This document shows, piece by piece, positions 1 to 64,000 of a DNA stretch of 64,000 nt (the first letter of the stretch is position 1; every line of letters begins with the position of its first letter). The position numbers and the translations under genes are program-made. A model generated the notes under the pieces. That model did no database searches, was not told the origin of the DNA, and saw nothing but the letters and a program-made list of their open reading frames with translations. Origin of the DNA: Candidatus Latescibacterota bacterium (GTDB lineage Bacteria > JAAXHH01); assembly GCA_022822725.1 (NCBI GenBank), contig JAJEAN010000007.1, positions 2,305,045 through 2,369,044 of the forward strand. The letters run 5' to 3'.

Positions 1-192
1 GCCAGGCGTCCCGGCACCGACCCCCTGTCGGAGAAGTTACACCGGGGTTCCGACCTGCCCGAACGCCGTCCCTGGGTGGACCCGGTCCCCACGAATCACC
101 TGTTCTATGCGCCGGTATCACCCGACGCGGGGAAGGTGGTGGTCGAGGCAACGGACCGCTTCGGCAGGACGTACACGACTGAATTGGGGTGA
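1..192 (+). CDS. C-terminal end of calcineurin-like phosphoesterase (partial)
   Basis: Only the last 63 codons lie in the window; the reading frame is open from base 1 and ends with TGA at 190-192. The translation ends in a stretch with ATDRFGRTYT. Together with the HLFYAPVSPDAG segment before it, this resembles the beta-sandwich C-terminal domain that follows the metallophosphatase domain in calcineurin-like phosphoesterases. The catalytic domain lies upstream of the window, so activity cannot be judged. A PHP-domain phosphoesterase follows 72 bp downstream on the same strand, so the two may be co-transcribed. The family call rests on motif memory alone. Confidence 0.5.
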   Translation, partial: ARRPGTDPLSEKLHRGSDLPERRPWVDPVPTNHLFYAPVSPDAGKVVVEATDRFGRTYTTELG

Positions 193-264
193 GACCGGGC
201 CGGCGCGCGTTTCCATTCACTGCGACAAACGACACCATATCACCGCCAGACCAGGGAGAGCACC

Positions 265-1224
265 ATGGCGAGCGACGGGCTGATCAGCCCCTTCGACATC
301 GATGACGACGGATACTTCTGGCTTAAGGGCAACCTGCATTCCCACACGACCAATTCCGACGGAAAGCCGTCCCCCCAGGAACGGCTGGACGGCTACGTCA
401 ACCAGGGATACGATTTCCTGTGCATTTCCGATCACTACAAGATCACCCGTATCGATACGGTCAGCGCGCCGGACGATTTCGTGCTGGTGCAGGGCGCGGA
501 AATCCATCCCGAAAACCCCTTCGGCGGCCAGACCCACCATTTCCTGGCGTACAACATCGACGAGGACATGGACTCGAAACGCATGCCGCCGCAGCACGTG
601 ATCGACGAAGTCAATCGCCAGGGCGGCTCGATCTGGCTCGCCCATCCCCACTGGAGTTCGGTCAACATCCTCCGGGATACCCTGCCCCTGCACGGCCTGG
701 CCGGCGTCGAAGTCTTCAACACCACCTGCCGCTGCGCCGGACGGGGCGAGTCCTCCGTGCACTGGGACGACTGGATGGATCTGCTGGGCCGCACGATCCC
801 GGCCCTGTCCAACGACGATTCCCACGCCCTCGAGTCGGAAAACAAGGACACCTACGGCGGCTGGAACATGGTGAAGGTCAAAGAACGTTCGGCGAAGGCG
901 ATCATCGACGCCCTGGAGCAGGGCTGCGCCTACGTGAGCTCCGGCCCCGAGATCCGGGACATCCAGCTTCGCCGCATCGACGACGGGGGCGACGGGAAAC
1001 GGGTCGTGGAGGCGAGCATCCGGTGTTCGGAGGCCCAGAGCATCCTGGCCGTGTTTGATTCCCACGGAACGGAGTACCGGGACCGGTCCGGCAAGGGCGG
1101 CACCTTCGAAGAGGCCACGTTCACGCTGCGGCCCAATGTGCGGTGGGTCAGGTTCGAGATCATCGCGCCGGACGGCACGAAAGCGTGGTCGAACCCCATG
1201 GACCTGGCGAATGTCGGCCGGTGA
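265..1224 (+). CDS. PHP-domain metal-dependent phosphoesterase
   Basis: This 319-residue protein carries the PHP signature near its N-terminus, GNLHSHTTNSDGKPSP at about residues 22-37, then ISDHYKIT near residue 54 and the HPHWSS and SNDDSHA segments that supply further metal-binding His and Asp residues. PHP proteins of this size, without a polymerase, are usually metal-dependent hydrolases of phosphate esters; the substrate is unknown. The last 100 residues look like a beta-rich accessory domain. The ATG at 265 is preceded by a purine-rich GGGAGAG, which supports it. There is no signal peptide. It probably forms a unit with the phosphoesterase that ends at 192. Confidence 0.8.
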   Translation: MASDGLISPFDIDDDGYFWLKGNLHSHTTNSDGKPSPQERLDGYVNQGYDFLCISDHYKITRIDTVSAPDDFVLVQGAEIHPENPFGGQTHHFLAYNIDEDMDSKRMPPQHVIDEVNRQGGSIWLAHPHWSSVNILRDTLPLHGLAGVEVFNTTCRCAGRGESSVHWDDWMDLLGRTIPALSNDDSHALESENKDTYGGWNMVKVKERSAKAIIDALEQGCAYVSSGPEIRDIQLRRIDDGGDGKRVVEASIRCSEAQSILAVFDSHGTEYRDRSGKGGTFEEATFTLRPNVRWVRFEIIAPDGTKAWSNPMDLANVGR

Positions 1225-1337
1225 CGGCGTTTGCGCTATTCACCGAAGTGTTGCCGGGGCTTCATGTAAACGTCACAGTCATCATCTATCTTAGGCACGA
1301 ATCCGGTATTTGACGCGTTCCCGGACCATCGGCGCCT

Positions 1338-3878
1338 ATGAACAGTGTGTCCATTATCGGAAACCGGCCCGACAGCCTCGAAGCAGCACCCGAGGTTCCC
1401 ATCCTGGATGCCTGCCTGGCCAGGCTGGCCGCCGATCCCAGTCGTATCGAAACCCTCCCCTTTTCCGCCGGTGACGCAACAGCCGGAACGGAAACGGAAC
1501 TGCAGACCGCCGTTATCGGGAACCAGGACACGGTCGACCTGCCGGTCATCCTCAAGAACTCCTCTTACGTATCGGATCTCCTCCGGAGAATCACGGCCGG
1601 TGATGTGGCCGCGCACACGCTGAAGGACGTCAGGCGGTACCTGGCCCACAACCCCGACAACGTGTGGGAACACAGCTGGGTACGCATTCCCGCCCGGACG
1701 CTGCATCCCGATACACGGCGCGTAATCGACGACGATTTACGGCATAAGAAGGGAGATACCCGGGTAACGCCGGTAGATGCCGGCAACGGTGCCGGAACTA
1801 TTGGTGCTGCCGGTGAGTGTACTGGCAAAGCGGTCCGCCAGGGAATAGTACCCGGCTATCGGGGCGACGCGTACCGCTTTTTCGGAATCGAGGCGGGCGA
1901 GGAATACGTGCGCGTACCCGTAAGTTATATCATGAAGCTGGCCCTGGCCGACTCCTTCGCGGTTTTCGGCGGTGGCGAACCCATTCTGTTCCGGACGACA
2001 CAGCAGGTTGTCCGGTGCTTCCTGAACGACAATACTTCTCCTGAAACCTCTTCCTTCCACATCGTGGCCCCGGCAAAAGGCAACCTGGGCCTGGAGACGG
2101 CCCGGGAAACCAGCAAGCGTTTCCTGCTGACGCAGTTGCTCGTGCAATACGCAAATAAAAGGTTCGAACTCGAGAAACGCGGCCAGAAGTCGGTAGTGTA
2201 CTTCTCACCGCATCCGCCAATACGTCAGAGGCTGCTGAACGACTTCGTTCCCGATGCCGTGTACCGCGACCTGTTCATGAGCCCTTGCCTGTCCGGCTGG
2301 GACTGCGGCGAGTCAAAACACCAGTACATGATCCTGTGCCACCAGGTCCTGAGCCGGAGTCACCTGAACGCCGTGGCCAAACTGCGCGAGGCCGGCATTG
2401 TCGGCAACAACCTGGTCGTGCTGCCCAACACTTCAAACGTCAGCCTGGCCAATAACGGTGTGCACGTCAGCCTGGGCAGCCGTAAACTGGGTCGTCTACT
2501 CGCCGGTTCGGACGGGATGACGAAAGTCCACGAGAAGTACCTGGGAGACCTGGCCATCAAGATCCAGGAGCATTTCCTGCCCCTGTTCGCGGGTACGTAC
2601 AGCGCGGCGCCATATCATCTTGGATTCGCGGACTTCCACCCGGAGCAGGTCCTGGGATTCCTTCCGCACGAACTGGACTACACCCACCTCCGTATGATCT
2701 GGCGGCGATGGAAGAGGAAGGCGCGGAACTCGGTCCTCGGATATTCCGTCACGCCCTTCGGCCCCGCCCTGCTCGACGAAGCCCTCCGTTTCCTTTTCCG
2801 GCTCAAGGGAGACCTTGTCGCGGACTTCAGGTTGGTCGATTACCCGGCCGCCCTGTTGAGCACCCACAGGTCCGGCGCACTGGATGGCCGGCTGGATAAC
2901 CAGGACAGACTGAAGACGGACCTGGACGAGGCAGGGATTTTCGACCGGCGCATGTCGCTGTACCTCCCTGTCAAGCTAAGAGAATACCACCGGTTGGGCT
3001 TCTCCGGATTCGAACTGCGGACCCACTCGCTATTCGGCAGTCTCAGGCACGACCTTGCCCACGCCGTAGATCTTCAGATGCTGATTTGCGCGCTGGCTTT
3101 TAAATTCATGGCCGAACGGCGATACGATCATGGAGACGTACCGGACGATCCGAACATCGAAAGCGAACGCCGCCAGATCTTCTTCGGCGCCGCCATCGGG
3201 ATTCCCACCTTCTACGTGAAGAAGGACACGCCCAATAGATTCCTCGCGTATGTCCTGGAACACACTTCCCGTGTCCGCCACAGCCGGAGATACCCAGGTT
3301 ACCTCCGGGTGTATAACCAGGAATACCGGCGTGCCCTGGTCAGGATTCTGCGGAAGGACGGGGCCGAACTGATCGAAATGCTGGGACTGGAATCCATGGT
3401 TGAAGACCTCACGGACAGGACGGACCGCCCGGACGAAAACACCGCACATCGCGTCCTGACCCGGCGGATCAGGCAGGCCGGCGGATCGAAGGACAGCCAG
3501 TTCAACGAAGCGGCCGAACGGTTCTACCGCGGAATACTTCGGCAGGACCACCTGCGCGAGGCAGTCGAATTCCTTGCTGAAGACTGCCGCCGGCTGGACG
3601 CAGGCCGATACCTCGATTTTCCCGGGGTCCGGGCGCTTTGCCGACGTATCCTCGGTGATCGGCGCGCCGGGGACGTCCTCGACCAGCTTGTACCCGGTCT
3701 GCTGGACGAATCACTGGCCTCGGCGAGTATCGCCCGACTCATCCAGCTGATCCTGCTGATGGTCCATATCGATACATTGCGAAGTGAAGCCACGGGGACG
3801 GAACGCGACACGGACGGACAGGGGGAAGCATGCCGGCCATGCACCAGTACATCGATCGGCGCGATGGACGGGTCGTAG
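1338..3878 (+). CDS. Large uncharacterised protein, first gene of a lipid-related operon
   Basis: This 846-residue protein is not one I recognise. It has no obvious signal peptide or transmembrane helix and looks cytosolic. The first 180 residues are low in conserved-looking motifs. The middle and C-terminal parts look strongly constrained, with segments such as LPNTSNVSLANNGVHVSLG, ADFHPEQVLGFLPHELDYTH, SLRHDLAHAVDLQML and DDPNIESERRQIFFGAAIG that have the feel of an enzyme core rich in His, Asp, Glu and Arg. The 3' end overlaps the next gene by 49 bp, and that gene abuts a third, so the three should be translated together. The partners are a phosphatidylserine-decarboxylase-like enzyme and an Lgt-like membrane protein, so a role in phospholipid or amino-lipid chemistry is inferred. 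No Shine-Dalgarno motif stands before the ATG at 1338; a start a few codons downstream cannot be excluded. Confidence 0.75.
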   Translation: MNSVSIIGNRPDSLEAAPEVPILDACLARLAADPSRIETLPFSAGDATAGTETELQTAVIGNQDTVDLPVILKNSSYVSDLLRRITAGDVAAHTLKDVRRYLAHNPDNVWEHSWVRIPARTLHPDTRRVIDDDLRHKKGDTRVTPVDAGNGAGTIGAAGECTGKAVRQGIVPGYRGDAYRFFGIEAGEEYVRVPVSYIMKLALADSFAVFGGGEPILFRTTQQVVRCFLNDNTSPETSSFHIVAPAKGNLGLETARETSKRFLLTQLLVQYANKRFELEKRGQKSVVYFSPHPPIRQRLLNDFVPDAVYRDLFMSPCLSGWDCGESKHQYMILCHQVLSRSHLNAVAKLREAGIVGNNLVVLPNTSNVSLANNGVHVSLGSRKLGRLLAGSDGMTKVHEKYLGDLAIKIQEHFLPLFAGTYSAAPYHLGFADFHPEQVLGFLPHELDYTHLRMIWRRWKRKARNSVLGYSVTPFGPALLDEALRFLFRLKGDLVADFRLVDYPAALLSTHRSGALDGRLDNQDRLKTDLDEAGIFDRRMSLYLPVKLREYHRLGFSGFELRTHSLFGSLRHDLAHAVDLQMLICALAFKFMAERRYDHGDVPDDPNIESERRQIFFGAAIGIPTFYVKKDTPNRFLAYVLEHTSRVRHSRRYPGYLRVYNQEYRRALVRILRKDGAELIEMLGLESMVEDLTDRTDRPDENTAHRVLTRRIRQAGGSKDSQFNEAAERFYRGILRQDHLREAVEFLAEDCRRLDAGRYLDFPGVRALCRRILGDRRAGDVLDQLVPGLLDESLASASIARLIQLILLMVHIDTLRSEATGTERDTDGQGEACRPCTSTSIGAMDGS

Positions 3879-4837
3879 ACGAATCGCTGGTTGGAAACAG
3901 GGTGCTATCTCTGTTGTATTCCCGCGGCAGGGAGCATATGCCCCGGTTGTTCGACGCCCTGACCAGCCACCGGATGAGCCGGCTGCTCAGTATGGTAAAC
4001 TTCGACCTCCCGCTGGCTCCCCGCTTCCTGGGCGTAAAACGGCAGATGTTCGCCCGCGGCATCCGGTTCGACGAATGCCTGGACGCCCCGGATAATCTGA
4101 ATACGCTGCGGCGGCTATTCGAACGAAAGATACGATACTGGCGTTACCGGCCCATGCCGTCCGATCCCGCCACCGTCGTCTGCCCGGCGGATGCCCGCGT
4201 CATCGTGGGATCTTTGCGGAACGGGTCCCTCCTGTTTCTCAAGGAAAAGTTCTTTGCGTTCAAAGAGCTGCTCGGTGATTCCAACGCCGGGTGGCAGACC
4301 GCATTCGATGGCGGAGACTACGCGATCTTTCGACTCACTCCGGAAAAATACCACTACAATCACGCGCCGGTTACCGGGCGGGTGGAAGCCATATACGAGA
4401 TCGGCGGCGCTTACCACGCGTGCAATCCGAACGCCGTGGTCGAGATGGTTACCTCGTATTCCAAGAACAGAAGGGTCGTCACGGTCATCCAGACGGATGT
4501 CCCGGGTGGGACAGGCGTCGGACGGGTGGCCATGGTCGAAGTCGTGGCGCTCATGATCGGCGACATCCTGCAGTGCTACAGTGCGCGAAACTACGATGCG
4601 CCGGTTCCCGTTGCGCCGGACATGTTACTCGAGAAGGGACAGCCGAAGAGTCTTTTCCGACCGGGTAGCAGCACAACGGTGCTCCTCTTCGAACCGGGCC
4701 GGGTCCGGTTCGCCGACGACCTGATCCGCAACATGCGGCGGCAGGACGTAGCGAGCCGTTTCACCGCCGCCTTTCATAAACCGCTGGTGGAGACGGATGT
4801 AGAGGTCCGTTCTCTGCTGGGACGCAGGAGGGCGTGA
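3830..4837 (+). CDS. psd: Phosphatidylserine decarboxylase-like protein
   Basis: The 335-residue product looks like a pyruvoyl-dependent phosphatidylserine decarboxylase. CPADARV near residue 120 matches the family's PADG-type segment, YHYNHAPVTG at 174-183 matches the conserved YHRYHSPV-type block, and LFRPGSSTTVLLFE contains a Gly279-Ser280 pair. In the family a Gly-Ser bond at this place is self-cleaved to give beta and alpha chains with a pyruvoyl group on the new alpha N-terminus. The triplet is GSS rather than the LGST of Escherichia coli. The family decarboxylates phosphatidylserine to phosphatidylethanolamine at the membrane. It starts inside the end of the 846-residue gene and its TGA is followed at once by the next ATG, so coupling is very tight. 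No phosphatidylserine synthase is visible, so the real substrate may differ. Confidence 0.8.
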   Translation: MPAMHQYIDRRDGRVVDESLVGNRVLSLLYSRGREHMPRLFDALTSHRMSRLLSMVNFDLPLAPRFLGVKRQMFARGIRFDECLDAPDNLNTLRRLFERKIRYWRYRPMPSDPATVVCPADARVIVGSLRNGSLLFLKEKFFAFKELLGDSNAGWQTAFDGGDYAIFRLTPEKYHYNHAPVTGRVEAIYEIGGAYHACNPNAVVEMVTSYSKNRRVVTVIQTDVPGGTGVGRVAMVEVVALMIGDILQCYSARNYDAPVPVAPDMLLEKGQPKSLFRPGSSTTVLLFEPGRVRFADDLIRNMRRQDVASRFTAAFHKPLVETDVEVRSLLGRRRA

Positions 4838-5878
4838 ATGACGTACGAAGTCTTCGTGGGGATATTCATCCTGATCATCGCGATCCTGTTCTACCTGTCG
4901 TTCCGTTTCCTGCCGGGTGAGCAGTGGCAATTCGCGGCGATCATCCCGATCCGGCAAACGCCCGCTGGCGGTTGGCAGGGGCTGAATCTTACCTATTACG
5001 GCGTACTCATTGCCACGGCCAGCCTGGTTGCGGCTTTCGTGCTGATCCTGCTTATGCTTTCCATTGGACTCGCCTTCTGGCAGGCGATAATTGTCGCCCT
5101 CTTCCTCCCGTTGCTGGGCCTTCCGGTATCCGCCTATCTGGCACGATGGATCGACGGCAAACCCCACACCTATACGATCGGCGGCGCCTTCTTTGCTTCT
5201 TTCTTCGTCATGCCGCCGGTCCTTCACCTGTTAAACTACCTCTGGCCCGGGTTTGACGGACCTGTCCTTCCGATCATGGCCACTCTGGCGATCGCTTACT
5301 GTTTCGGCGAGGGCCTTGGCCGGCTTGCCTGCATCAGCTTCGGATGCTGTTACGGCAAGCCGATTTCTTCGCTGAAACCCTGGATGCGGCGAATGTTCGG
5401 TCCCTGGGCCTTTACATTCAGCGGCGCGACCAAGAAGATCTCCTACGCGTCAGACCTGCACGGCGTGCCGGTCGTCCCCGTACAGGCGATTACGGCATGT
5501 ATTTGCGTGACAACCGGAATCGTCTCGATGCTGATGTTCTACGGGAACGCCTACGCAGCGAGTTTCACCGTGGCCATCCTGGTCACTCAGGGATGGCGGG
5601 TGATCTCCGAAACGTTGCGTGCGGACAATCGGGGAGGCTGGCGGATGACGCCCTACCAGTGGATGGCGCTGGCGAGTACAGGCTACGTGCTGGTGCTGTT
5701 CCTGATCCTGCCCGGCTCGCAGGTAGTCACCGATTTCGACGCTGGCCTGCGGAAGGTCTGGGACCCTTACGTCCTGGTCTTCCTGCAGGGCGTCTGGCTC
5801 AGTATGTTCCTGGCCACCGGGCTCAGCAAGGTTACCGGCGCCACGCTGTCTTTCCATGTGCGCAAGGACCGGATTTAA
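4838..5878 (+). CDS. Divergent prolipoprotein diacylglyceryl transferase-like membrane protein
   Basis: This 346-residue protein has about seven hydrophobic segments and the hallmark GEGLGRLACISFGCCYGKP at about residues 157-175, which matches the GRxxCFxxGCCYGxP signature of the Lgt family. Lgt moves diacylglyceryl from phosphatidylglycerol to the lipobox Cys of prolipoproteins. Several catalytic features of true Lgt are not seen. The region that should hold the HGG loop reads TYTIGGAFFASFF without the His. The HPTQLYE-type block reads VPVQAITAC. ISETLRADNRGG does resemble the conserved C-terminal Glu/Arg block. I therefore call it Lgt-like rather than Lgt. Its ATG follows directly on the stop codon of the decarboxylase gene. 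Confidence 0.7.
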   Translation: MTYEVFVGIFILIIAILFYLSFRFLPGEQWQFAAIIPIRQTPAGGWQGLNLTYYGVLIATASLVAAFVLILLMLSIGLAFWQAIIVALFLPLLGLPVSAYLARWIDGKPHTYTIGGAFFASFFVMPPVLHLLNYLWPGFDGPVLPIMATLAIAYCFGEGLGRLACISFGCCYGKPISSLKPWMRRMFGPWAFTFSGATKKISYASDLHGVPVVPVQAITACICVTTGIVSMLMFYGNAYAASFTVAILVTQGWRVISETLRADNRGGWRMTPYQWMALASTGYVLVLFLILPGSQVVTDFDAGLRKVWDPYVLVFLQGVWLSMFLATGLSKVTGATLSFHVRKDRI

Positions 5879-5899
5879 CGGACAGACCGCGCTTGAGAT

Positions 5900-5933
5900 G
5901 GGTCGGGCAAGGCGGCGCCGGCCCATCCGACCC
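5900..5933. terminator. Weak hairpin between convergent genes
   Basis: GGGTCGG at 5900-5906 can pair with CCGACCC at 5927-5933, and GATGGG just before can alternatively pair with CCCATC. The element lies in the 54 bp gap between the convergent Lgt-like gene and the pentaheme cytochrome gene and touches the latter's stop codon. There is no T tract, so it would not be a canonical intrinsic terminator. A role as a transcription or mRNA 3' barrier is only a suggestion. Confidence 0.25.
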
Positions 5934-7669
5934 TACGGCAAGTCCAGCCGGCTGACGGCCTCGGCGAGCGGGACCGCCGAGGTCGCGGCGTTTTCGTTGT
6001 AGTAGGAGACGAAGCGCTTCGTCTCGTGGGCATCGTAGGGGGCGAGGTTCTGTGCCCACCGGAAGCCGATGGTCTGGAACATCAGCCGCGCCCGGACGTC
6101 GACGTGCCGCACGCCGGCCGGGACCTCGACCCGGTACCGGATCCTGTCGCTTCCGGCCTGGAAGTCCGCGTCCTCCCGCGCTTTTCCGTGCACCATGATG
6201 TCGTCGTCGGCGGTCACCTTGTCGAATCCCTCAGGTAGCACGCGGTTGTCCTTGGCGTAGGTGACGGCCGTCAGCAGGCCCGTGGTGACCCTTCCCGATC
6301 CGTCCGCAATTATCGGTTCATAGATCTGTACCTGGCCTGGATCTTCGATCACATCGTAATGCGGCTCATAGCGGGACCCGTCCGCGTCGTTGTCGTTGCC
6401 CTCGATGCTTCCATCGGGGCGCATGGCGCCGGATTCGTACAGCAGGTCGCCGGCGCCGTCGTATACCGCAAGGTGGATCCAGGCCCTTCGCGACGGGTAG
6501 GCCGTCGGCAGCTTGTGGCCCGCCAGGTTCGTCACCTCGATATCGATCGTGACATGGTCCCCATCGCGGGACACGGCCAGCACCTCCATCCGGGCGGTGG
6601 CGGTCTCCAGGTTCTCCCGGGTCGCTTCGGCAGCGCGCTGCAGATCACTCGACGGCGCGGTCACGAGCAGTTCATCGCGATACTTGTCCAGCAGACGCAG
6701 CATGAACTCGTTGCCGCCAAGGAACACATGCTGCGAGACCTGCTCCCGGTAATCCCCAAGCACCGAGGAGATGGGGGCCGATGAGATTTCCGGCATATGG
6801 CATGACTGGCAGCTTTCCGACTCGGCGAAGGCGCTGTGCCTCCACTCGAGGTAGGGCGTCTGTTCCGGAAAGCGGGCCACTTCCCGTCCCTCGGCGTCCA
6901 GGCTCGTCGTGAACAGGGTGTGGCACGTGGCGCAGAGCTCGGACTGCTGGACATGTACGGAACTGTCGGGGAGGAAGCCCGTGGCCGACTGCATGACCCG
7001 GGTCAATCCGTCGTCCACCTCGAATGGTCCGAATATCTGCGGATCGACGCCGGCTTCCGTCCGAATCAGGAAGTTGCCGTCGAAGCTCGATTCCTCGCCG
7101 AAATTATCGGGCCGTATCTGGTGGCAGGTCGTGCAGGACACCCCGTCCATGGCGAGCAGCGCACTTTCCTCGCCCCGCCGGGCGGCTTCGAGATGCGCGA
7201 ACACCTCGCCGAGTCCACCGTTCTCCCGCGCCACCACTCGCGCCATGGGCATATGGCAGGTCGAACAGGTGTCCTCGATCTCCGCCCGCGCGCCGGGATG
7301 GTCGGTGATCTCCCGCCGCACGGCTGCCTGCCAGTAGGGGTCGCGTGCGGAATGCGCCATCATGGATCCCCGCCAGACATGGCCGATGGAGACGTTCTGC
7401 CCGTCCGCGTCGACGATATTGCTGTGGCAGGCGATGCATTGGTCCGAAGTGGCGAAAGTGCTGTGGTCCACCGATTGCGCGTCAACGGTTGCGCACGCCA
7501 TCCCGAAGAAGGCCAGCCCGACGAAGGCCAGCCCGACGAAAGCCGGCCAGGTGAAGGCAATCCAGGCACACGCCTGCCTGGCGATACCGAGCCGCGCCCG
7601 CGTGCTGCACGTCCACAGCCGCATCCACAACCTGCCTGCGTAGCTACCAGCCATCGCGGAAGCCTCCAT
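5933..7669 (-). CDS. Pentaheme c-type cytochrome, exported
   Basis: The 578-residue protein carries five CxxCH heme-binding motifs: CIACH, CSTCH, CTTCH, CATCH and CQSCH, all in the N-terminal 300 residues. The C-terminal half has no heme motif and looks like a beta-rich domain. The N-terminus has a long hydrophobic stretch ending near ATVDAQS that fits a Sec signal peptide; it contains a tandem AFVGL repeat. Multiheme cytochromes of this layout carry electrons in the periplasm or at the outer surface. Its start overlaps the end of the upstream cytochrome-barrel gene by 26 bp, so the two form an operon and probably work together. The Met at residue 6 is an alternative start. Confidence 0.85.
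   Translation of the reverse strand: MEASAMAGSYAGRLWMRLWTCSTRARLGIARQACAWIAFTWPAFVGLAFVGLAFFGMACATVDAQSVDHSTFATSDQCIACHSNIVDADGQNVSIGHVWRGSMMAHSARDPYWQAAVRREITDHPGARAEIEDTCSTCHMPMARVVARENGGLGEVFAHLEAARRGEESALLAMDGVSCTTCHQIRPDNFGEESSFDGNFLIRTEAGVDPQIFGPFEVDDGLTRVMQSATGFLPDSSVHVQQSELCATCHTLFTTSLDAEGREVARFPEQTPYLEWRHSAFAESESCQSCHMPEISSAPISSVLGDYREQVSQHVFLGGNEFMLRLLDKYRDELLVTAPSSDLQRAAEATRENLETATARMEVLAVSRDGDHVTIDIEVTNLAGHKLPTAYPSRRAWIHLAVYDGAGDLLYESGAMRPDGSIEGNDNDADGSRYEPHYDVIEDPGQVQIYEPIIADGSGRVTTGLLTAVTYAKDNRVLPEGFDKVTADDDIMVHGKAREDADFQAGSDRIRYRVEVPAGVRHVDVRARLMFQTIGFRWAQNLAPYDAHETKRFVSYYNENAATSAVPLAEAVSRLDLP
7496..7555. repeat. 15-bp tandem repeat inside a signal-peptide coding region
   Basis: Two perfect copies of a 15-bp unit (7511-7525 and 7526-7540, GGCCAGCCCGACGAA) are flanked by decayed copies at 7496-7510 and 7541-7555. 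The repeat is in frame on the minus strand and lengthens the hydrophobic core of the pentaheme cytochrome signal peptide by AFVGL units. Confidence 0.85.
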
Positions 7670-8780
7670 CGAACCAGTCCCAGAGCAGGTACATGACGAT
7701 CTGGAACTTGCGGCCCTGCCTGTTGGTGGCGGGCACCCGAACGCCCACGTTGAGCAGGATGTGCTGGCGCGTATTCAGCGCGACCTGCATCTGAGGTACC
7801 AGGTCGAGCGAGACGTCGGCCCCGGAAACCGATTCGCGGGACGCAAGCAACTCGACCATGGGACTCCAGGCCCGGCCGAACTCGCCTTCCGAGAAGGTCC
7901 TGCCGAGTACGAGCCGAACGGCCGCTTCGTCCTCCGCGTCACCGCTGACGGCGATCTCGCCCAGCATCTGGGCCTGTAAATAAGCATCGCCGGGCAGTAG
8001 CTGAACAAAGGCCGCGTATGGCTCCAGTTTCGTCGAGCCCGATCCGAAACCGTCTTCCTCCCTGCCGGTGGGCAGGATAACCTCGCCGCCGATGCTGAAG
8101 GCATTCCCGCGCTCCAGGTTGTGGTAAAGCGCGTACTTGTAGCCAAGTGACAGGTCCTCGAATCCCAGTTTCGCACCGTCGTCCCGTGGGGACTCGCGTC
8201 TGCCTAAGGGGACCTTCACTTCGATCATGCCCCGGGGGCCGAACCGTTTTTCGTACACCGGCTCCAGAATCAAAGCTTTGCTGTCGTCCGTGTCCAACCT
8301 CACGTTGAATACGGTCTCGTCCTCGGGGAACGCCTTCTCGGTAAACAGGGGCTTGGGCACGTTGAATTCGCCGCGGGGCCAGTTGTCGTTCGTGCAGAAA
8401 GTGCGGACGTGCCCGAGGATGGCGTAGATCTCTTCGTCCGTCAGGGCATCCCCGAAGGCAGGCATCATGCGGTCGAAGGCCCGCACAGGCCCGCCTTCAT
8501 GGATCACGGCGTGCCAGTCCGGGTCGGGTTCACGGGAGGCGAATTCGCAATCCGTAAAGTCCGGCAGCTCCAGGGCAAAGCCGCGTTCTTCGAGCGGCCG
8601 TCCCCTTCCATCCGATCCATGACAGGCCGCGCAGGCCTGTTCATAGAGCTTGGCCCCGTCTATGGGTCTGGAACCGTCAAAGGGTCTGGAACCGTCGACC
8701 TGGTCGGCGGAGGCGATTCCCGTCAGGAACAGTCCTGAAAGACAGAGTAGTGCTGCGATACACTTGTAATGTATTTGCAT
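7644..8780 (-). CDS. Cytochrome c fused to a barrel-like C-terminal domain
   Basis: The 378-residue protein begins with a clear Sec signal peptide ending near TGIASA, followed by a duplicated DGSRPF/DGSRPI segment. A class I cytochrome c domain comes next, with CAACH and a later MMPAFGDAL that can supply the axial Met. From about residue 150 to the end there is no heme motif. The sequence is made of alternating beta-strand-like segments such as GMIEVKVPLG, LSLGYKYALYH, FSIGGEVILPTG and LNVGVRVPA, which resemble an outer-membrane beta-barrel or porin-like domain. A plausible reading is an outer-membrane protein with an electron-carrying domain, acting with the pentaheme cytochrome that overlaps its 3' end. 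The barrel call is by strand pattern only; a soluble beta-sandwich is the alternative. Confidence 0.75.
   Translation of the reverse strand: MQIHYKCIAALLCLSGLFLTGIASADQVDGSRPFDGSRPIDGAKLYEQACAACHGSDGRGRPLEERGFALELPDFTDCEFASREPDPDWHAVIHEGGPVRAFDRMMPAFGDALTDEEIYAILGHVRTFCTNDNWPRGEFNVPKPLFTEKAFPEDETVFNVRLDTDDSKALILEPVYEKRFGPRGMIEVKVPLGRRESPRDDGAKLGFEDLSLGYKYALYHNLERGNAFSIGGEVILPTGREEDGFGSGSTKLEPYAAFVQLLPGDAYLQAQMLGEIAVSGDAEDEAAVRLVLGRTFSEGEFGRAWSPMVELLASRESVSGADVSLDLVPQMQVALNTRQHILLNVGVRVPATNRQGRKFQIVMYLLWDWFDGGFRDGW
8661..8696. repeat. 18-bp tandem duplication after a signal peptide
   Basis: Two copies of an 18-bp unit (8661-8678 and 8679-8696) sharing GGGTCTGGAACCGTC lie just after the signal-peptide region of the cytochrome-barrel gene. 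They encode the two DGSRP hexapeptides in frame. Confidence 0.85.
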
Positions 8781-8884
8781 GGTTGTGCAAGATCCCGAGA
8801 CCGTGGCGGCAGGACTACGTCTGGCACAAAACGGACCGGCCTGTTGGAGGAAATATCCGCCTTACAGGTATCTTCTTTAGCGTA

Positions 8885-8905
8885 ACGGTGTATAATATTA
8901 GACGA
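8885..8905. promoter_or_regulatory. AT-rich promoter-like site upstream of cytochrome operon
   Basis: The 154 bp between the DUF3830 gene and the cytochrome-barrel gene contain an AT-rich island with TATAAT at 8891-8896 on the plus strand and TAATAT/TATTAT on the minus strand. Minus-strand transcription from here would serve the two cytochrome genes. I see no convincing -35 element on either strand. Confidence 0.25.
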
Positions 8906-8934
8906 TTTCAGGTGGATTTCCTTGCGAATCGAAT

Positions 8935-9384
8935 TCAGGCCACCCGCTCGATCCGGACGCGTTTGACCCCTTCACGCCGTATGCGGTAGCACACCTCGAA
9001 GAATCCGGTCGTATCGCCGATCATCCGAGCGAAGAGGTTCACAGCGACGGGGCCGTCCGGCATGTTGGGCCGCCCGTCCCTGCCGTAGAACCAGCAAAGC
9101 TCGGTGATCCCGTCCAGCCACCCGTGCATGAGACCGGGCTCCAGGCGGTAATAGCAGATATCTCCAGGGAGCGTGCGGCTGGTCAGGTTCTCGGGCAGGG
9201 TGACGATATCCTCGGACAGGAAGTAGGCAATCTCGCTGCCCGAGTACACGGCGTGGATGCCCTCTTCCTCGAGAGGCAGCGCATCCCAGACGGTCTGGCA
9301 GGTTTTCGGGGCCTCGTCTTCGAGCAACTCGGCATCGACCGAAACGCCTTCGTCGATGAAGGTCAAACGGATTGTTCGAGGCAT
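8935..9384 (-). CDS. DUF3830 family protein (cyclophilin-like fold)
   Basis: The 149-residue protein reads like the DUF3830 family, with an early LLEDEAPKTCQTVWDALPL segment followed by HAVYSGSEIAYF. DUF3830 proteins have a cyclophilin-like beta-barrel fold; no enzymatic activity is established for them. No signal peptide or membrane segment is seen. It lies between two outer-membrane protein genes and the cytochrome pair on the same strand, with 52 bp to the upstream barrel gene. The ATG at 9384 has only a weak ribosome-binding sequence. Confidence 0.65.
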   Translation of the reverse strand: MPRTIRLTFIDEGVSVDAELLEDEAPKTCQTVWDALPLEEEGIHAVYSGSEIAYFLSEDIVTLPENLTSRTLPGDICYYRLEPGLMHGWLDGITELCWFYGRDGRPNMPDGPVAVNLFARMIGDTTGFFEVCYRIRREGVKRVRIERVA

Positions 9385-9436
9385 GGGCTGTACCAGAAGT
9401 CCTTGAAAGGTATCAGCATAACTGCACGAGGCTAAA

Positions 9437-10246
9437 CTACAACTTCATGAACACACCAATGTCCCAGGCCGGGGCGTCCAGCAGGTTGCGCGCGCCCGAG
9501 TACTTCGTCACACCCGCGGTGATCCCCGCACTGGTCGTAATGTAGAAATTGATTTCGGGACCGAAGGACACGTACTGCTGGTCGTTCACGGTCCATTCAT
9601 CTCCCGTTCCGAGGGCTTTCACTCCGCGAACCCACGCGGATACCCCGATGCGATCGTCCATCATGAAACCCGCTTCCAGCGCGTACCTCAACTCGTCGGA
9701 AAAATCGCTTTCCCGGTTGTTGTAGCCGATTTCGGCTTTAAGGTAACCCGGTGTCGGCCAGAGGGAATGGCCGACCTGTAGCGAGAACAACTGGTTGAAT
9801 TCACCATCGCCGGTGAACAGGCCGACTTCCTGTCCGGAAAAGGAATCTCCCAGCGGCAGTCCGGCCATGACCTGGAGACTTACGACCGTGGGCCTGTTGG
9901 TGAGCAGCCCGATCCTGGCCCCGAGCTCCCAGTCCCCGGTACCCGTCTTGGCATCGGACCCGGGCCTGTCTTCGCTTATGCGCTGGTAGAAGGGTATGTA
10001 GCCTACTAGCGTCAACCGATCCACAAGGCCGAATTCGCCATACAGGCTGGTCGTATATCGGCTCTGGGCTGTTATGGTCTCCTTCTTGCCGGATGGCTTG
10101 AAGTACGTGTCGCTCCGGATGATTTGCTCGTTCAGCTTGAAGTAGCCCTTGCCCTGGGGTTGGGTCCATCCTCCGGCGTAGGCCGTTCCGGGGGTTTGAA
10201 GGAGAAACCCGGCAAGCAAGGCACTGGCCAAGATGAATCTGGACAT
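9437..10246 (-). CDS. Predicted outer-membrane beta-barrel protein, paralogue A
   Basis: The 269-residue product starts with a signal peptide ending near TPGTAYA and then GGWTQPQGKGYFKLNE. The rest is a series of alternating strand-like segments (for example TTSLYGEFGLVDRLTLVGYIP) typical of small outer-membrane barrels of the transporter/porin type. The last residue is preceded by VFMKL, consistent with a hydrophobic final strand. I chose the ATG at 10246 because AAAAGGGG lies eight bases before it; a GTG three codons earlier is also in frame. The gene downstream of paralogue B on the same strand is separated by about 40 bp, so the pair is a tandem duplication in one operon. Confidence 0.7.
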   Translation of the reverse strand: MSRFILASALLAGFLLQTPGTAYAGGWTQPQGKGYFKLNEQIIRSDTYFKPSGKKETITAQSRYTTSLYGEFGLVDRLTLVGYIPFYQRISEDRPGSDAKTGTGDWELGARIGLLTNRPTVVSLQVMAGLPLGDSFSGQEVGLFTGDGEFNQLFSLQVGHSLWPTPGYLKAEIGYNNRESDFSDELRYALEAGFMMDDRIGVSAWVRGVKALGTGDEWTVNDQQYVSFGPEINFYITTSAGITAGVTKYSGARNLLDAPAWDIGVFMKL

Positions 10247-10286
10247 GTTACACACCCCTTTTAGGATGCCTAACAGCAGAATCAGT

Positions 10287-11111
10287 CTACAGCTTCAGAA
10301 ACACCCCGAATTCCCAGGTAGGCGCGTCCAGCATGTTACGGGCCCTGGTGAACTGCGTCATACTGGCGGTTACTCCCGCGTTGGGCGTAACGTAGAAATC
10401 GACCTGGGGCCCATAGGACAGGTACTCGATATCGTTGCGTCCGTGAAACTCGTCATCCGCGCGGTCGAGAGCCTGTACGCCGCGGAGGCTTAATGCGATG
10501 CCGACGCGTTCGGCGATCGTGTATCCGGCCTGCATGCTGTACCGCAGTTCGTCGGCGTAGTTATCGGCGGGTACGTCACTGCTCTTGCGATTGTTGTATC
10601 CAATCTCACCTTTCAAGTAAGCGGGAACTGGGTAAAGCGAGTGCCCCACCTGGAGGGAGAAATGCTGGTTGAACTCGCCGTCTCCGGTCCAGAGGACGAT
10701 ATCTCCCCCCGAATCTCCCAGCGGCAAACCGGCCAGGGCTTGTAGGCTGACCACCGTCGGTCCGCCCGTCAGAATACCGATCCGGATGCCTACATCCCAA
10801 TCGCCTATGCCTGAAGTTGAATCTAACCCCTCGGCATCAATGCTGTAACTCGTATAAAATGGCATGTAGCCCACCAGCGTCACCCGGTCGATCAAGCCGA
10901 ATTCACCATAAAGACTCGTCGTATTGCCGCTGACTTTCGGAATCTCGGTTTTGACTCCGGACGAATGGTTCAGTGATTCGGCACGTACGATCTGCTGGCT
11001 GAGTTTGAAGTATCCCTTTCCCTTCGGCTGGGTCCACCCACCCGCGTGGGCAAAGGTTGAATAGCAAATCAATACGGCCGTCATCACTGTGGCTGATATG
11101 AACCTGTTCAC
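10287..11111 (-). CDS. Predicted outer-membrane beta-barrel protein, paralogue B
   Basis: This 274-residue protein matches paralogue A along its whole length: GGWTQPKGKGYFKLSQQIVR after the signal peptide, TTSLYGEFGLIDRVTLVGY, then LQALAGLPLGDSG and a final FGVFLKL. It uses a GTG start at 11111 preceded by AAAGGAG at seven bases, a strong ribosome-binding site. The upstream Big2 lipoprotein gene ends only 19 bp away. Function is unknown; the pair may form pores or partner the large lipoprotein. Confidence 0.7.
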   Translation of the reverse strand: MNRFISATVMTAVLICYSTFAHAGGWTQPKGKGYFKLSQQIVRAESLNHSSGVKTEIPKVSGNTTSLYGEFGLIDRVTLVGYMPFYTSYSIDAEGLDSTSGIGDWDVGIRIGILTGGPTVVSLQALAGLPLGDSGGDIVLWTGDGEFNQHFSLQVGHSLYPVPAYLKGEIGYNNRKSSDVPADNYADELRYSMQAGYTIAERVGIALSLRGVQALDRADDEFHGRNDIEYLSYGPQVDFYVTPNAGVTASMTQFTRARNMLDAPTWEFGVFLKL

Positions 11112-11130
11112 TCAAATTCTCCTTTGTGAT

Positions 11131-13314
11131 TCAGTTGCTCAGTGATCCGCTACCAAGCTTCATGTTCACTAATGCGCAATGAAGAATGACATGATTATAG
11201 GAGGCGATACTCTCGCCGGCTCTGGGCGTAAAGGTTGTTGAGAAACTTCTATCACCCGTAACATCTCCAAAACTCCTGGCACCATCTGGTTCTGGTCCTC
11301 TTTGCCAGCTAATCGACGAACTGGTGTAGAGAAACAAAATCGCACGAACCCCGCCTCCAGTGTTCATGCCGGTTATGGTCAGTTTGAGTTGCCCGCCAGT
11401 TACTTCTTCGAACGTTACGGACCCAGCGGTGTTCGGATAGTTGCTCGTACCCGAAATCGTTGCAGTTCGACTCCTCAGCATAGGCGGAGGCGGCGGCGGT
11501 GGCTCTGTCACCGTCAGCGACGCCGTGCCGGGTACACCGTCCACGGTTGCCCTGATCGTCGCAGAGCCGGCGTTAACACCGGTAGCGGTCGTCGCCGTCC
11601 CGGACGACGGGCTTACCGTCGCGACGGAGGTGTTGCTACTCGTCCATGTGAAGGTCTTACCCGAAATTGCCGTACCGTCCGACTCTCGCGCGGTGGCTGT
11701 GAATCGCTGCGTTTCACCTTCCTCGATCGACGGCGAAGATGGACTCACCGTCACGGTTGCCACCACGGGATCGGGTGGAGGCGGTGGTGGGGGTGGAGGT
11801 GGAGGCGGTGGAGGTGGAGGTGGAGGTGGTGGCTCGGGCTCGGTCACTGTCAACCTCGCAGTACCGGATATACCGTCAACCGTTGCTGTTATGGTCGTGG
11901 ATCCCGCACCCTCGGCAGTAGCGAGCCCCATTGCGTCTATGGTTGCTACGGTTGAACTGGCTGTTTCCCAGCTAAAGGTCTTGCCTGTGATCTCCATGTT
12001 ATCCGAGTCATAGGCTGTCGCTGTGAATTGCTTGGTCTCACCTTCTTCGATCGACGCCATCATCGGTTCCACGGTTACCCGATCTACAACCGGTGCGGGC
12101 TCGGTAACCGTGACCGTCACCGGATCGGAAGTGGTTTCTTCTGTCATGGCGGTAATATCTGCCATGCCTGCGCCAACCGCGGTAACCAGCCCGGTTGAAT
12201 CAACGGTCGCCACCTCGCTGTCGTCGCTCGACCAGGCAAAGGCCACACCACCCACCATGGTCCCGTCTGAAGTCAGGGCGACGGCCATGAGTTGGTGCGT
12301 TTCGCCTGACTCGAGCGTCACCGGCATGGCGTCCACGATCTCGACGCTGGCGACTTCCGGCGTCATTTCCTCAACGGTGACCGTCGCGGGCATACTCGTC
12401 ACATCATTCCCCGTGGCCGTGATCATCGCCGTACCGGCAGCGACTGCCGTTACTAGCCCGGTTTCATCCACCGTGGCGACTTCCGTATCATCGCTCATCC
12501 AGGCGAAAACCACGTCATCAACCATCATGCCGTCGGCAGTCGTGGCGACTGCCGTGAACTGGAACATGCCTCCAACCATGATCATCATGGAAGCCGGACT
12601 CACCGTCACCGTTGATACCACCGGCTCAGGCGGTGGGGGTTCACTCACATTGATCGTTACGGGCGAACTCGTTACGCTGCCCGACGCGGCGCGGATCATC
12701 GCCGTGCCTGCACCGACGGCCGTGGCAACACCGGCGGAAGTAATGGTCACCACGCTGGTGTCGCTGCTCGCCCATGAAATACTGACGTCATCGCGGACAG
12801 TGCCTCCCGCGGTACGGGCCATCGCCGAGAAGGTCACCATTTCCCCTACCATGATATCCTGTGCCGCGGATGGAGAGACCGTGACACTGGCCACCGGCGC
12901 CACGGTGACCGTGATTGTCGCCGGCTGGCTCAATATGCCGTTTCCAGTAGCCCTGATGGTCGCCGTGCCTGCGCTAACCGCCGTAGCCACGCCGCTGGCA
13001 TTTATCGTTGCGACGCCCGTATTGCTGCTGGCCCAGGTAAAATTCACACCGCTTATCACGGAGCCGTCGGAAGCCTTGGCAGTCGCGACAAATCTTTGCG
13101 TTTTACCCACCTCCAGAGAAACCGTAGCCGGACTGACCTCGATTTGAGAGACCGTCGGCGCTGGAGGCGGGGCCGGAGGTGGTGTGGGCGGTGGTGAGGG
13201 TGTTGGTGAGGGCGGACTGGTCGGTGAGGAGTCGCCGCCACCACAACCTGCGGCCAGAAAAAAGCCCGCAAAAAACAGCATGGCAATACACGTTGTGATC
13301 ATTCTGTGTGACAT
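11131..13314 (-). CDS. Big2 (Ig-like) repeat lipoprotein with possible DM13 C-terminal domain
   Basis: From the ATG at 13314 the protein has 727 residues. GGGAGG lies a few bases before this ATG, which decides against the in-frame start 39 codons upstream. A lipoprotein signal (LFFAGFFLAAGCGGG) is followed by a Pro/Ser-rich tether. Six bacterial Ig-like group 2 repeats follow, each about 85-90 residues with a VTVSP start, a FTWASSNTxVATI-type core and a SGTATIxAT-type end. A long polyproline linker stands between repeats 5 and 6. The last 110 residues (SGTSNYPNTAGSVTFEEV through YNHVILHCALVNMKLGSG) resemble the DM13 domain, whose conserved Cys lies in a VVIWC-type segment. Cell-surface adhesion or matrix binding is likely. 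Confidence 0.8.
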   Translation of the reverse strand: MSHRMITTCIAMLFFAGFFLAAGCGGGDSSPTSPPSPTPSPPPTPPPAPPPAPTVSQIEVSPATVSLEVGKTQRFVATAKASDGSVISGVNFTWASSNTGVATINASGVATAVSAGTATIRATGNGILSQPATITVTVAPVASVTVSPSAAQDIMVGEMVTFSAMARTAGGTVRDDVSISWASSDTSVVTITSAGVATAVGAGTAMIRAASGSVTSSPVTINVSEPPPPEPVVSTVTVSPASMMIMVGGMFQFTAVATTADGMMVDDVVFAWMSDDTEVATVDETGLVTAVAAGTAMITATGNDVTSMPATVTVEEMTPEVASVEIVDAMPVTLESGETHQLMAVALTSDGTMVGGVAFAWSSDDSEVATVDSTGLVTAVGAGMADITAMTEETTSDPVTVTVTEPAPVVDRVTVEPMMASIEEGETKQFTATAYDSDNMEITGKTFSWETASSTVATIDAMGLATAEGAGSTTITATVDGISGTARLTVTEPEPPPPPPPPPPPPPPPPPPPPDPVVATVTVSPSSPSIEEGETQRFTATARESDGTAISGKTFTWTSSNTSVATVSPSSGTATTATGVNAGSATIRATVDGVPGTASLTVTEPPPPPPPMLRSRTATISGTSNYPNTAGSVTFEEVTGGQLKLTITGMNTGGGVRAILFLYTSSSISWQRGPEPDGARSFGDVTGDRSFSTTFTPRAGESIASYNHVILHCALVNMKLGSGSLSN
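11773..11834. repeat. GGT/GGA simple repeat encoding polyproline
   Basis: A run of GGT, GGA and GGC triplets on the plus strand is read on the minus strand as CCx codons and gives the polyproline linker before the sixth Ig-like repeat of the lipoprotein. It is a probable slippage site. Confidence 0.9.
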
Positions 13315-13437
13315 ACGACCTCCCGCCATGGCTAAGGTTTCAAAACGACGCTCTTGTCGTCGCATCCCAAGCCAACTCGCATATTCTCTGGTACGTGAGT
13401 CTACTTTTGTGTTGTTCTGGCAACGATGCACGGGGAC

Positions 13438-16400
13438 CTACTTCCCGTTCCCATTCCGGTTCCCGTTGCCATTCCGGTTCCCGCTTCCATTCCAGTTCTT
13501 GCCGTTCCGCCTGCGGCCGTTCATCTCCACGGGTTTCCATCCGCTTTCACCGCTGTGCACCGGGGCGCCGGCCAGTCGTATGCGCTTCGCGTCAATCGAT
13601 TCACGCAGCGTCTTCAGCAGCTCGTCCGAAGGCCTGACGCGGAAATCGCCCCCTGCCCTGACGCCTATCTCGCCATCCTCGGCCGTAGACACTTCGAGGA
13701 CCAGGTCGCAGTTCCCCGGGTAGGTCTTCAGCACGTTCTTTATCGATTCGAGGTTCTCATCCCCGACCTGTTCGTATTCCATGGAAACCACGACGGACCG
13801 GGCCAGCTTGTCTCGGGCATCCGTCAATGCGATGATTTCGGAAGCGATGACCTTGTTATCCTCTTCCTTCTTCGACAAATGCCCGTGCACGAGGATCAGC
13901 GCGTCGATCGTCACGAGGTCCCGATGCATGGCGTACGGTTCGGAGAAGATGAGCACCTCGCCGGAGCCGGAGAAGTCTTCCAGCGTGACGAAGGCCATGG
14001 TCTTGCCGTTCCGGTCCACGATGGGCTTGATCTCGGTCACGATACCGCCGACCACGACGGTTTCCTGCCGGCCGTTGGCGTGGTCGAGACGCCGCATTTC
14101 CGCGGTCGTGAACGCCCGGATGTCCTCCTCGTATTCCTTCAGCGGATGCCCCGTCACGTAAAATCCGAGCAGCTCCTTTTCCAGGACCAGTTCCTGGCTG
14201 GCCGGCCAACGGACGACGATCGGCAGCACGGGCCTGTGCACTTCCAGCCCGGCGCCCGCTCCCATCCCGTCGAGTTCGAAAAGGGAGGTCTGTCCTCTTT
14301 CCCTGTCGTTCTGACGGGTCTGCGCGCCTTCTATGACCGTGTCGAGCACGTCCATGAGCTGCGCCCGGTGGCCCTCGAGGCTGTCGCAGGCACCGGCCTG
14401 AATCAGGCTCTCAAGCACCCGCTTGTTCACCAGCCGCAGGTCGATGTGCTCGCAAAGCGCGAACACGTCTTCGAAGCGGCCGTGTTCCTTCCTCGCCTCG
14501 ACGATGGACTCCACCGCGGACTGCCCTACGTTCTTGATTGCACAGAGCCCGAACCGGATGGAGCTTCCTTCCACGACGAATGTCTTGTCGCTTCTGTTGA
14601 CGTCGGGCGGCAGCACGTCGATGCCCATCTTCCGGCATTCGTTGATCAGTACGACGATTTCCTCGGTATTGGACATGGTGTTCGACAGCAGCGCGGCCAT
14701 GAAGGGCACCGGGTAGTGCACCTTCAGGTAGGCTTCCTGAAAGGCGAGGACGGCGTACCCGGCGGAGTGGCTCTTGTTGAACGCGTAACCGCCGAAATAC
14801 TCGATCAGGCCGAATACCTCTTCCGCGATGCTTTTCTCGATGCCGTTCTCCACGGCGCCGTCGACGAAGTTCCGCCGTTCTTCGGCCATGACTTCGGGCT
14901 GCTTCTTGGCCATGGCCTTCCGGAGGAAATCCGCCCGGCCCAGGGTGTAGCCCGCCATGTCCCGGGCGATCTGCATCGCCTGCTCCTGGTAGACGATGAG
15001 GCCGTAGGTCTCCTTCAGGGCCGTCTCCATCACGGCGTGGTGATAGGTGACCTCCTTGCGTTTGTGCTTGCGGTCGATGTAGTCGTCCACCACCCCGCCG
15101 TTCAGGGGACCGGGCCGACAGAGCGCGTTCATGGCGATCAGGTCGTCGACGCCGTCCGGCCTCAGGCGCCGCAGGAATTCGTGCAGCCAGCCGCTGTGGA
15201 ACTGGAAGATCCCCGTGGTCTCGCCCCGGCGGAACAGGTCCAGGGTCTTCGTATCATCCAGGGGGATGTCATCCAGTTCGATCTCGTCGCCTGTCGTCTC
15301 CTTGATCATCGCGAGGGCGTCCTGGATGACCGACAGGTTCTGCAGCCCCAGGAAGTCCATCTTCGGCAGGCCGATGTCCTCCATGAGCTCGCCGGGATAC
15401 TGGGTGACGATCGTGTCCTTGTTGCTCGGCTTGTACAGTGGCACGTAGTCGGTCAGCTCGCCCGGCGTGATCACCACGCCTGCCGCGTGCACGGAGGCAT
15501 GGCGCGCGAGTCCTTCGAGGGTCTTCGCGTACTGGATCAACTGGCTTTCCGTGCCGCCGCCGTCGGCCATCTGCTTCAGCTCCGGGACCTGGTCGATGGC
15601 CCGGTCGAGGGTGATCTTCAGTTCCGTCGGAACCAGCTTGGCCACGCGGTCCACGTCGCCGTAGGACATGCCGAGGACGCGCCCCACGTCGCGGATCGCG
15701 GCCTTCGCCCCCATGGTGCCGAAGGTGATGATCTGGGCCACGCTGTTCTTGCCGTATTTCTCCACCACGTAGTTAATGACCTTGTCCCGTTCCCGGTCCG
15801 CGAGGTCGATGTCGATATCGGGCATGCTGACGCGCTCGGGGTTCAGGAAGCGCTCGAAGAGCAGCCCGTAGCTGATGGGGTCGATGTTCGTGATGCCCAG
15901 CACGTAGGCCACCATGCACCCCAGGCCGGATCCCCGCGTCATGAGCGGAATGCCCTGCTCCGCGGCGAACCGGGCGATATCCTCGACGATGAGGAAGTAA
16001 CTCGGGTAGCCCATCTGGCTGATGACGCCCAGTTCGTATTCGAGCCGGGCTTTGTGTTCCGGAGTAACGGCGTCGTAACGCGCCGCCATCCCGTCGAACG
16101 ACAGCTTGCGCAGATAGGCGTCCGCGCTGTCATATCCTTCCGGCAACGGGAAGTGGGGGAACTTGAACTTGCCCATTTCCAGTTCGAAGTCAACCAATTC
16201 GGCAATCGATACCGTATTGGACAGGGCGCCTGATACGTGGCCGAACAACTGGTCCATCTCGTCGGCGTTTTTGAAGTAGAGCGAGTCGGTGGCGAACCTG
16301 AGCCGCTTGGGGTCGTTCAGTTCCTTGCCGGTCTGGATGCAGACCAGCACGTCCTGGGCGGGCGCGTCGCCGCGACGGAGATAATGGGCGTCGTTGGTCG

Positions 16401-17016
16401 CGACGATCGGGAGGTCGAACTCCCGGGAGAAGTCGATCATCGCGTTGTTGATGGTCTTGTCGAATTCCAGCCCGTGATCCTGGATCTCCAGGTAGAAGCG
16501 GTCTTCGAAGATCTCCTTGAGCTGGCCGCACTTCGCCCGCGCCCGGTCGATCTGGCCGTCCACCACCAGGTTGGCCAGGGGGCCCTTCGCGCAGGCGGAC
16601 GTGGCGATCAATCCCTCGCTGTGCTTCTCCAGCAGTTCCATGTCCACGCGCGGCTTGTAGTAGAATCCCTCGAGATATCCGGCGGAGGTGAGCTTCATCA
16701 GGTTCCGGTAGCCCGTGGCGTTCTGGGCGAGCACGACGAAATGGGTCGTCTGGTCGGCCCGATCGCCGTTCCTCGCCGGCCGTCTTTCCTTTCGGCTGCC
16801 CGGGGCCAGGTACAGCTCACAGCCGATGATCGGCTGGAGTCCGGCGTCCCTGACCGTCTTGTAGAACTCCACGGCGCCGAACATGTTGCCATGATCGGTC
16901 ATCGCCACCGCGGGCATGCCAAAATCTTTGGCGGCGGATGCGAGATCCTCGATGCGGCTGGCGCCGTCGAGCAGGCTGTAATGGGTGTGGTTGTGCAGGT
17001 GTACGAACGAGGACAC
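13438..17016 (-). CDS. dnaE: DNA polymerase III subunit alpha
   Basis: The 1192-residue protein is the catalytic subunit of the replicative DNA polymerase. It opens with the PHP domain (HLHNHTHYSLLDGASRIEDL). The palm contains GLGCMVAYVLGITNIDP and FLNPERVSMPDIDIDLADRE, which holds the catalytic Asp residues. The C-terminal part has the OB-fold region (VVVGGIVTEIKPIVDRNGKT) and a tau-binding-like end. Length fits the DnaE1 type. The last 18 residues are an Asn-Gly-Arg low-complexity tail (NGNGNRNGNGK) not expected in the family. The gene is divergent from serA, with 339 bp between them. Confidence 0.97.
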   Translation of the reverse strand: MSSFVHLHNHTHYSLLDGASRIEDLASAAKDFGMPAVAMTDHGNMFGAVEFYKTVRDAGLQPIIGCELYLAPGSRKERRPARNGDRADQTTHFVVLAQNATGYRNLMKLTSAGYLEGFYYKPRVDMELLEKHSEGLIATSACAKGPLANLVVDGQIDRARAKCGQLKEIFEDRFYLEIQDHGLEFDKTINNAMIDFSREFDLPIVATNDAHYLRRGDAPAQDVLVCIQTGKELNDPKRLRFATDSLYFKNADEMDQLFGHVSGALSNTVSIAELVDFELEMGKFKFPHFPLPEGYDSADAYLRKLSFDGMAARYDAVTPEHKARLEYELGVISQMGYPSYFLIVEDIARFAAEQGIPLMTRGSGLGCMVAYVLGITNIDPISYGLLFERFLNPERVSMPDIDIDLADRERDKVINYVVEKYGKNSVAQIITFGTMGAKAAIRDVGRVLGMSYGDVDRVAKLVPTELKITLDRAIDQVPELKQMADGGGTESQLIQYAKTLEGLARHASVHAAGVVITPGELTDYVPLYKPSNKDTIVTQYPGELMEDIGLPKMDFLGLQNLSVIQDALAMIKETTGDEIELDDIPLDDTKTLDLFRRGETTGIFQFHSGWLHEFLRRLRPDGVDDLIAMNALCRPGPLNGGVVDDYIDRKHKRKEVTYHHAVMETALKETYGLIVYQEQAMQIARDMAGYTLGRADFLRKAMAKKQPEVMAEERRNFVDGAVENGIEKSIAEEVFGLIEYFGGYAFNKSHSAGYAVLAFQEAYLKVHYPVPFMAALLSNTMSNTEEIVVLINECRKMGIDVLPPDVNRSDKTFVVEGSSIRFGLCAIKNVGQSAVESIVEARKEHGRFEDVFALCEHIDLRLVNKRVLESLIQAGACDSLEGHRAQLMDVLDTVIEGAQTRQNDRERGQTSLFELDGMGAGAGLEVHRPVLPIVVRWPASQELVLEKELLGFYVTGHPLKEYEEDIRAFTTAEMRRLDHANGRQETVVVGGIVTEIKPIVDRNGKTMAFVTLEDFSGSGEVLIFSEPYAMHRDLVTIDALILVHGHLSKKEEDNKVIASEIIALTDARDKLARSVVVSMEYEQVGDENLESIKNVLKTYPGNCDLVLEVSTAEDGEIGVRAGGDFRVRPSDELLKTLRESIDAKRIRLAGAPVHSGESGWKPVEMNGRRRNGKNWNGSGNRNGNGNRNGNGK

Positions 17017-17140
17017 GGGGTTCGCCCTTCAGGCAGGTTCCGCGGTTCACCTGGTGTGGACGGGCGCGGTACCGCCTCTTGAAATACCAATGGGTCTGGA
17101 TGGCAGGAAAGTTTAAACCAGCTTACCATGGAAAAATAGG

Positions 17141-17170
17141 TTGATAAGAAGCGCGGGCGCAAGGTATTTT
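17141..17170 (+). promoter_or_regulatory. Possible sigma-70 promoter for serA
   Basis: TTGATA at 17141-17146 and TATTTT at 17165-17170 are separated by 18 bp. Each matches four or more of six consensus bases. Transcription would run through the 12-bp repeat array into serA. Confidence 0.3.
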
Positions 17171-17257
17171 ACGTTTTTTTCCGGTGGGTCTGAGCACGAT
17201 CCGGGCGGAGCGTATGGAGGCTTCGATCAGACCGGTAATCCGGCCGTTTCTTCGCCA

Positions 17258-17329
17258 GGATTTCAGCCCGGATTGCAGTCCGGATTTCAGTCCGGATTTC
17301 AGTCCTGACTTCAACCCGGATTTCCAGAC
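17258..17329. repeat. 12-bp tandem repeat, six copies, upstream of serA
   Basis: Units start at 17258, 17270, 17282, 17294, 17306 and 17318. The third and fourth are identical (GGATTTCAGTCC) and the others differ by one to five bases. The array ends 26 bp before the serA start codon, so it would lie in the 5' leader of the transcript. Confidence 0.9.
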
Positions 17330-17355
17330 CACGTAAAGGGAGTGCCCGGCGCGCC

Positions 17356-18984
17356 ATGCATCGCATCATCGTCCTCGACAAACTGGCCCGGGAAGGGCTC
17401 GAACGGCTCACCGGGGAGAAAGACGTATCCCACGACGTACGTACCGGCCTGGACGGCGAGGCGCTGCGCGGCACCCTCATGGAATACGACGGCGCCATCT
17501 GCCGAAGCGACACGAAGATCACGGCGGACGTACTGAAAGGCAACACGCGCCTCCGCGGGATCGTGCGCGCGGGCGTGGGCACGGACAACATAGACCGGGT
17601 TGCGGCGACCCGGCAGGGTATCGTGGTCATGAACACGCCGACCGGCAATACCCTGAGCACGGCGGAGCACACGTTTACCCTCATCGCGGCCCTTTCGCGC
17701 AACATCGCGCCGGCGAACCGGAGTCTCATGGAAGGAAGGTGGGACCGCGGCGCGTTCACGGGGGTACAGCTGGCCGGCAAGACCCTGGGCATCGTCGGCA
17801 TGGGTCGCATCGGCCGGGAGGTCGCCGTGCGGGCGAAGGCCTTCGCCATGCGGGTCATCGGTTTCGACCCCTTCCTTTCGCCCGAACAGGCCGCCAAGCT
17901 GGGCGTAGAGTACGTCGACGAAGTGCGCGACCTGCTGCCCGAGGTGGATTACCTGACCGTGCATACGCCGCTGACGCCGGAGACCCGCCACCTGGTGAGC
18001 CACGATGAGGTCGACCTGCTCAAACCGGGCGCGCGGCTGGTCAACTGCGCCCGCGGCGGAATCTACGACGAGGAAGCGCTGATCCGGGGCCTCGAATCCG
18101 GGAAGCTGGCCGGTGTGGCGCTGGACGTCTACGAAGAGGAACCCTGCATCGACAGCCCGCTGTTTCACATGCCCGGCGTGCTGTGCACCCCCCATCTCGG
18201 GGCGAGCACGGAAGAAGCGCAGGCCGACGTGGCGGTGGAAGCCGTGGACCTCCTGGCCAACTTCCTGGTCACCGGAGAGGTCCGCCACGCCGTAAACGCC
18301 GTCGCCATCGATTCGAACACGTACCAGACGCTGGGCGGCTATCTCGACGTGGCTTACCGGCTGGGCATCCTGCTTTCCCAGTGGCACAGCGGGGGGCCGC
18401 GCGCGTGCCGGCTTACCTACCGCGGCAAGGTGGTCGACGAGAATACGCGCCTGCTCACCTCCGCCTTCTGCGCGGGACTGCTCGAGCACGCCCTCGACGA
18501 AGAGGTCAATATCGTCAACGGCGAGATGCTGCTTCGGGAACGGGGCATCCACCTGACGGAACAGACCCGCAGCGCGGCCGGGTTCTTCTCCTCGGCCATC
18601 AGCGTGGAGATCGACTGCGCCGACGAGACGTACCGGGCCGACGGAACGGTTTTCGGAAACAACATGCCGAGGTTGATCCGCCTGGGCGAACACCGCATGG
18701 AGGCCTACCTGGACGGCAACCTCCTGGTCTTTCACCACAGCGACGTGCCCGGCATCGTCGGCGCCATCGGCGACACCTTCGGGCGATACAAAGTAAATAT
18801 AGCCCAGATGGCCGTGGGCAGGCTGGGGAACGAGCCCGGCGGCAAGGCCGTGGGCGTGCTGAACCTGGACGACGTCCCGCCACAGGCGTCCATCGACGAG
18901 ATCATGCGCCACCCGGCCATCAACAGCGCGCGGTTCATCCGGCTGCCCGCTCACGGCGCGCTGCCGCCCTGGATGCCCGGGTGA
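17356..18984 (+). CDS. serA: D-3-phosphoglycerate dehydrogenase
   Basis: The 542-residue enzyme oxidises 3-phosphoglycerate to 3-phosphohydroxypyruvate, the first step of serine synthesis. The Rossmann domain shows KTLGIVGMGRIGREVA, the catalytic region includes VNCARGGIYDE and the His of LCTPHLGASTEEAQ. A long intervening domain follows, then a C-terminal ACT domain with HHSDVPGIVGAIGDTFG and VNIAQMAVGR, which binds serine for feedback control in the family. Length is that of the long SerA type. pdxJ follows 165 bp downstream, which is of interest because the PdxB/SerA family also serves one route to pyridoxal phosphate. Confidence 0.95.
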   Translation: MHRIIVLDKLAREGLERLTGEKDVSHDVRTGLDGEALRGTLMEYDGAICRSDTKITADVLKGNTRLRGIVRAGVGTDNIDRVAATRQGIVVMNTPTGNTLSTAEHTFTLIAALSRNIAPANRSLMEGRWDRGAFTGVQLAGKTLGIVGMGRIGREVAVRAKAFAMRVIGFDPFLSPEQAAKLGVEYVDEVRDLLPEVDYLTVHTPLTPETRHLVSHDEVDLLKPGARLVNCARGGIYDEEALIRGLESGKLAGVALDVYEEEPCIDSPLFHMPGVLCTPHLGASTEEAQADVAVEAVDLLANFLVTGEVRHAVNAVAIDSNTYQTLGGYLDVAYRLGILLSQWHSGGPRACRLTYRGKVVDENTRLLTSAFCAGLLEHALDEEVNIVNGEMLLRERGIHLTEQTRSAAGFFSSAISVEIDCADETYRADGTVFGNNMPRLIRLGEHRMEAYLDGNLLVFHHSDVPGIVGAIGDTFGRYKVNIAQMAVGRLGNEPGGKAVGVLNLDDVPPQASIDEIMRHPAINSARFIRLPAHGALPPWMPG

Positions 18985-19149
18985 TGGTGGACGGCCGGAG
19001 GAACCTGCCGCGGGCCGGCCGACCGCGCGACCCGGCCGAAGACGCGGCCTGACCAACGGCGCGGCACTGCCGAAGACGCGCGGGCGGGCCGACCCCGCGG
19101 CCCTCGGAACGATTGAAGGAAAACAACCGTTTAAGGGAATACAAAGTCT

Positions 19150-19911
19150 ATGGCTAAACTTAGTGTCAACGTAAACAAGGTGGCCCTGCTGCGGAACACG
19201 CGCCTGCACGGCATACCCAGCGTGACGGGCTTGTCCCGGACCGCGATCGAGGCCGGCGCCTACGGCATCACGGTGCACCCGCGGCCCGACCAGCGGCATA
19301 TCACGCCCGGCGACGTGGACGACCTGGCCGAGATGCTGAAGGACTACCCGGAGATCGAATACAATATCGAGGGCAATCCTTTCCACCAGGTCATGGACAT
19401 CGTCCGCAAGACCCGGCCCACGCAGGCTACGCTGGTCCCCGACGACCCGGACGCCTTCACCTCGGACCACGGCTGGGACGTGAAGGCCAACGCAGGCAGG
19501 CTCATTCCAATCATCGCGGAACTGAAGGACCTCGGCTGCCGGGTCAGCCTGTTCATGGACGCGGACCTCGGCCAGATCGAAAGGGTGCCGGATATCGGCG
19601 CGGACCGGATCGAGCTGTACACCGAACCTTATGCCGTGGCCTTCGCGATGGGACCTGACGAAATGCAGCCCGTTCTGTCGGCCTTCGCCAGGGCGGCGGA
19701 ACGCGCCCACGAGATCGGACTGGGCGTCAATGCCGGACACGATCTCAACCTGGACAACCTGGCCGTGTTCTGCGGTACCGTACCGAACGTGCTCGAGGTC
19801 TCGATCGGCCACGCGCTGGTCGCCGACGCGCTGGAAATGGGATTGAAGAACGCCGTGGGCGCGTACCTGGGCGAACTCGAAAAAGCGAAGACGATTTCGA
19901 CCAGTGCTTGA
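19150..19911 (+). CDS. pdxJ: Pyridoxine 5'-phosphate synthase
   Basis: This 253-residue protein has the usual PdxJ length and motifs: KLSVNVNKVALLRNTR at the start, AGAYGITVHPRPDQRHI, VNAGHDLNLDNL and a C-terminal SIGHALVADALEMG. The enzyme condenses 1-deoxyxylulose 5-phosphate with aminoacetone 3-phosphate to form pyridoxine 5'-phosphate in the cytosol. The vitamin B6 cofactor it supplies is used by several nearby aminotransferases and by the D-cysteine desulfhydrase family protein, although they are not in one operon. Confidence 0.95.
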   Translation: MAKLSVNVNKVALLRNTRLHGIPSVTGLSRTAIEAGAYGITVHPRPDQRHITPGDVDDLAEMLKDYPEIEYNIEGNPFHQVMDIVRKTRPTQATLVPDDPDAFTSDHGWDVKANAGRLIPIIAELKDLGCRVSLFMDADLGQIERVPDIGADRIELYTEPYAVAFAMGPDEMQPVLSAFARAAERAHEIGLGVNAGHDLNLDNLAVFCGTVPNVLEVSIGHALVADALEMGLKNAVGAYLGELEKAKTISTSA

Positions 19912-19923
19912 TTAACTGGGGTT

Positions 19924-19951
19924 TATCCTGAAACTTTAATCCTGAAACTAT
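19924..19951. repeat. 14-bp tandem duplication between pdxJ and M16 gene
   Basis: Two copies of a 14-bp unit built on ATCCTGAAACT (19924-19937 and 19938-19951) lie 12 bp after the pdxJ stop codon. Confidence 0.75.
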
Positions 19952-19993
19952 TGAATTGAGCAATACAACAAATTCCTCCTGGAGGTTGATTAC

Positions 19994-21514
19994 ATGAAGA
20001 CCCGATTAACGCGGTATATTCCAATGGCCGTCATGGTCCTTGCCCTGTCCGGACTGTCCGGCCCGGCGATGTCCCAGGACCTGGCCGCCTTCGAGCAGAA
20101 CGTCACGGAATTCACGCTCGACAACGGACTCACCTTCATCGTGGTGGAGAACCATGACGCTCCCGTCGTCACCGTCCTCACCTATGCGGACGTCGGCTCC
20201 GTGGACGAGGTCAAGGGCATCACGGGCCTGGCCCACGTCTTCGAGCACATGGCCTTCAAGGGAACCACGACCATCGGCGCCGTGGACCTGGAAGCCGAGT
20301 ACGCGGCCATGGAGAAGGTGGACGAGATATTCGACGATCTTCGGAACGAGCGGCACAAGGGCCACCTGGCCGACCCCGAGCGACTGGCAAGCCTGGAGCA
20401 GGCCTTCGAGGAGGCCAAGACGGCGGCCCGGGAACTCGGCCGGTCCAATGCCATGGACGAAGCCATCGACCGCGCCGGGGGCACGGGACTGAACGCCACG
20501 ACCAGTCGGGACGCCACGCGGTATTTCTACAGTCTTCCCTCGAACAAGCTCGAGTTGTTCTTCGCGCTGGAGTCCAGCCGTTTCCTCGACCCGGTGCTCC
20601 GTGAGTTCTTCATCGAACGGGACGTGGTGAAGGAAGAACGCCGGATGAGCGAAAGCAGCCCCGTCGGACGCCTGGTGGAGGAGATGCTGAGCGCCGCCTA
20701 CAAGGCCCATCCCTACGGCGAACCGACCCTCGGGCACATGTCGGACCTGGATTCCATGACCCGCGCGGAGGCGATGGACTTCTTCAGGCGGTACTACGGC
20801 GCCGACAATCTGACGATCATCATCTCGGGCGACGCGGACCCCGCGCACGTCAAGGAACTGGCCCACGAGTATTTCGACCGCCTTCCGGCAGGGCCTTCGA
20901 TCGAACCGGTTGAAACGGTAGAGCCTCCGCAACTGGCGGAGCGCCGCGTGATTATGGAGGACCGGTCGCAGCCGGTGATCCTGATGGGTTACCACAAGGT
21001 CGACATCAACCATGAAGACGACGTGGTGTTCAACGTACTGTCGGATATCCTGGGAAGCGGCCGAACCAGCCGTTTGTATACGAAACTCGTCAAGGACCAG
21101 AAAATCGCGGTCAACGCCTCGTCGTTCACGGACTTCCCCGGCAGCAAGTACCCCAACATGATGGTGTTCTTCGCCTTTCCGAGCAAAGACCACACCGCTG
21201 CGGATACGGAGCAAGCCATCGAGGAGGAAATCGAACGCATCCGGAACGAGGAAGTCACCGAAGAGGAGTTGTCCAGGGCGAAAGTGCGCGCCCGGGTTAA
21301 CCTGATCCGGGGCCTCGACTCCAACATGGGACTTGCGATACAAATGGCTTATTTTCATGTGCTTACTGGTGACTGGCGCAACCTCTTCCACAGTATCGAC
21401 GCGATCAATGAGGTGACCGCCGAAGATATCAAGCGTGTAGCCAATGAGTACCTGGTTCCCAAGAACCGGACGGTGGCCTCGATCGTTACCATGGATGATG
21501 GAGGAACCGAATGA
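19994..21514 (+). CDS. M16 family zinc peptidase (active subunit)
   Basis: The 506-residue protein has a signal peptide (start to about AMSQD) and the inverted zinc-binding motif HVFEH of the M16 (pitrilysin, insulinase) family in GLAHVFEHMAFKGT. The third ligand is in the later VVKEERRMS segment. An insertion of about 70 helical, charged residues lies between the HxxEH motif and GLNATTSRD. The second half is the non-catalytic M16 C domain. The start at 19994 has TGGAGG eight bases upstream. The next gene encodes a second M16-like protein without zinc ligands, and such pairs act as heterodimers in many Gram-negative bacteria. Location should be periplasmic. Confidence 0.9.
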   Translation: MKTRLTRYIPMAVMVLALSGLSGPAMSQDLAAFEQNVTEFTLDNGLTFIVVENHDAPVVTVLTYADVGSVDEVKGITGLAHVFEHMAFKGTTTIGAVDLEAEYAAMEKVDEIFDDLRNERHKGHLADPERLASLEQAFEEAKTAARELGRSNAMDEAIDRAGGTGLNATTSRDATRYFYSLPSNKLELFFALESSRFLDPVLREFFIERDVVKEERRMSESSPVGRLVEEMLSAAYKAHPYGEPTLGHMSDLDSMTRAEAMDFFRRYYGADNLTIIISGDADPAHVKELAHEYFDRLPAGPSIEPVETVEPPQLAERRVIMEDRSQPVILMGYHKVDINHEDDVVFNVLSDILGSGRTSRLYTKLVKDQKIAVNASSFTDFPGSKYPNMMVFFAFPSKDHTAADTEQAIEEEIERIRNEEVTEEELSRAKVRARVNLIRGLDSNMGLAIQMAYFHVLTGDWRNLFHSIDAINEVTAEDIKRVANEYLVPKNRTVASIVTMDDGGTE

Positions 21515-21559
21515 TCTCGGACCGAATGTTTACGGACCGACGCGAACATCCTCTGCCCT

Positions 21560-21591
21560 GAACACAGAAGTCGAACACAGGAGTCGAACCC
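21560..21591. repeat. 13-bp tandem repeat supplying a ribosome-binding site
   Basis: GAACACAGAAGTC (21560-21572) is followed by GAACACAGGAGTC (21573-21585) and a partial third copy up to the ATG at 21592. The second copy carries AGGAG eight bases before that ATG, so the ribosome-binding site of the second M16 gene lies in the repeat. Confidence 0.85.
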
Positions 21592-23730
21592 ATGCGCAGT
21601 ACCCGTCTCAAAGTCGCTACACTCGGCCTGATGCTGGCAGGACTGGTCTTCTCGGCCATGCCGGCCGCGGCACAGAAGGACTACAGGGAACTTCAATTCC
21701 CGCCGCTCAACGATATCGTCACCCCGACGCCCTCCCGGGTGGTCCTGGATAACGGAATCATCCTGTACCTGGTGGAAGACCGCCGGCTGCCGATGATCAA
21801 CCTGAGCGCGCGCTTCGGCGTGGGCGCCGTGAACGAACCGGCGGACAAGATCGGCCTGGCCGGTATCACCGGCGCGGTCATGCGCACGGGTGGCTCCACG
21901 AGCATGTCGGGGGACGAAATCGACGAGACCCTCGAGGGATTGGGCGCGTCCGTAGAGACGCAGATCGGCCTGGTTTCCGGTTCCGCCTTCATGTCCGTCC
22001 TGAAGGACAACGTGGATACCGTGCTGCCCATTCTCGCGGACATTCTCATGCATCCCGCCTTTCCCGAAGACAAGATCGAACTGGAAAAGGTCACCGCGCG
22101 ATCCACGATCGCCCGTCGGAACGATGACCCGACCGACATGGCCTTCCGGGAATACCGCAAGCTGATCTACGGGGCGGAGAGCGTGTACGCGCGGCACACG
22201 GAATACGCCACGATCGACGCCATTACCCGGGACGACCTCGTGGCCTTTCACCGGGACTGGATGCACCCGGACAACACCATGTTCGGCGTGTGGGGGGATT
22301 TCGACACGGACGAAATGGTAAAGAAGATCTCGGATGTATTCGGGGGATGGGAGAAGGCCGGGTTCGTGCGGCCCGATCTGGCCGAAGTCGACTATGCCTA
22401 CGACAGTTCGGTGAACCTGGTCCGGAAGGACGACATCAACCAGAGCACGGTCGTCCTCGGCCACATCGGCGGCGTCAGGGATAACCCCGACTATTTCGCC
22501 CTGCGGGTCATGAACGATATCCTCAGCGGCGGGTTTTCAGGCCGTCTCTTTCGCATCGTCCGGTCGGAGCAGGGCCTGGCCTACGCCGTCTTCGGCATCT
22601 ACAGCGCCAACTACAACTTCCCCGGCATTTTCTACGTGGCCTGCATGACCAGTTCGGAAACCACGGCGCAGGCGATAAGGTCTCTCCGGCACGAGGTGGA
22701 ACGGATGACGACCGATGAAATCACGGAAGAGGAGCTGAACCTGGCCAAGGAAAGTTTCCTGAATTCCTTCGTCTTCAATTTCGATAGTCGCCGTGAGATC
22801 ATTGACCGGCAGATGACCTACGAATACTACGGTTATCCCCAGGATTTCCTCGAGAAGACCAAGACCGGGATCGAAAAGGTGACCGTGGAAGACGTCAAGC
22901 GTGTGGCCCGCGAATACCTGCGTCCGGACAAGATGCGCCTCATCGTGGTCGGGAACGACCAGGACTTCGACGAGCCAATGTCGGCGTTCGGCGAGGTCAA
23001 CGAGATCGACGTGACCATCGCCGTTCCCACCATGGAAACCCCGCAAGCCACCGTGGACGACGTGGCCATGGGCAGGGAACTGCTGGTACGCTCGGCCGAG
23101 GCGCTGGGGGGGCTTGATGCGATCGCGTCGGTAAAGACCTTTCGCGAGACCGCGGAGGTTACCGTGGTCCGGCCAATGGGCGAAATGAACATCACCATAG
23201 AATCACTGGTTGCCTTGCCGGACCAGTGGAAGACGGTCATGCAGACGCCCATGGGGAATATCGATTTCATACTCAGCGGGGACGAGGGATGGATTGTCGA
23301 TCCCATGGGGAATACGCAACCCCTTCCGACGCAACAGCGGGATTCGATCCTCGAGGATCAGTGGCGCAACCCGCTGATCCTGTACCAGCGGCTGGACGCT
23401 GAAGGGCTTGCGGTTCAGCATCTCGGACAGGAAGAAGTCGAAGGCACGGCCGTGGAAGCGCTGCTCATAACGCCTCCGGGTCTCAATCCCTACAGGCTCT
23501 ACCTCGACGCGAAGACCCTGTTCCCGGTGAAGTGGGCCGGCCAGACCGTATCGCAGCAGGGTCCCGTGGAAGCGGAAATGACGTTGAGCGACTTCCGCGA
23601 GGTAAGCGGGATCATAGTGCCCTTCAAAAGGGCCGGGACGGAAAACGGAAACCCGGGCAGCACGACGGTGACGCAGACGGTCGAGATCAATGTGGAATTG
23701 CCGGCCGACGCGTTCGCGGCGCCTGAATAG
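21592..23730 (+). CDS. M16-like protein without zinc site, with C-terminal extension
   Basis: The 712-residue protein has a signal peptide (up to about MPAAAQ) and two M16-type domains. Where the zinc motif should be it reads GLAGITGAVMRTGG, with no HxxEH, so it is expected to be the inactive partner of the preceding peptidase. After about residue 480 there is an extra domain of some 230 residues (LVRSAEALGGLDAIASVKTF onward). It has the strand pattern of outer-membrane lipoprotein-sorting-like (LolA/LolB-like) folds, with GDEGWIVDPMGN and LYLDAKTLFPVKW. The family call of this extension is tentative. AGGAG supplied by a 13-bp repeat precedes the start. Confidence 0.85.
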   Translation: MRSTRLKVATLGLMLAGLVFSAMPAAAQKDYRELQFPPLNDIVTPTPSRVVLDNGIILYLVEDRRLPMINLSARFGVGAVNEPADKIGLAGITGAVMRTGGSTSMSGDEIDETLEGLGASVETQIGLVSGSAFMSVLKDNVDTVLPILADILMHPAFPEDKIELEKVTARSTIARRNDDPTDMAFREYRKLIYGAESVYARHTEYATIDAITRDDLVAFHRDWMHPDNTMFGVWGDFDTDEMVKKISDVFGGWEKAGFVRPDLAEVDYAYDSSVNLVRKDDINQSTVVLGHIGGVRDNPDYFALRVMNDILSGGFSGRLFRIVRSEQGLAYAVFGIYSANYNFPGIFYVACMTSSETTAQAIRSLRHEVERMTTDEITEEELNLAKESFLNSFVFNFDSRREIIDRQMTYEYYGYPQDFLEKTKTGIEKVTVEDVKRVAREYLRPDKMRLIVVGNDQDFDEPMSAFGEVNEIDVTIAVPTMETPQATVDDVAMGRELLVRSAEALGGLDAIASVKTFRETAEVTVVRPMGEMNITIESLVALPDQWKTVMQTPMGNIDFILSGDEGWIVDPMGNTQPLPTQQRDSILEDQWRNPLILYQRLDAEGLAVQHLGQEEVEGTAVEALLITPPGLNPYRLYLDAKTLFPVKWAGQTVSQQGPVEAEMTLSDFREVSGIIVPFKRAGTENGNPGSTTVTQTVEINVELPADAFAAPE

Positions 23731-23761
23731 ACGAGACGATTCGAACGAAAAGGAAGCGGGC

Positions 23762-24694
23762 ATGTCCGCAGACATCAAGCACCTGATCGACTGGAAGTAC
23801 TGGGACGACGGCGAGATCGTGGAGATCCTGGACCTGGCCCGGCGCGTCAAGCACTACCGCTGGGAGTACCAGGGCCGCATGCAGGGCAACACGCTGGTCA
23901 TGATCTTCCAGAAGACGTCCACGCGCACCCGGGTGTCCTTCGAGGCGGGCATGACCGAAATGGGTGGTCACGCCATCAACCTGGACTGGATGGCCACCAA
24001 CTTCACCCTGAGCAAGGTGCGTTTCGAGACGCGGTACCTGGGCCGCAACGCGGCGATCATCATGGCCCGGCTGAAGGACAACCGCGACCTGATGGAAATG
24101 GAGAAGGCCTCCACGGTGCCGGTCATCAACGGGTGCTGCAACCTGTACCACCCCTGCCAGGCCCTGGCGGACGTGCTGACCATCGCGGAAGACCGCCCGG
24201 AGGGCGTGGAAGGCGCGCGGCTGACCTATATCGGCGTGTACAACAACGTGGTGAATTCGCTGGTTTCCATCGCCGCGCCGCTGGGCGTACACCTGACGCT
24301 GGTCTGTCCGATCCGGGAGCCGGCCAGTGTGGACGAGGAAAGCCGGAAGAAGCTGCTGGACAGGGGATTGCTTACCGAAACGCTGGACGCCTCGGCGGCG
24401 GTCGCGGAGGCCGACTACGTCTACACGGATACCTGGCTCGACATGGAACTCTTCAACGATCCCGCCTACGCGGCCGAGAAGGAGAAGCGGAGCGGGATCA
24501 TGATGCCCTACCAGATCAACGCCTCCCTGCTCGCCGGCAGCCATGCAAAGATCATGCACGACATGCCCATCCATCCCGGCTACGAGATCGCCGAGGACAT
24601 GATCGAGCACGAGCAGTCGATCATCTACGACCAGGCCGAGAACCGCCTCGACGCGCAGAAAGCCATCATGCTGCGGCTGCTGAACCGGTTGTAG
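23762..24694 (+). CDS. Ornithine carbamoyltransferase-like protein, acceptor uncertain
   Basis: From the ATG at 23762, preceded by AAGGAAG, the protein has 310 residues. It has the carbamoyl-phosphate loop STRTRVSFE, the NLYHPCQALADVLTI block and a C-terminal IYDQAENRLDAQKA, all standard for aspartate/ornithine carbamoyltransferases, closest to the ornithine branch. Two substrate-contact motifs are altered. The DxWxSMG loop reads DTWLDMEL and the HCLP motif reads HDMP. The carbamoyl acceptor may therefore not be L-ornithine. The gene follows the M16 pair by 31 bp and is convergent with the PQQ dehydrogenase gene; no other arginine genes are near. Confidence 0.75.
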   Translation: MSADIKHLIDWKYWDDGEIVEILDLARRVKHYRWEYQGRMQGNTLVMIFQKTSTRTRVSFEAGMTEMGGHAINLDWMATNFTLSKVRFETRYLGRNAAIIMARLKDNRDLMEMEKASTVPVINGCCNLYHPCQALADVLTIAEDRPEGVEGARLTYIGVYNNVVNSLVSIAAPLGVHLTLVCPIREPASVDEESRKKLLDRGLLTETLDASAAVAEADYVYTDTWLDMELFNDPAYAAEKEKRSGIMMPYQINASLLAGSHAKIMHDMPIHPGYEIAEDMIEHEQSIIYDQAENRLDAQKAIMLRLLNRL

Positions 24695-24745
24695 TCCTTA
24701 CGGCAGACCATTACGGCAGGCCCTTTGGGCAGGTCCTTACGGCAA
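24694..24745. repeat. 13-bp tandem repeat filling a convergent gene gap
   Basis: Four 13-bp units start at 24694, 24707, 24720 and 24733. The first and last differ only in the final base (GTCCTTACGGCA). The array starts on the last base of the carbamoyltransferase stop codon and ends nine bases inside the PQQ dehydrogenase coding region, so it contains that gene's TAA stop and repeats it in frame 39 bases further on. Confidence 0.9.
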
Positions 24746-26764
24746 GCCCAGCACCACCAGTTCGGCCCGTTCTGACGCGCCGCCGATCGGTACGGCGATG
24801 TATTGCCTGCCACCCGTCATGTAGGTCATGGGATTGCCCGTTGCGTTGCCCGGCAGCGGGATCTCCGCGAGCAACTCGCCGTTAGCCGGATCGAAAGCCC
24901 GCAGGAACGCCTCTTCGCTCGCCGAGTCATAGGTCATGGCGTTGCCGCGGTCCGACACCTCCCGGTCCAGCACGATCCCCATCTGGGCTGCGAACAGCAG
25001 CGATTCCGTCAGCAACGGGAAGGTCCGTCGGTCCCACCCCAGGACCGGCAGATCCAGGCCTTCGAGGGCCGGGTGGTTTCGAGGTCCGCTGCCCACCGGA
25101 CTCATCCACGCGTGCTCTCCCGTGTTCAGGTCGATGGCGGTGATGCGGCCATACGGCGGCTTGATCACCGGAAGGCCGTCCATGATGGTGGGTCCGTAGG
25201 CGAACCGGCCGGTGTATGAATAAGGCGCGGTCTCGTCTTCGGATTTGTTCACGGTCATGATGGTCGGCAGGCTGTAGGACGGCACGTACAGCATACCCGT
25301 CTCCGGGTGCACGGCCGCGCCAGACCAGCTCGCGCCTCCAACGAGCCCGGGAACGGCGATCATGCCCTTCAAGGTCGGCGGTTGGAAAAGCGGCCCGTAG
25401 TCGTACTCCGCGATCGCGTCCAGGGCCGCCTGGCGCAGTTCGGGCGTGAAATCGATGAGGTCGTCTTCCGTCAAACCCTGGCGTTCGAAGGCCGCGGGTT
25501 TCGAAGGGAAGGGCTGCGTTGGCGCGGCGGTTTCGCCGGGTACCGTGGAAGGTGGCGTCTCCCGCTCCTCGATGGGCCAGACCGGCTCACCTGTGACCCG
25601 GTCGAACACGTAGGTGAATCCCTGCTTGGAGACCTGGGCGAGCGCCCGGATCTCGCGGCCGTCGACCGTGATGTCCACCAGACTCGGCGCCGCGGGCAAG
25701 TCGTAGTCCCAGATGCCGTGATGCACGGTCTGGAAGTGCCATGCCCGCTCGCCCGTTTCGGCGTTCAGGCAGACCAGGCTCTCGGCGAAGAGATTGTCGC
25801 CGAGCCGGTGGCCGCCGTAGAAGTCGTTGGTGGGCGTGCTGACCGGCAGATAGACGTATCCCAGTTCCTCGTCCGCGCTCATCCAGGTCCATACGTTCGT
25901 GCTGCCCGTGGTCTTCCAGGACTCCTCCAGCCAGGTCTCGTTGCCGAACTCGCCTTCCTGGGGAATGGTCTGAAACACCCACTTCTGTTCGCCCGTCCGA
26001 ACGTCGAACCCGCGCACGTCGCCCGGCGGCATGGCCGCGTCCGGCATCCGGAACACGGCGAAGGAGTCGAGCACCGTCGCGCCTACCACGACCACCCCGC
26101 GGACAATCACCGGGGGACTGGAAACGGCGTAGAGGCTGCGGTCGACGGGACGGCGCAGGCCCTTCGTCAGATCCACCCGGCCGTTCTCGCCGAAGTCCGC
26201 AACCGGTTCGCCCGTTCCGGCGTCCAGGGCGATGAGCCAGGCGTCACCCGTGGCATAGAGGATGCGCCGGTCGTCGCCCTCCTCCCAGTAGGCCACGCCG
26301 CGGTGGACGAAGCCCACGTTGGCCGGCGTCCCGTCTTCCCAGGTCCCCGGATCGTACGACCAGATCGTTTCACCCGTGGCCGCGTCGATGGCCGCCGCCT
26401 GGCTCAGGGCCGTGCTCGTATACAACACGCCGTCGACCATGAGCGGGGTGGCCTCGTTAACGAATACGCGCAGGGTGGAATCCGTCTCCAGGACGGCATT
26501 GTCGATGGAGTCCCAGCGCCAAGCGACCTCGAGGTCTCCCACGTTCTGCCGATCGATCTCGGCCAGGGGCGAGTACTTGGTGCTCGCGTGGTCGCCGGCA
26601 TACGCGCGCCACGCGACCTCGGAGGCGTCACCCCGGGAAGCGTCGTCGGTCTGGGTGGCGTCACCGGTCTGTGAGGCGTCACCGGCGCAGGCGGCTATCA
26701 GGCCCAGGCAAAAGACCGCAAGCATCAGTCCTGTCATTCCGGAAATCGGACGTAACTTATACAT
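24737..26764 (-). CDS. PQQ-dependent dehydrogenase, lipoprotein
   Basis: The 675-residue protein begins with a lipoprotein signal (LGLIAACAG) and a short Asp/Ala/Thr-rich tether. The rest is an eight-bladed quinoprotein propeller: NVGDLEVAWRWDS near the N-terminus, repeated GLV/GGxxxTG-type blade ends such as AIDAATGETIW, ALDAGTGEPVADF and VTGEPVWPIEER. The overall order is like membrane-bound quinoprotein glucose and alcohol dehydrogenases. Such enzymes oxidise sugars or alcohols in the periplasm with pyrroloquinoline quinone. No transmembrane N-terminal domain or cytochrome domain is fused, so electrons must pass to another carrier. The start has GGGGAG about ten bases upstream. Substrate unknown. 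Confidence 0.88.
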   Translation of the reverse strand: MYKLRPISGMTGLMLAVFCLGLIAACAGDASQTGDATQTDDASRGDASEVAWRAYAGDHASTKYSPLAEIDRQNVGDLEVAWRWDSIDNAVLETDSTLRVFVNEATPLMVDGVLYTSTALSQAAAIDAATGETIWSYDPGTWEDGTPANVGFVHRGVAYWEEGDDRRILYATGDAWLIALDAGTGEPVADFGENGRVDLTKGLRRPVDRSLYAVSSPPVIVRGVVVVGATVLDSFAVFRMPDAAMPPGDVRGFDVRTGEQKWVFQTIPQEGEFGNETWLEESWKTTGSTNVWTWMSADEELGYVYLPVSTPTNDFYGGHRLGDNLFAESLVCLNAETGERAWHFQTVHHGIWDYDLPAAPSLVDITVDGREIRALAQVSKQGFTYVFDRVTGEPVWPIEERETPPSTVPGETAAPTQPFPSKPAAFERQGLTEDDLIDFTPELRQAALDAIAEYDYGPLFQPPTLKGMIAVPGLVGGASWSGAAVHPETGMLYVPSYSLPTIMTVNKSEDETAPYSYTGRFAYGPTIMDGLPVIKPPYGRITAIDLNTGEHAWMSPVGSGPRNHPALEGLDLPVLGWDRRTFPLLTESLLFAAQMGIVLDREVSDRGNAMTYDSASEEAFLRAFDPANGELLAEIPLPGNATGNPMTYMTGGRQYIAVPIGGASERAELVVLGLP
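26625..26690. repeat. 18-bp tandem repeat in lipoprotein tether
   Basis: Units beginning GCGTCA or GCGTCG at 26625, 26640, 26658 and 26676 encode, in frame on the minus strand, the GDASQT/GDATQT/DDASRG tether directly after the lipobox Cys of the PQQ dehydrogenase. Confidence 0.8.
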
Positions 26765-26814
26765 ATGCGTTTCTCCCCGTATCGCGGGTGGAATCGGTTT
26801 TTTATTTTATTCGC

Positions 26815-26862
26815 AGCATGGCATACAGTGTAGCTTGTAGCATGGCATACAGTGCGGCATGC
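26815..26862. repeat. 24-bp tandem duplication upstream of PQQ dehydrogenase
   Basis: AGCATGGCATACAGTG occurs at 26815-26830 and again at 26839-26854 as part of a 24-bp tandem unit, 50 bp upstream of the PQQ dehydrogenase start. Confidence 0.85.
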
Positions 26863-26884
26863 GGCAGGGCGTGCTTTATAGTGT

Positions 26885-26902
26885 ATTGTACAATTGTACA
26901 AT
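26885..26902. promoter_or_regulatory. Perfect 18-bp palindrome, candidate operator
   Basis: ATTGTACAATTGTACAAT is identical to its reverse complement and consists of two overlapping TTGTACAA palindromes. It stands about 120 bp upstream of the PQQ dehydrogenase start and 50 bp after the end of the mandelate racemase family gene on the same strand. A dimeric or tetrameric repressor or activator site for the dehydrogenase gene is the simplest reading. Confidence 0.5.
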
Positions 26903-26950
26903 TGCATCGAGGCGTGCCACCGGGGCGCACCTCATCGATCACGCGACCGA

Positions 26951-28090
26951 CTAGATATAGCCCGTAGACCCATCCGGCCGGACGTAACACGTGCGCTGCC
27001 AGTGTACGACCTCGTTGTCTTTCACCGCCTCTTCATCCACGTCGATCCCGAGACCGGGCGCATCGCGAAGCGGAAGGTAGCCGCCTTCGGGCAGGTAGGG
27101 GTCGATAATGCACTGCTCCCACTCCGTACCCACGGGCAGGACGTACTCGAGGATCTTGAAATTGGGGGTGGCCGCCGCGAAGTGCACGTTGACGGCGGTG
27201 GCCAGGGGTCCCATGGGATTGTGCGGAGCCATGGTGACGTAGTGGGCCTCGGCGATCGCGGCGATCTTGCGCATCTCCAGCAGGCCGCCGCACACGCAGA
27301 CGTCCGGCTGGATGATGTCGGCACCCTGCGCGGCCATGAGCTCGAGAAACTCGAAGCGCGTGTACAACGACTCCCCCGTGGCCAGCGGGACCTGCATCTG
27401 CGACCGCAACCGGGACCAGGCGGGCAGGTGTTCCGGACGGAGCGGCTCTTCGTAGAAATAGGGATCGCAGGGCGCCAGGGCGTTGGCGAGCTGCAGCGCT
27501 CTGACCGGTTCGAAGATCCGGGCGTGCGGATCGAAGGCGAACTCCCATTCATCGGGTGTGACGGCGCGTACATCCTCGAAGAACCTCGCGGCGGCGCTGC
27601 AGACCCGGCCCCAGCGCTCGGACTCGATGTCCACCTGGTAAGGGCTCGTCTTGAACGCCGTGAACCCCCACGCTTCGTGCAGTTCGTGCGCCCGTTCGGC
27701 GACCTGCTTCGCGTTGCCGCCGATGCCGTGGTACACCCGCACCCGGTCCCTGACGGTTCCGCCCAGGAGCATGTACACCGGAAGTCCGGCCGCCTTGCCG
27801 CTGATATCCCACAGGGCATGGTCCACGGCGGACATGACGGCCAGGCCCGTCCCGCCGGGCGGGAAACGGAACTGCTGGAACAGTTTCAGCATGATGTACT
27901 CGATGCGGCGGGGGTCTTCTCCCTTGATCATCTCGAAGATGTAGTCGGCGATCGGTTCTACGGACTTGTCCGGCCCCACCGAGTAGGCCTCGCCCCATCC
28001 GTACAGCCCCTCGTCCGTCTCCACCTTGATCAGGCCCCGGGAGCGGTTTCCGAAGGTGCCGGCATACGTTTTGATGGCGGTGATTTTCAT
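26951..28090 (-). CDS. Mandelate racemase/muconate lactonizing enzyme family protein
   Basis: The 379-residue protein belongs to the enolase superfamily. The N-terminal capping domain starts MKITAIKTYAGTFGNRS and has VETDEGLYGWGEAYS. The barrel supplies FAFDPHARIFEP, YFYEEPLRPEH and PDVCVCGG as metal-ligand strands, and APHNPMGPLATA near the end carries the catalytic His expected in the mandelate racemase or galactonate dehydratase subgroups. Dehydration of a sugar acid is the likely reaction. The ATG at 28090 is chosen over one 20 codons upstream because the family starts at MKIT and GGGAG lies before it. The PQQ dehydrogenase gene downstream could make sugar acids for it, which is inference. 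Confidence 0.9.
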   Translation of the reverse strand: MKITAIKTYAGTFGNRSRGLIKVETDEGLYGWGEAYSVGPDKSVEPIADYIFEMIKGEDPRRIEYIMLKLFQQFRFPPGGTGLAVMSAVDHALWDISGKAAGLPVYMLLGGTVRDRVRVYHGIGGNAKQVAERAHELHEAWGFTAFKTSPYQVDIESERWGRVCSAAARFFEDVRAVTPDEWEFAFDPHARIFEPVRALQLANALAPCDPYFYEEPLRPEHLPAWSRLRSQMQVPLATGESLYTRFEFLELMAAQGADIIQPDVCVCGGLLEMRKIAAIAEAHYVTMAPHNPMGPLATAVNVHFAAATPNFKILEYVLPVGTEWEQCIIDPYLPEGGYLPLRDAPGLGIDVDEEAVKDNEVVHWQRTCYVRPDGSTGYI

Positions 28091-28322
28091 CTGTGAGAAC
28101 TCCCGGCGACGGAGCGCGACCGCCCGCGGCCAAGGTACATTTTCATTCAAGTATGTGTGACGAATATGTTCAGACAGGTCTCTGCAAGATAGAAGGGTGG
28201 ATTCGGGCTGTCAAGGAAGGGCAGACGGACCGAAAGCGAGCGTTCGCCAGTGAGCCAGGTATCCATCAGACGCTGCTTTTCGGTGTGGTTGACTTGGTCT
28301 GTCCAATGCGTATCTTGATTTG

Positions 28323-28856
28323 ATGGGTTACGCGATCGAACTGTTTTACGATGACGAGGCCGAACAGGCCGTTCGAAAGGTCTGGGACGGTATCGGGACG
28401 GCCCTGGGAAAACGCTCTCTGTCGGAACTCGGCGCCCGACCTCACGTTTCCCTCGCGGTCTACGGCGACGACCTGGATACGACTGGTTTCCCGGAACAGC
28501 TTCTCGAATTCGCGCGATCCATCGATCCGTTCGACTTCACGTTGAGCAGCCTGGGGACTTTCCCCGGCCAGGAACGGGTGGTGTTCCTCGCGCCCGTGGT
28601 AACCCGCCGGCTGCTGACTGTCCACGCGCGATTTCACGAAGTGTTTTCGAAGCACGATAACGTGGGCATGGGCTACTATCTGCCCGGCAACTGGGTGCCG
28701 CACTGCACGGTCGCCATCGACCTGTCTTCGGCCGAAGTGACCGCGGCCTTAGCATACTGTCGTGAAGCCTTCCAACCGATTTCGGGACGGTTCCAGGAGA
28801 TCGGCCTGGTCGAATTCCGTCCCGTGAAGGAACTGTTTACCTGCGGTTTCGGTTAG
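28323..28856 (+). CDS. 2'-5' RNA ligase family (2H phosphoesterase) protein
   Basis: The 177-residue protein shows the two HxT/S motifs of the 2H phosphoesterase superfamily: HVSLAVYGD near residue 40 and HCTVAIDLS near residue 125. These enzymes, related to LigT/ThpR, act on 2',3'-cyclic or 2'-5' phosphodiester bonds in RNA or nucleotides. Size and motif spacing fit. The ATG at 28323 directly follows an in-frame TTG; neither has a clear ribosome-binding site. murA starts 67 bp downstream on the same strand. Confidence 0.85.
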   Translation: MGYAIELFYDDEAEQAVRKVWDGIGTALGKRSLSELGARPHVSLAVYGDDLDTTGFPEQLLEFARSIDPFDFTLSSLGTFPGQERVVFLAPVVTRRLLTVHARFHEVFSKHDNVGMGYYLPGNWVPHCTVAIDLSSAEVTAALAYCREAFQPISGRFQEIGLVEFRPVKELFTCGFG

Positions 28857-28923
28857 CGTTACTATGGGCCGCAAACATGGTTGCCGATGACCCCGTTAGC
28901 ACATCGAATCTGTAAGGATCCCC

Positions 28924-30231
28924 ATGGCCAGTCTGATCGTTGAAGGAGGAAAGCCGCTGTCGGGCACGGTCGTCCCGTCCGGCAACAAGAACGCGGTCCT
29001 GCCCATCCTCTGCGCCACCCTGTTGACCGATGAGACGGTGACGATCCGGAACGTGCCGGACACCACCGACGTGAGCAAGATCGTTGGATTCCTCGAGGCG
29101 CTGGGATCCCGTATCGACTGGGACCGCGAAGCCGGCAGACTCCGGATCAACAACGCCGGCTTTCACGACGACTCGGGCGGGGTGGCTTTGCCGGAAGGTA
29201 TGCGCTCGACCCTGTTGCTCCTGCCCGGCCTGCTGCACCGTACCCGGTCCATCCGCTTCTCTGAAGCCAAGGGGTGCGCCCTGGGCGTTCGGGAAATCGA
29301 TCCGCACGTGGACGTGCTGCGTGCGCTGGGCGTGGGTCTCGTCTCCGAGGATCCGATTGAATTCGAACTGAACGGTCGTTTCAGGGGCGACCGGATCTGG
29401 CAGGACTATGTTTCAGTAACCGGGACCGAGAATTTCATCATGGCCGCGGTCCTGGGCGAGGGCAGGTCGACGCTGGTCAATGCCGCGTGCGAGCCGCACG
29501 TGCAGGACCTGTGCCATTTCCTCAACGCCCTCGGGGCGCGGATCGAAGGCATCGGGGCGAACGTGCTGCATATCCAGGGCGTGGACCGGCTTGGCGGCGG
29601 CACCGTGGACATCACGCCCGACCACCACGAGATCACGACGTTTCTGGCCGTGGGCGCCATGACGGGCGGCGAAGTGCGGGTCGAGCAGGCGATTCCCCAT
29701 CACTTCGACCTGATCAACCGCTGCTTCAGGAAACTGGGCGTAGATATTGAATATGAAGGAGATACCGCGCTGGTACGCGGGAACCAGTCCCACCGGATCG
29801 AGAACCCCTTTACCTCCAACATCCTGGCCAAGATCGAGGCCGCGCCCTGGCCCTACCTGCCGGCCGACCTCGTGCCCCTGATGATCCCCCTGGCCATCCG
29901 GGCCGAAGGGTCCATCATGTTCTGGAACAAGGTGTATGAAGGCGCCTTCTTCTGGATCTCCGAGCTGGTCAAGTTCGGTGCCCACGTGGTCATCAACGAC
30001 CCCCACCGCATTATCGTCTTCGGGGACCGTCCCCTCCAGCCCGCCACGGTGGAAGCACCCTACATCATCCGGGCGGCCGTGGCCCTGTACATGACCGCCG
30101 CCAGCATACCGGGCACCAGCGTCATCAAGGGCGCCGAGTCCATTCGCAGGGCCCATCCGAATTTCGTGGAGAACCTGCGCGCCCTGGGCGCGGAGGTGTC
30201 GTGGGACGGGTTGGACGACGAGCCCGCCTAG
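28924..30231 (+). CDS. murA: UDP-N-acetylglucosamine 1-carboxyvinyltransferase
   Basis: The 435-residue enzyme transfers enolpyruvate from phosphoenolpyruvate to UDP-N-acetylglucosamine, the first committed step of peptidoglycan synthesis. GTVVPSGNKNAVLPILCA near the N-terminus is the family's KNA motif, and EAKGCALGVREIDPH holds the catalytic Cys that fosfomycin alkylates. Internal pseudo-symmetry and VEAPYIIRAAVALYMTA near the end fit. The start has AAGGAT upstream. It is about 15 residues longer than typical MurA; no domain is added. Confidence 0.95.
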   Translation: MASLIVEGGKPLSGTVVPSGNKNAVLPILCATLLTDETVTIRNVPDTTDVSKIVGFLEALGSRIDWDREAGRLRINNAGFHDDSGGVALPEGMRSTLLLLPGLLHRTRSIRFSEAKGCALGVREIDPHVDVLRALGVGLVSEDPIEFELNGRFRGDRIWQDYVSVTGTENFIMAAVLGEGRSTLVNAACEPHVQDLCHFLNALGARIEGIGANVLHIQGVDRLGGGTVDITPDHHEITTFLAVGAMTGGEVRVEQAIPHHFDLINRCFRKLGVDIEYEGDTALVRGNQSHRIENPFTSNILAKIEAAPWPYLPADLVPLMIPLAIRAEGSIMFWNKVYEGAFFWISELVKFGAHVVINDPHRIIVFGDRPLQPATVEAPYIIRAAVALYMTAASIPGTSVIKGAESIRRAHPNFVENLRALGAEVSWDGLDDEPA

Positions 30232-32027
30232 CCGATCACCCGTATCGGGATGAGGGGTTTTGAGGCGTCGATCTCGAAGTCCAGCCTGACTTCCTGGTCT
30301 CCGTGGGAGAAGGTCATTTTGCCCGTGCCCATCGGAGCGTCCACCCCGGGCGCTTCGTAGAACGGGTAGGCGTCGTAGTCGATGGCCTCGCCATCCACGT
30401 TGTGCACGCCATCGTAGTACATTTCCAGCCGATTACCGTCCAGTGTATCGACGGCGACGCGGTCGCTCCCCGGCCATCCGGACAGGTCGGGCTCTGAGGC
30501 CGCGCGGCGGGCGCAGAATGACTCGAAGGATTCCTCGTCGCCGGCCTCCCGGGCTTCCAGGATCAGTCCGCCGTGCAGGTCAGGGATCCTGAGCAGCCAG
30601 CCGTCGATCTGGTCGGGATTCGCCGCCAGGTGGCGCATGGAGCCTTCTTCCCTGATCTCCGACCATCCGTAGGGACCGATGGGATAGAGGGCGACGTACG
30701 CGCCGGTTCCCGTGTCGCCCATGATCCAGCCGTCCCGCTCCACCCAGGCGATCGTGCGGGGCAGGAACATGTTGATGAAGGGCGCCTCGTCGTCCGGTGG
30801 GATCTTGTACAGGACGATGACGGTACCCTCGTGCTGCATCATCCTTTCGTAGGGCGATGCGCCGAAGAGCCGGTCGGGCCATTGCAGGTAGGGCTTGTCG
30901 GACCCGATCTGCCGCCTGATCTGCTGCGGATAGCCCACGAGAAACGCGCTGAAGCGTTCCGGGCTTCGGTAGGGATGGTTGCAGCAGATCTTCGCCTGCT
31001 GGTTCTCTCCCCGCCACGTCAGGTCCCACGAAATCAGGTCGATGGGGCCGGCACCCGGTCCGGGCAGACCAAGCTGCGACGATCCCAGGGCGAAAGACGG
31101 GCTCATGTACGTGTACTTCCGGACCGGCCGGGCCTCGTGCTCCACGCGGCGGTAGATCGTCCGGGGCGCTTTGGTCTTCTTCACGACGTGGGCCCTGGCA
31201 CGGTCAACGGCCATCTCCGCGAAGAGAGCCGGGGGCCGGTAGGCGGCCGTGGCCGGCGGGATGCAGAAGCCGTGGACGTGGTGCTTCGGCTCGAATTCCT
31301 CATCGCCGAAGTAGAGGTACTGCAGCGCGGAGATCGCCCCGGATTTCCTCCAGGTGTTTTCCCGGTATCCTTCGCGGCTGTGTCCGCCCGCCCAGGATCC
31401 GTAGTAATACTCCAGGGCCATGTCCGCCACGTACAGGGAAAGCACCTGTTCGACCTGGTGGCGCAGGTGGGGATCGGCCGCGTGGTCCGCGAGCGTGATC
31501 ATGGGCACCATGTGCTCCACGTGGTACTGGGGAGAATCGTATTCGTGATGGCCGTTGACGGCCGTTCGCTCGATCATGCCCAGGATCCAGCGCGTGGCCT
31601 CGGCCCGGTTGGCTTCCGCGGACAGGCCGTTCCACATGCGTTTCGCGTCCGGCCACCGTTCCGCCGCCAGCAGGTTGCCCACGTAGAACATGAGCCAGTG
31701 GTTCTCCGTGTTGCCGCGCTCGAGGACGCCGTCCATCATGAAATCCCGGATGATTCCGAGCGCTTCCTCCGGCAACCGATCGGGCCACCGGGCGATGAGC
31801 GCGCCGCAGGGGTACACGTGGAAAGGCCCGCCTGCCGGGCGCCCGCCCCAACCATCCGTCTGATCCGAAAGGGACTTCCGTACGATTTCGACGACCTTCT
31901 CGTCTTCCATGCCGGTCGCCAGGTGCGCGTTCAGGTCCCAGAGACCTCCACCGTCCCGTTTGGACCAGTGCCGGACTACCTGGTCTGCTCGTGCGCTGAC
32001 TTGCTGACTATACGTTTCCTGGTGCAT
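30228..32027 (-). CDS. Heparinase II/III-like or alginate-lyase-like protein
   Basis: From the ATG at 32027 the protein has 599 residues. The first half is alpha-helical, with NTENHWLMFYVGNLLAAERW and HHEYDSPQYHVEHM-type segments rich in His, Tyr and Asn as in (alpha/alpha)-toroid polysaccharide lyases. The second half is beta-rich. Similarity to heparinase II/III or related uncultured-bacterium proteins is by layout, so the family is uncertain. There is no signal peptide. The upstream open frame continues far past this ATG but overlaps the BNR-like gene and has a different, Arg-rich composition, so it is rejected. The ATG lies two bases after the stop codon of the BNR-like gene, so the two are translationally coupled. 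The 3' end overlaps the murA stop codon by four bases on the opposite strand. Confidence 0.6.
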   Translation of the reverse strand: MHQETYSQQVSARADQVVRHWSKRDGGGLWDLNAHLATGMEDEKVVEIVRKSLSDQTDGWGGRPAGGPFHVYPCGALIARWPDRLPEEALGIIRDFMMDGVLERGNTENHWLMFYVGNLLAAERWPDAKRMWNGLSAEANRAEATRWILGMIERTAVNGHHEYDSPQYHVEHMVPMITLADHAADPHLRHQVEQVLSLYVADMALEYYYGSWAGGHSREGYRENTWRKSGAISALQYLYFGDEEFEPKHHVHGFCIPPATAAYRPPALFAEMAVDRARAHVVKKTKAPRTIYRRVEHEARPVRKYTYMSPSFALGSSQLGLPGPGAGPIDLISWDLTWRGENQQAKICCNHPYRSPERFSAFLVGYPQQIRRQIGSDKPYLQWPDRLFGASPYERMMQHEGTVIVLYKIPPDDEAPFINMFLPRTIAWVERDGWIMGDTGTGAYVALYPIGPYGWSEIREEGSMRHLAANPDQIDGWLLRIPDLHGGLILEAREAGDEESFESFCARRAASEPDLSGWPGSDRVAVDTLDGNRLEMYYDGVHNVDGEAIDYDAYPFYEAPGVDAPMGTGKMTFSHGDQEVRLDFEIDASKPLIPIRVIG

Positions 32028-32029
32028 GT

Positions 32030-32986
32030 TCAATCCGTTTCCGGTGGTAGAATGGCGCGAACGTTTGCGAAGCCCGGGACATGCTGCCACGTGCGGCCCC
32101 GGTCTTCCGTGTACCAAAGCCCGCCCGGCGTGGCGCCGGCCAGCCAGGTCGACGTCGAACCGGGATGGCATCGCACGGCCGCGCACAGGTGCCGGGGGCC
32201 GGTTCGGACCCAGTGCCCCGACCCATCGCCGATGGCCACGCCGTGTTCCGTGGCGGCAACGATATCGTCGCCGGCCAGCGTCAATTCGAAGACCGCGCCG
32301 CCGTCCGCCGAGTGACCCGCCGAATCCCAGCGTTCTCCGTCCTCGCTGCGCCAGATGCCCCGGTCGTCGGTGCCCGCCCAGAACTGCCCGTGCATACATG
32401 CCAGTGCGCGTACGGCAGTACCCGAAATACTGGTCCTCCTCCACGTCGCACCCGAGTCGTCGGCGATCAGGACGCCTCCTTCGGTGCCGATCAACCAGGT
32501 CGAGGGCTCATCGGGATGCACGAGGATGGCGTTCGTGAACCGCTCATTGACGCGGAGTGCGTCCGAGTGGTGCGTCCAGCGAACCGCGCCGGCGTCGTCG
32601 TAACGACCGGTGGCGATGCCGTAGGGGGATCCGGCCACGACGCCCGGGGATCCGTCGATGGACGCGATGGCCATGATCTCGGTGAGTGTTTCGTCGTGCA
32701 ACTGTTTCCAGCGGTCGGGCTGGCCGGACTGGTCGGGTTGACCGGACTGGCCGGACTGGCCCGGTTGGTCGGGTTGGCCGGACCGGTCGGTCTGGCCGGA
32801 CTGGCCAGTTCCGTTCGACCATTCCCACAGTCCACTGCCCCAGCTTGCGCCTGCCACCAGGCGATCCGGCTCGCGGATCAGACTCGAAATGCCGTACTCC
32901 TGGGCGCCGATGCGCGTCCAGGATCCACCGATGGTGCCGTGATAGACGCCCTTGGATCCGATGAGCCAGTGATTTTGGGGGATCAT
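32030..32986 (-). CDS. BNR/sialidase-like beta-propeller protein
   Basis: The roughly 318-residue protein has repeated short blades with SGATWRRTS, EDGERWDSAG and TEDRGRTWQHV. These are Asp-box-like motifs (SxDxGxTW) of sialidase and photosystem II assembly-type propellers. Between blades near residue 60 is a low-complexity Gln-Ser-Gly/Gln-Pro-Asp linker encoded by a 9-bp repeat. There is no signal peptide. The ATG at 32986 is used; a TTG two codons earlier is an alternative. The gene immediately precedes the heparinase-like gene on the same strand with a two-base gap, which points to a shared role, probably with a polysaccharide. Confidence 0.6.
   Translation of the reverse strand: MIPQNHWLIGSKGVYHGTIGGSWTRIGAQEYGISSLIREPDRLVAGASWGSGLWEWSNGTGQSGQTDRSGQPDQPGQSGQSGQPDQSGQPDRWKQLHDETLTEIMAIASIDGSPGVVAGSPYGIATGRYDDAGAVRWTHHSDALRVNERFTNAILVHPDEPSTWLIGTEGGVLIADDSGATWRRTSISGTAVRALACMHGQFWAGTDDRGIWRSEDGERWDSAGHSADGGAVFELTLAGDDIVAATEHGVAIGDGSGHWVRTGPRHLCAAVRCHPGSTSTWLAGATPGGLWYTEDRGRTWQHVPGFANVRAILPPETD
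32710..32808. repeat. 9-bp tandem repeat encoding a Gln-x-Gly/Asp linker
   Basis: About ten decayed copies of a 9-bp unit (CCGGACTGG and variants) encode QSG, QTD, RSG, QPD and QPG triplets in frame on the minus strand inside the BNR-like protein. Confidence 0.85.
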
Positions 32987-33014
32987 ATTCAATTGGCACT
33001 CCGAATGTAACTGT

Positions 33015-33049
33015 TTGAAATTATTGCTTTTATCGAGTGTAGTGCTACA
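33015..33049 (+). promoter_or_regulatory. Promoter-like pair with overlapping palindrome upstream of D-cysteine desulfhydrase family gene
   Basis: TTGAAA at 33015-33020 and TGTAGT at 33038-33043 are spaced by 17 bp. TGTAGTGCTACA (33038-33049) is an imperfect palindrome (TGTAG / CTACA arms) overlapping the -10 position, a common place for a repressor. The start codon is 189 bp downstream, leaving a long leader in which I see nothing else distinct. Confidence 0.35.
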
Positions 33050-33231
33050 TCATCAATTCGGCTTTCCGGCGAGAGTCTTTCCACGTGAACGGGACGATTA
33101 CAACTAAATCTCGCGGAAACATCGCCCCAAAATACATGCTGGCCATTGGGTAAACAAGCACCTTTCCCCGTAACCGGAAAGTTTAGGGTTGCGCAACAGC
33201 GCGCAAGGGATCCAGATTCCAGAAACACACA

Positions 33232-34326
33232 ATGACTCCGTTGCCCTTACTGAAGGAAATGGATTTGACGAATCCCCGGGAACTCACCGACTGGCTGTTC
33301 CAATTACCCGACCTCCTCCGCGCCTCGTTGGTTCAACTACCCACGCCTATTCATCAACTCAAGAATCTCGGCTCGCATCTGGGCGGTCCGGAGCTCTGGA
33401 TCAAGCGCGACGACCTGTCGGGGCTGGCGGGTGGCGGCAACAAGTCCCGCAAGCTGGAGTTCCTGGTGGGCGATGCCCTGCGATCCGGCGCGGACACGCT
33501 GGTTACGGTAGGCGCGATCCAGTCGAACCACACCCGGCAGACGGCAGCGGCGGCGGCCAAGTGCGGGTTACGATGCGCGCTGCTGCACTGTGCCTGGACC
33601 CGGGACGCCGGCCCTGAATATCGGCGAGTCGGGAATGTCCTGCTCAGCAGCATCCTGGGGGCCGAACTCTACCTCGACGAACGCGAACGGCCCATTGAGG
33701 ATCAGAGCCCGCTGGAGGAGCTGGTCGAACACCTGCGCCAACAAGGTCGCAGGCCGTACCGGATTCCAGGCGGAGCGTCGGAACATCCGCTGGGGAGCAT
33801 GGGGTATGTCGCCTGTGCCGCGGAGATCACGCGGCAGTCCCGCGACCTGGGCATCCATTTCGACTACGTGGTGCACTGTACCGGAAGTGGAAGCACGCAG
33901 TCGGGTCTGGTGGCCGGTTTTGCCGCACTGGGAGCCGGCACGCGGGTGATCGGCATATCGGACGATGACGAAATCGAGATCAAGAAAGCGCGTGTGCTGC
34001 GCCTGGCGAACGAGACGCTGGAGAAGCTTGGACAGCCGGTCCGCGTCACCCCCGGCGACGTGGAGATCATCGCGGCTTCGCAAGATCCCTACGGTGTCGC
34101 GTCTCAGGACGTCTACGAATCAATCCACCTCCTGGCACGCAGCGAGGGCCTGACAGCCGACCCGGTCTACGAGGGGAAGGCGGTTCGAGGCCTGCTTAAC
34201 CTTGCGGACAAGGGACGGTTTGAGCCGGAAAGCCGCGTATTGCTGATGCACCTGGGCGGCTCACCCGGGATCCATGCTTACGCGAGTCAGTTCCCACCTG
34301 TCGAGTTCAAGCGGTTCGAAGTCTGA
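33232..34326 (+). CDS. D-cysteine desulfhydrase / ACC deaminase family PLP enzyme
   Basis: The 364-residue protein is a fold-type II PLP enzyme. ELWIKRDDLSGLAGGGNKSRKLEFL carries the PLP-binding Lys in GGNKSRK, and VGAIQSNHTRQTAAAAA is the SNH motif of D-cysteine desulfhydrase and 1-aminocyclopropane-1-carboxylate deaminase. The IPGGASEHPLGSMGYV and CTGSGSTQSGLVAG segments bind the phosphate. The likely reaction converts D-cysteine, or a related amino acid, to pyruvate, ammonia and sulfide. Cofactor would come from the PdxJ pathway. It is divergent from the BNR/heparinase-like pair. Confidence 0.85.
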   Translation: MTPLPLLKEMDLTNPRELTDWLFQLPDLLRASLVQLPTPIHQLKNLGSHLGGPELWIKRDDLSGLAGGGNKSRKLEFLVGDALRSGADTLVTVGAIQSNHTRQTAAAAAKCGLRCALLHCAWTRDAGPEYRRVGNVLLSSILGAELYLDERERPIEDQSPLEELVEHLRQQGRRPYRIPGGASEHPLGSMGYVACAAEITRQSRDLGIHFDYVVHCTGSGSTQSGLVAGFAALGAGTRVIGISDDDEIEIKKARVLRLANETLEKLGQPVRVTPGDVEIIAASQDPYGVASQDVYESIHLLARSEGLTADPVYEGKAVRGLLNLADKGRFEPESRVLLMHLGGSPGIHAYASQFPPVEFKRFEV

Positions 34327-34367
34327 GTGGATTGAAGTTCCCTTTGTCCACTCCTCGCGGGTTCCTT

Positions 34368-34418
34368 TAAACGGTCGCGTCCGATAAACGGTCGCGTCCG
34401 GTAAAAGGTAGCATCCGG
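34368..34418. repeat. 17-bp tandem repeat, three copies
   Basis: TAAACGGTCGCGTCCGA (34368-34384), its near-identical copy (34385-34401) and a more decayed third (34402-34418) lie in the 158 bp gap between the desulfhydrase family gene and the transporter gene. Confidence 0.9.
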
Positions 34419-34484
34419 CAGACCCAGCCGCGCAAGGTTCCCCGCACTTGACCCGCATTACGTGCCCCGGTATACTTCCCTACC

Positions 34485-35918
34485 ATGTACCGGTCCCTGT
34501 TCTGGTTCCTCCTCCCCCTCGTCATAACCGAACTCATCTATGAACTGGGCATCCAGGTTATCAACGGCGGCATCGCCCGCGTACCCAGGCCCACAGAAAC
34601 CCTCGCCGCGTACGGAATTGCCTGGGGACTGACGTCTTTTCTGACCGGCACGGTCTCCCAGACCCGGCAGATGTCCATGGTCCTCGTCCGGAACCGGGCG
34701 ACCTTCCACACGGTCTTTCGATGCGTCGGCGGGTTCGGCGCCGTGCACTTTCTTATCCTTGCGTGCCTTGCTTTTACGCCGGTGGGACTATGGGTGATCG
34801 ACGAACTGCACGCCGTGGACCCAGTCCTGGGCGGTACGGTGCGAAGGGCGCTCGGATACCTGCTGCCCATTCCGCTTATCGTGGGGATCACTCGGTTTCT
34901 GTCGGGGCTGCTGCTGCGGGTACGACGGACCGACATCGTCAGCTACGCCATGATGGCGGGCATCAGCATGAGTGTGGTGTCCGTGTTCCTGTTCCTGCCG
35001 ACGCCGACCGTTCAGGCCGACCCCATTCTCCTACCGGTTGTGGCGACCTGGTTCGGCGTCCTGACGGAACTTGCCGTGATAATCTACGGCTACCGCAGAT
35101 TCGCGCGGCGATTGCTGCACAGGGGCGTGCGTACTGAAGAGGAGAAGGCAGTTGGACAAGGCACGGGCGGAGAAACGGCAGGGAAGGGCGTGGTGGGCGA
35201 GCAGATCCGACAGGAAACGGGCGGCAAGCAGATCCAACAGGACGCGGGCAGCAAGCCGGCCACCCGGAGGCCGTACACCCTGACCGCGGCCTATGTGCTG
35301 AGATTCTACTGGCCCCTGGCTGTTACGATCGGCATACAGGCTTTGAGCCGGCCCATCATCAACCTGTTCGTGGCCCGTGGGACCGACGGGACGGAGTCGC
35401 TGGCGGTGCTCACCATCGTCTATGCACTGGCGCACCTGCCCTACGGATGGCTGAACGAACTCAAGAACCTGCCGCCCGCCTTTCAGCGGCAGGACCCCGA
35501 TGCGCGGATCATCCGCCGGTTCACCGCGGTGTGCGGTCTGATTTCCTTCGGCACCATGGCCCTGATGTTCTGGACGCCGGTTCGGTTTTTCCTGCTCGAA
35601 ACACTGATCGGCGTGGACCATGAATTCGCTATGCGCTGCACCGTACCGCTGATCATCTTCTCGTTCTTTCCCCTCGCCGTCACCATCCGTTCCTACCTGC
35701 ACGGCATCGCGCTGCGGGACCACCGGACGAGCGCCATCGCGCCAAGTGGACCCGCCCGTGCCGCCGCCATCGTCTTTGTCGTGAACGTACTTACGCTCTT
35801 CGACCTGCACGGCGCAATACGCGGCGTGGCTGCCCTGTACAGCGGATTCGTCGTGGAAGCCATCGTGGTCCGATGGCGGATGGGCAGGCGCCGCGTCGCA
35901 ACCGCCCGGTCGGACTGA
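34485..35918 (+). CDS. MATE/MOP-like multi-pass transporter
   Basis: The 477-residue protein has about 12 hydrophobic segments in two halves of six, with the general look of the MOP exporter superfamily (MATE and ANKH-like proteins), for example the N-terminal LVITELIYELGIQVINGGIA and the start of the second half RFYWPLAVTIGIQALSRPIIN. The halves are joined by a charged cytoplasmic loop of about 50 residues made of a Gln/Gly repeat. Substrate unknown; family call is by topology. No ribosome-binding site is obvious before the ATG. Confidence 0.6.
   Translation: MYRSLFWFLLPLVITELIYELGIQVINGGIARVPRPTETLAAYGIAWGLTSFLTGTVSQTRQMSMVLVRNRATFHTVFRCVGGFGAVHFLILACLAFTPVGLWVIDELHAVDPVLGGTVRRALGYLLPIPLIVGITRFLSGLLLRVRRTDIVSYAMMAGISMSVVSVFLFLPTPTVQADPILLPVVATWFGVLTELAVIIYGYRRFARRLLHRGVRTEEEKAVGQGTGGETAGKGVVGEQIRQETGGKQIQQDAGSKPATRRPYTLTAAYVLRFYWPLAVTIGIQALSRPIINLFVARGTDGTESLAVLTIVYALAHLPYGWLNELKNLPPAFQRQDPDARIIRRFTAVCGLISFGTMALMFWTPVRFFLLETLIGVDHEFAMRCTVPLIIFSFFPLAVTIRSYLHGIALRDHRTSAIAPSGPARAAAIVFVVNVLTLFDLHGAIRGVAALYSGFVVEAIVVRWRMGRRRVATARSD
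35199..35252. repeat. 27-bp tandem duplication in transporter loop
   Basis: Two 27-bp units (35199-35225 and 35226-35252) encode EQIRQETGG and KQIQQDAGS in frame in the central loop of the transporter; more decayed copies may precede them. Confidence 0.8.
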
Positions 35919-35973
35919 CGCAGGTGATGGCCGTCCGAATTCATTTCAATGCGTCGACGCGGATCTTGCGTAC

Positions 35974-37233
35974 CTAGCTCGCGGCCTCTCTCCACCCTTT
36001 CGTGATGTCCAGGAAGGCGTCGATATCCTGTTCGTTGTTGAACATGGCGGGGCCGACGCGGATCTGGGCATCGTTCTCCCGGAAGGACAGCCGGACATTC
36101 GCGTCCGCTAGTTGATTCTCGAGTACTGCGCGGTCGGCGCCGTGGTTGAAGGACACGATGGCGGACTGGTTGCCGGCTGGCGTGAAGACCTCGAAGCCCT
36201 GTTCGGTCAGGCCGCTGTGCAGACGGTGCGCCAGGGCGACGGTGTGTTGCTCGATCCGGTCCGTTCCCACGCTCAACAGGTACTCCAGCGAACCGGAAAG
36301 CTGGTAGATCGCCGCAAAGGCGGGCGTGGCGTAGCCGAACTTCCTGGCGTCGGAGTATATCGTGTATTTGTTATCGGGCAGCCTTTCGTCCACCATTCTC
36401 CAACCCAGGCGGTCGGGCTTCACGACATCCATTACCGATTCACGCACGTAGAACGGCGCCACGCCGAAGCCGCCAAGCAGCCATTTGTACGATCCCGTAG
36501 TAAGGAAATCGACCCCCGTCGGGCCTACGTCGAGATCGATCATGCCGACACCCTGTACGGCGTCGGCGTACAGGTACGCGCCATGTGCGTGCGCCAGGTC
36601 CGCCAGCGCCTTCAGGTCCTGGCGATAGCCGTTCCGGTTGGAAATCCACGCCACGGAGATCAGCTTCGTATTCTCGTCCACCATCTCGGCGAAGGCTTCC
36701 GGTGAAGTCACGCCGTCCACGTTCCGGACGATACGCGTCTCGATGCCCAGTGTCTCGGCCAACTGGCTGTACATCACCAGTGAAGTCATGTAGTGAAGAT
36801 CGTCGATTACGACGTTGTCCCCGGCCTTCAGGTCCAGAGAATTGACCACGATGTTCTCACCCTCGCTGGTGGACGATACCAGGCCGATCTCCCCTAACTG
36901 GGCGCGGATCAAACGGGAGAACTTCTCCCGAACGGCTTCCTCCTCCTCGAGCATGGTACCGAGCAACACGGGATCGCGGGACTTGGCCGCGAGAAACTCG
37001 ATGGTCTTGTCCACCGCCGGCTGCGGCGTTGGACCGATGTAAGGGGTGTTCAGGTACAGGGATTCGGTGGCGACCGGGAAATCCGCACGAACGCCCAGGG
37101 GGTCATCGCCGGTCGGCGGCGCGGCGGCATCCGCCGTGGTTTGATTCGTTTCGTCGCTGCATGCAGAACCCACGACGCCGGCGAGGGCGGCCGCGGACGC
37201 AATGCCCATAAACTCCCGTCTCGATACGGACAT
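35974..37233 (-). CDS. Tat-exported class V aminotransferase
   Basis: From the ATG at 37233, preceded by AAAGGAGA, the protein has 419 residues. The N-terminus has the twin-arginine motif SRREFMG, a hydrophobic core and a possible lipobox (GVVGSACS), so it should be exported folded and perhaps lipidated. The mature part is a class V PLP aminotransferase of the cysteine desulfurase / isopenicillin-N epimerase group. TTGSYKWLLGGFG carries the PLP Lys, and DAVQGVGMIDLDV carries the Asp and Gln contacts. The substrate is unknown. Export of a PLP enzyme by Tat is consistent with cofactor insertion in the cytoplasm. Confidence 0.85.
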   Translation of the reverse strand: MSVSRREFMGIASAAALAGVVGSACSDETNQTTADAAAPPTGDDPLGVRADFPVATESLYLNTPYIGPTPQPAVDKTIEFLAAKSRDPVLLGTMLEEEEAVREKFSRLIRAQLGEIGLVSSTSEGENIVVNSLDLKAGDNVVIDDLHYMTSLVMYSQLAETLGIETRIVRNVDGVTSPEAFAEMVDENTKLISVAWISNRNGYRQDLKALADLAHAHGAYLYADAVQGVGMIDLDVGPTGVDFLTTGSYKWLLGGFGVAPFYVRESVMDVVKPDRLGWRMVDERLPDNKYTIYSDARKFGYATPAFAAIYQLSGSLEYLLSVGTDRIEQHTVALAHRLHSGLTEQGFEVFTPAGNQSAIVSFNHGADRAVLENQLADANVRLSFRENDAQIRVGPAMFNNEQDIDAFLDITKGWREAAS

Positions 37234-37373
37234 GAGTATCTCCTTTTGTATATATGGTTGTATCCTGGCCAGATTGATGCTTAGCTGGGGACAAATGTAA
37301 AGGGTGTGCAAGCACGGTATGGAAACCGGGGAAGAGCGTCAAGGAAGAACCGCATTGTCCCACCTCAAAACAC

Positions 37374-37402
37374 TTGACGGTCCGGCCTGTCGGAAATACT
37401 GT
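37374..37402 (+). promoter_or_regulatory. Possible sigma-70 promoter for the SMP-30 gene
   Basis: TTGACG at 37374-37379 matches five of six -35 bases. TACTGT at 37397-37402 is a weak -10, with 17 bp between them. Confidence 0.3.
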
Positions 37403-37484
37403 GGCAGATAGCAGAATGCCTGCAGGATACTTCCGCGACATGATCCAAACCTGAAGAAAAGGTCCATCCGGGGACAGCTATCCG

Positions 37485-37528
37485 GTGATTGCCGTTGGCA
37501 TAACTCGTGATAGCCATTGGCTTAACTC
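37485..37528. repeat. 22-bp tandem duplication in SMP-30 leader
   Basis: Two 22-bp units starting GTGAT and ending TAACTC (37485-37506, 37507-37528), with the start of a third, differ at three positions. They lie 40-85 bp before the SMP-30 start codon. Confidence 0.85.
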
Positions 37529-37568
37529 GTGACCGATGTTGACGAAAACCGACCAAGGAGACCGTACC

Positions 37569-38621
37569 ATGTCTTTGCGTGACCTAACCCCACTGATCGG
37601 ACTGTCGATCATCATGCTTTTCGCGGCACCCCTCCACGCTCAGGAAGTCGACCCGCCCTTCGGCGATCCTGAGTTCATCTCGCCCGACGCGCGCCTGGAA
37701 ATGGTGTTCAACGAGGGCCTGGCGCTGACCGAAAGCCCCGCCGAGGGCCCGGACGGCATGATCTACTTCAGCGATATTACCTTCACCACGTCGGCGGGTC
37801 CCGACGGCATCGAGGCCGGCCACATCTGGCGCTACGATCCCGAAACGGGCGAGACCACGATCTTCCGTTCCCCCAGCGGGATGTCCAACGGCCTCAAGTT
37901 TGACGCCCAGGACCGGCTCATCGCCGCGGAAGGGGCTGACGAAGGCGGAAGGCGCGTGACGCGGACGGACATGGAGACGGGCAAGGCGTACATTATCGCC
38001 CACGAGTACGAAGGCCGGCCGTTCAACGCCCCGAATGACATCGCCATCGACGAACAGGGACGTGTCTACTTCAGCGATCCCAAGTACATCGGCAACGAAT
38101 CGGTGGAACAGCCCGTGATGGCCGTGTACCGCATAGATACGGACGGTTCGATCCACCGGATCATCACCGACGCGGGCAAGCCGAACGGCGTGGTGGTGTC
38201 GCCCGACCAGAAGACCCTCTACGTGGTCAGCAACGACAACGGCTCCATCGATCTCGGCAAGATCACGGCGGACATCCCGGTGCGGAAGGGACGCATGGCG
38301 CTTTTGGCCTACGACCTGCACGAGGACGGAACCGCCACGTTCCGGAGCGTCCTGGTGGATTACCTGCCCGAGGACGGGCCCGACGGCCTGGTGGTCGACG
38401 TCGAAGGCAACCTGTACGTGTCCGAGCGCGACGTGACCCGGCCGGGCATTGCCATACGCGCGCCGGACGGCACGGAAAAGGCCTTCATTCCCACCGGCGT
38501 GCTGCCCACCAACGTGGGCTTCGGCCGCGGCGAGCATAGCAAGATCCTGTACATCACCGCGGGTACCGGGCTCTACCGGATCCCCGTGATGAAGGACGGG
38601 TACCACCTGCCGCGGGAGTAA
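37569..38621 (+). CDS. SMP-30/gluconolactonase family protein, exported
   Basis: The ATG at 37569 has AAGGAG nine bases upstream and gives 350 residues; an in-frame ATG 11 codons earlier has none. A signal peptide ends near PLHAQE. The mature part is a six-bladed SMP-30 propeller with FSDITFTTSAGPDG, GRPFNAPNDIAIDEQGRVYF and DGLVVDVEGNLYVSERD, the metal-binding Glu, Asn and Asp segments of lactonases. Hydrolysis of sugar lactones in the periplasm is likely and would fit products of the PQQ dehydrogenase, but that is inferred. Confidence 0.88.
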   Translation: MSLRDLTPLIGLSIIMLFAAPLHAQEVDPPFGDPEFISPDARLEMVFNEGLALTESPAEGPDGMIYFSDITFTTSAGPDGIEAGHIWRYDPETGETTIFRSPSGMSNGLKFDAQDRLIAAEGADEGGRRVTRTDMETGKAYIIAHEYEGRPFNAPNDIAIDEQGRVYFSDPKYIGNESVEQPVMAVYRIDTDGSIHRIITDAGKPNGVVVSPDQKTLYVVSNDNGSIDLGKITADIPVRKGRMALLAYDLHEDGTATFRSVLVDYLPEDGPDGLVVDVEGNLYVSERDVTRPGIAIRAPDGTEKAFIPTGVLPTNVGFGRGEHSKILYITAGTGLYRIPVMKDGYHLPRE

Positions 38622-38766
38622 ACGCGGAAATAGAAGCCGCTCCCCAACGATCCGAGACCTCGTCGGCCAGGCCGGTTGACCGGATGAACCGTCGCCAGGC
38701 CGGTCCTGCACCTCGCCGGGATACCTGATGTATCGACGTCAATCCGCTCTCCTCCGTCTCTGACCC

Positions 38767-40473
38767 ATGTCCTATCTCGACTGGACCATCGTCTTTCTCG
38801 TCAACGGCGGCATCGTCGTATACGGCCTGCTGGCGTTCCGCGAGAAAGGCGAGAGTTTCGACTGGTACCTGGCCGCCAAGTCCATGCCCTGGTGGGCCAT
38901 CGGCCTGTCCGCCTTCGGCACGGCCGTGGACAGCGGCGACTACGTGGCCATCGCCGGGGGATCGTACCAGTTCGGACTCTCCCAGTTGTCCCAGTGGTGG
39001 CTCGGTATCGCCATCGGCTGGTTCATACTCAGCTTCTTCGTCATCCTGCCCATGTACCGGTCGGGCGTCTTCACCAACGCCGAGTGGCTGGAATACCGCT
39101 TCGGGCCGTCGGTCCGCGTCATGGCGGTCCTCATCAACATCCAGTCCCGCACCAACGTCCTCGCCAACATCTTCTTCTCCATGTTCCTGGTACTGAGCGT
39201 CCTCGCTGGGTTCTCTTCCACCGCCAGCTGGTTCGTCGTGGTGGCGGTGGCGGCGTCGGCGACGCTCTATGTCGTCCGCGGCGGTCTGCAGGCCGGGGTG
39301 TTCACCGACGCCGTCCAGGGCGTGGCCATGATCATCGGGTCCTTCGTGTTGTGGATCGTGGTCTGGGTCAGGGGTGGCGGATGGTCGGGTTTGAACGAAC
39401 GCCTGGCCGCCGTGGATCCCACGCTTCCGGACACCCTCCTCCACGTGGGCGGTTATGCGCCGCCGGGCGTACCCGCGGTGGTGGTCATCCTGAGCTTCAT
39501 CGTGGTGCTGACCATGTACGCGGTCATCAACCAGTACGAGGCGATCCGGTTCCTGGGCGCGCGGTCGGAATGGGACTTCAAGATGGCCGCGGTGGTGGCC
39601 AGCACCGCCACGGCCATATGCCTCTGGTTCAACGTCACCATGGGTCCCATGGCCCGGGCGGACTTTCCCGGACTCGAAACCATCGACCAGGCCTATCCCC
39701 TGATGATCCAGGCCTACCTGCCCCACGGACTGATCGGACTGGTGGTCGCCGGACTGATCGCGGGCGGCTACTCCACCTTCGACTCCATCGGTATCGGCAT
39801 CTCCAGCCTCTTCGTCCGCGACATCTACGCCCGGTTCATCGTGAAACGCGCGTCGGACGCCCATTACACCCGCGTAGGACGTATCGCGGCCCCCTTTATC
39901 ATGGCCCTGGGATTCGCCTACGTGCCTTTCATCCAGGAGGGGATGCTCGCTTTCTACCTACGGCTGGCCGGCGCCATCGCCGTGCCGCTCATGACGGTCA
40001 TCCTCATGGGCGTATTCACCCGCGTGCACCGGCAGACAGGCATCGTGGGCCTGCTCGTCGGACTGGCCTATGGTGTGTCGGCGATCCTGGGCGAGAGTCT
40101 GGACTGGGGCCTGCCCGTATGGTATACCAATACCTGGTGGACCTACCTGTGGAACATCGTACTGCCGGCGGCCGGCATGCTGATCGCATCGTGGGTGATC
40201 ACGCTTCGGCGCGGCCCCGTTTCGGATGACGACCTGGAAGGACTCGTCTACGCCCGGCAGAACGACATCGCCTCGGTGCGGAATCGCATGGCCCACCGGC
40301 TGAAGGCCCTTGAAGGGACCTGGCTGCAGAAGACCTTGGCCGAGTCGCCCACACGTGGCGCCTATCCCTTCAAGCTGCCGCCCGGCGGCCTGCCGCTCTT
40401 CCGGCGACCCGGCGTACTGGCCCTGGGCTACCTGGCCATCGCATCGGGCTTGCTATTCGGCGTGCTGTGGTAA
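38767..40473 (+). CDS. Sodium:solute symporter (SSS family)
   Basis: The 568-residue membrane protein has about 13 hydrophobic segments. The early YLAAKSMPWWAIGLSAFGTAVDSGDYV matches the family's first discontinuous helix, and GLIAGGYSTFDSIGIGISSLFVRDIYARF matches the sodium-site helix with its Ser/Thr pair. SSS proteins import sugars, amino acids or other solutes with sodium. No substrate-specific neighbour except the SMP-30 lactonase stands next to it, with 145 bp between. It has no obvious ribosome-binding site. Confidence 0.88.
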   Translation: MSYLDWTIVFLVNGGIVVYGLLAFREKGESFDWYLAAKSMPWWAIGLSAFGTAVDSGDYVAIAGGSYQFGLSQLSQWWLGIAIGWFILSFFVILPMYRSGVFTNAEWLEYRFGPSVRVMAVLINIQSRTNVLANIFFSMFLVLSVLAGFSSTASWFVVVAVAASATLYVVRGGLQAGVFTDAVQGVAMIIGSFVLWIVVWVRGGGWSGLNERLAAVDPTLPDTLLHVGGYAPPGVPAVVVILSFIVVLTMYAVINQYEAIRFLGARSEWDFKMAAVVASTATAICLWFNVTMGPMARADFPGLETIDQAYPLMIQAYLPHGLIGLVVAGLIAGGYSTFDSIGIGISSLFVRDIYARFIVKRASDAHYTRVGRIAAPFIMALGFAYVPFIQEGMLAFYLRLAGAIAVPLMTVILMGVFTRVHRQTGIVGLLVGLAYGVSAILGESLDWGLPVWYTNTWWTYLWNIVLPAAGMLIASWVITLRRGPVSDDDLEGLVYARQNDIASVRNRMAHRLKALEGTWLQKTLAESPTRGAYPFKLPPGGLPLFRRPGVLALGYLAIASGLLFGVLW

Positions 40474-40577
40474 GGGCCGTTACCTGGTCATGAAACAAAC
40501 GACAACCCCGGTGGGTCTTAACATCAAAAGGGTAAACCTGTAGGGGATAAAACCGTCACCTGTTCATGGAGTGCATG

Positions 40578-40712
40578 ATGAGTTCATTTGGAGTGACCGA
40601 GTTAATCATATTGGCAATCGTCTTATTCATATTGGTACCCATAGCCCTGGCGACATGGTTCTTCATCTGTATAATACGGAAAAGAAAAACCGACTCTAAT
40701 GAATCCACATAA
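40578..40712 (+). CDS. Small single-pass membrane protein
   Basis: A 44-codon frame begins at the second of two adjacent ATGs (40575 and 40578); GGAG lies six bases before the second. The protein reads MSSFGVTELIILAIVLFILV, then an Ala/Trp/Phe helix end, IIRKRK and a short polar tail. It is thus one hydrophobic helix of some 25 residues with a positively charged cytoplasmic side. The N-terminal FGVTELIILAIV resembles the start of TatA-type helices, but no amphipathic helix follows. It lies in the 305 bp gap between the symporter and the first ABC permease. Nothing else is known; coding status is likely but unproven. Confidence 0.6.
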   Translation: MSSFGVTELIILAIVLFILVPIALATWFFICIIRKRKTDSNEST

Positions 40713-40778
40713 CCTGGTTGATCCGGAGTTGACTAACCACGACTTCTGTGACATAGCCACCACGTAACGGCCCGCCTC

Positions 40779-43190
40779 ATGTTCAGAAACTACCTCATCG
40801 TCGGCATCAGGAACCTGCTCAGGCACAAGGGCTATTCGTCGATCAACGTCCTGGGGCTGGCCATCGGTATCGCCTGCTGCATTCTCATCCTGCTGTACGT
40901 GCAGGACGAACTCAGCTATGACCGGTACCATGAGAAAAGCGACCGGATCTACCGCCTGGTGGAATCCGCCACGATAGCGGGCAGGCCGATCGAAGCGGCG
41001 GTTACGCCTCCGCCCTGGGCCCCGGTGATGGCGGAGGAATTCCCCGAGATCGAGCAGATCACCCGGCTGAAGCCGCCCGGCTCCCGTTGGCTCATCCGGT
41101 ACGAGGAGAATCGATTCTACGAGCGGTACTTCGTGTTCGCGGATTCGTCCGTCTTTGACATCTTCACCATTCCGCTCGTCCAGGGAAACGCGAAGACGGC
41201 CCTGGCCGAACCAGGTGCCGTGGTGTTGTCCGAGTCCATGGCGGCCAAGTACTTCGGGGACGAGAACCCGGTCGGAAAGGTGATTACGGGAGACGACCTC
41301 TACGAGTTCACCATTACCGGCATCATGGAGGACATGCCCGGGAACTCGCACTTTCATTTCGATTTCCTGGCTTCCTATGTCTCCCTTGCGCCGTTCAATC
41401 TGTACAACGAACCGTCGACCATGCAGAACCAAGGGTTCAACCATGACGTGTTTACTTATCTGCTTCTGAGGGAAGGGCAGGAACCCGAAGATCTGGAACG
41501 CAAATTCCCCGAGTTTCTGGACAGGCACCTTGGCGATATGCTTGAAAGTATTGGCATTGTCGCCAGGCCCTTTCTCCAGCCAATCACCGATATTCACCTG
41601 CATTCCAACATGGAAGCCGAATTAGGCCCCAACAGCGACATCCGGTACGTCTACATCTTCTCGTCCCTGGCCGTGTTCGTGCTCCTGATCGCCTGCGTGA
41701 ACTTCATGAACCTTTCCACGGCACGATCCGCCCGCAGGGCACAGGAGGTGGGCATTCGGAAAGTGCTTGGCGCCCAGCGGCAGCAACTGATCAGGCAGTT
41801 TACCGGCGAGTCAATCTTCCTTTCCGTGATCGCGCTGTTCATCGCGCTGGCCGTGGTCCACCTGCTCCTGCCCCCGTTCAATGCCGTATCGGGCAAGTCG
41901 CTGGCGATGGACTACCAGTCGATCTGGCTGGTGCCGACCCTGGTGGCCATCGCGCTGCTCACGGGGATCGTTGCCGGCGGCTATCCCGCCTTTATCCTGT
42001 CCTCCTTCAGACCCGTTGCCGTGCTGACCGGCGCGCTGAAAGCGGGCGCGGCCCAGTCTTTGCTCAGGAAGACCCTTATCACGTTCCAGTTTATCGTCTC
42101 CATCATAATGATCACCGGCACGGTCGTAGTGCTCGACCAGCTGGAGTATATGCAGACCAAGAACCTGGGCTTCGACAAGGAGAACGTGGTGATTGTACGA
42201 CTGCCGGACGCCGAAGCCATCAAGGGTTATACGGCCTTCAAGAACGCGGTCCTGCAGTATCCTGAGATTCTGAACGCGAGCACTTCGACCAGTGTGCCGG
42301 GCGGGCAACCCAGCCTGAACCTGGTTACGCCGGAGGGCGTGCCCGAGGACCAGAGCCCGGTCTACCAGGTTATCTGGTCGGACTATGACTTCATTGAAAC
42401 GCTTGGGGTCGAAATGGCGGCGGGCCGTACATTTTCGCGGGAATTCGGCTCGGACTCCACCGCGTGTCTCATCAACATGGCGTCGGTGCGGTCCCTGGGA
42501 TGGGAGAACCCGATCGGCAGGACCTTCAAGATAACGGGCATGCAGGATTCCAGTCCGCCTTTCGAGGTCATCGGCGTCATGGAGGATTTCCACAACAAGT
42601 CGCTGCATCAGCCGATCGAACCGTTGATGATCCGTCTGCTTTCGGAAGCCGCTTCGTTCATGGAGATCAGGATACAGGGAAACAACGTTACGCGGGGACT
42701 TGAAATCCTGGAGGAGCAGTGGAGGAAGATCTATCCCAGCCATCCCGCCATGGATTACTCTTTTCTCGATGCGGACCTGGAGCGGCTCTACATCGCGGAA
42801 CAGCGGATGGGCTCGGTTTTTGTGGCCGGCGCCATACTCTCCATTTTCATATCCTGCCTCGGACTGCTGGGTCTCTCGTCCTTCATGTCCGAACAACGGA
42901 CCCGGGAGATCGGGGTGCGCAAGGTCCTCGGCGCGACCATATCGAACGTGGTCCTGCTGTTGTCCAGGGACTTTACGAAACTGATCCTGCTGGCATTCGT
43001 GGTCGGGGCGCCCGCGGCCTACTACGTCATGCATACGTGGCTGGATAATTTCCCGTACCGGGTCGAACTGAGCCTGGGGGTATTTGCACTTTCGGGCCTC
43101 GCCGCGCTGCTGATCGCCTGGCTGACGGTGGGATACCAGGCCTTCAGAGCCGCGGCCTCCAATCCTGCGGACGCGTTGCATGCCGAGTGA
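40779..43190 (+). CDS. FtsX/MacB-type ABC transporter permease, copy 1
   Basis: The 803-residue protein has the double-repeat layout of large ABC permeases. It has an N-terminal transmembrane helix (INVLGLAIGIACCILILLYVQ), a large extracytoplasmic MacB-PCD domain and three helices with the FtsX-type SARRAQEVGIRKVLGAQRQQ coupling segment. A second extracytoplasmic domain and a final three-helix block with RTREIGVRKVLGATISN follow. Such permeases expel or sense peptides, lipids or antibiotics with a separate ATPase. No ATPase gene is next to it. The next gene is a full-length paralogue of identical length. Confidence 0.9.
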   Translation: MFRNYLIVGIRNLLRHKGYSSINVLGLAIGIACCILILLYVQDELSYDRYHEKSDRIYRLVESATIAGRPIEAAVTPPPWAPVMAEEFPEIEQITRLKPPGSRWLIRYEENRFYERYFVFADSSVFDIFTIPLVQGNAKTALAEPGAVVLSESMAAKYFGDENPVGKVITGDDLYEFTITGIMEDMPGNSHFHFDFLASYVSLAPFNLYNEPSTMQNQGFNHDVFTYLLLREGQEPEDLERKFPEFLDRHLGDMLESIGIVARPFLQPITDIHLHSNMEAELGPNSDIRYVYIFSSLAVFVLLIACVNFMNLSTARSARRAQEVGIRKVLGAQRQQLIRQFTGESIFLSVIALFIALAVVHLLLPPFNAVSGKSLAMDYQSIWLVPTLVAIALLTGIVAGGYPAFILSSFRPVAVLTGALKAGAAQSLLRKTLITFQFIVSIIMITGTVVVLDQLEYMQTKNLGFDKENVVIVRLPDAEAIKGYTAFKNAVLQYPEILNASTSTSVPGGQPSLNLVTPEGVPEDQSPVYQVIWSDYDFIETLGVEMAAGRTFSREFGSDSTACLINMASVRSLGWENPIGRTFKITGMQDSSPPFEVIGVMEDFHNKSLHQPIEPLMIRLLSEAASFMEIRIQGNNVTRGLEILEEQWRKIYPSHPAMDYSFLDADLERLYIAEQRMGSVFVAGAILSIFISCLGLLGLSSFMSEQRTREIGVRKVLGATISNVVLLLSRDFTKLILLAFVVGAPAAYYVMHTWLDNFPYRVELSLGVFALSGLAALLIAWLTVGYQAFRAAASNPADALHAE

Positions 43191-43248
43191 GGCGGTCGTA
43201 TATTAGTCCAGGTAACCGTGACCGGACCACTACGCAACCGACTGCTCC

Positions 43249-45660
43249 ATGTTCAGAAACTACCTCACCATCGCCATACGTAACCTGCTCAGGCACAAGG
43301 GCTATTCGGCCATCAACGTCCTGGGGCTGGCCATCGGCATGGCAAGCTGCGTCCTGATCCTGCTTTACGTACAGGACGAACTCAGTTACGACCAGTATCA
43401 CGAACATAAAGACCGCATTTACCGTATCGCTGAGTCCGCCACGACAACGGGCGGATCGATCGAAGCGGCGGTCACGCCCGCGGCCTGGGCACCGGTCCTG
43501 GCACGGGACTACCCGGAAGTCGAGCGCTTCACCCGGATCAAACCGCCCAACTCCCGGTGGCTGATTCGATCCGGCGACAAACGGTTCTACGAGCGGTATT
43601 TCGTGTTCGCGGATTCGTCGGTCTTCGACGTCTTCACCATCCCGCTCCTGCAGGGCAATTCCCAGAACGCCCTGACCGAACCTCATACCGTGGTCCTGTC
43701 CGAATCCATGGCCGGCAAGTATTTCGGTAACGAGAACCCCATCGGCCGGGTAATCCACGGCGACGACCTGTATGAGTTTACCGTAACCGGCATCATGCGG
43801 GATATGCCCGGGAACTCGCATTTCCATTTCGACTTCCTGGCCTCCTTTGCCACGCTGGCGCCAAACACGATCTACTACAGCGATCCGGACGATATTCAGA
43901 AGAGCGGGGCCAGCCACGACCTGTATACCTATCTTCTGCTGCGGGAAGGGCATACGCGCGAGGATATGGAATCCAGGTTTCGTCCGTTCCTGGACCGATA
44001 TCTGGGCGAAATGTACGCGTCCATCGGCATCGATGCCAGTCCCTACCTGCAGCCCCTCACGGAAATCTACCTGCACTCCGACCTTGATTTCGAGATCCGG
44101 CCCAACAGCGACATCCGGTATGTATACATATTCACATCGCTGGCCGTCTTCATCCTCGTGATCGCCAGTGTCAACTTTATGAACCTGTCCACGGCCCGCT
44201 CCGCCCGCAGAGCGCAGGAGATCGGAATCAGAAAGGTCCTGGGCGCCCAGCGGGTCCAGCTGATCAGGCAGTTCATCGGAGAGTCGGTGCTGCTCGCCCT
44301 GATTGCGCTGGCCGTCGCCCTCGTCCTGGTACATCTGCTGCTGCCGCAGTTCAACCTGTTGTCCGGCAAGGAACTGGGCATGGACTACCGGTCGGCCTGG
44401 CTGGTGCCGGCCCTGGCGGCCATCACGCTTTTCGTCGGTCTGGCCGCCGGCGTATATCCCGCGTTCCTGCTGTCTTCCTTCAGGCCCGTCGCCGTGCTAA
44501 CCGGGGCGCTGAAAGCCGGCGCTTCCCATTCGCTGCTCAGGAAAGCGCTGATCACCTTCCAGTTCAGCGTCTCGATCGCCATGATCGTGGGTACGGCCGT
44601 CGTCTACAGCCAGTTGGCGTATATGAAGAACACGCGGCTGGGATTCGACAGCGAGCACCTGGCGGTCGTCCGCATGCCGACCGCGGAAGAACTCAGAGGG
44701 TATCCGGCCTACAAAGACGCGGTACTCCAGTATCCCGAAATCCTGAAAGTGAGTACGTCGAGCAGCGTGCCGGGTTCGCGGGTCAGTACGAACATGATGA
44801 CGCCTGAAGGCATGTCGCCCGATCGGAGTCCGGTTTACCAGACGATCTGGGGAGACTTCGACTTCGTGGAAACGATGGATATACCGATCGTTGCCGGGCG
44901 TACGTTCTCCACCGCCTTCGCCACGGATTCGTCCGCCTGCCTGATCAATGAAACCGCCGTCCGGGCACTGGGTTGGGAAAACCCGATTGGAAAGACCTTC
45001 CGATTCTCCGGTTCACCTGAAACCGCGCCGTCACACGAGGTGATCGGCGTCATGGAGGACTTCCATCACCAGTCGCTGCGGCAACGCATCGAACCGCTGA
45101 TCATCCTGTTCAACACGCCGGGGCCGATCATGGTCATCCGGATGCGGGGGGAGAGCCTGTCCCGAGGGCTGGAAATCCTTCGGGACCAGTGGCGCGTTAC
45201 CTATCCGAACCATCCCGAAATGGATATCTCGTTTCTCGACGCGAATCTCGAAGCGCTATACGCGGCCGATCAGCGGCTGGGATCGGTATTCATCGCCGGC
45301 GCCGCGCTCTCCATCCTGATCGCCTGCCTGGGACTCCTGGGGCTTTCGTCCTACATGGCCGAGCAACGGACCCGGGAAATTGGGATCCGCAAGGTCCTCG
45401 GCGCCTCGATAGCGAACGTGGTCGCGCTGCTGTCCCGGGACTTTACGAAGCTGGTACTGCTCGCCTTCGTCCTGGGCGCGCCGGCAGGTTACTTTGTCAT
45501 GGGCGCCTGGCTGGAGGACTTCCCTTACCGGGTGGAACTGAGCCTGTGGTTACTCGTGATATCGGGCCTTGCCGCCCTCGCAATAGCCTGGATGACGGTG
45601 GGATACCAGGCATACAAGGCCGCGACGGCCAATCCGGCGGACGCGCTGCATGGGGAGTGA
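43249..45660 (+). CDS. FtsX/MacB-type ABC transporter permease, copy 2
   Basis: Also 803 residues and colinear with copy 1 from MFRNYLTIAIRNLLRHKGYS to AATANPADALHGE. It shares the coupling segments SARRAQEIGIRKVLGAQRVQ and RTREIGIRKVLGASIAN. The two extracytoplasmic domains have diverged most, which suggests different ligands or a heterodimer. The 58 bp gap suggests one transcript. There is no recognisable ribosome-binding site before either copy. Confidence 0.9.
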   Translation: MFRNYLTIAIRNLLRHKGYSAINVLGLAIGMASCVLILLYVQDELSYDQYHEHKDRIYRIAESATTTGGSIEAAVTPAAWAPVLARDYPEVERFTRIKPPNSRWLIRSGDKRFYERYFVFADSSVFDVFTIPLLQGNSQNALTEPHTVVLSESMAGKYFGNENPIGRVIHGDDLYEFTVTGIMRDMPGNSHFHFDFLASFATLAPNTIYYSDPDDIQKSGASHDLYTYLLLREGHTREDMESRFRPFLDRYLGEMYASIGIDASPYLQPLTEIYLHSDLDFEIRPNSDIRYVYIFTSLAVFILVIASVNFMNLSTARSARRAQEIGIRKVLGAQRVQLIRQFIGESVLLALIALAVALVLVHLLLPQFNLLSGKELGMDYRSAWLVPALAAITLFVGLAAGVYPAFLLSSFRPVAVLTGALKAGASHSLLRKALITFQFSVSIAMIVGTAVVYSQLAYMKNTRLGFDSEHLAVVRMPTAEELRGYPAYKDAVLQYPEILKVSTSSSVPGSRVSTNMMTPEGMSPDRSPVYQTIWGDFDFVETMDIPIVAGRTFSTAFATDSSACLINETAVRALGWENPIGKTFRFSGSPETAPSHEVIGVMEDFHHQSLRQRIEPLIILFNTPGPIMVIRMRGESLSRGLEILRDQWRVTYPNHPEMDISFLDANLEALYAADQRLGSVFIAGAALSILIACLGLLGLSSYMAEQRTREIGIRKVLGASIANVVALLSRDFTKLVLLAFVLGAPAGYFVMGAWLEDFPYRVELSLWLLVISGLAALAIAWMTVGYQAYKAATANPADALHGE

Positions 45661-45705
45661 GGCCCGTCCGCCGCTCAGCTGCAATTGGTGTTTGGCGCAC
45701 GCCAC

Positions 45706-46926
45706 TCAGCTACTCACAAGCACCTTCTTCAGCGCCGCGATGAACGCCTCGTTCTCCTCGGGCAGGCCGGCGGTGACGCGGATCCAGCCCTCGATATTCC
45801 AGCGCGCCTTCGCGTTGCCCACCAGGACGTTGTGATCCTCCCGCAGGCGACGGACGAGTTCGTCCACGTCCGTCTTCATGTTCATCATCACGAAACTCGA
45901 CTCGCTCGGTGCGTATTCGATGCCCATGGCGTCCAGCTGTGCATAGAAATAGCGTTTGCCCTCGATGACAAGGTTGTGTGAGCGCCGCAGGTGGTCCGTG
46001 TCATCCAGGGCGGCCGACGCGGCGTGGGTGGACAGCAAGGTGAGCGTGTTGGCCCGATGGCGGCCGATCCGCTCGATCACCTCCGGGCGGGCGACCGCGT
46101 AGCCCACCCGCATGCCGGCCATGCCGAATACCTTGGAAAACGTGCGCGTCACGATGACGTTCGGGTGATCCGCGATCAGCGACGCCGCGCCTTCTCGGTC
46201 TGCCTCGTTCTCGGCGAATTCGATGTACGCTTCGTCGACGAGTACCATGACCTGTTCGGGAATGGACGCGACGAAGGGCTTCAGCTGGGAGAGGGGCGTC
46301 AACTGGCCGGTGGGATTGCCCGGACTGGTCACCACAACCACGGCCGTGCGATCCGTTACGGACGCGCTTAGAACGTCGAGATTGGGCTTCATGCCCGCCA
46401 GAAGCGGCACCCGGATGGAATCGGCGTTCTGCATTTTGGCGAGTCTGGTCAGGAAACCAAAGCCAGGCAGGCTTTCGACCGCTTCCGTACCCTCACGTAG
46501 GTAAGCGTGCCCGATGGCGAACAGCAGGTCCGACGACCCGGCGCCCACGGCGATCCACGAACCCGGCACCGGCGCGAAGGGGCTGTCCGTCCACTCCACG
46601 ACGGGTACGCCGTGCCTGCGGGCGAGCTTGCCCAGCAGATCCGGGTTCTGGCCGTAGCGGTTGATGCTGGTCACCAGGGAAAGCACCGCTTCGACCGCCC
46701 GGGGTGACGGACCGAGGGCGTTTTCGTTGCTGTCGATGCGTACCAGTCCGGGGGGCACGCCCCAGCCGCGGACAGAAGGTCCGCCCACCATCTGCGCCAC
46801 GGCCTCGTAACTGCCAAACGAAATCGCACCGGCACCCGCCAGGGCGCCTTTGAGGAATCCCCGGCGCGAAAGTCCAGATCTCGCCTCTGACCTTCCCGAA
46901 GTATCGTCGCTTTTAAGCTTGAACAT
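45706..46926 (-). CDS. Tat-exported histidinol-phosphate aminotransferase-like protein
   Basis: The 406-residue protein starts at 46926 with AAGGAG upstream. It has a twin-arginine signal (SRRGFLKGALAGAGAISFG, then about EAVAQ). The mature part is a class I/II aminotransferase of the HisC/CobD group, with RIDSNENALGPSP at the start, TSPGNPTGQL, VDEAYIEF and the PLP Lys in TRTFSKVFGMAGMRVGY. Because it would act outside the cytoplasm, a role in histidine synthesis is unlikely, and its substrate is unknown. No his genes are near. It is divergent from metH. Confidence 0.85.
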   Translation of the reverse strand: MFKLKSDDTSGRSEARSGLSRRGFLKGALAGAGAISFGSYEAVAQMVGGPSVRGWGVPPGLVRIDSNENALGPSPRAVEAVLSLVTSINRYGQNPDLLGKLARRHGVPVVEWTDSPFAPVPGSWIAVGAGSSDLLFAIGHAYLREGTEAVESLPGFGFLTRLAKMQNADSIRVPLLAGMKPNLDVLSASVTDRTAVVVVTSPGNPTGQLTPLSQLKPFVASIPEQVMVLVDEAYIEFAENEADREGAASLIADHPNVIVTRTFSKVFGMAGMRVGYAVARPEVIERIGRHRANTLTLLSTHAASAALDDTDHLRRSHNLVIEGKRYFYAQLDAMGIEYAPSESSFVMMNMKTDVDELVRRLREDHNVLVGNAKARWNIEGWIRVTAGLPEENEAFIAALKKVLVSS

Positions 46927-46985
46927 TTTTGCGCTCCTTAATCGATTCCTGTTCCGCGGTCCGTGCTTGTGATTTCATGGTATAT

Positions 46986-46995
46986 TATCATGATA
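46986..46995. promoter_or_regulatory. AT-rich palindrome in divergent region
   Basis: TATCATGATA is a 10-bp palindrome in an AT-rich stretch (46975-47000), 60 bp upstream of the Tat aminotransferase start. It may mark a promoter or operator for that gene. Confidence 0.25.
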
Positions 46996-47037
46996 TAACG
47001 TCGTGCAGGAGATGGGAAGATCAATTGCATTGAACGT

Positions 47038-47115
47038 GACGATCCCCAGGACCACTCCTTGACGATCTCCCGGACCACTCCTTGACGATCCCCGGGACCA
47101 CTCCTTGACGATCCC
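47038..47115. repeat. 23-bp tandem repeat between aminotransferase and metH
   Basis: Three near-identical 23-bp units start at 47038, 47061 and 47084 (GACGATCTCCCGGACCACTC type), followed by nine bases of a fourth at 47107. They lie in the divergent intergenic region, 75-150 bp before the likely metH start. Confidence 0.92.
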
Positions 47116-47177
47116 GCGTACCTCCCGTAAATTGAAAGCAGAATAGCGTGCGACGACCCGCAAACTAAAACCTCGTG

Positions 47178-47183
47178 AAGGAG
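47178..47183 (+). promoter_or_regulatory. Strong Shine-Dalgarno site that places the metH start upstream of its first ATG
   Basis: AAGGAG at 47178-47183 is followed after five bases by ATC at 47189, in frame with metH. The first in-frame ATG is 90 bases further on, with no ribosome-binding site and inside a conserved motif. Confidence 0.6.
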
Positions 47184-47188
47184 CCTTA

Positions 47189-50944
<3,756 letters not shown>

Positions 50945-50956
50945 CCTGATCGAAAT

Positions 50957-51232
50957 TCATCCCACCGTAAACTGCAACTTCTTCCCAATCGCCTTAGCGT
51001 ATTTGCCAAGAGTAGACAACCGGATGTCTTCCGCATGATTCTCGATTCTCGAAATGGCAGACTTCCTGGTTTTCAACTTGCGTGCCACTTCTTCCTGGGT
51101 TAGGCCGGCATCTTCCCTCGCCTGCCGGAGTAGCACACCAATTTTAAATTCCTGGTATCCTTCATCGTAGTTCCTGGCAAATTCAGAATCGCTACCCATG
51201 CGATATTCCACGTACTTGCTTAAATCGCTCAT
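50957..51232 (-). CDS. HigA-type helix-turn-helix antitoxin
   Basis: The 91-residue protein has an XRE-type helix-turn-helix in its second half: [19 protein letters not shown], then [20 protein letters not shown] and the end [11 protein letters not shown]. The [12 protein letters not shown] approach and length match HigA antitoxins of type II toxin-antitoxin systems. Its ATG overlaps by four bases the TGA of a short upstream frame that resembles the C-terminus of a HigB-type toxin. The toxin itself appears to be broken, so the protein may now act as an orphan regulator. Confidence 0.8.
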
Positions 51233-51321
51233 CGGATTTTCCTCTTGAAGTAGTCCTGTTTTCGTTTCTCTGCCAAACGGATGTCAGAAACCGGATGACG
51301 TTCGGTAAAAACTGATGGTTC
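51229..51321 (-). pseudogene. Remnant of HigB/RelE-type toxin
   Basis: A 30-codon frame ends at 51229-51231 in an ATGA overlap with the antitoxin start. It begins right after a TGA at 51322-51324 and has no start codon. It reads [20 protein letters not shown] and ends DYFKRKIR. This matches in pattern the C-terminal helix of Gp49-type HigB toxins (KKTxKTPxxEIxxAxxRxxDY). The rest of the toxin is missing or shifted out of frame in the preceding sequence. The identification rests on this short pattern and on position. Confidence 0.5.
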
Positions 51322-51389
51322 TCATATTCTATGTTAACGAATATGTGAACCACAGGCAACCAGTTTTCCACAGTACCTCAAACGTCCAA

Positions 51390-52043
51390 CTACCGCTCTA
51401 ACACCGCCGTGCCCCAGGTGCTGGGATCGACGTGGACGCGCAGGTCGCGCCCGGCGCTCCACCACTGGGCGGGGTATTCCGAGTTGTTGAGGAAGTAGGT
51501 GAAACCCAGGCGGGGAAACTCTTCGGGGTCGTATCCGCTGAGCGCTTCCGTTGGCAGGCAGACCTCCAGCGTGTAACCGCGGTCTGTTATCAGGGAAGCG
51601 ATGGGGAGGGCTTCCGGTTCCGGCATGTTCCACTTCTCGCGGGCGCGGTCGACCTGCGTGGGTTTGACCACGGCCCGGTCTCCGTTGTCGCCGCCCCCGG
51701 TGGGCAGGCAATTGAACTGGTGGCAGTACCGCCCGGCCCGCCGCGCGGACTTCACGTCCCGCGTGTCCAGCCAGACCTGGAAACTGTCCCCGGTCCAGTG
51801 CCGTCCGTAGTGGGACTGGACGGGCTTCCGCTTGCGTACATCCACCGCGAAGTACAGGCCCTCGTCGTTCCAGGCCATGTAGACGTCCGCGGCTTTTGGC
51901 CGGTTCTCCAGGAAACCCAGGTCGGGTACCAGGTACTCGGTATCCCAGTCGTCCAGGACGCCGTTGATCCGGGGCGCCTGCTCGCGGTATCTGCACTGGA
52001 AGGCGTAGGCGAAGTAGACTCGGTTGGGAATGTCCAGCGGCAT
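51390..52043 (-). CDS. CBM9-like carbohydrate-binding domain protein
   Basis: The 217-residue protein is one beta-sandwich domain of the CBM9-like (DOMON-related) type. It has an INGVLDDWDTEYL entry, ADVYMAWNDEGLYFAVDVRK, SFQVWLDTRD and a GYTLEVCLPTEAL strand near the end. There is no signal peptide and no catalytic domain. A larger protein with two such domains is encoded at 59884-61692. These domains often bind sugars or heme at the surface; the role here is unknown. No ribosome-binding site is visible. Confidence 0.7.
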   Translation of the reverse strand: MPLDIPNRVYFAYAFQCRYREQAPRINGVLDDWDTEYLVPDLGFLENRPKAADVYMAWNDEGLYFAVDVRKRKPVQSHYGRHWTGDSFQVWLDTRDVKSARRAGRYCHQFNCLPTGGGDNGDRAVVKPTQVDRAREKWNMPEPEALPIASLITDRGYTLEVCLPTEALSGYDPEEFPRLGFTYFLNNSEYPAQWWSAGRDLRVHVDPSTWGTAVLER

Positions 52044-52112
52044 AGACGGTAGTCACATCGGGTAGCGCGTAATGGCAAATGCGCGTTAGAAAACGCCTGT
52101 GGGCAAGCGCCG

Positions 52113-52151
52113 GCAGCAGTCAGCGGCAGTGGTCAGCGGCGGCAATCAGCG
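52113..52151. repeat. 13-bp tandem repeat over the ogt stop codon
   Basis: Three 13-bp units ending TCAGCG (52113-52125, 52126-52138, 52139-52151) lie at the 3' end of ogt. Each contains TCA, that is TGA on the gene's strand, and the third copy provides the gene's stop codon. Confidence 0.88.
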
Positions 52152-52664
52152 GATGTAATCCGCGCCTTCGTGATCGAGCAGAAACGCCTTGATATCCGGC
52201 TGGCCGCCGTAGCCGCCCAGGCGCCCGCCACTGGCGATCACGCGGTGGCACGGCACCAGGAGGCTGATGTCGTTATTGCGGTTGGCCTGGCCCACCGCAC
52301 GGGCGGCCCTGGGCCTGCGCGAACGCTCCGCCACCCACTTGTAGGAACGACATTCTCCGTATGGAATGGCCTGCTGTGCGCGCCAGACCTGCCGGTAAAA
52401 GGGCGTGCCCCGCAGGAAATCCAGGGGCAGGTCGAAAACCTTCAGTTCGCCTGCGAAATACCGCGTGACCTGGTCTTCGACCGAAGACAGCAAGTCGTCA
52501 TCCGGGACGAAGGCCATGTCCGCTTCGAATCGGTTCAGCATGTCCGTCTCGAAGGCCTCGTCCGTGACGTCATAGGTGATGCGGCACACGCCCGCGTCGC
52601 TGGCCGCCGCGTACATGGCACCTAGAGGCGTGGGAAACACCGTGTATTTCAGAAAGTGTCTCAA
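52146..52664 (-). CDS. ogt: Methylated-DNA--protein-cysteine methyltransferase
   Basis: The 172-residue protein has the active-site motif LLVPCHRVIASGG, whose Cys accepts the alkyl group from O6-alkylguanine in DNA. TPFYRQVWRAQQAIPYGECRS and RAARAVGQANRNN form the helix-turn-helix and Arg-finger region. The N-terminal ribonuclease-like domain is present, so the length is normal for Ogt. It ends in a 13-bp repeat array and follows the SGNH hydrolase gene by 10 bp on the same strand. Confidence 0.95.
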   Translation of the reverse strand: MRHFLKYTVFPTPLGAMYAAASDAGVCRITYDVTDEAFETDMLNRFEADMAFVPDDDLLSSVEDQVTRYFAGELKVFDLPLDFLRGTPFYRQVWRAQQAIPYGECRSYKWVAERSRRPRAARAVGQANRNNDISLLVPCHRVIASGGRLGGYGGQPDIKAFLLDHEGADYIR

Positions 52665-52674
52665 CGGGTCTGGA

Positions 52675-53724
52675 CTATCCTACGATGTCGCGGTCCCGCA
52701 GACCTTGCGCCAGTGCCCGCGCGATGACCTCGCTGCCTTCGATGGTGGGATGCCAGGTATCGGCGAAGTACCGTTCGCGTTCACCGTCCACCCCGGAGAA
52801 AGCGGCGTTGAGATCGATGAGGTCCGTATCTTCTTCCATGGCCAGCCGGCGGATCGAGTTATCATAGACATCGTAGAGTTGCGTAAGCCGGTCGACGTCT
52901 CCCCGGACCAGGAACGCCGGATACCTCAGCTTGTCCAGGCTTTGCGGTGACAATTCGGCGCCGTCGTGGGGGATGAGCGTCGGCAGGGTCGTCAGGACGA
53001 CGCGGACCCGGTCGTTCTTCGCGGTCCGGATGAGCCGGCGCATATTGTATTCGAAATTCTCGGGCAGGAAGTCCTCGAGGTCGAAGGAGCCGATGGGCGG
53101 CGGCGTGTTCAGTTCCAGGATCTCTTTGGCTTCGTCCAGCAGCCTCAGTCCCGTGTTGCCGCCGTTGCCGTAGTGCCAGTAGGACTGGGTCTTCCTGCGC
53201 ATGTCGGGATAGTGCTTCGGGTTCCCCAGCCACATGTCGTTCCAGCCGATGTAAACGATCATGATGTCGGGATCGAAGGCCAGAAGCCGGGGAAGGCGCA
53301 ACTGGGCGTTGATGGACGCGTGGTCTTCTACGCCCGCGTTGATCACCTGGTGATCGCGTCCCAGGTCCATCTGCGCCAGCTGCCGTTCCAGCTGGTACGG
53401 ATAGGGTGAATCATCCCCGGGCGCGCCGAAGGTGCAGGAGTCGCCGAGACACATGATACGGACGGCTTCGGGATCCTTCCGCCTCGGGAAATCCGTTCCC
53501 CGGAACCCGTAGTCGTTGATCCGGATGCCGGCCACGCTGTAGCCCGGCATCAGTTCCCAGCCGCTCCGGTTGTGAAACACGATGTAGGGATGTGCGCCGT
53601 CGTATTCCTCGTGGAACCAGCGGTCCCTGTTGTACGCGTGGTCCTGGCGGCGCAGGTAGAATTCCGCACCCACGAGGGCGCCCACCGCGGCGCCGGCCAT
53701 GGCGGCAAATGCGTAACGCTTCAT
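52675..53724 (-). CDS. SGNH/GDSL hydrolase, membrane-anchored
   Basis: From the ATG at 53724, with GGAGA six bases before it, the protein has 349 residues. A hydrophobic N-terminal segment (YAFAAMAGAAVGALVGAEFY) is a signal anchor. The SGNH blocks are IMCLGDSCTFG with the nucleophilic Ser, NAGVEDHAS, VYIGWNDMW and the catalytic Asp/His in ADTWHPTIEG. Such enzymes remove acyl groups from sugars or lipids in the envelope. The upstream frame lacks a ribosome-binding site and is Arg-rich, so I reject the longer start. It is in operon with ogt. Confidence 0.85.
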   Translation of the reverse strand: MKRYAFAAMAGAAVGALVGAEFYLRRQDHAYNRDRWFHEEYDGAHPYIVFHNRSGWELMPGYSVAGIRINDYGFRGTDFPRRKDPEAVRIMCLGDSCTFGAPGDDSPYPYQLERQLAQMDLGRDHQVINAGVEDHASINAQLRLPRLLAFDPDIMIVYIGWNDMWLGNPKHYPDMRRKTQSYWHYGNGGNTGLRLLDEAKEILELNTPPPIGSFDLEDFLPENFEYNMRRLIRTAKNDRVRVVLTTLPTLIPHDGAELSPQSLDKLRYPAFLVRGDVDRLTQLYDVYDNSIRRLAMEEDTDLIDLNAAFSGVDGERERYFADTWHPTIEGSEVIARALAQGLRDRDIVG

Positions 53725-54121
53725 TCCCGTTCTCCGGATGTCTTTCGCCCTGTTCCGGCCGCTCGGGCCGGACGGCTCGCAAGCATCATCCCGGCGTGTG
53801 GACCGACGATAATCAACGGCTGCCGTCCCCATTCACGTCGGGGCCGTACTCCCCTTGAAATTAAGGGCACGCAGGCCGAAATCGCAAGTGAAAACGCGTA
53901 CCTGTTTTAGTTTGACGACAACGCCTTCGTTCCCTGTATAACCATTATTGAAAGGTCTTGACGGCTGCCGGACCAACGGCCATATTCACGAGGTAGTTCC
54001 CAACCAGATTGCCACAGAACGCCGGTCTTGCCGGTTCCGGTTCTTGTGATTGCTCGCCAGTCGGATTCTGTCGTAAACATCGTCAGTCCCGATGGCATAA
54101 ATACGTAGAAGAGGAGGTCCT
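53725..54121. other. Divergent intergenic region SGNH hydrolase / molybdenum hydroxylase
   Basis: This 397 bp gap has no credible gene. It contains a hairpin with TCCGGCC/GGCCGGA arms near 53753-53772 and a promoter-like pair at 53958-53986 facing the molybdenum hydroxylase operon. Confidence 0.7.
53958..53986 (+). promoter_or_regulatory. Possible sigma-70 promoter for the molybdenum hydroxylase operon
   Basis: TTGACG at 53958-53963 and CATATT at 53981-53986 are separated by 17 bp, with five and four consensus matches. The first gene starts 136 bp downstream. Confidence 0.4.
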
Positions 54122-54799
54122 ATGGCTGATCGACACGATGAAGCCAGGCCCGATGAATCGTCCCATTCCGAAACGAAATCGGGGACAACGAAATCGGGGA
54201 CCCGGTTCACGCGCCGCGGTTTTCTCAAGGGCGCGGGCGCGGGTGCGGTTACGGCGGCCGTAGCGCCGGCCATCCTGGTTTCAGAAGCCGGGACGGCGGC
54301 CGCCCAGGAAGCCGAGGGAGTCATGTCGGCGACCATAACGCTCGACGTGAACGGCCGCGCGCACAACGTCGAGGTGGAAGCGCGCACGACCCTGGCCGAC
54401 GCGCTGCGGGACAGGCTGGAGATCACCGGTCCCAAGGTGGTCTGCGACCGGGGCGAGTGCGGGGCCTGCACCGTGGAGATGGACGGAAAGCTGGTCTTCA
54501 GCTGCATGACACTGGCCATGGACGCCCAGGGCCGAAAGATCGAAACCGTGGAAGGCATGGCGGACGGCGACAATCTGCATCCCATCCAGGAAGCCTTTGT
54601 CGAGAAGGACGCCCTGATGTGCGGATTCTGCACGCCGGGGTTCCTGATGTCCTCCAAATCGTTGCTGGACGCCAACGACAACCCTACGCCGGACGAGGTC
54701 CGGGAGGGTCTGTCCGGCAACATCTGTCGCTGCGGCACCTATCCCCACGTGTTCGAGGCCGTGATGAGCGCCGCCGAAAAGATGCGGAAGGGAGGGTGA
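54122..54799 (+). CDS. Molybdenum hydroxylase small subunit, [2Fe-2S], Tat-exported
   Basis: The 225-residue protein has a twin-arginine signal (TRRGFLKGAGAGAVTAAVAP, cleavage near AAAQE). A plant-type [2Fe-2S] domain follows (CDRGECGACTV) and then a C-terminal [2Fe-2S] four-helix domain (CGFCTPGFL and GNICRCGTYP). This is the electron-transfer subunit of xanthine dehydrogenase/CO dehydrogenase-like enzymes. The Tat signal would carry the folded complex to the periplasm, the other subunits travelling with it. AGGAGG precedes the ATG. A 15-bp tandem duplication at 54173-54202 repeats TKSG just before the twin arginines. The large-subunit gene starts four bases after the stop. Confidence 0.92.
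   Translation: MADRHDEARPDESSHSETKSGTTKSGTRFTRRGFLKGAGAGAVTAAVAPAILVSEAGTAAAQEAEGVMSATITLDVNGRAHNVEVEARTTLADALRDRLEITGPKVVCDRGECGACTVEMDGKLVFSCMTLAMDAQGRKIETVEGMADGDNLHPIQEAFVEKDALMCGFCTPGFLMSSKSLLDANDNPTPDEVREGLSGNICRCGTYPHVFEAVMSAAEKMRKGG
54173..54202. repeat. 15-bp tandem duplication before a Tat motif
   Basis: ACGAAATCGGGGACA (54173-54187) is repeated with one change at 54188-54202, in frame, giving a duplicated Thr-Lys-Ser-Gly segment. Confidence 0.9.
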
Positions 54800-54803
54800 G
54801 CCG

Positions 54804-57023
54804 ATGCAGCAGAAGATGAAGACGGTCACGATCACCATCCAGGAAGACGGTGAGCCCAGGGAAATAGAAATTCAGGTCCCCGATACCGGCGAAGGCGGCT
54901 GGGGAGACCTTTCGAAGAACACCTACATCAACAAGCCCCACACCCGCGTGGACGCGGTCGACAAGGTCACGGGCCGCGCCAAGTATACCTCCGACATCAA
55001 GTTGCCCGGCCTGCTCTACGGTCGCATCCTGCGGTCGGCCCATCCCCGGGCCCGCATCAACCGCATCGACGCCACCCGGGCGATGGCGCTGCCCGGCGTG
55101 AGGGTCGTGGTGCTCCCCAGCGACGACCCCGAGGTCTTCTCGCGGGAGTGCCGGTTCGCCGGACAGGAAATCGCCGGCGTGGCGGCGACGACGCCGGAAG
55201 TCGCCGAAGACGCGCTCCACGCCATCGACGTGGATTACGAGGTGCTGCCCTTCGTCGTGGATGAAGACACGGCGCGGGACCCGGACTCGGCCCAGGTGCA
55301 CAGCGACCGCGGAAACGTGGGCGAGCCCAGGGTCGGCGAGCAGGGCGATATCGCCGCGGGGTTCGCACAGGCCGACGTTACGCTCGAGGCCACCTACCGG
55401 TGCCAGGTCCAGTCCCACATCGCGCTGGAGACGCACGGCAACGTGTGCCAGTGGGAAGGCGACAAGCTGACGGTCTGGGCCTCCACCCAGGGCGTATTCA
55501 GCGTGCGCGGCGAACTGGCCGGGCATTTCGGAATCCCCGAAACGAACGTCCGCGTAATCACGGAATTCATGGGCGGCGGGTTCGGCGCCAAGTTCGGCGC
55601 CCGCAAGGAAGGCGTGATCTGCGCACTGCTCGCCCGGAAGGCCGAAGCGCCCGTCAAGCTGATGCTGACGCGCAAGGAAGAGCATCTGGCTACCGGAAAC
55701 CGGCCCTCCGCCGTGCAACACGTGAAGCTGGGCGCGACAAGCGACGGCAAGCTGGTCGCCTACGAGCGGACCAACTACGGTACGCCAGGCGTCGCCGGCA
55801 GCGCCAATATCCCCGGTGCGCCGTACCTGTACGAGATCCCCAACTACCGCATCGAACAGACGAGCGTGTTCACCAACGCCGGGCCGATGGCCGCCCAGCG
55901 CGCGCCGGGACACCCCCAGGCGGCCTTCGCCATGGAATCCATGATGGACGAACTGGCCGAGGCGCTGGGCATGGACCCGATCGACGTCCGCCAGATGAAT
56001 GATCCGAATGAAGTGCGGCGCAACATGGTGGCCATGGGTGCGGAGCACATCGGCTGGAAGACCCGCCGGAGCGCCACGCCCAATTCCGGGACCGGCCGGA
56101 TCAAGACCGGCATGGGCGTGGGATCGTGCCGGTGGGGCGGCGGCGGCGGAAGGACGCAGGCGGAATGTACCATCAATCCGGACGGAAGCGTGCAGGTGAG
56201 GTGTGGCACGCAGGATATCGGAACCGGTACGCTCACCCTGGTACACATGATCGCCGCGGAAGAATTCGGGTTGAAGATGGAGGATGTCGACGTCGGTATC
56301 GGCGACACGAACTACCCCTATTCGGGCGGAAGCGGCGGAAGCACCACGGCCGCGTCGGTATCGCCCGCCATCAAGGGTACGACGATGCTGGCGAAACTCG
56401 AACTGTTCAAGAAGATCGCGCCCAGGTTCGGCGTGGAACCCGGTGAACTCGTGGCCTCGGACGGCAACGTGTTCGTGGGCAGCGATCCTTCCAAGAGCAT
56501 GACCTGGCAACAGGCGACGGCTCAGCTCGAAGACGAACCCATCTTCTTTCACGGCCAGTGGCTGCCCGGCTACTCGGACAGCGGCGTGCCCGGCGTACAC
56601 TTCGTCGAGGTCAGCGTCGACACCGAGACCGGCCTGGTGAAGGTCGACCGGGTCGTGGCCGTCCACAACAGCGGCATGATCCTGAACCCGCTCACCTGGG
56701 CAAGCCAGGTTAACGGCGGCGTCCTGATGGGTATCGGATACGGTATGTACGAGAACCGGATCATGGATCCCGCGACGGGCTACATGGTCAACGCGAACCT
56801 GGAAGACTACAAGCTCATGGGCTCCACGGACATCCCCGAAATCGAAATCCTCAGGTACGACGAACCGGAACGGGGCGTCATCGGCATCGGCGAACCCGCG
56901 ACGATCCCGACCCCCGGCGCCATCGCCAACGCCATCTACAACGCCTGCGGCGCCCGGATACGGGATATGCCGTTCACTCCCGACAAAGTGCTCAGTGCGC
57001 TGGCCGCAGTGAAGGAGGGCTGA
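54804..57023 (+). CDS. Molybdenum hydroxylase large (molybdopterin) subunit
   Basis: The 739-residue catalytic subunit of the xanthine dehydrogenase family binds molybdopterin cytosine dinucleotide. Landmarks are RVDAVDKVTGRAKYTSDI at the start, EFMGGGFGAKFGARKEG, AAQRAPGHPQAAFAMES at the substrate site, and GIGEPATIPTPGAIANAIY near the end, with the catalytic Glu. The AYRCSFR loop of carbon monoxide dehydrogenases is not seen, so the substrate is more likely an aldehyde or N-heterocycle. It lacks a signal and would be exported with the Tat-tagged small subunit. The FAD subunit gene follows three bases after the stop. Confidence 0.92.
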   Translation: MQQKMKTVTITIQEDGEPREIEIQVPDTGEGGWGDLSKNTYINKPHTRVDAVDKVTGRAKYTSDIKLPGLLYGRILRSAHPRARINRIDATRAMALPGVRVVVLPSDDPEVFSRECRFAGQEIAGVAATTPEVAEDALHAIDVDYEVLPFVVDEDTARDPDSAQVHSDRGNVGEPRVGEQGDIAAGFAQADVTLEATYRCQVQSHIALETHGNVCQWEGDKLTVWASTQGVFSVRGELAGHFGIPETNVRVITEFMGGGFGAKFGARKEGVICALLARKAEAPVKLMLTRKEEHLATGNRPSAVQHVKLGATSDGKLVAYERTNYGTPGVAGSANIPGAPYLYEIPNYRIEQTSVFTNAGPMAAQRAPGHPQAAFAMESMMDELAEALGMDPIDVRQMNDPNEVRRNMVAMGAEHIGWKTRRSATPNSGTGRIKTGMGVGSCRWGGGGGRTQAECTINPDGSVQVRCGTQDIGTGTLTLVHMIAAEEFGLKMEDVDVGIGDTNYPYSGGSGGSTTAASVSPAIKGTTMLAKLELFKKIAPRFGVEPGELVASDGNVFVGSDPSKSMTWQQATAQLEDEPIFFHGQWLPGYSDSGVPGVHFVEVSVDTETGLVKVDRVVAVHNSGMILNPLTWASQVNGGVLMGIGYGMYENRIMDPATGYMVNANLEDYKLMGSTDIPEIEILRYDEPERGVIGIGEPATIPTPGAIANAIYNACGARIRDMPFTPDKVLSALAAVKEG

Positions 57024-57026
57024 TCC

Positions 57027-58004
57027 ATGCAGAACTTTTCCTACGTCAATGCGACGTCGATAGAGCAGGTGCCTTCCCTTCTGGGCCGTAGCTGGGACGA
57101 CGCGGTGGTCATGGCGGGCGGAACGGACCTGGTCGGTGAGATGAAGGACTACGCCGCCGTCCCGAAACGCGTGGTCAACCTCAAGTCCATCGAGGGACTG
57201 GACTACATCCGGCAGGATGACGCCGGACTGCGTGTCGGCGCGCTCACCACGCTGACGGACGTTTTAGGCCATGGCGCCGTTTCGCAGGACTATCCGGTGC
57301 TTCACCAGGCGGTTTCCGTCATCGCCTCGCCGCAGATCCGCAACATGGCCACGCTCGCGGGGAACATCCTGCAGCGTCCGCGTTGCTGGTATTACCGCAG
57401 CGAGGATTTCCCGTGCCTGAAAAAGGGCGGGGCGAGGTGCTACGCGGTGGGCGGGGTCAATACCTACCACGCGATCTTCGGTTCCGGACCGAGTTACATC
57501 GTCCATCCCTCCGACGCGGCCCCCGCGCTCATGGCCCTGGGCGCCACGGTGAACATCCATGGCCCCCGCGGCGGGAACGAAGTCGCCATGGACGATTTCT
57601 TCACCATGCCTGAAATGAACATCCGGCGGGAGAACATCCTTCGGCCCAACGAGATCGTGACGGAAATCGCGATCCCGAAACCGGAGGCGAACAGCAGGGG
57701 CATGTTCCTCAAGGTGCGGGAGCGGGAGTCCATCGATTTCGCCCTCGTAAGCCTGGCCGCGCAGATGACCGTGGTGAACGGGACCTGCGAACGGGCCAGC
57801 CTCGTGTTGGGCGGCGTAGCGCCCATTCCGTGGCGCGCCGTCGAGGCGGAAGACTACCTCAGGGGGCGCAGGATCACGGAGGCCCGTGCGGAAAGCGCCG
57901 CTGAGGCCGCGGTGGAAGACGCCGCGCCCATGCCGCACAACGGTTACAAGGTGCAGATCGCGAAGAACCTCGTGAAACAGGCCGTTCAGGCCCTGGCGTC
58001 GTAG
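57027..58004 (+). CDS. Molybdenum hydroxylase FAD-binding subunit with Cys insertion
   Basis: The 325-residue protein is the medium subunit, with AGGTDLVGEMKD and SPQIRNMATLAGNILQ as FAD-binding segments and a C-terminal CO-dehydrogenase flavoprotein domain. After the second segment comes RPRCWYYRSEDFPCLKKGG and ARCYAVGG, with three Cys in about 19 residues. Related subunits such as PaoB and 4-hydroxybenzoyl-CoA reductase beta carry a [4Fe-4S] cluster on an insertion at this place, so an extra cluster is plausible. The order small, large, medium is unlike the coxMSL order. Confidence 0.9.
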   Translation: MQNFSYVNATSIEQVPSLLGRSWDDAVVMAGGTDLVGEMKDYAAVPKRVVNLKSIEGLDYIRQDDAGLRVGALTTLTDVLGHGAVSQDYPVLHQAVSVIASPQIRNMATLAGNILQRPRCWYYRSEDFPCLKKGGARCYAVGGVNTYHAIFGSGPSYIVHPSDAAPALMALGATVNIHGPRGGNEVAMDDFFTMPEMNIRRENILRPNEIVTEIAIPKPEANSRGMFLKVRERESIDFALVSLAAQMTVVNGTCERASLVLGGVAPIPWRAVEAEDYLRGRRITEARAESAAEAAVEDAAPMPHNGYKVQIAKNLVKQAVQALAS

Positions 58005-58035
58005 AAGGTACGGCGGCGCAAGCAAGGAGTCTATC

Positions 58036-58245
58036 ATGGCACAACCCGTATGCCGTTTCCTGAGAACGAAGTCGTTCTACACGGCGGAGAAGAACGACAC
58101 GACCCTTACCGAAGAAAAGCCCGGCCGCTCGTTCTGGTGCGTCCGTTCCGTGTCGGGCATCGGTCCCGATGACAAGGTCGTGGGACCGGCGGAATGTGAC
58201 GCCCAACGCACCTGCTTCGAAACCGTCGACGTGCGTTTCGTGTAA
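58036..58245 (+). CDS. Small cysteine-containing protein of the molybdenum hydroxylase operon
   Basis: The 69-residue product starts at 58036 with AAGGAG eight bases upstream. It has four Cys (residues 6, 35, 54 and 60) and reads [34 protein letters not shown], then [11 protein letters not shown]. It has no signal or membrane segment. I do not recognise it. The stop codon overlaps the ribosome-binding site of the fumarase gene, so it is translated with its neighbours. Metal or cluster binding, or assembly of one of the two Fe-S enzymes beside it, is a guess from the Cys and the position. Confidence 0.75.
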
Positions 58246-58258
58246 GGAGACGTCCGGC

Positions 58259-59881
<1,623 letters not shown>

Positions 59882-59883
59882 GT

Positions 59884-61692
59884 TCAGGAACCGGCAAGCT
59901 CCAGTTCCAGGTGGGTATCGGGCATCCGGCCGTCCACCAGGACCAGGGGTTGCCAGGTCCACGTGGCCTGCCAGCGACGGCCGCGCTGGTCGATCACCTG
60001 CCGGCGCAGCAGGCCGATCCGCCATACGTCGCCCGGAGCGGGGACGCCGGCCGGCCCGTCGGCCAGCCATTTCAAACCTGTCCACGGCAGGAACAACTCC
60101 ACGGTCCAGCCCCGATCGACCCGGTCCCTTCTTCCTGGTTCGCCATCCACCTTCACCCCGGCCTGCAACCCGGGCATGCGCCAGTCCGAGAAGGCCCAGC
60201 GCATGTCGCGGATGTCGGTCCGCGTGTGGCCGCCCAGAACCTCGGGTTGGTGGACCGCCAGATCGAATTCCGGCACGCGGAACCGGTCGTCGTCCCGGTG
60301 GGCTTCCTTCCAGATGTAGCACATCTCCGAGGTGGCGCCCAGTGGATTCACGGCCAGGTCGTAGTACGCGCCGGGACCGGTCACGAGCACGCCCGCGTGG
60401 CTGTCCTCGCGTACCTCGTGGACGGATTCTTCCTGGGTGGCCTGAATGTCGCGATCCTCCAGCCAGAAGCCGATGTATAGGCCCTCGTCGTCCCAGGCCA
60501 TGGCCGCCGTGGTATCGAACAGGGCACGCGCGCCCGTGTGATCGCTGAACAGCCGGGAACGCTCCGCCAGCGCCCACGTCTCCTCGCCCAGGTCGCCGTC
60601 CACGGCCAGGTCGCCTCGTGACTTCCGGCACCGGTATCGAACGACCCCCCCGGGCTGCGCGGTCTGGGCTGCCCGTTCCGACTGTTCAGTCTGTGCGGTC
60701 TGCTCGGCCTGTTCGGCCTGCCCGGTCTGTTCGGCCTGCCCGGTCTGTTCGGCCAACCCGGTCCGGGTTGCCTCCGCAGGCTGCCCGCTACCGGCGACGC
60801 CCACCTCCGCATCGCGATTTCCCGGTTCGCCGATCGTAGTCCGTGGTTCGCCGCACGTCGCTTCCGGTTCGTCTTCACCCACCGCTTTCTCGGAGAAATG
60901 GATCACGCTGAAACGATCGGGGATGTGCGAATCGTAGATCCCGTGGCTGTTCCAGGCCCATCCCGGACACGTCCTGACGCCGCCTTCGTCGAACCACTGG
61001 AACCGTGAGAAATCCATGCGCCAGGTATCTCCGTCCCGCGCCGGCAGCGGACGTCCGTCCGCAAGATGCTTCAGGCTCTGCCAGGGAAAGGCGATCTCGG
61101 CCGTCCATCCCCGGTCGCGGTCGGTCGGGTCGTTGATGGTGCCGTCCACGTGCACCGCCCACTTCAGACCCTGCAGGTCCCATTCGCGGAACGCCCAGCG
61201 TCGTCCGCGCGGATGGGCGTGGCCGGTCTTGATTCCTCCGAGCGTATCCACGAGATCGGTGCCCTGAAGGTCGAATTCTGGAAACGCGCCGTAGCCGCCT
61301 TTTACGTAGACCTCCTGCCACACGTAGAACCGCTCCATGATCGTGCCCAGGGGATTCAGTTCGAACTCGTAGTAGGTGTCTTTGCCGGCGATGAACACCT
61401 CCACGTCGTTTTCCTCGCAGATCATGGAATCGCGCTCCGTGTACGTCGCCCGCACGTCGGGATCCTCCACCCAGAACCCCACGTACAGATAGTCGTCGTC
61501 CCAGAGCACCGCGGCCCGCGTGTCGAACAGCGCCGGCCGGCCCGGTTCCTCCAGGTCCTCGAAGCGCGGCGACTTCGCAGCCAGTCGCCACGAATCCTCG
61601 TCGAGCCGTCCGTCCACCACGATGGGCCCGATGGTCCGGCACGCGGTGTAGTGCTTTAGTCCTTCTTCCGAATAGCCCCAATCACTGGTCAT
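59884..61692 (-). CDS. Double CBM9-like domain protein
   Basis: The 602-residue protein contains two copies of a CBM9-like beta-sandwich, at about residues 10-275 and 350-600. The first has VDGRLDEDSWRLAAKSPRF, AAVLWDDDYLYVGFWVEDP and YYEFELNPLGT. The second has VDGDLGEETWALAERSRLF, AAMAWDDEGLYIGFWLED and YYDLAVNPLGA. The domains are joined by a Gln/Thr/Ala-rich linker encoded by an 18-bp repeat. There is no signal peptide or catalytic domain. Sugar or polymer binding is likely. The fumarase gene is convergent, with its stop codon two bases away. Confidence 0.75.
   Translation of the reverse strand: MTSDWGYSEEGLKHYTACRTIGPIVVDGRLDEDSWRLAAKSPRFEDLEEPGRPALFDTRAAVLWDDDYLYVGFWVEDPDVRATYTERDSMICEENDVEVFIAGKDTYYEFELNPLGTIMERFYVWQEVYVKGGYGAFPEFDLQGTDLVDTLGGIKTGHAHPRGRRWAFREWDLQGLKWAVHVDGTINDPTDRDRGWTAEIAFPWQSLKHLADGRPLPARDGDTWRMDFSRFQWFDEGGVRTCPGWAWNSHGIYDSHIPDRFSVIHFSEKAVGEDEPEATCGEPRTTIGEPGNRDAEVGVAGSGQPAEATRTGLAEQTGQAEQTGQAEQAEQTAQTEQSERAAQTAQPGGVVRYRCRKSRGDLAVDGDLGEETWALAERSRLFSDHTGARALFDTTAAMAWDDEGLYIGFWLEDRDIQATQEESVHEVREDSHAGVLVTGPGAYYDLAVNPLGATSEMCYIWKEAHRDDDRFRVPEFDLAVHQPEVLGGHTRTDIRDMRWAFSDWRMPGLQAGVKVDGEPGRRDRVDRGWTVELFLPWTGLKWLADGPAGVPAPGDVWRIGLLRRQVIDQRGRRWQATWTWQPLVLVDGRMPDTHLELELAGS
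60661..60765. repeat. 18-bp tandem repeat in the inter-domain linker
   Basis: Two identical 18-bp units (60712-60729, 60730-60747; TTCGGCCTGCCCGGTCTG) and a third decayed one (60748-60765) are preceded by more decayed 9-bp units from about 60661. They are in frame and encode the EQTGQA-type linker of the double CBM9-like protein. Confidence 0.9.
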
Positions 61693-61753
61693 GCGCTTGA
61701 TCTCCAGAGTGTTCTATTCCATAGACGCTGCGGGATTTATCCTTCACGAACCA

Positions 61754-61789
61754 CCTCCTACGCCTCCTACGCCTCCTACGCCTCCCACG
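61754..61789. repeat. 9-bp tandem repeat over the Ldh gene stop codon
   Basis: Four 9-bp units start at 61754, 61763, 61772 and 61781. Three are identical (CCTCCTACG), and on the gene's strand each gives an in-frame TAG; the fourth, CCTCCCACG, is inside the coding region and gives the Trp codon of the final WEA. The gene therefore ends in three consecutive in-frame stops, nine bases apart. Confidence 0.92.
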
Positions 61790-62819
61790 GCAATTCCAGG
61801 CCGAATTTCTCCGCAACCTCGGCAAGCTTGTCCCGGGTGCCGGGAGGTAGGGGGATCCCGTGCGCGATGCGCTCCCGGTGGACCCGTTCCTCCGGCTCGC
61901 CGGGCACGAAGAGTTCGTCGACCCCTTCGACACGCGGCAGTCCCTTCATCGCCGATATGAGCTCATCGATATGATGACGGTACAGAACCGGATCGGTGAA
62001 CGCCGCGATATCGATGGCGCCAATGAAGCTATTCTGCACGCCGGGCCTTGCGCCGGGTCCCGTGAGGGCGGCCGTCAACAGGGGATTGCCGACCATCAGG
62101 CTCGACAGGCACTCGAAGATGAGGGCCAGTCCATAGCCTTTGTAGCCGGCCGCGGGCTGCAGGTACCGGGCCTTGCGGGGATCCGTCGTCGGATGTCCGT
62201 CTCCGTCCAGCGCCCAGGTGTCGGGAATGGGCTCGCCCCGGTCCACGGCCACGTCCAGCTTGCCGAAAGCGGCCACGCTCGTGGCCATGTCCAGGGAAAT
62301 GGCACGGCCGTCGCTTCCCGGTACGGCGATGGCTATCGGGCTGTTGTGCACCCCCGGCGCCCGCGCGCCCGGTGGGGCCATGTTCGGGGGATTGCAGACG
62401 GACGCGATGCCGGCCATGTTCTCCCGGGCGGCCATCTGCGCGTAATACGCCATGGCGCCCTGGTGGGTCGTGTTACGGATCAGCACCCATCCGATGCCCG
62501 CTCCGCGTGCCTTCGCGATGGCCTGCTCCATGGCGTAGGTCGTCACCACCGGTCCGAAGGCGCGGTCGGCCTCGATGAGCATCGTGGCGGGCGTCTCCCG
62601 TTCGATCCGGATGTCCGGCCGGGGATTGTAGTGTCCGGCTTCCACCGCATGGACATATCCGTTGACCCGCTGGACACCGTGGGAGTCCACTCCTCGCAGG
62701 TTCGCCCATACCAGCACTTCGGCTTCGATGGCCGCGTCTGCAGGCGTCAGGCCGGCCTGCTCGAATACCGCCGCCGTGAATGCCTGCAGTTTCTCCCCAT
62801 CCACGCGGATATCCGCCAT
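61776..62819 (-). CDS. Ldh family malate/lactate-type oxidoreductase
   Basis: From the ATG at 62819, with AAAGGAG six bases upstream, the protein has 347 residues. It belongs to the NAD(P)-dependent Ldh/MDH2 family (malate, L-sulfolactate, ureidoglycolate or 2,3-diketogulonate dehydrogenases). LRGVDSHGVQRVNGYV carries the catalytic His, and NPPNMAPPGARAPGVHNSPIA and the YKGYGLALIFECLS segment bind nucleotide and substrate. The substrate is a 2-hydroxy acid; which one cannot be told from sequence. The end lies in a 9-bp repeat array. Confidence 0.88.
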   Translation of the reverse strand: MADIRVDGEKLQAFTAAVFEQAGLTPADAAIEAEVLVWANLRGVDSHGVQRVNGYVHAVEAGHYNPRPDIRIERETPATMLIEADRAFGPVVTTYAMEQAIAKARGAGIGWVLIRNTTHQGAMAYYAQMAARENMAGIASVCNPPNMAPPGARAPGVHNSPIAIAVPGSDGRAISLDMATSVAAFGKLDVAVDRGEPIPDTWALDGDGHPTTDPRKARYLQPAAGYKGYGLALIFECLSSLMVGNPLLTAALTGPGARPGVQNSFIGAIDIAAFTDPVLYRHHIDELISAMKGLPRVEGVDELFVPGEPEERVHRERIAHGIPLPPGTRDKLAEVAEKFGLELPWEA

Positions 62820-63156
62820 GAGTCTCCTTTCCGATCGGTGTCCTGGCAACGCTTTCCGGTTCCCCGGATCACGGTGCCGGACTTCCGCATCCACGTACCG
62901 AAGCGCCGCGAGACCGTGTCGCCGCAACCAACTGAGTATCGACAGACTGCCGTAAGATAGATGGGCGGATCACGCCGCGCCAGAGGTTACTTGCCTGCTC
63001 GAGATCCGGTCGGCCGTCATCCGGAACGGCGTCGATTCGGGACGCAGGTGGCCGGGGCGTCCCGCCCGGTATCTTCGTCGTTGACAAAGCCCTCGATGGT
63101 CGGTAAAGTTCCCATGCATTTTGAGCGCAGCAGTCGTCGTCAAATAGGCCATTACC
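62820..63156. other. Divergent intergenic region Ldh / yggT
   Basis: This 337 bp gap has no credible gene. It contains the strong promoter match at 63081-63109 towards yggT and tsaB; otherwise I see nothing distinct. Confidence 0.7.
63081..63109 (+). promoter_or_regulatory. Sigma-70 promoter for yggT-tsaB
   Basis: TTGACA at 63081-63086 is a perfect -35 box. TAAAGT at 63104-63109 matches four of six -10 bases with the ideal 17-bp spacing. Transcription would begin near 63116, about 40 bp before the yggT start. Confidence 0.55.
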
Positions 63157-63405
63157 ATGATCCTGCTTCAGATTCTTCGTATATACCTGGTCCTGATCAT
63201 CGTCCGCGCGGTGATGTCCTGGTTCAACCCGGATCCATCCGCGCCGCTCGTGCGTATACTGACGTGGCTCACGGAGCCGGTCCTGTTGCCCTTCAGGCGG
63301 ATCATTCCACCTATCCCCGTGCCGAAGACCAACGTTCGGATCGATCTGGCTCCGATCTTCGTGCTGTTGATTGGCGGCTGGCTGTTGGCCAGACTGCGTT
63401 ATTAG
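63157..63405 (+). CDS. yggT: YggT family membrane protein
   Basis: The 82-residue protein has two hydrophobic helices around the conserved central motif VRAVMSWFNPDPSAPLVRIL and LTEPVLLPFRRIIPP, which define the YggT family. YggT proteins sit in the inner membrane and have been linked to osmotic response and cell-envelope organisation; the exact role is not settled. tsaB follows after 12 bp. Confidence 0.9.
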   Translation: MILLQILRIYLVLIIVRAVMSWFNPDPSAPLVRILTWLTEPVLLPFRRIIPPIPVPKTNVRIDLAPIFVLLIGGWLLARLRY

Positions 63406-63417
63406 AGGAAACCGCCC

Positions 63418-64000
63418 ATGATCGTCGTGGGACTCGAGACTTCTTCCACGATCGCCGGGATCGCCGTGATCCGTGACCGGCAGGTGATGGCCGAAGCGTC
63501 GCAGGAGTTGGGCGGCGTGCACGCCGAAAAGCTGCCCGGAATGCTGGAACGCACGATGAGCGACCTGGAAATGCAGTGGTCGGAAGTGGAAGGGTTCGCC
63601 ATCTCGATCGGACCCGGATCGTATACCGGGCTGCGCGTGGGACTGAGCCTGGTCAAGGGCCTTGCCTACGTGACGAAGCAGCCGGTCGCCGCCGTACCCA
63701 CGCTCGACGCCATCGCTTTCCAGGTGCCCTGCTGCGGGAATCCCGTCCACGTGCTGACCGATGCCCGCAGGGGCCAGGTCTACGAAGCCCGTTACGACAC
63801 GTCCGGCGGCTGTCCCAGGCGGCAATCCGAATTCAGGGTGGGACCGATCGAAGACGTGCTTGCATCCATCAAGGACAAGGTGTTGCTCGTCGGCAGCGGC
63901 GTCGACGCGTACCGCCCGGACATCGTCGCCGCGCTCGGAGAACGGGCCTGCTTCCCGCCTGCCGGCACGGGACGGCCGATGGCCGCCTCGACCGCGTTTC
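63418..64000 (+). CDS. tsaB: tRNA threonylcarbamoyladenosine biosynthesis protein TsaB (partial)
   Basis: The frame opens at the ATG at 63418, preceded by AGAGGAA, and runs off the window after about 194 codons. It starts MIVVGLETSSTIAGIAV and has ISIGPGSYTGLRVGLSLVKG and TDARRGQVYEARY, the ASKHA-fold motifs of TsaB. TsaB forms the complex with TsaD and TsaE that makes N6-threonylcarbamoyladenosine at position 37 of tRNAs reading ANN codons. The C-terminal part is outside the window. Confidence 0.93.
   Translation, partial: MIVVGLETSSTIAGIAVIRDRQVMAEASQELGGVHAEKLPGMLERTMSDLEMQWSEVEGFAISIGPGSYTGLRVGLSLVKGLAYVTKQPVAAVPTLDAIAFQVPCCGNPVHVLTDARRGQVYEARYDTSGGCPRRQSEFRVGPIEDVLASIKDKVLLVGSGVDAYRPDIVAALGERACFPPAGTGRPMAASTAF

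Follow-up and report, generated by a model that had tools for sequence, protein, structure and literature searches.

Fusions of a cytochrome c to an outer-membrane porin are already described in Cyc2 (PMC8406198) and Cyc572 (PMC10654088), so that the built-in heme domain, proposed as a new design in a preliminary description of the present locus, is not in itself one. Cyc2, of Acidithiobacillus and Mariprofundus, joins a signal peptide, an N-terminal monoheme cytochrome c domain and a C-terminal outer-membrane barrel in one polypeptide, as the protein reported here is predicted to do. Its motifs are AXPXFAR[Q/K][T/Y] before CXXCH and PXL after it, and passage of Fe2+ through its barrel has been proposed (PMC8406198). 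In the solved COG4313 channel, the segment ahead of strand 1 fills a lumen that would otherwise be ∼10–12 Å wide (PMC4493636). ExtKL, Gsu2801 and cable-bacteria proteins form one pentaheme cytochrome family with a possible catalytic five-coordinate heme, and a relation between c552 and the archaeal nanowire protein AvECN has been proposed (as cited in PMC11976967).

We describe a locus from a Candidatus Latescibacterota bacterium, within a window of 64,000 nucleotides (the whole stretch of DNA analysed), that encodes a predicted cytochrome c-barrel fusion and an exported pentaheme cytochrome. It points to a pair of genes whose products together move electrons at the outer membrane.

The fusion gene and its predicted barrel

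The fusion gene and its parts, in window coordinates, are as follows:

7644-8780 (-), cytochrome c-barrel fusion gene, 378 aa in a single unbroken frame (open reading frame, Pfam, AlphaFold2, >140 homologues)
8706-8780 (-), putative signal peptide, ∼residues 1-25 (GIASA/DQ), read from the sequence and not from a predictor: hydrophobic N-terminus and AxA-type site, kept throughout the alignment
8400-8660 (-), monoheme cytochrome c domain, ∼residues 41-127 (Pfam, PDB profile matches, model helices)
8619-8633 (-), heme c attachment motif CAACH, residues 50-54; C, C and H kept in 142/142 homologues
8463-8465 (-), predicted axial Met106, in MMPAFG (residues 105-110); Met-Pro kept in 142/142
8319-8399 (-), conserved linker, residues 128-154 (FTEKAFPEDE), a likely barrel plug or gate
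7647-8318 (-), predicted 12-stranded outer-membrane beta-barrel with C-terminal WDWFDGGFxDGW tail, residues 155-378 (AlphaFold2, Foldseek, PF13557)

The cytochrome domain matches Pfam families Cytochrome_CBB3 (PF13442, E 3.9e-10) and Cytochrom_C (PF00034, E 6.7e-7), and a profile search of the PDB matches it to cbb3 CcoP and c6-type cytochromes. Invariance counts refer to the 142 sequences, out of 144 non-redundant homologues, that span the heme and Met sites. Since the domain order (cytochrome, then barrel) is repeated in all 144 and both CxxCH and Met-Pro are invariant in the 142, the fusion is neither chance nor an assembly artefact. A second Cys pair, C78 and C129 (window protein numbering), occurs as both or neither in all 141 fusions compared, the pattern expected of a disulphide.

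The AlphaFold2 model of the fusion, built from 47 homologues (mean pLDDT 84.5, pTM 0.77), has a helical cytochrome domain followed by strands over residues 155-367, where DSSP gives 14 segments, or 12 strands after merging two interrupted ones. The best PDB matches of the barrel in Foldseek are 12-stranded outer-membrane channels (FapF, 5o68, E 2.7e-6); the COG4313 channel 4rl8 matches more weakly (E 1.2e-3, probability 1.00). The outer-membrane channel family Phenol_MetA_deg (PF13557) is found on residues 198-296 (E 3.6e-6; 27.7 bits against a gathering threshold of 22) and is matched at E <= 0.001 by 30 of the 47 homologues. The C-terminal W is present in 122 of 144 homologue frames. The preliminary description had set a soluble beta-sandwich against the barrel; the C-terminal part is instead modelled with 12 strands, and an outer-membrane barrel is predicted. 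Its proposal of a monoheme cytochrome c domain (CAACH plus MMPAFG) joined to a barrel-like domain stands, with the frame, Pfam, AlphaFold2 and the homologues in agreement.

Within the linker, TEKAFPEDE is nearly invariant and ranks among the best-kept stretches of the fusion alignment. By analogy with the lumen-occluding N-terminus of the COG4313 channel, which has the matching position in its chain, the linker likely plugs or gates the barrel lumen.

If the one heme sits where the barrel opens to the periplasm, about a membrane thickness would separate it from the cell surface, more than electrons ordinarily tunnel. That cytochrome and barrel are fused in one protein would suit a true trans-outer-membrane conduit, with the heme domain in or at the barrel linking the periplasm to an extracellular pentaheme protein or acceptor. 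We consider such a conduit improbable, because the ∼10–12 Å lumen of a 12-strand barrel (PMC4493636) is too small for a cytochrome c domain and because MtrA is enclosed by 26 strands (PMC8406198). The electron conduit across the outer membrane put forward in the preliminary description is accordingly weak: the lumen is narrow and the single heme, if periplasmic, would be too far from the surface. With the heme expected beyond tunnelling range and the barrel too narrow for the domain, a periplasmic relay is favoured over a trans-membrane wire.

The pentaheme cytochrome

The second gene follows the fusion gene on the same strand:

5933-7669 (-), exported pentaheme cytochrome c gene, 578 aa, shortened to 573 aa if translation begins at MAGS (7654, the likely start)
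7424-7438 (-), heme motif 1, CIACH, residues 78-82, invariant in 109/109
7253-7267 (-), heme motif 2, CSTCH, residues 135-139, invariant in 109/109
7121-7135 (-), heme motif 3, CTTCH, residues 179-183, invariant in 109/109
6920-6934 (-), heme motif 4, CATCH, residues 246-250, invariant in 108/108
6797-6811 (-), heme motif 5, CQSCH, residues 287-291, invariant in 108/108
7644-7654 (-), overlap of fusion end and pentaheme start, 11 nt (ATGGCTGGTAG)

CxxCH occurs exactly five times in the encoded protein, which begins with a hydrophobic signal. All five motifs are present in 105 of 106 full-length homologues, and the ten heme Cys and five heme His are invariant in an alignment of 110 sequences. 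Outside the motifs only H239, H314, H385 and H437 are near-invariant His in this alignment, so bis-His ligation is possible for at most four hemes; the fifth would be open or Met-ligated.

The structural model (pLDDT 85.0) matches Thermochromatium tepidum c552 (5ze8) in Foldseek with E 3.5e-16, probability 1.00 and TM 0.69 on target length, and apart from 5ze8 there is no match with E < 0.001. A profile search matches 5ze8 and the multiheme selenoprotein MccSep; the NCBIfam ExtKL model matches weakly. On its five CxxCH motifs and its modelled c552 fold, we place the protein in the c552/ExtKL/PHC family. The near-invariant Y391 lies at the position of the MccSep selenocysteine in the profile alignment, near the common ligand H385. 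Assignment to the MtrC/MtrF type was considered and rejected, the Pfam label being held weak and Foldseek putting c552 far above OmcA/MtrC.

Several of these properties would fit a reading in which the barrel is a mere membrane anchor and the module reduces or oxidises a substrate in the periplasm. Catalysis would then lie with the pentaheme protein, which would use an open heme on a soluble oxyanion or a comparable compound, and the tethered cytochrome would supply or drain electrons near the outer membrane. The four invariant distal His for five hemes suit this, as does the alignment at H385 with MccSep, a selenoprotein of the same fold; ExtKL/sPHC of the PHC family are classed as potentially catalytic owing to a pentacoordinate heme (PMC11976967), and selenite and tellurite reduction is linked to ExtKL and the porin ExtI (PMC5877670). 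Such an anchor would, however, need neither the strongly conserved barrel residues nor the nearly invariant linker, and the replacement of the pentaheme gene by a cupredoxin-like gene at some loci (below) argues that the module can at times do without a pentaheme enzyme. We judge this reading possible, if rather doubtful.

The pentaheme protein also bears on the conduit considered above: the MtrC/MtrF domain II/IV profile matches weakly in all 39 homologues aligned, which would favour the conduit, but the pentaheme alignment contains no conserved lipobox. It could further be supposed that the protein polymerises into an extracellular cytochrome filament akin to archaeal ECN nanowires, with the fusion barrel as its dock or its secretion channel, given the proposed kinship of the c552 fold with AvECN (PMC11976967) and a closest barrel match, FapF, that is an amyloid secretion channel. 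The likeness is at fold level only, ECN structures are absent among the best 50 Foldseek matches of the pentaheme model, and the FapF likeness reflects the common 12-strand barrel class, with no sign of secretion; we regard a filament as very improbable.

Operon linkage, distribution and exchange of the partner

In gatggctggtag, 11 nt are common to the end of the fusion (DGW-stop) and the beginning of the MAGS... frame at its ATG, a figure that rises to 26 nt with the upstream ATG as start. The pentaheme start codon thus lies inside the last fusion codons (gATGGCTGGTAG), the arrangement expected of translationally coupled genes. Among 109 pentaheme-linked loci, the start overlaps the fusion stop in 55 and falls within 30 nt past it in 51. 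An overlapping gene for an exported five-heme cytochrome, as first noted from this window, is therefore confirmed by the five CxxCH motifs, the N-terminal signal, the overlap and a conserved partner.

The two-gene cassette proposed in the preliminary description proved widespread when sought in other genomes: the pentaheme gene is directly downstream of the fusion in 107 of 117 close homologues, a cupredoxin-like gene in 7 and neither in 3, counts that are not population frequencies since the set was partly chosen by similarity to the window protein. Among 27 divergent or partial fusions the neighbour is a pentaheme gene in 2, a cupredoxin-like gene in 5 and neither in 19, one lying at a contig end. 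The ∼19 divergent fusions lacking a redox neighbour show that some fusion genes have no partner gene next to them, which counts against a relay of the two proteins, as do the pentaheme relatives found without a fusion in six sampled Acidobacteriota. No redox gene adjoins the fusion in one divergent clade from Gemmatimonadota (L166-L178, L192, L193). Whole-genome searches of 23 genomes found the pentaheme gene in 21; the other two carry a fusion and no pentaheme gene, the fusion adjoining a cupredoxin-like gene in one and a GMC oxidoreductase gene in the other.

The fusion is spread over at least seven phyla (Latescibacterota, Gemmatimonadota, Acidobacteriota/Aminicenantes, Gammaproteobacteria, Deltaproteobacteria, Rhodothermota and Planctomycetota), the relatives fetched coming from metagenome-assembled genomes (MAGs) and a single isolate, Rhodohalobacter sulfatireducens. 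In evenly drawn samples, full-length or nearly full-length fusions number ∼38 for 347 Acidobacteriota genomes and ∼61 for 346 Gemmatimonadota genomes, counted from the matches listed and leaving out cytochrome-only and short ones. Ten other species of the genus represented in the window have the fusion gene, with the pentaheme gene adjacent in the loci fetched. Searches with the fusion gave no match in plasmids and no relative in viral contigs.

Fusions from Gammaproteobacteria, Gemmatimonadota and Acidobacteriota MAGs (L009-L017) are 57-83% identical to Latescibacterota ones and cluster with them, a grouping that suggests transfer of the fusion between phyla. Several of these genomes have record names that hint at sponges as the source.

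A conserved third operon gene was sought and none was found outside the genus. The nearest genes in the window are:

8935-9384 (-), DUF3830/cyclophilin-like protein, upstream of the fusion, a position conserved in this genus alone
9437-10255 and 10287-11111 (-), a tandem pair of exported proteins that resemble each other (272 and 274 aa), without a Pfam match and not conserved beyond the genus
11131-13431 (-), protein of 766 aa, built of Ig-like (BIG2-type) repeats together with a segment rich in proline, differing in length among species of the genus

The 272/274-aa pair are probably paralogous small outer-membrane proteins; one has a weak NCBIfam match to an outer-membrane transporter family. 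Being genus-specific, the DUF3830 gene and the two barrel-like neighbours are not counted as parts of the module.

The cupredoxin-like neighbours carry motifs in the order LH(N/T)...C(D/N)xHxW(M/T). Their H, C and H are present in 12/12 and M in 11/12, the ligand set of a type-1 copper site, and from these motifs the partner would be expected to bind copper. In those scanned, a CarboxypepD_reg domain follows the copper-site-like motifs. Mapped on a tree of 105 fusions, the cupredoxin label must change four times, and well-supported branches force three or more of these changes, so this association was gained or lost more than once. Two genomes (G124 and G031) hold both pentaheme-linked and cupredoxin-linked versions. 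At one locus (L105, genome G081) same-strand cupredoxin-like genes lie on either side of the fusion. The swapped partner is unlike the pentaheme protein in fold and alike in redox character, which is the best evidence that the fusion does electron transfer with an exported protein.

A proposed redox relay and its relation to known systems

Our preferred reading, held tentatively with a probability of roughly 0.45, is that fusion and pentaheme protein form an outer-membrane-docked redox relay. Its computed basis is the domain make-up, barrel prediction, ligand conservation, operon linkage and partner swap; localisation, complex formation, electron direction and substrate we infer. The small COG4313/FapF-like barrel would hold a Met/His monoheme cytochrome c at the outer membrane, on the side of the periplasm, and its lumen would probably be gated by the conserved linker. 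The exported pentaheme cytochrome would trade electrons with the tethered cytochrome, and where it is replaced the type-1-copper-like cupredoxin would take over this role. A small soluble substrate might pass in or out through the barrel, as has been suggested of Fe2+ in Cyc2, or be handled at a heme left open in the pentaheme protein. The tethered cytochrome would pass electrons on to periplasmic carriers and, in this host, to cytochrome c oxidase.

In the host genome, genes for the alternative complex III subunit ActD and an NrfD-like protein adjoin those of cytochrome c oxidase subunits 1-3 (COX1-3). No MtrB/PioB barrel (PF11854) was found there, which also counts against the trans-membrane conduit. 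Together these features describe a bacterium that respires oxygen and lacks a classical conduit barrel. A broader proposal, that this is a third, independently built cytochrome-barrel fusion family serving as an all-purpose redox port of the outer membrane, at which one exported partner (pentaheme or blue-copper-like) can stand in for the other and aerobes without Mtr/Pio exchange electrons with outside substrates, seems unlikely to us as yet.

In openly accessible literature, beyond which lie most subscription journals, no description of the module was found; papers on fusions concern Cyc2/Cyc572 or are unrelated. Cyc2 was ruled out as the family of the fusion by its published motifs and description: AXPXFAR[Q/K][T/Y] upstream of CXXCH, the shorter PxFAR, and PXL ∼4 residues past CXXCH each occur in 0/142 homologues. 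No OprO/OprP structure is among the best 50 Foldseek matches of the fusion.

If the relay is real, fused cytochrome-barrels reach beyond the Cyc2/Cyc572 iron oxidases, and another barrel family has acquired a heme domain and reached seven phyla or more, many of which are not known to transfer electrons outside the cell, with probable sponge symbionts among the carriers. The pair would also be an annotation marker for a redox module now divided among 'c-type cytochrome' and 'phenol degradation' labels, and the partner swap is a testable handle on the interaction partner of the fusion heme domain.

The pentaheme protein resembles T. tepidum c552 (5ZE8), ExtKL, Gsu2801 and MccSep in its five hemes and in a predicted fold common over most of its length, and by profile alignment has the GH-x-x-P region at H385 in common with MccSep. 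It differs from them in its ∼15% identity, its larger size and a partner gene that is a cytochrome-barrel fusion. As in MtrCAB, PioAB and Geobacter PCC, one operon holds a barrel gene and a multiheme gene; in Mtr/Pio a separate 26-strand barrel surrounds a decaheme wire, whereas the barrel predicted here has 12 strands and carries one heme in the same polypeptide. The COG4313/Phenol_MetA_deg channels (Pput2725, SphA, TcpY) and FapF have a similar barrel fold, length and N-terminal segment ahead of strand 1 but lack a heme domain, FapF having a coiled coil instead. Cyc572 of Leptospirillum is likewise a cytochrome-porin fusion, set apart here by description only as longer (residues >550 are cited, PMC10654088). 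Cyc2, for which a periplasmic heme is proposed as it is here, has 16 predicted strands, is OprO/OprP-like and mostly at least 400 aa long (PMC8406198), whereas the window fusion has 12 predicted strands of COG4313-like type, a cbb3/c6-like cytochrome domain and a conserved pentaheme or cupredoxin partner gene. We therefore rate the cytochrome-barrel fusion as a kind already known, and as new the different barrel family, the absence of Cyc2 motifs and the operon partner.
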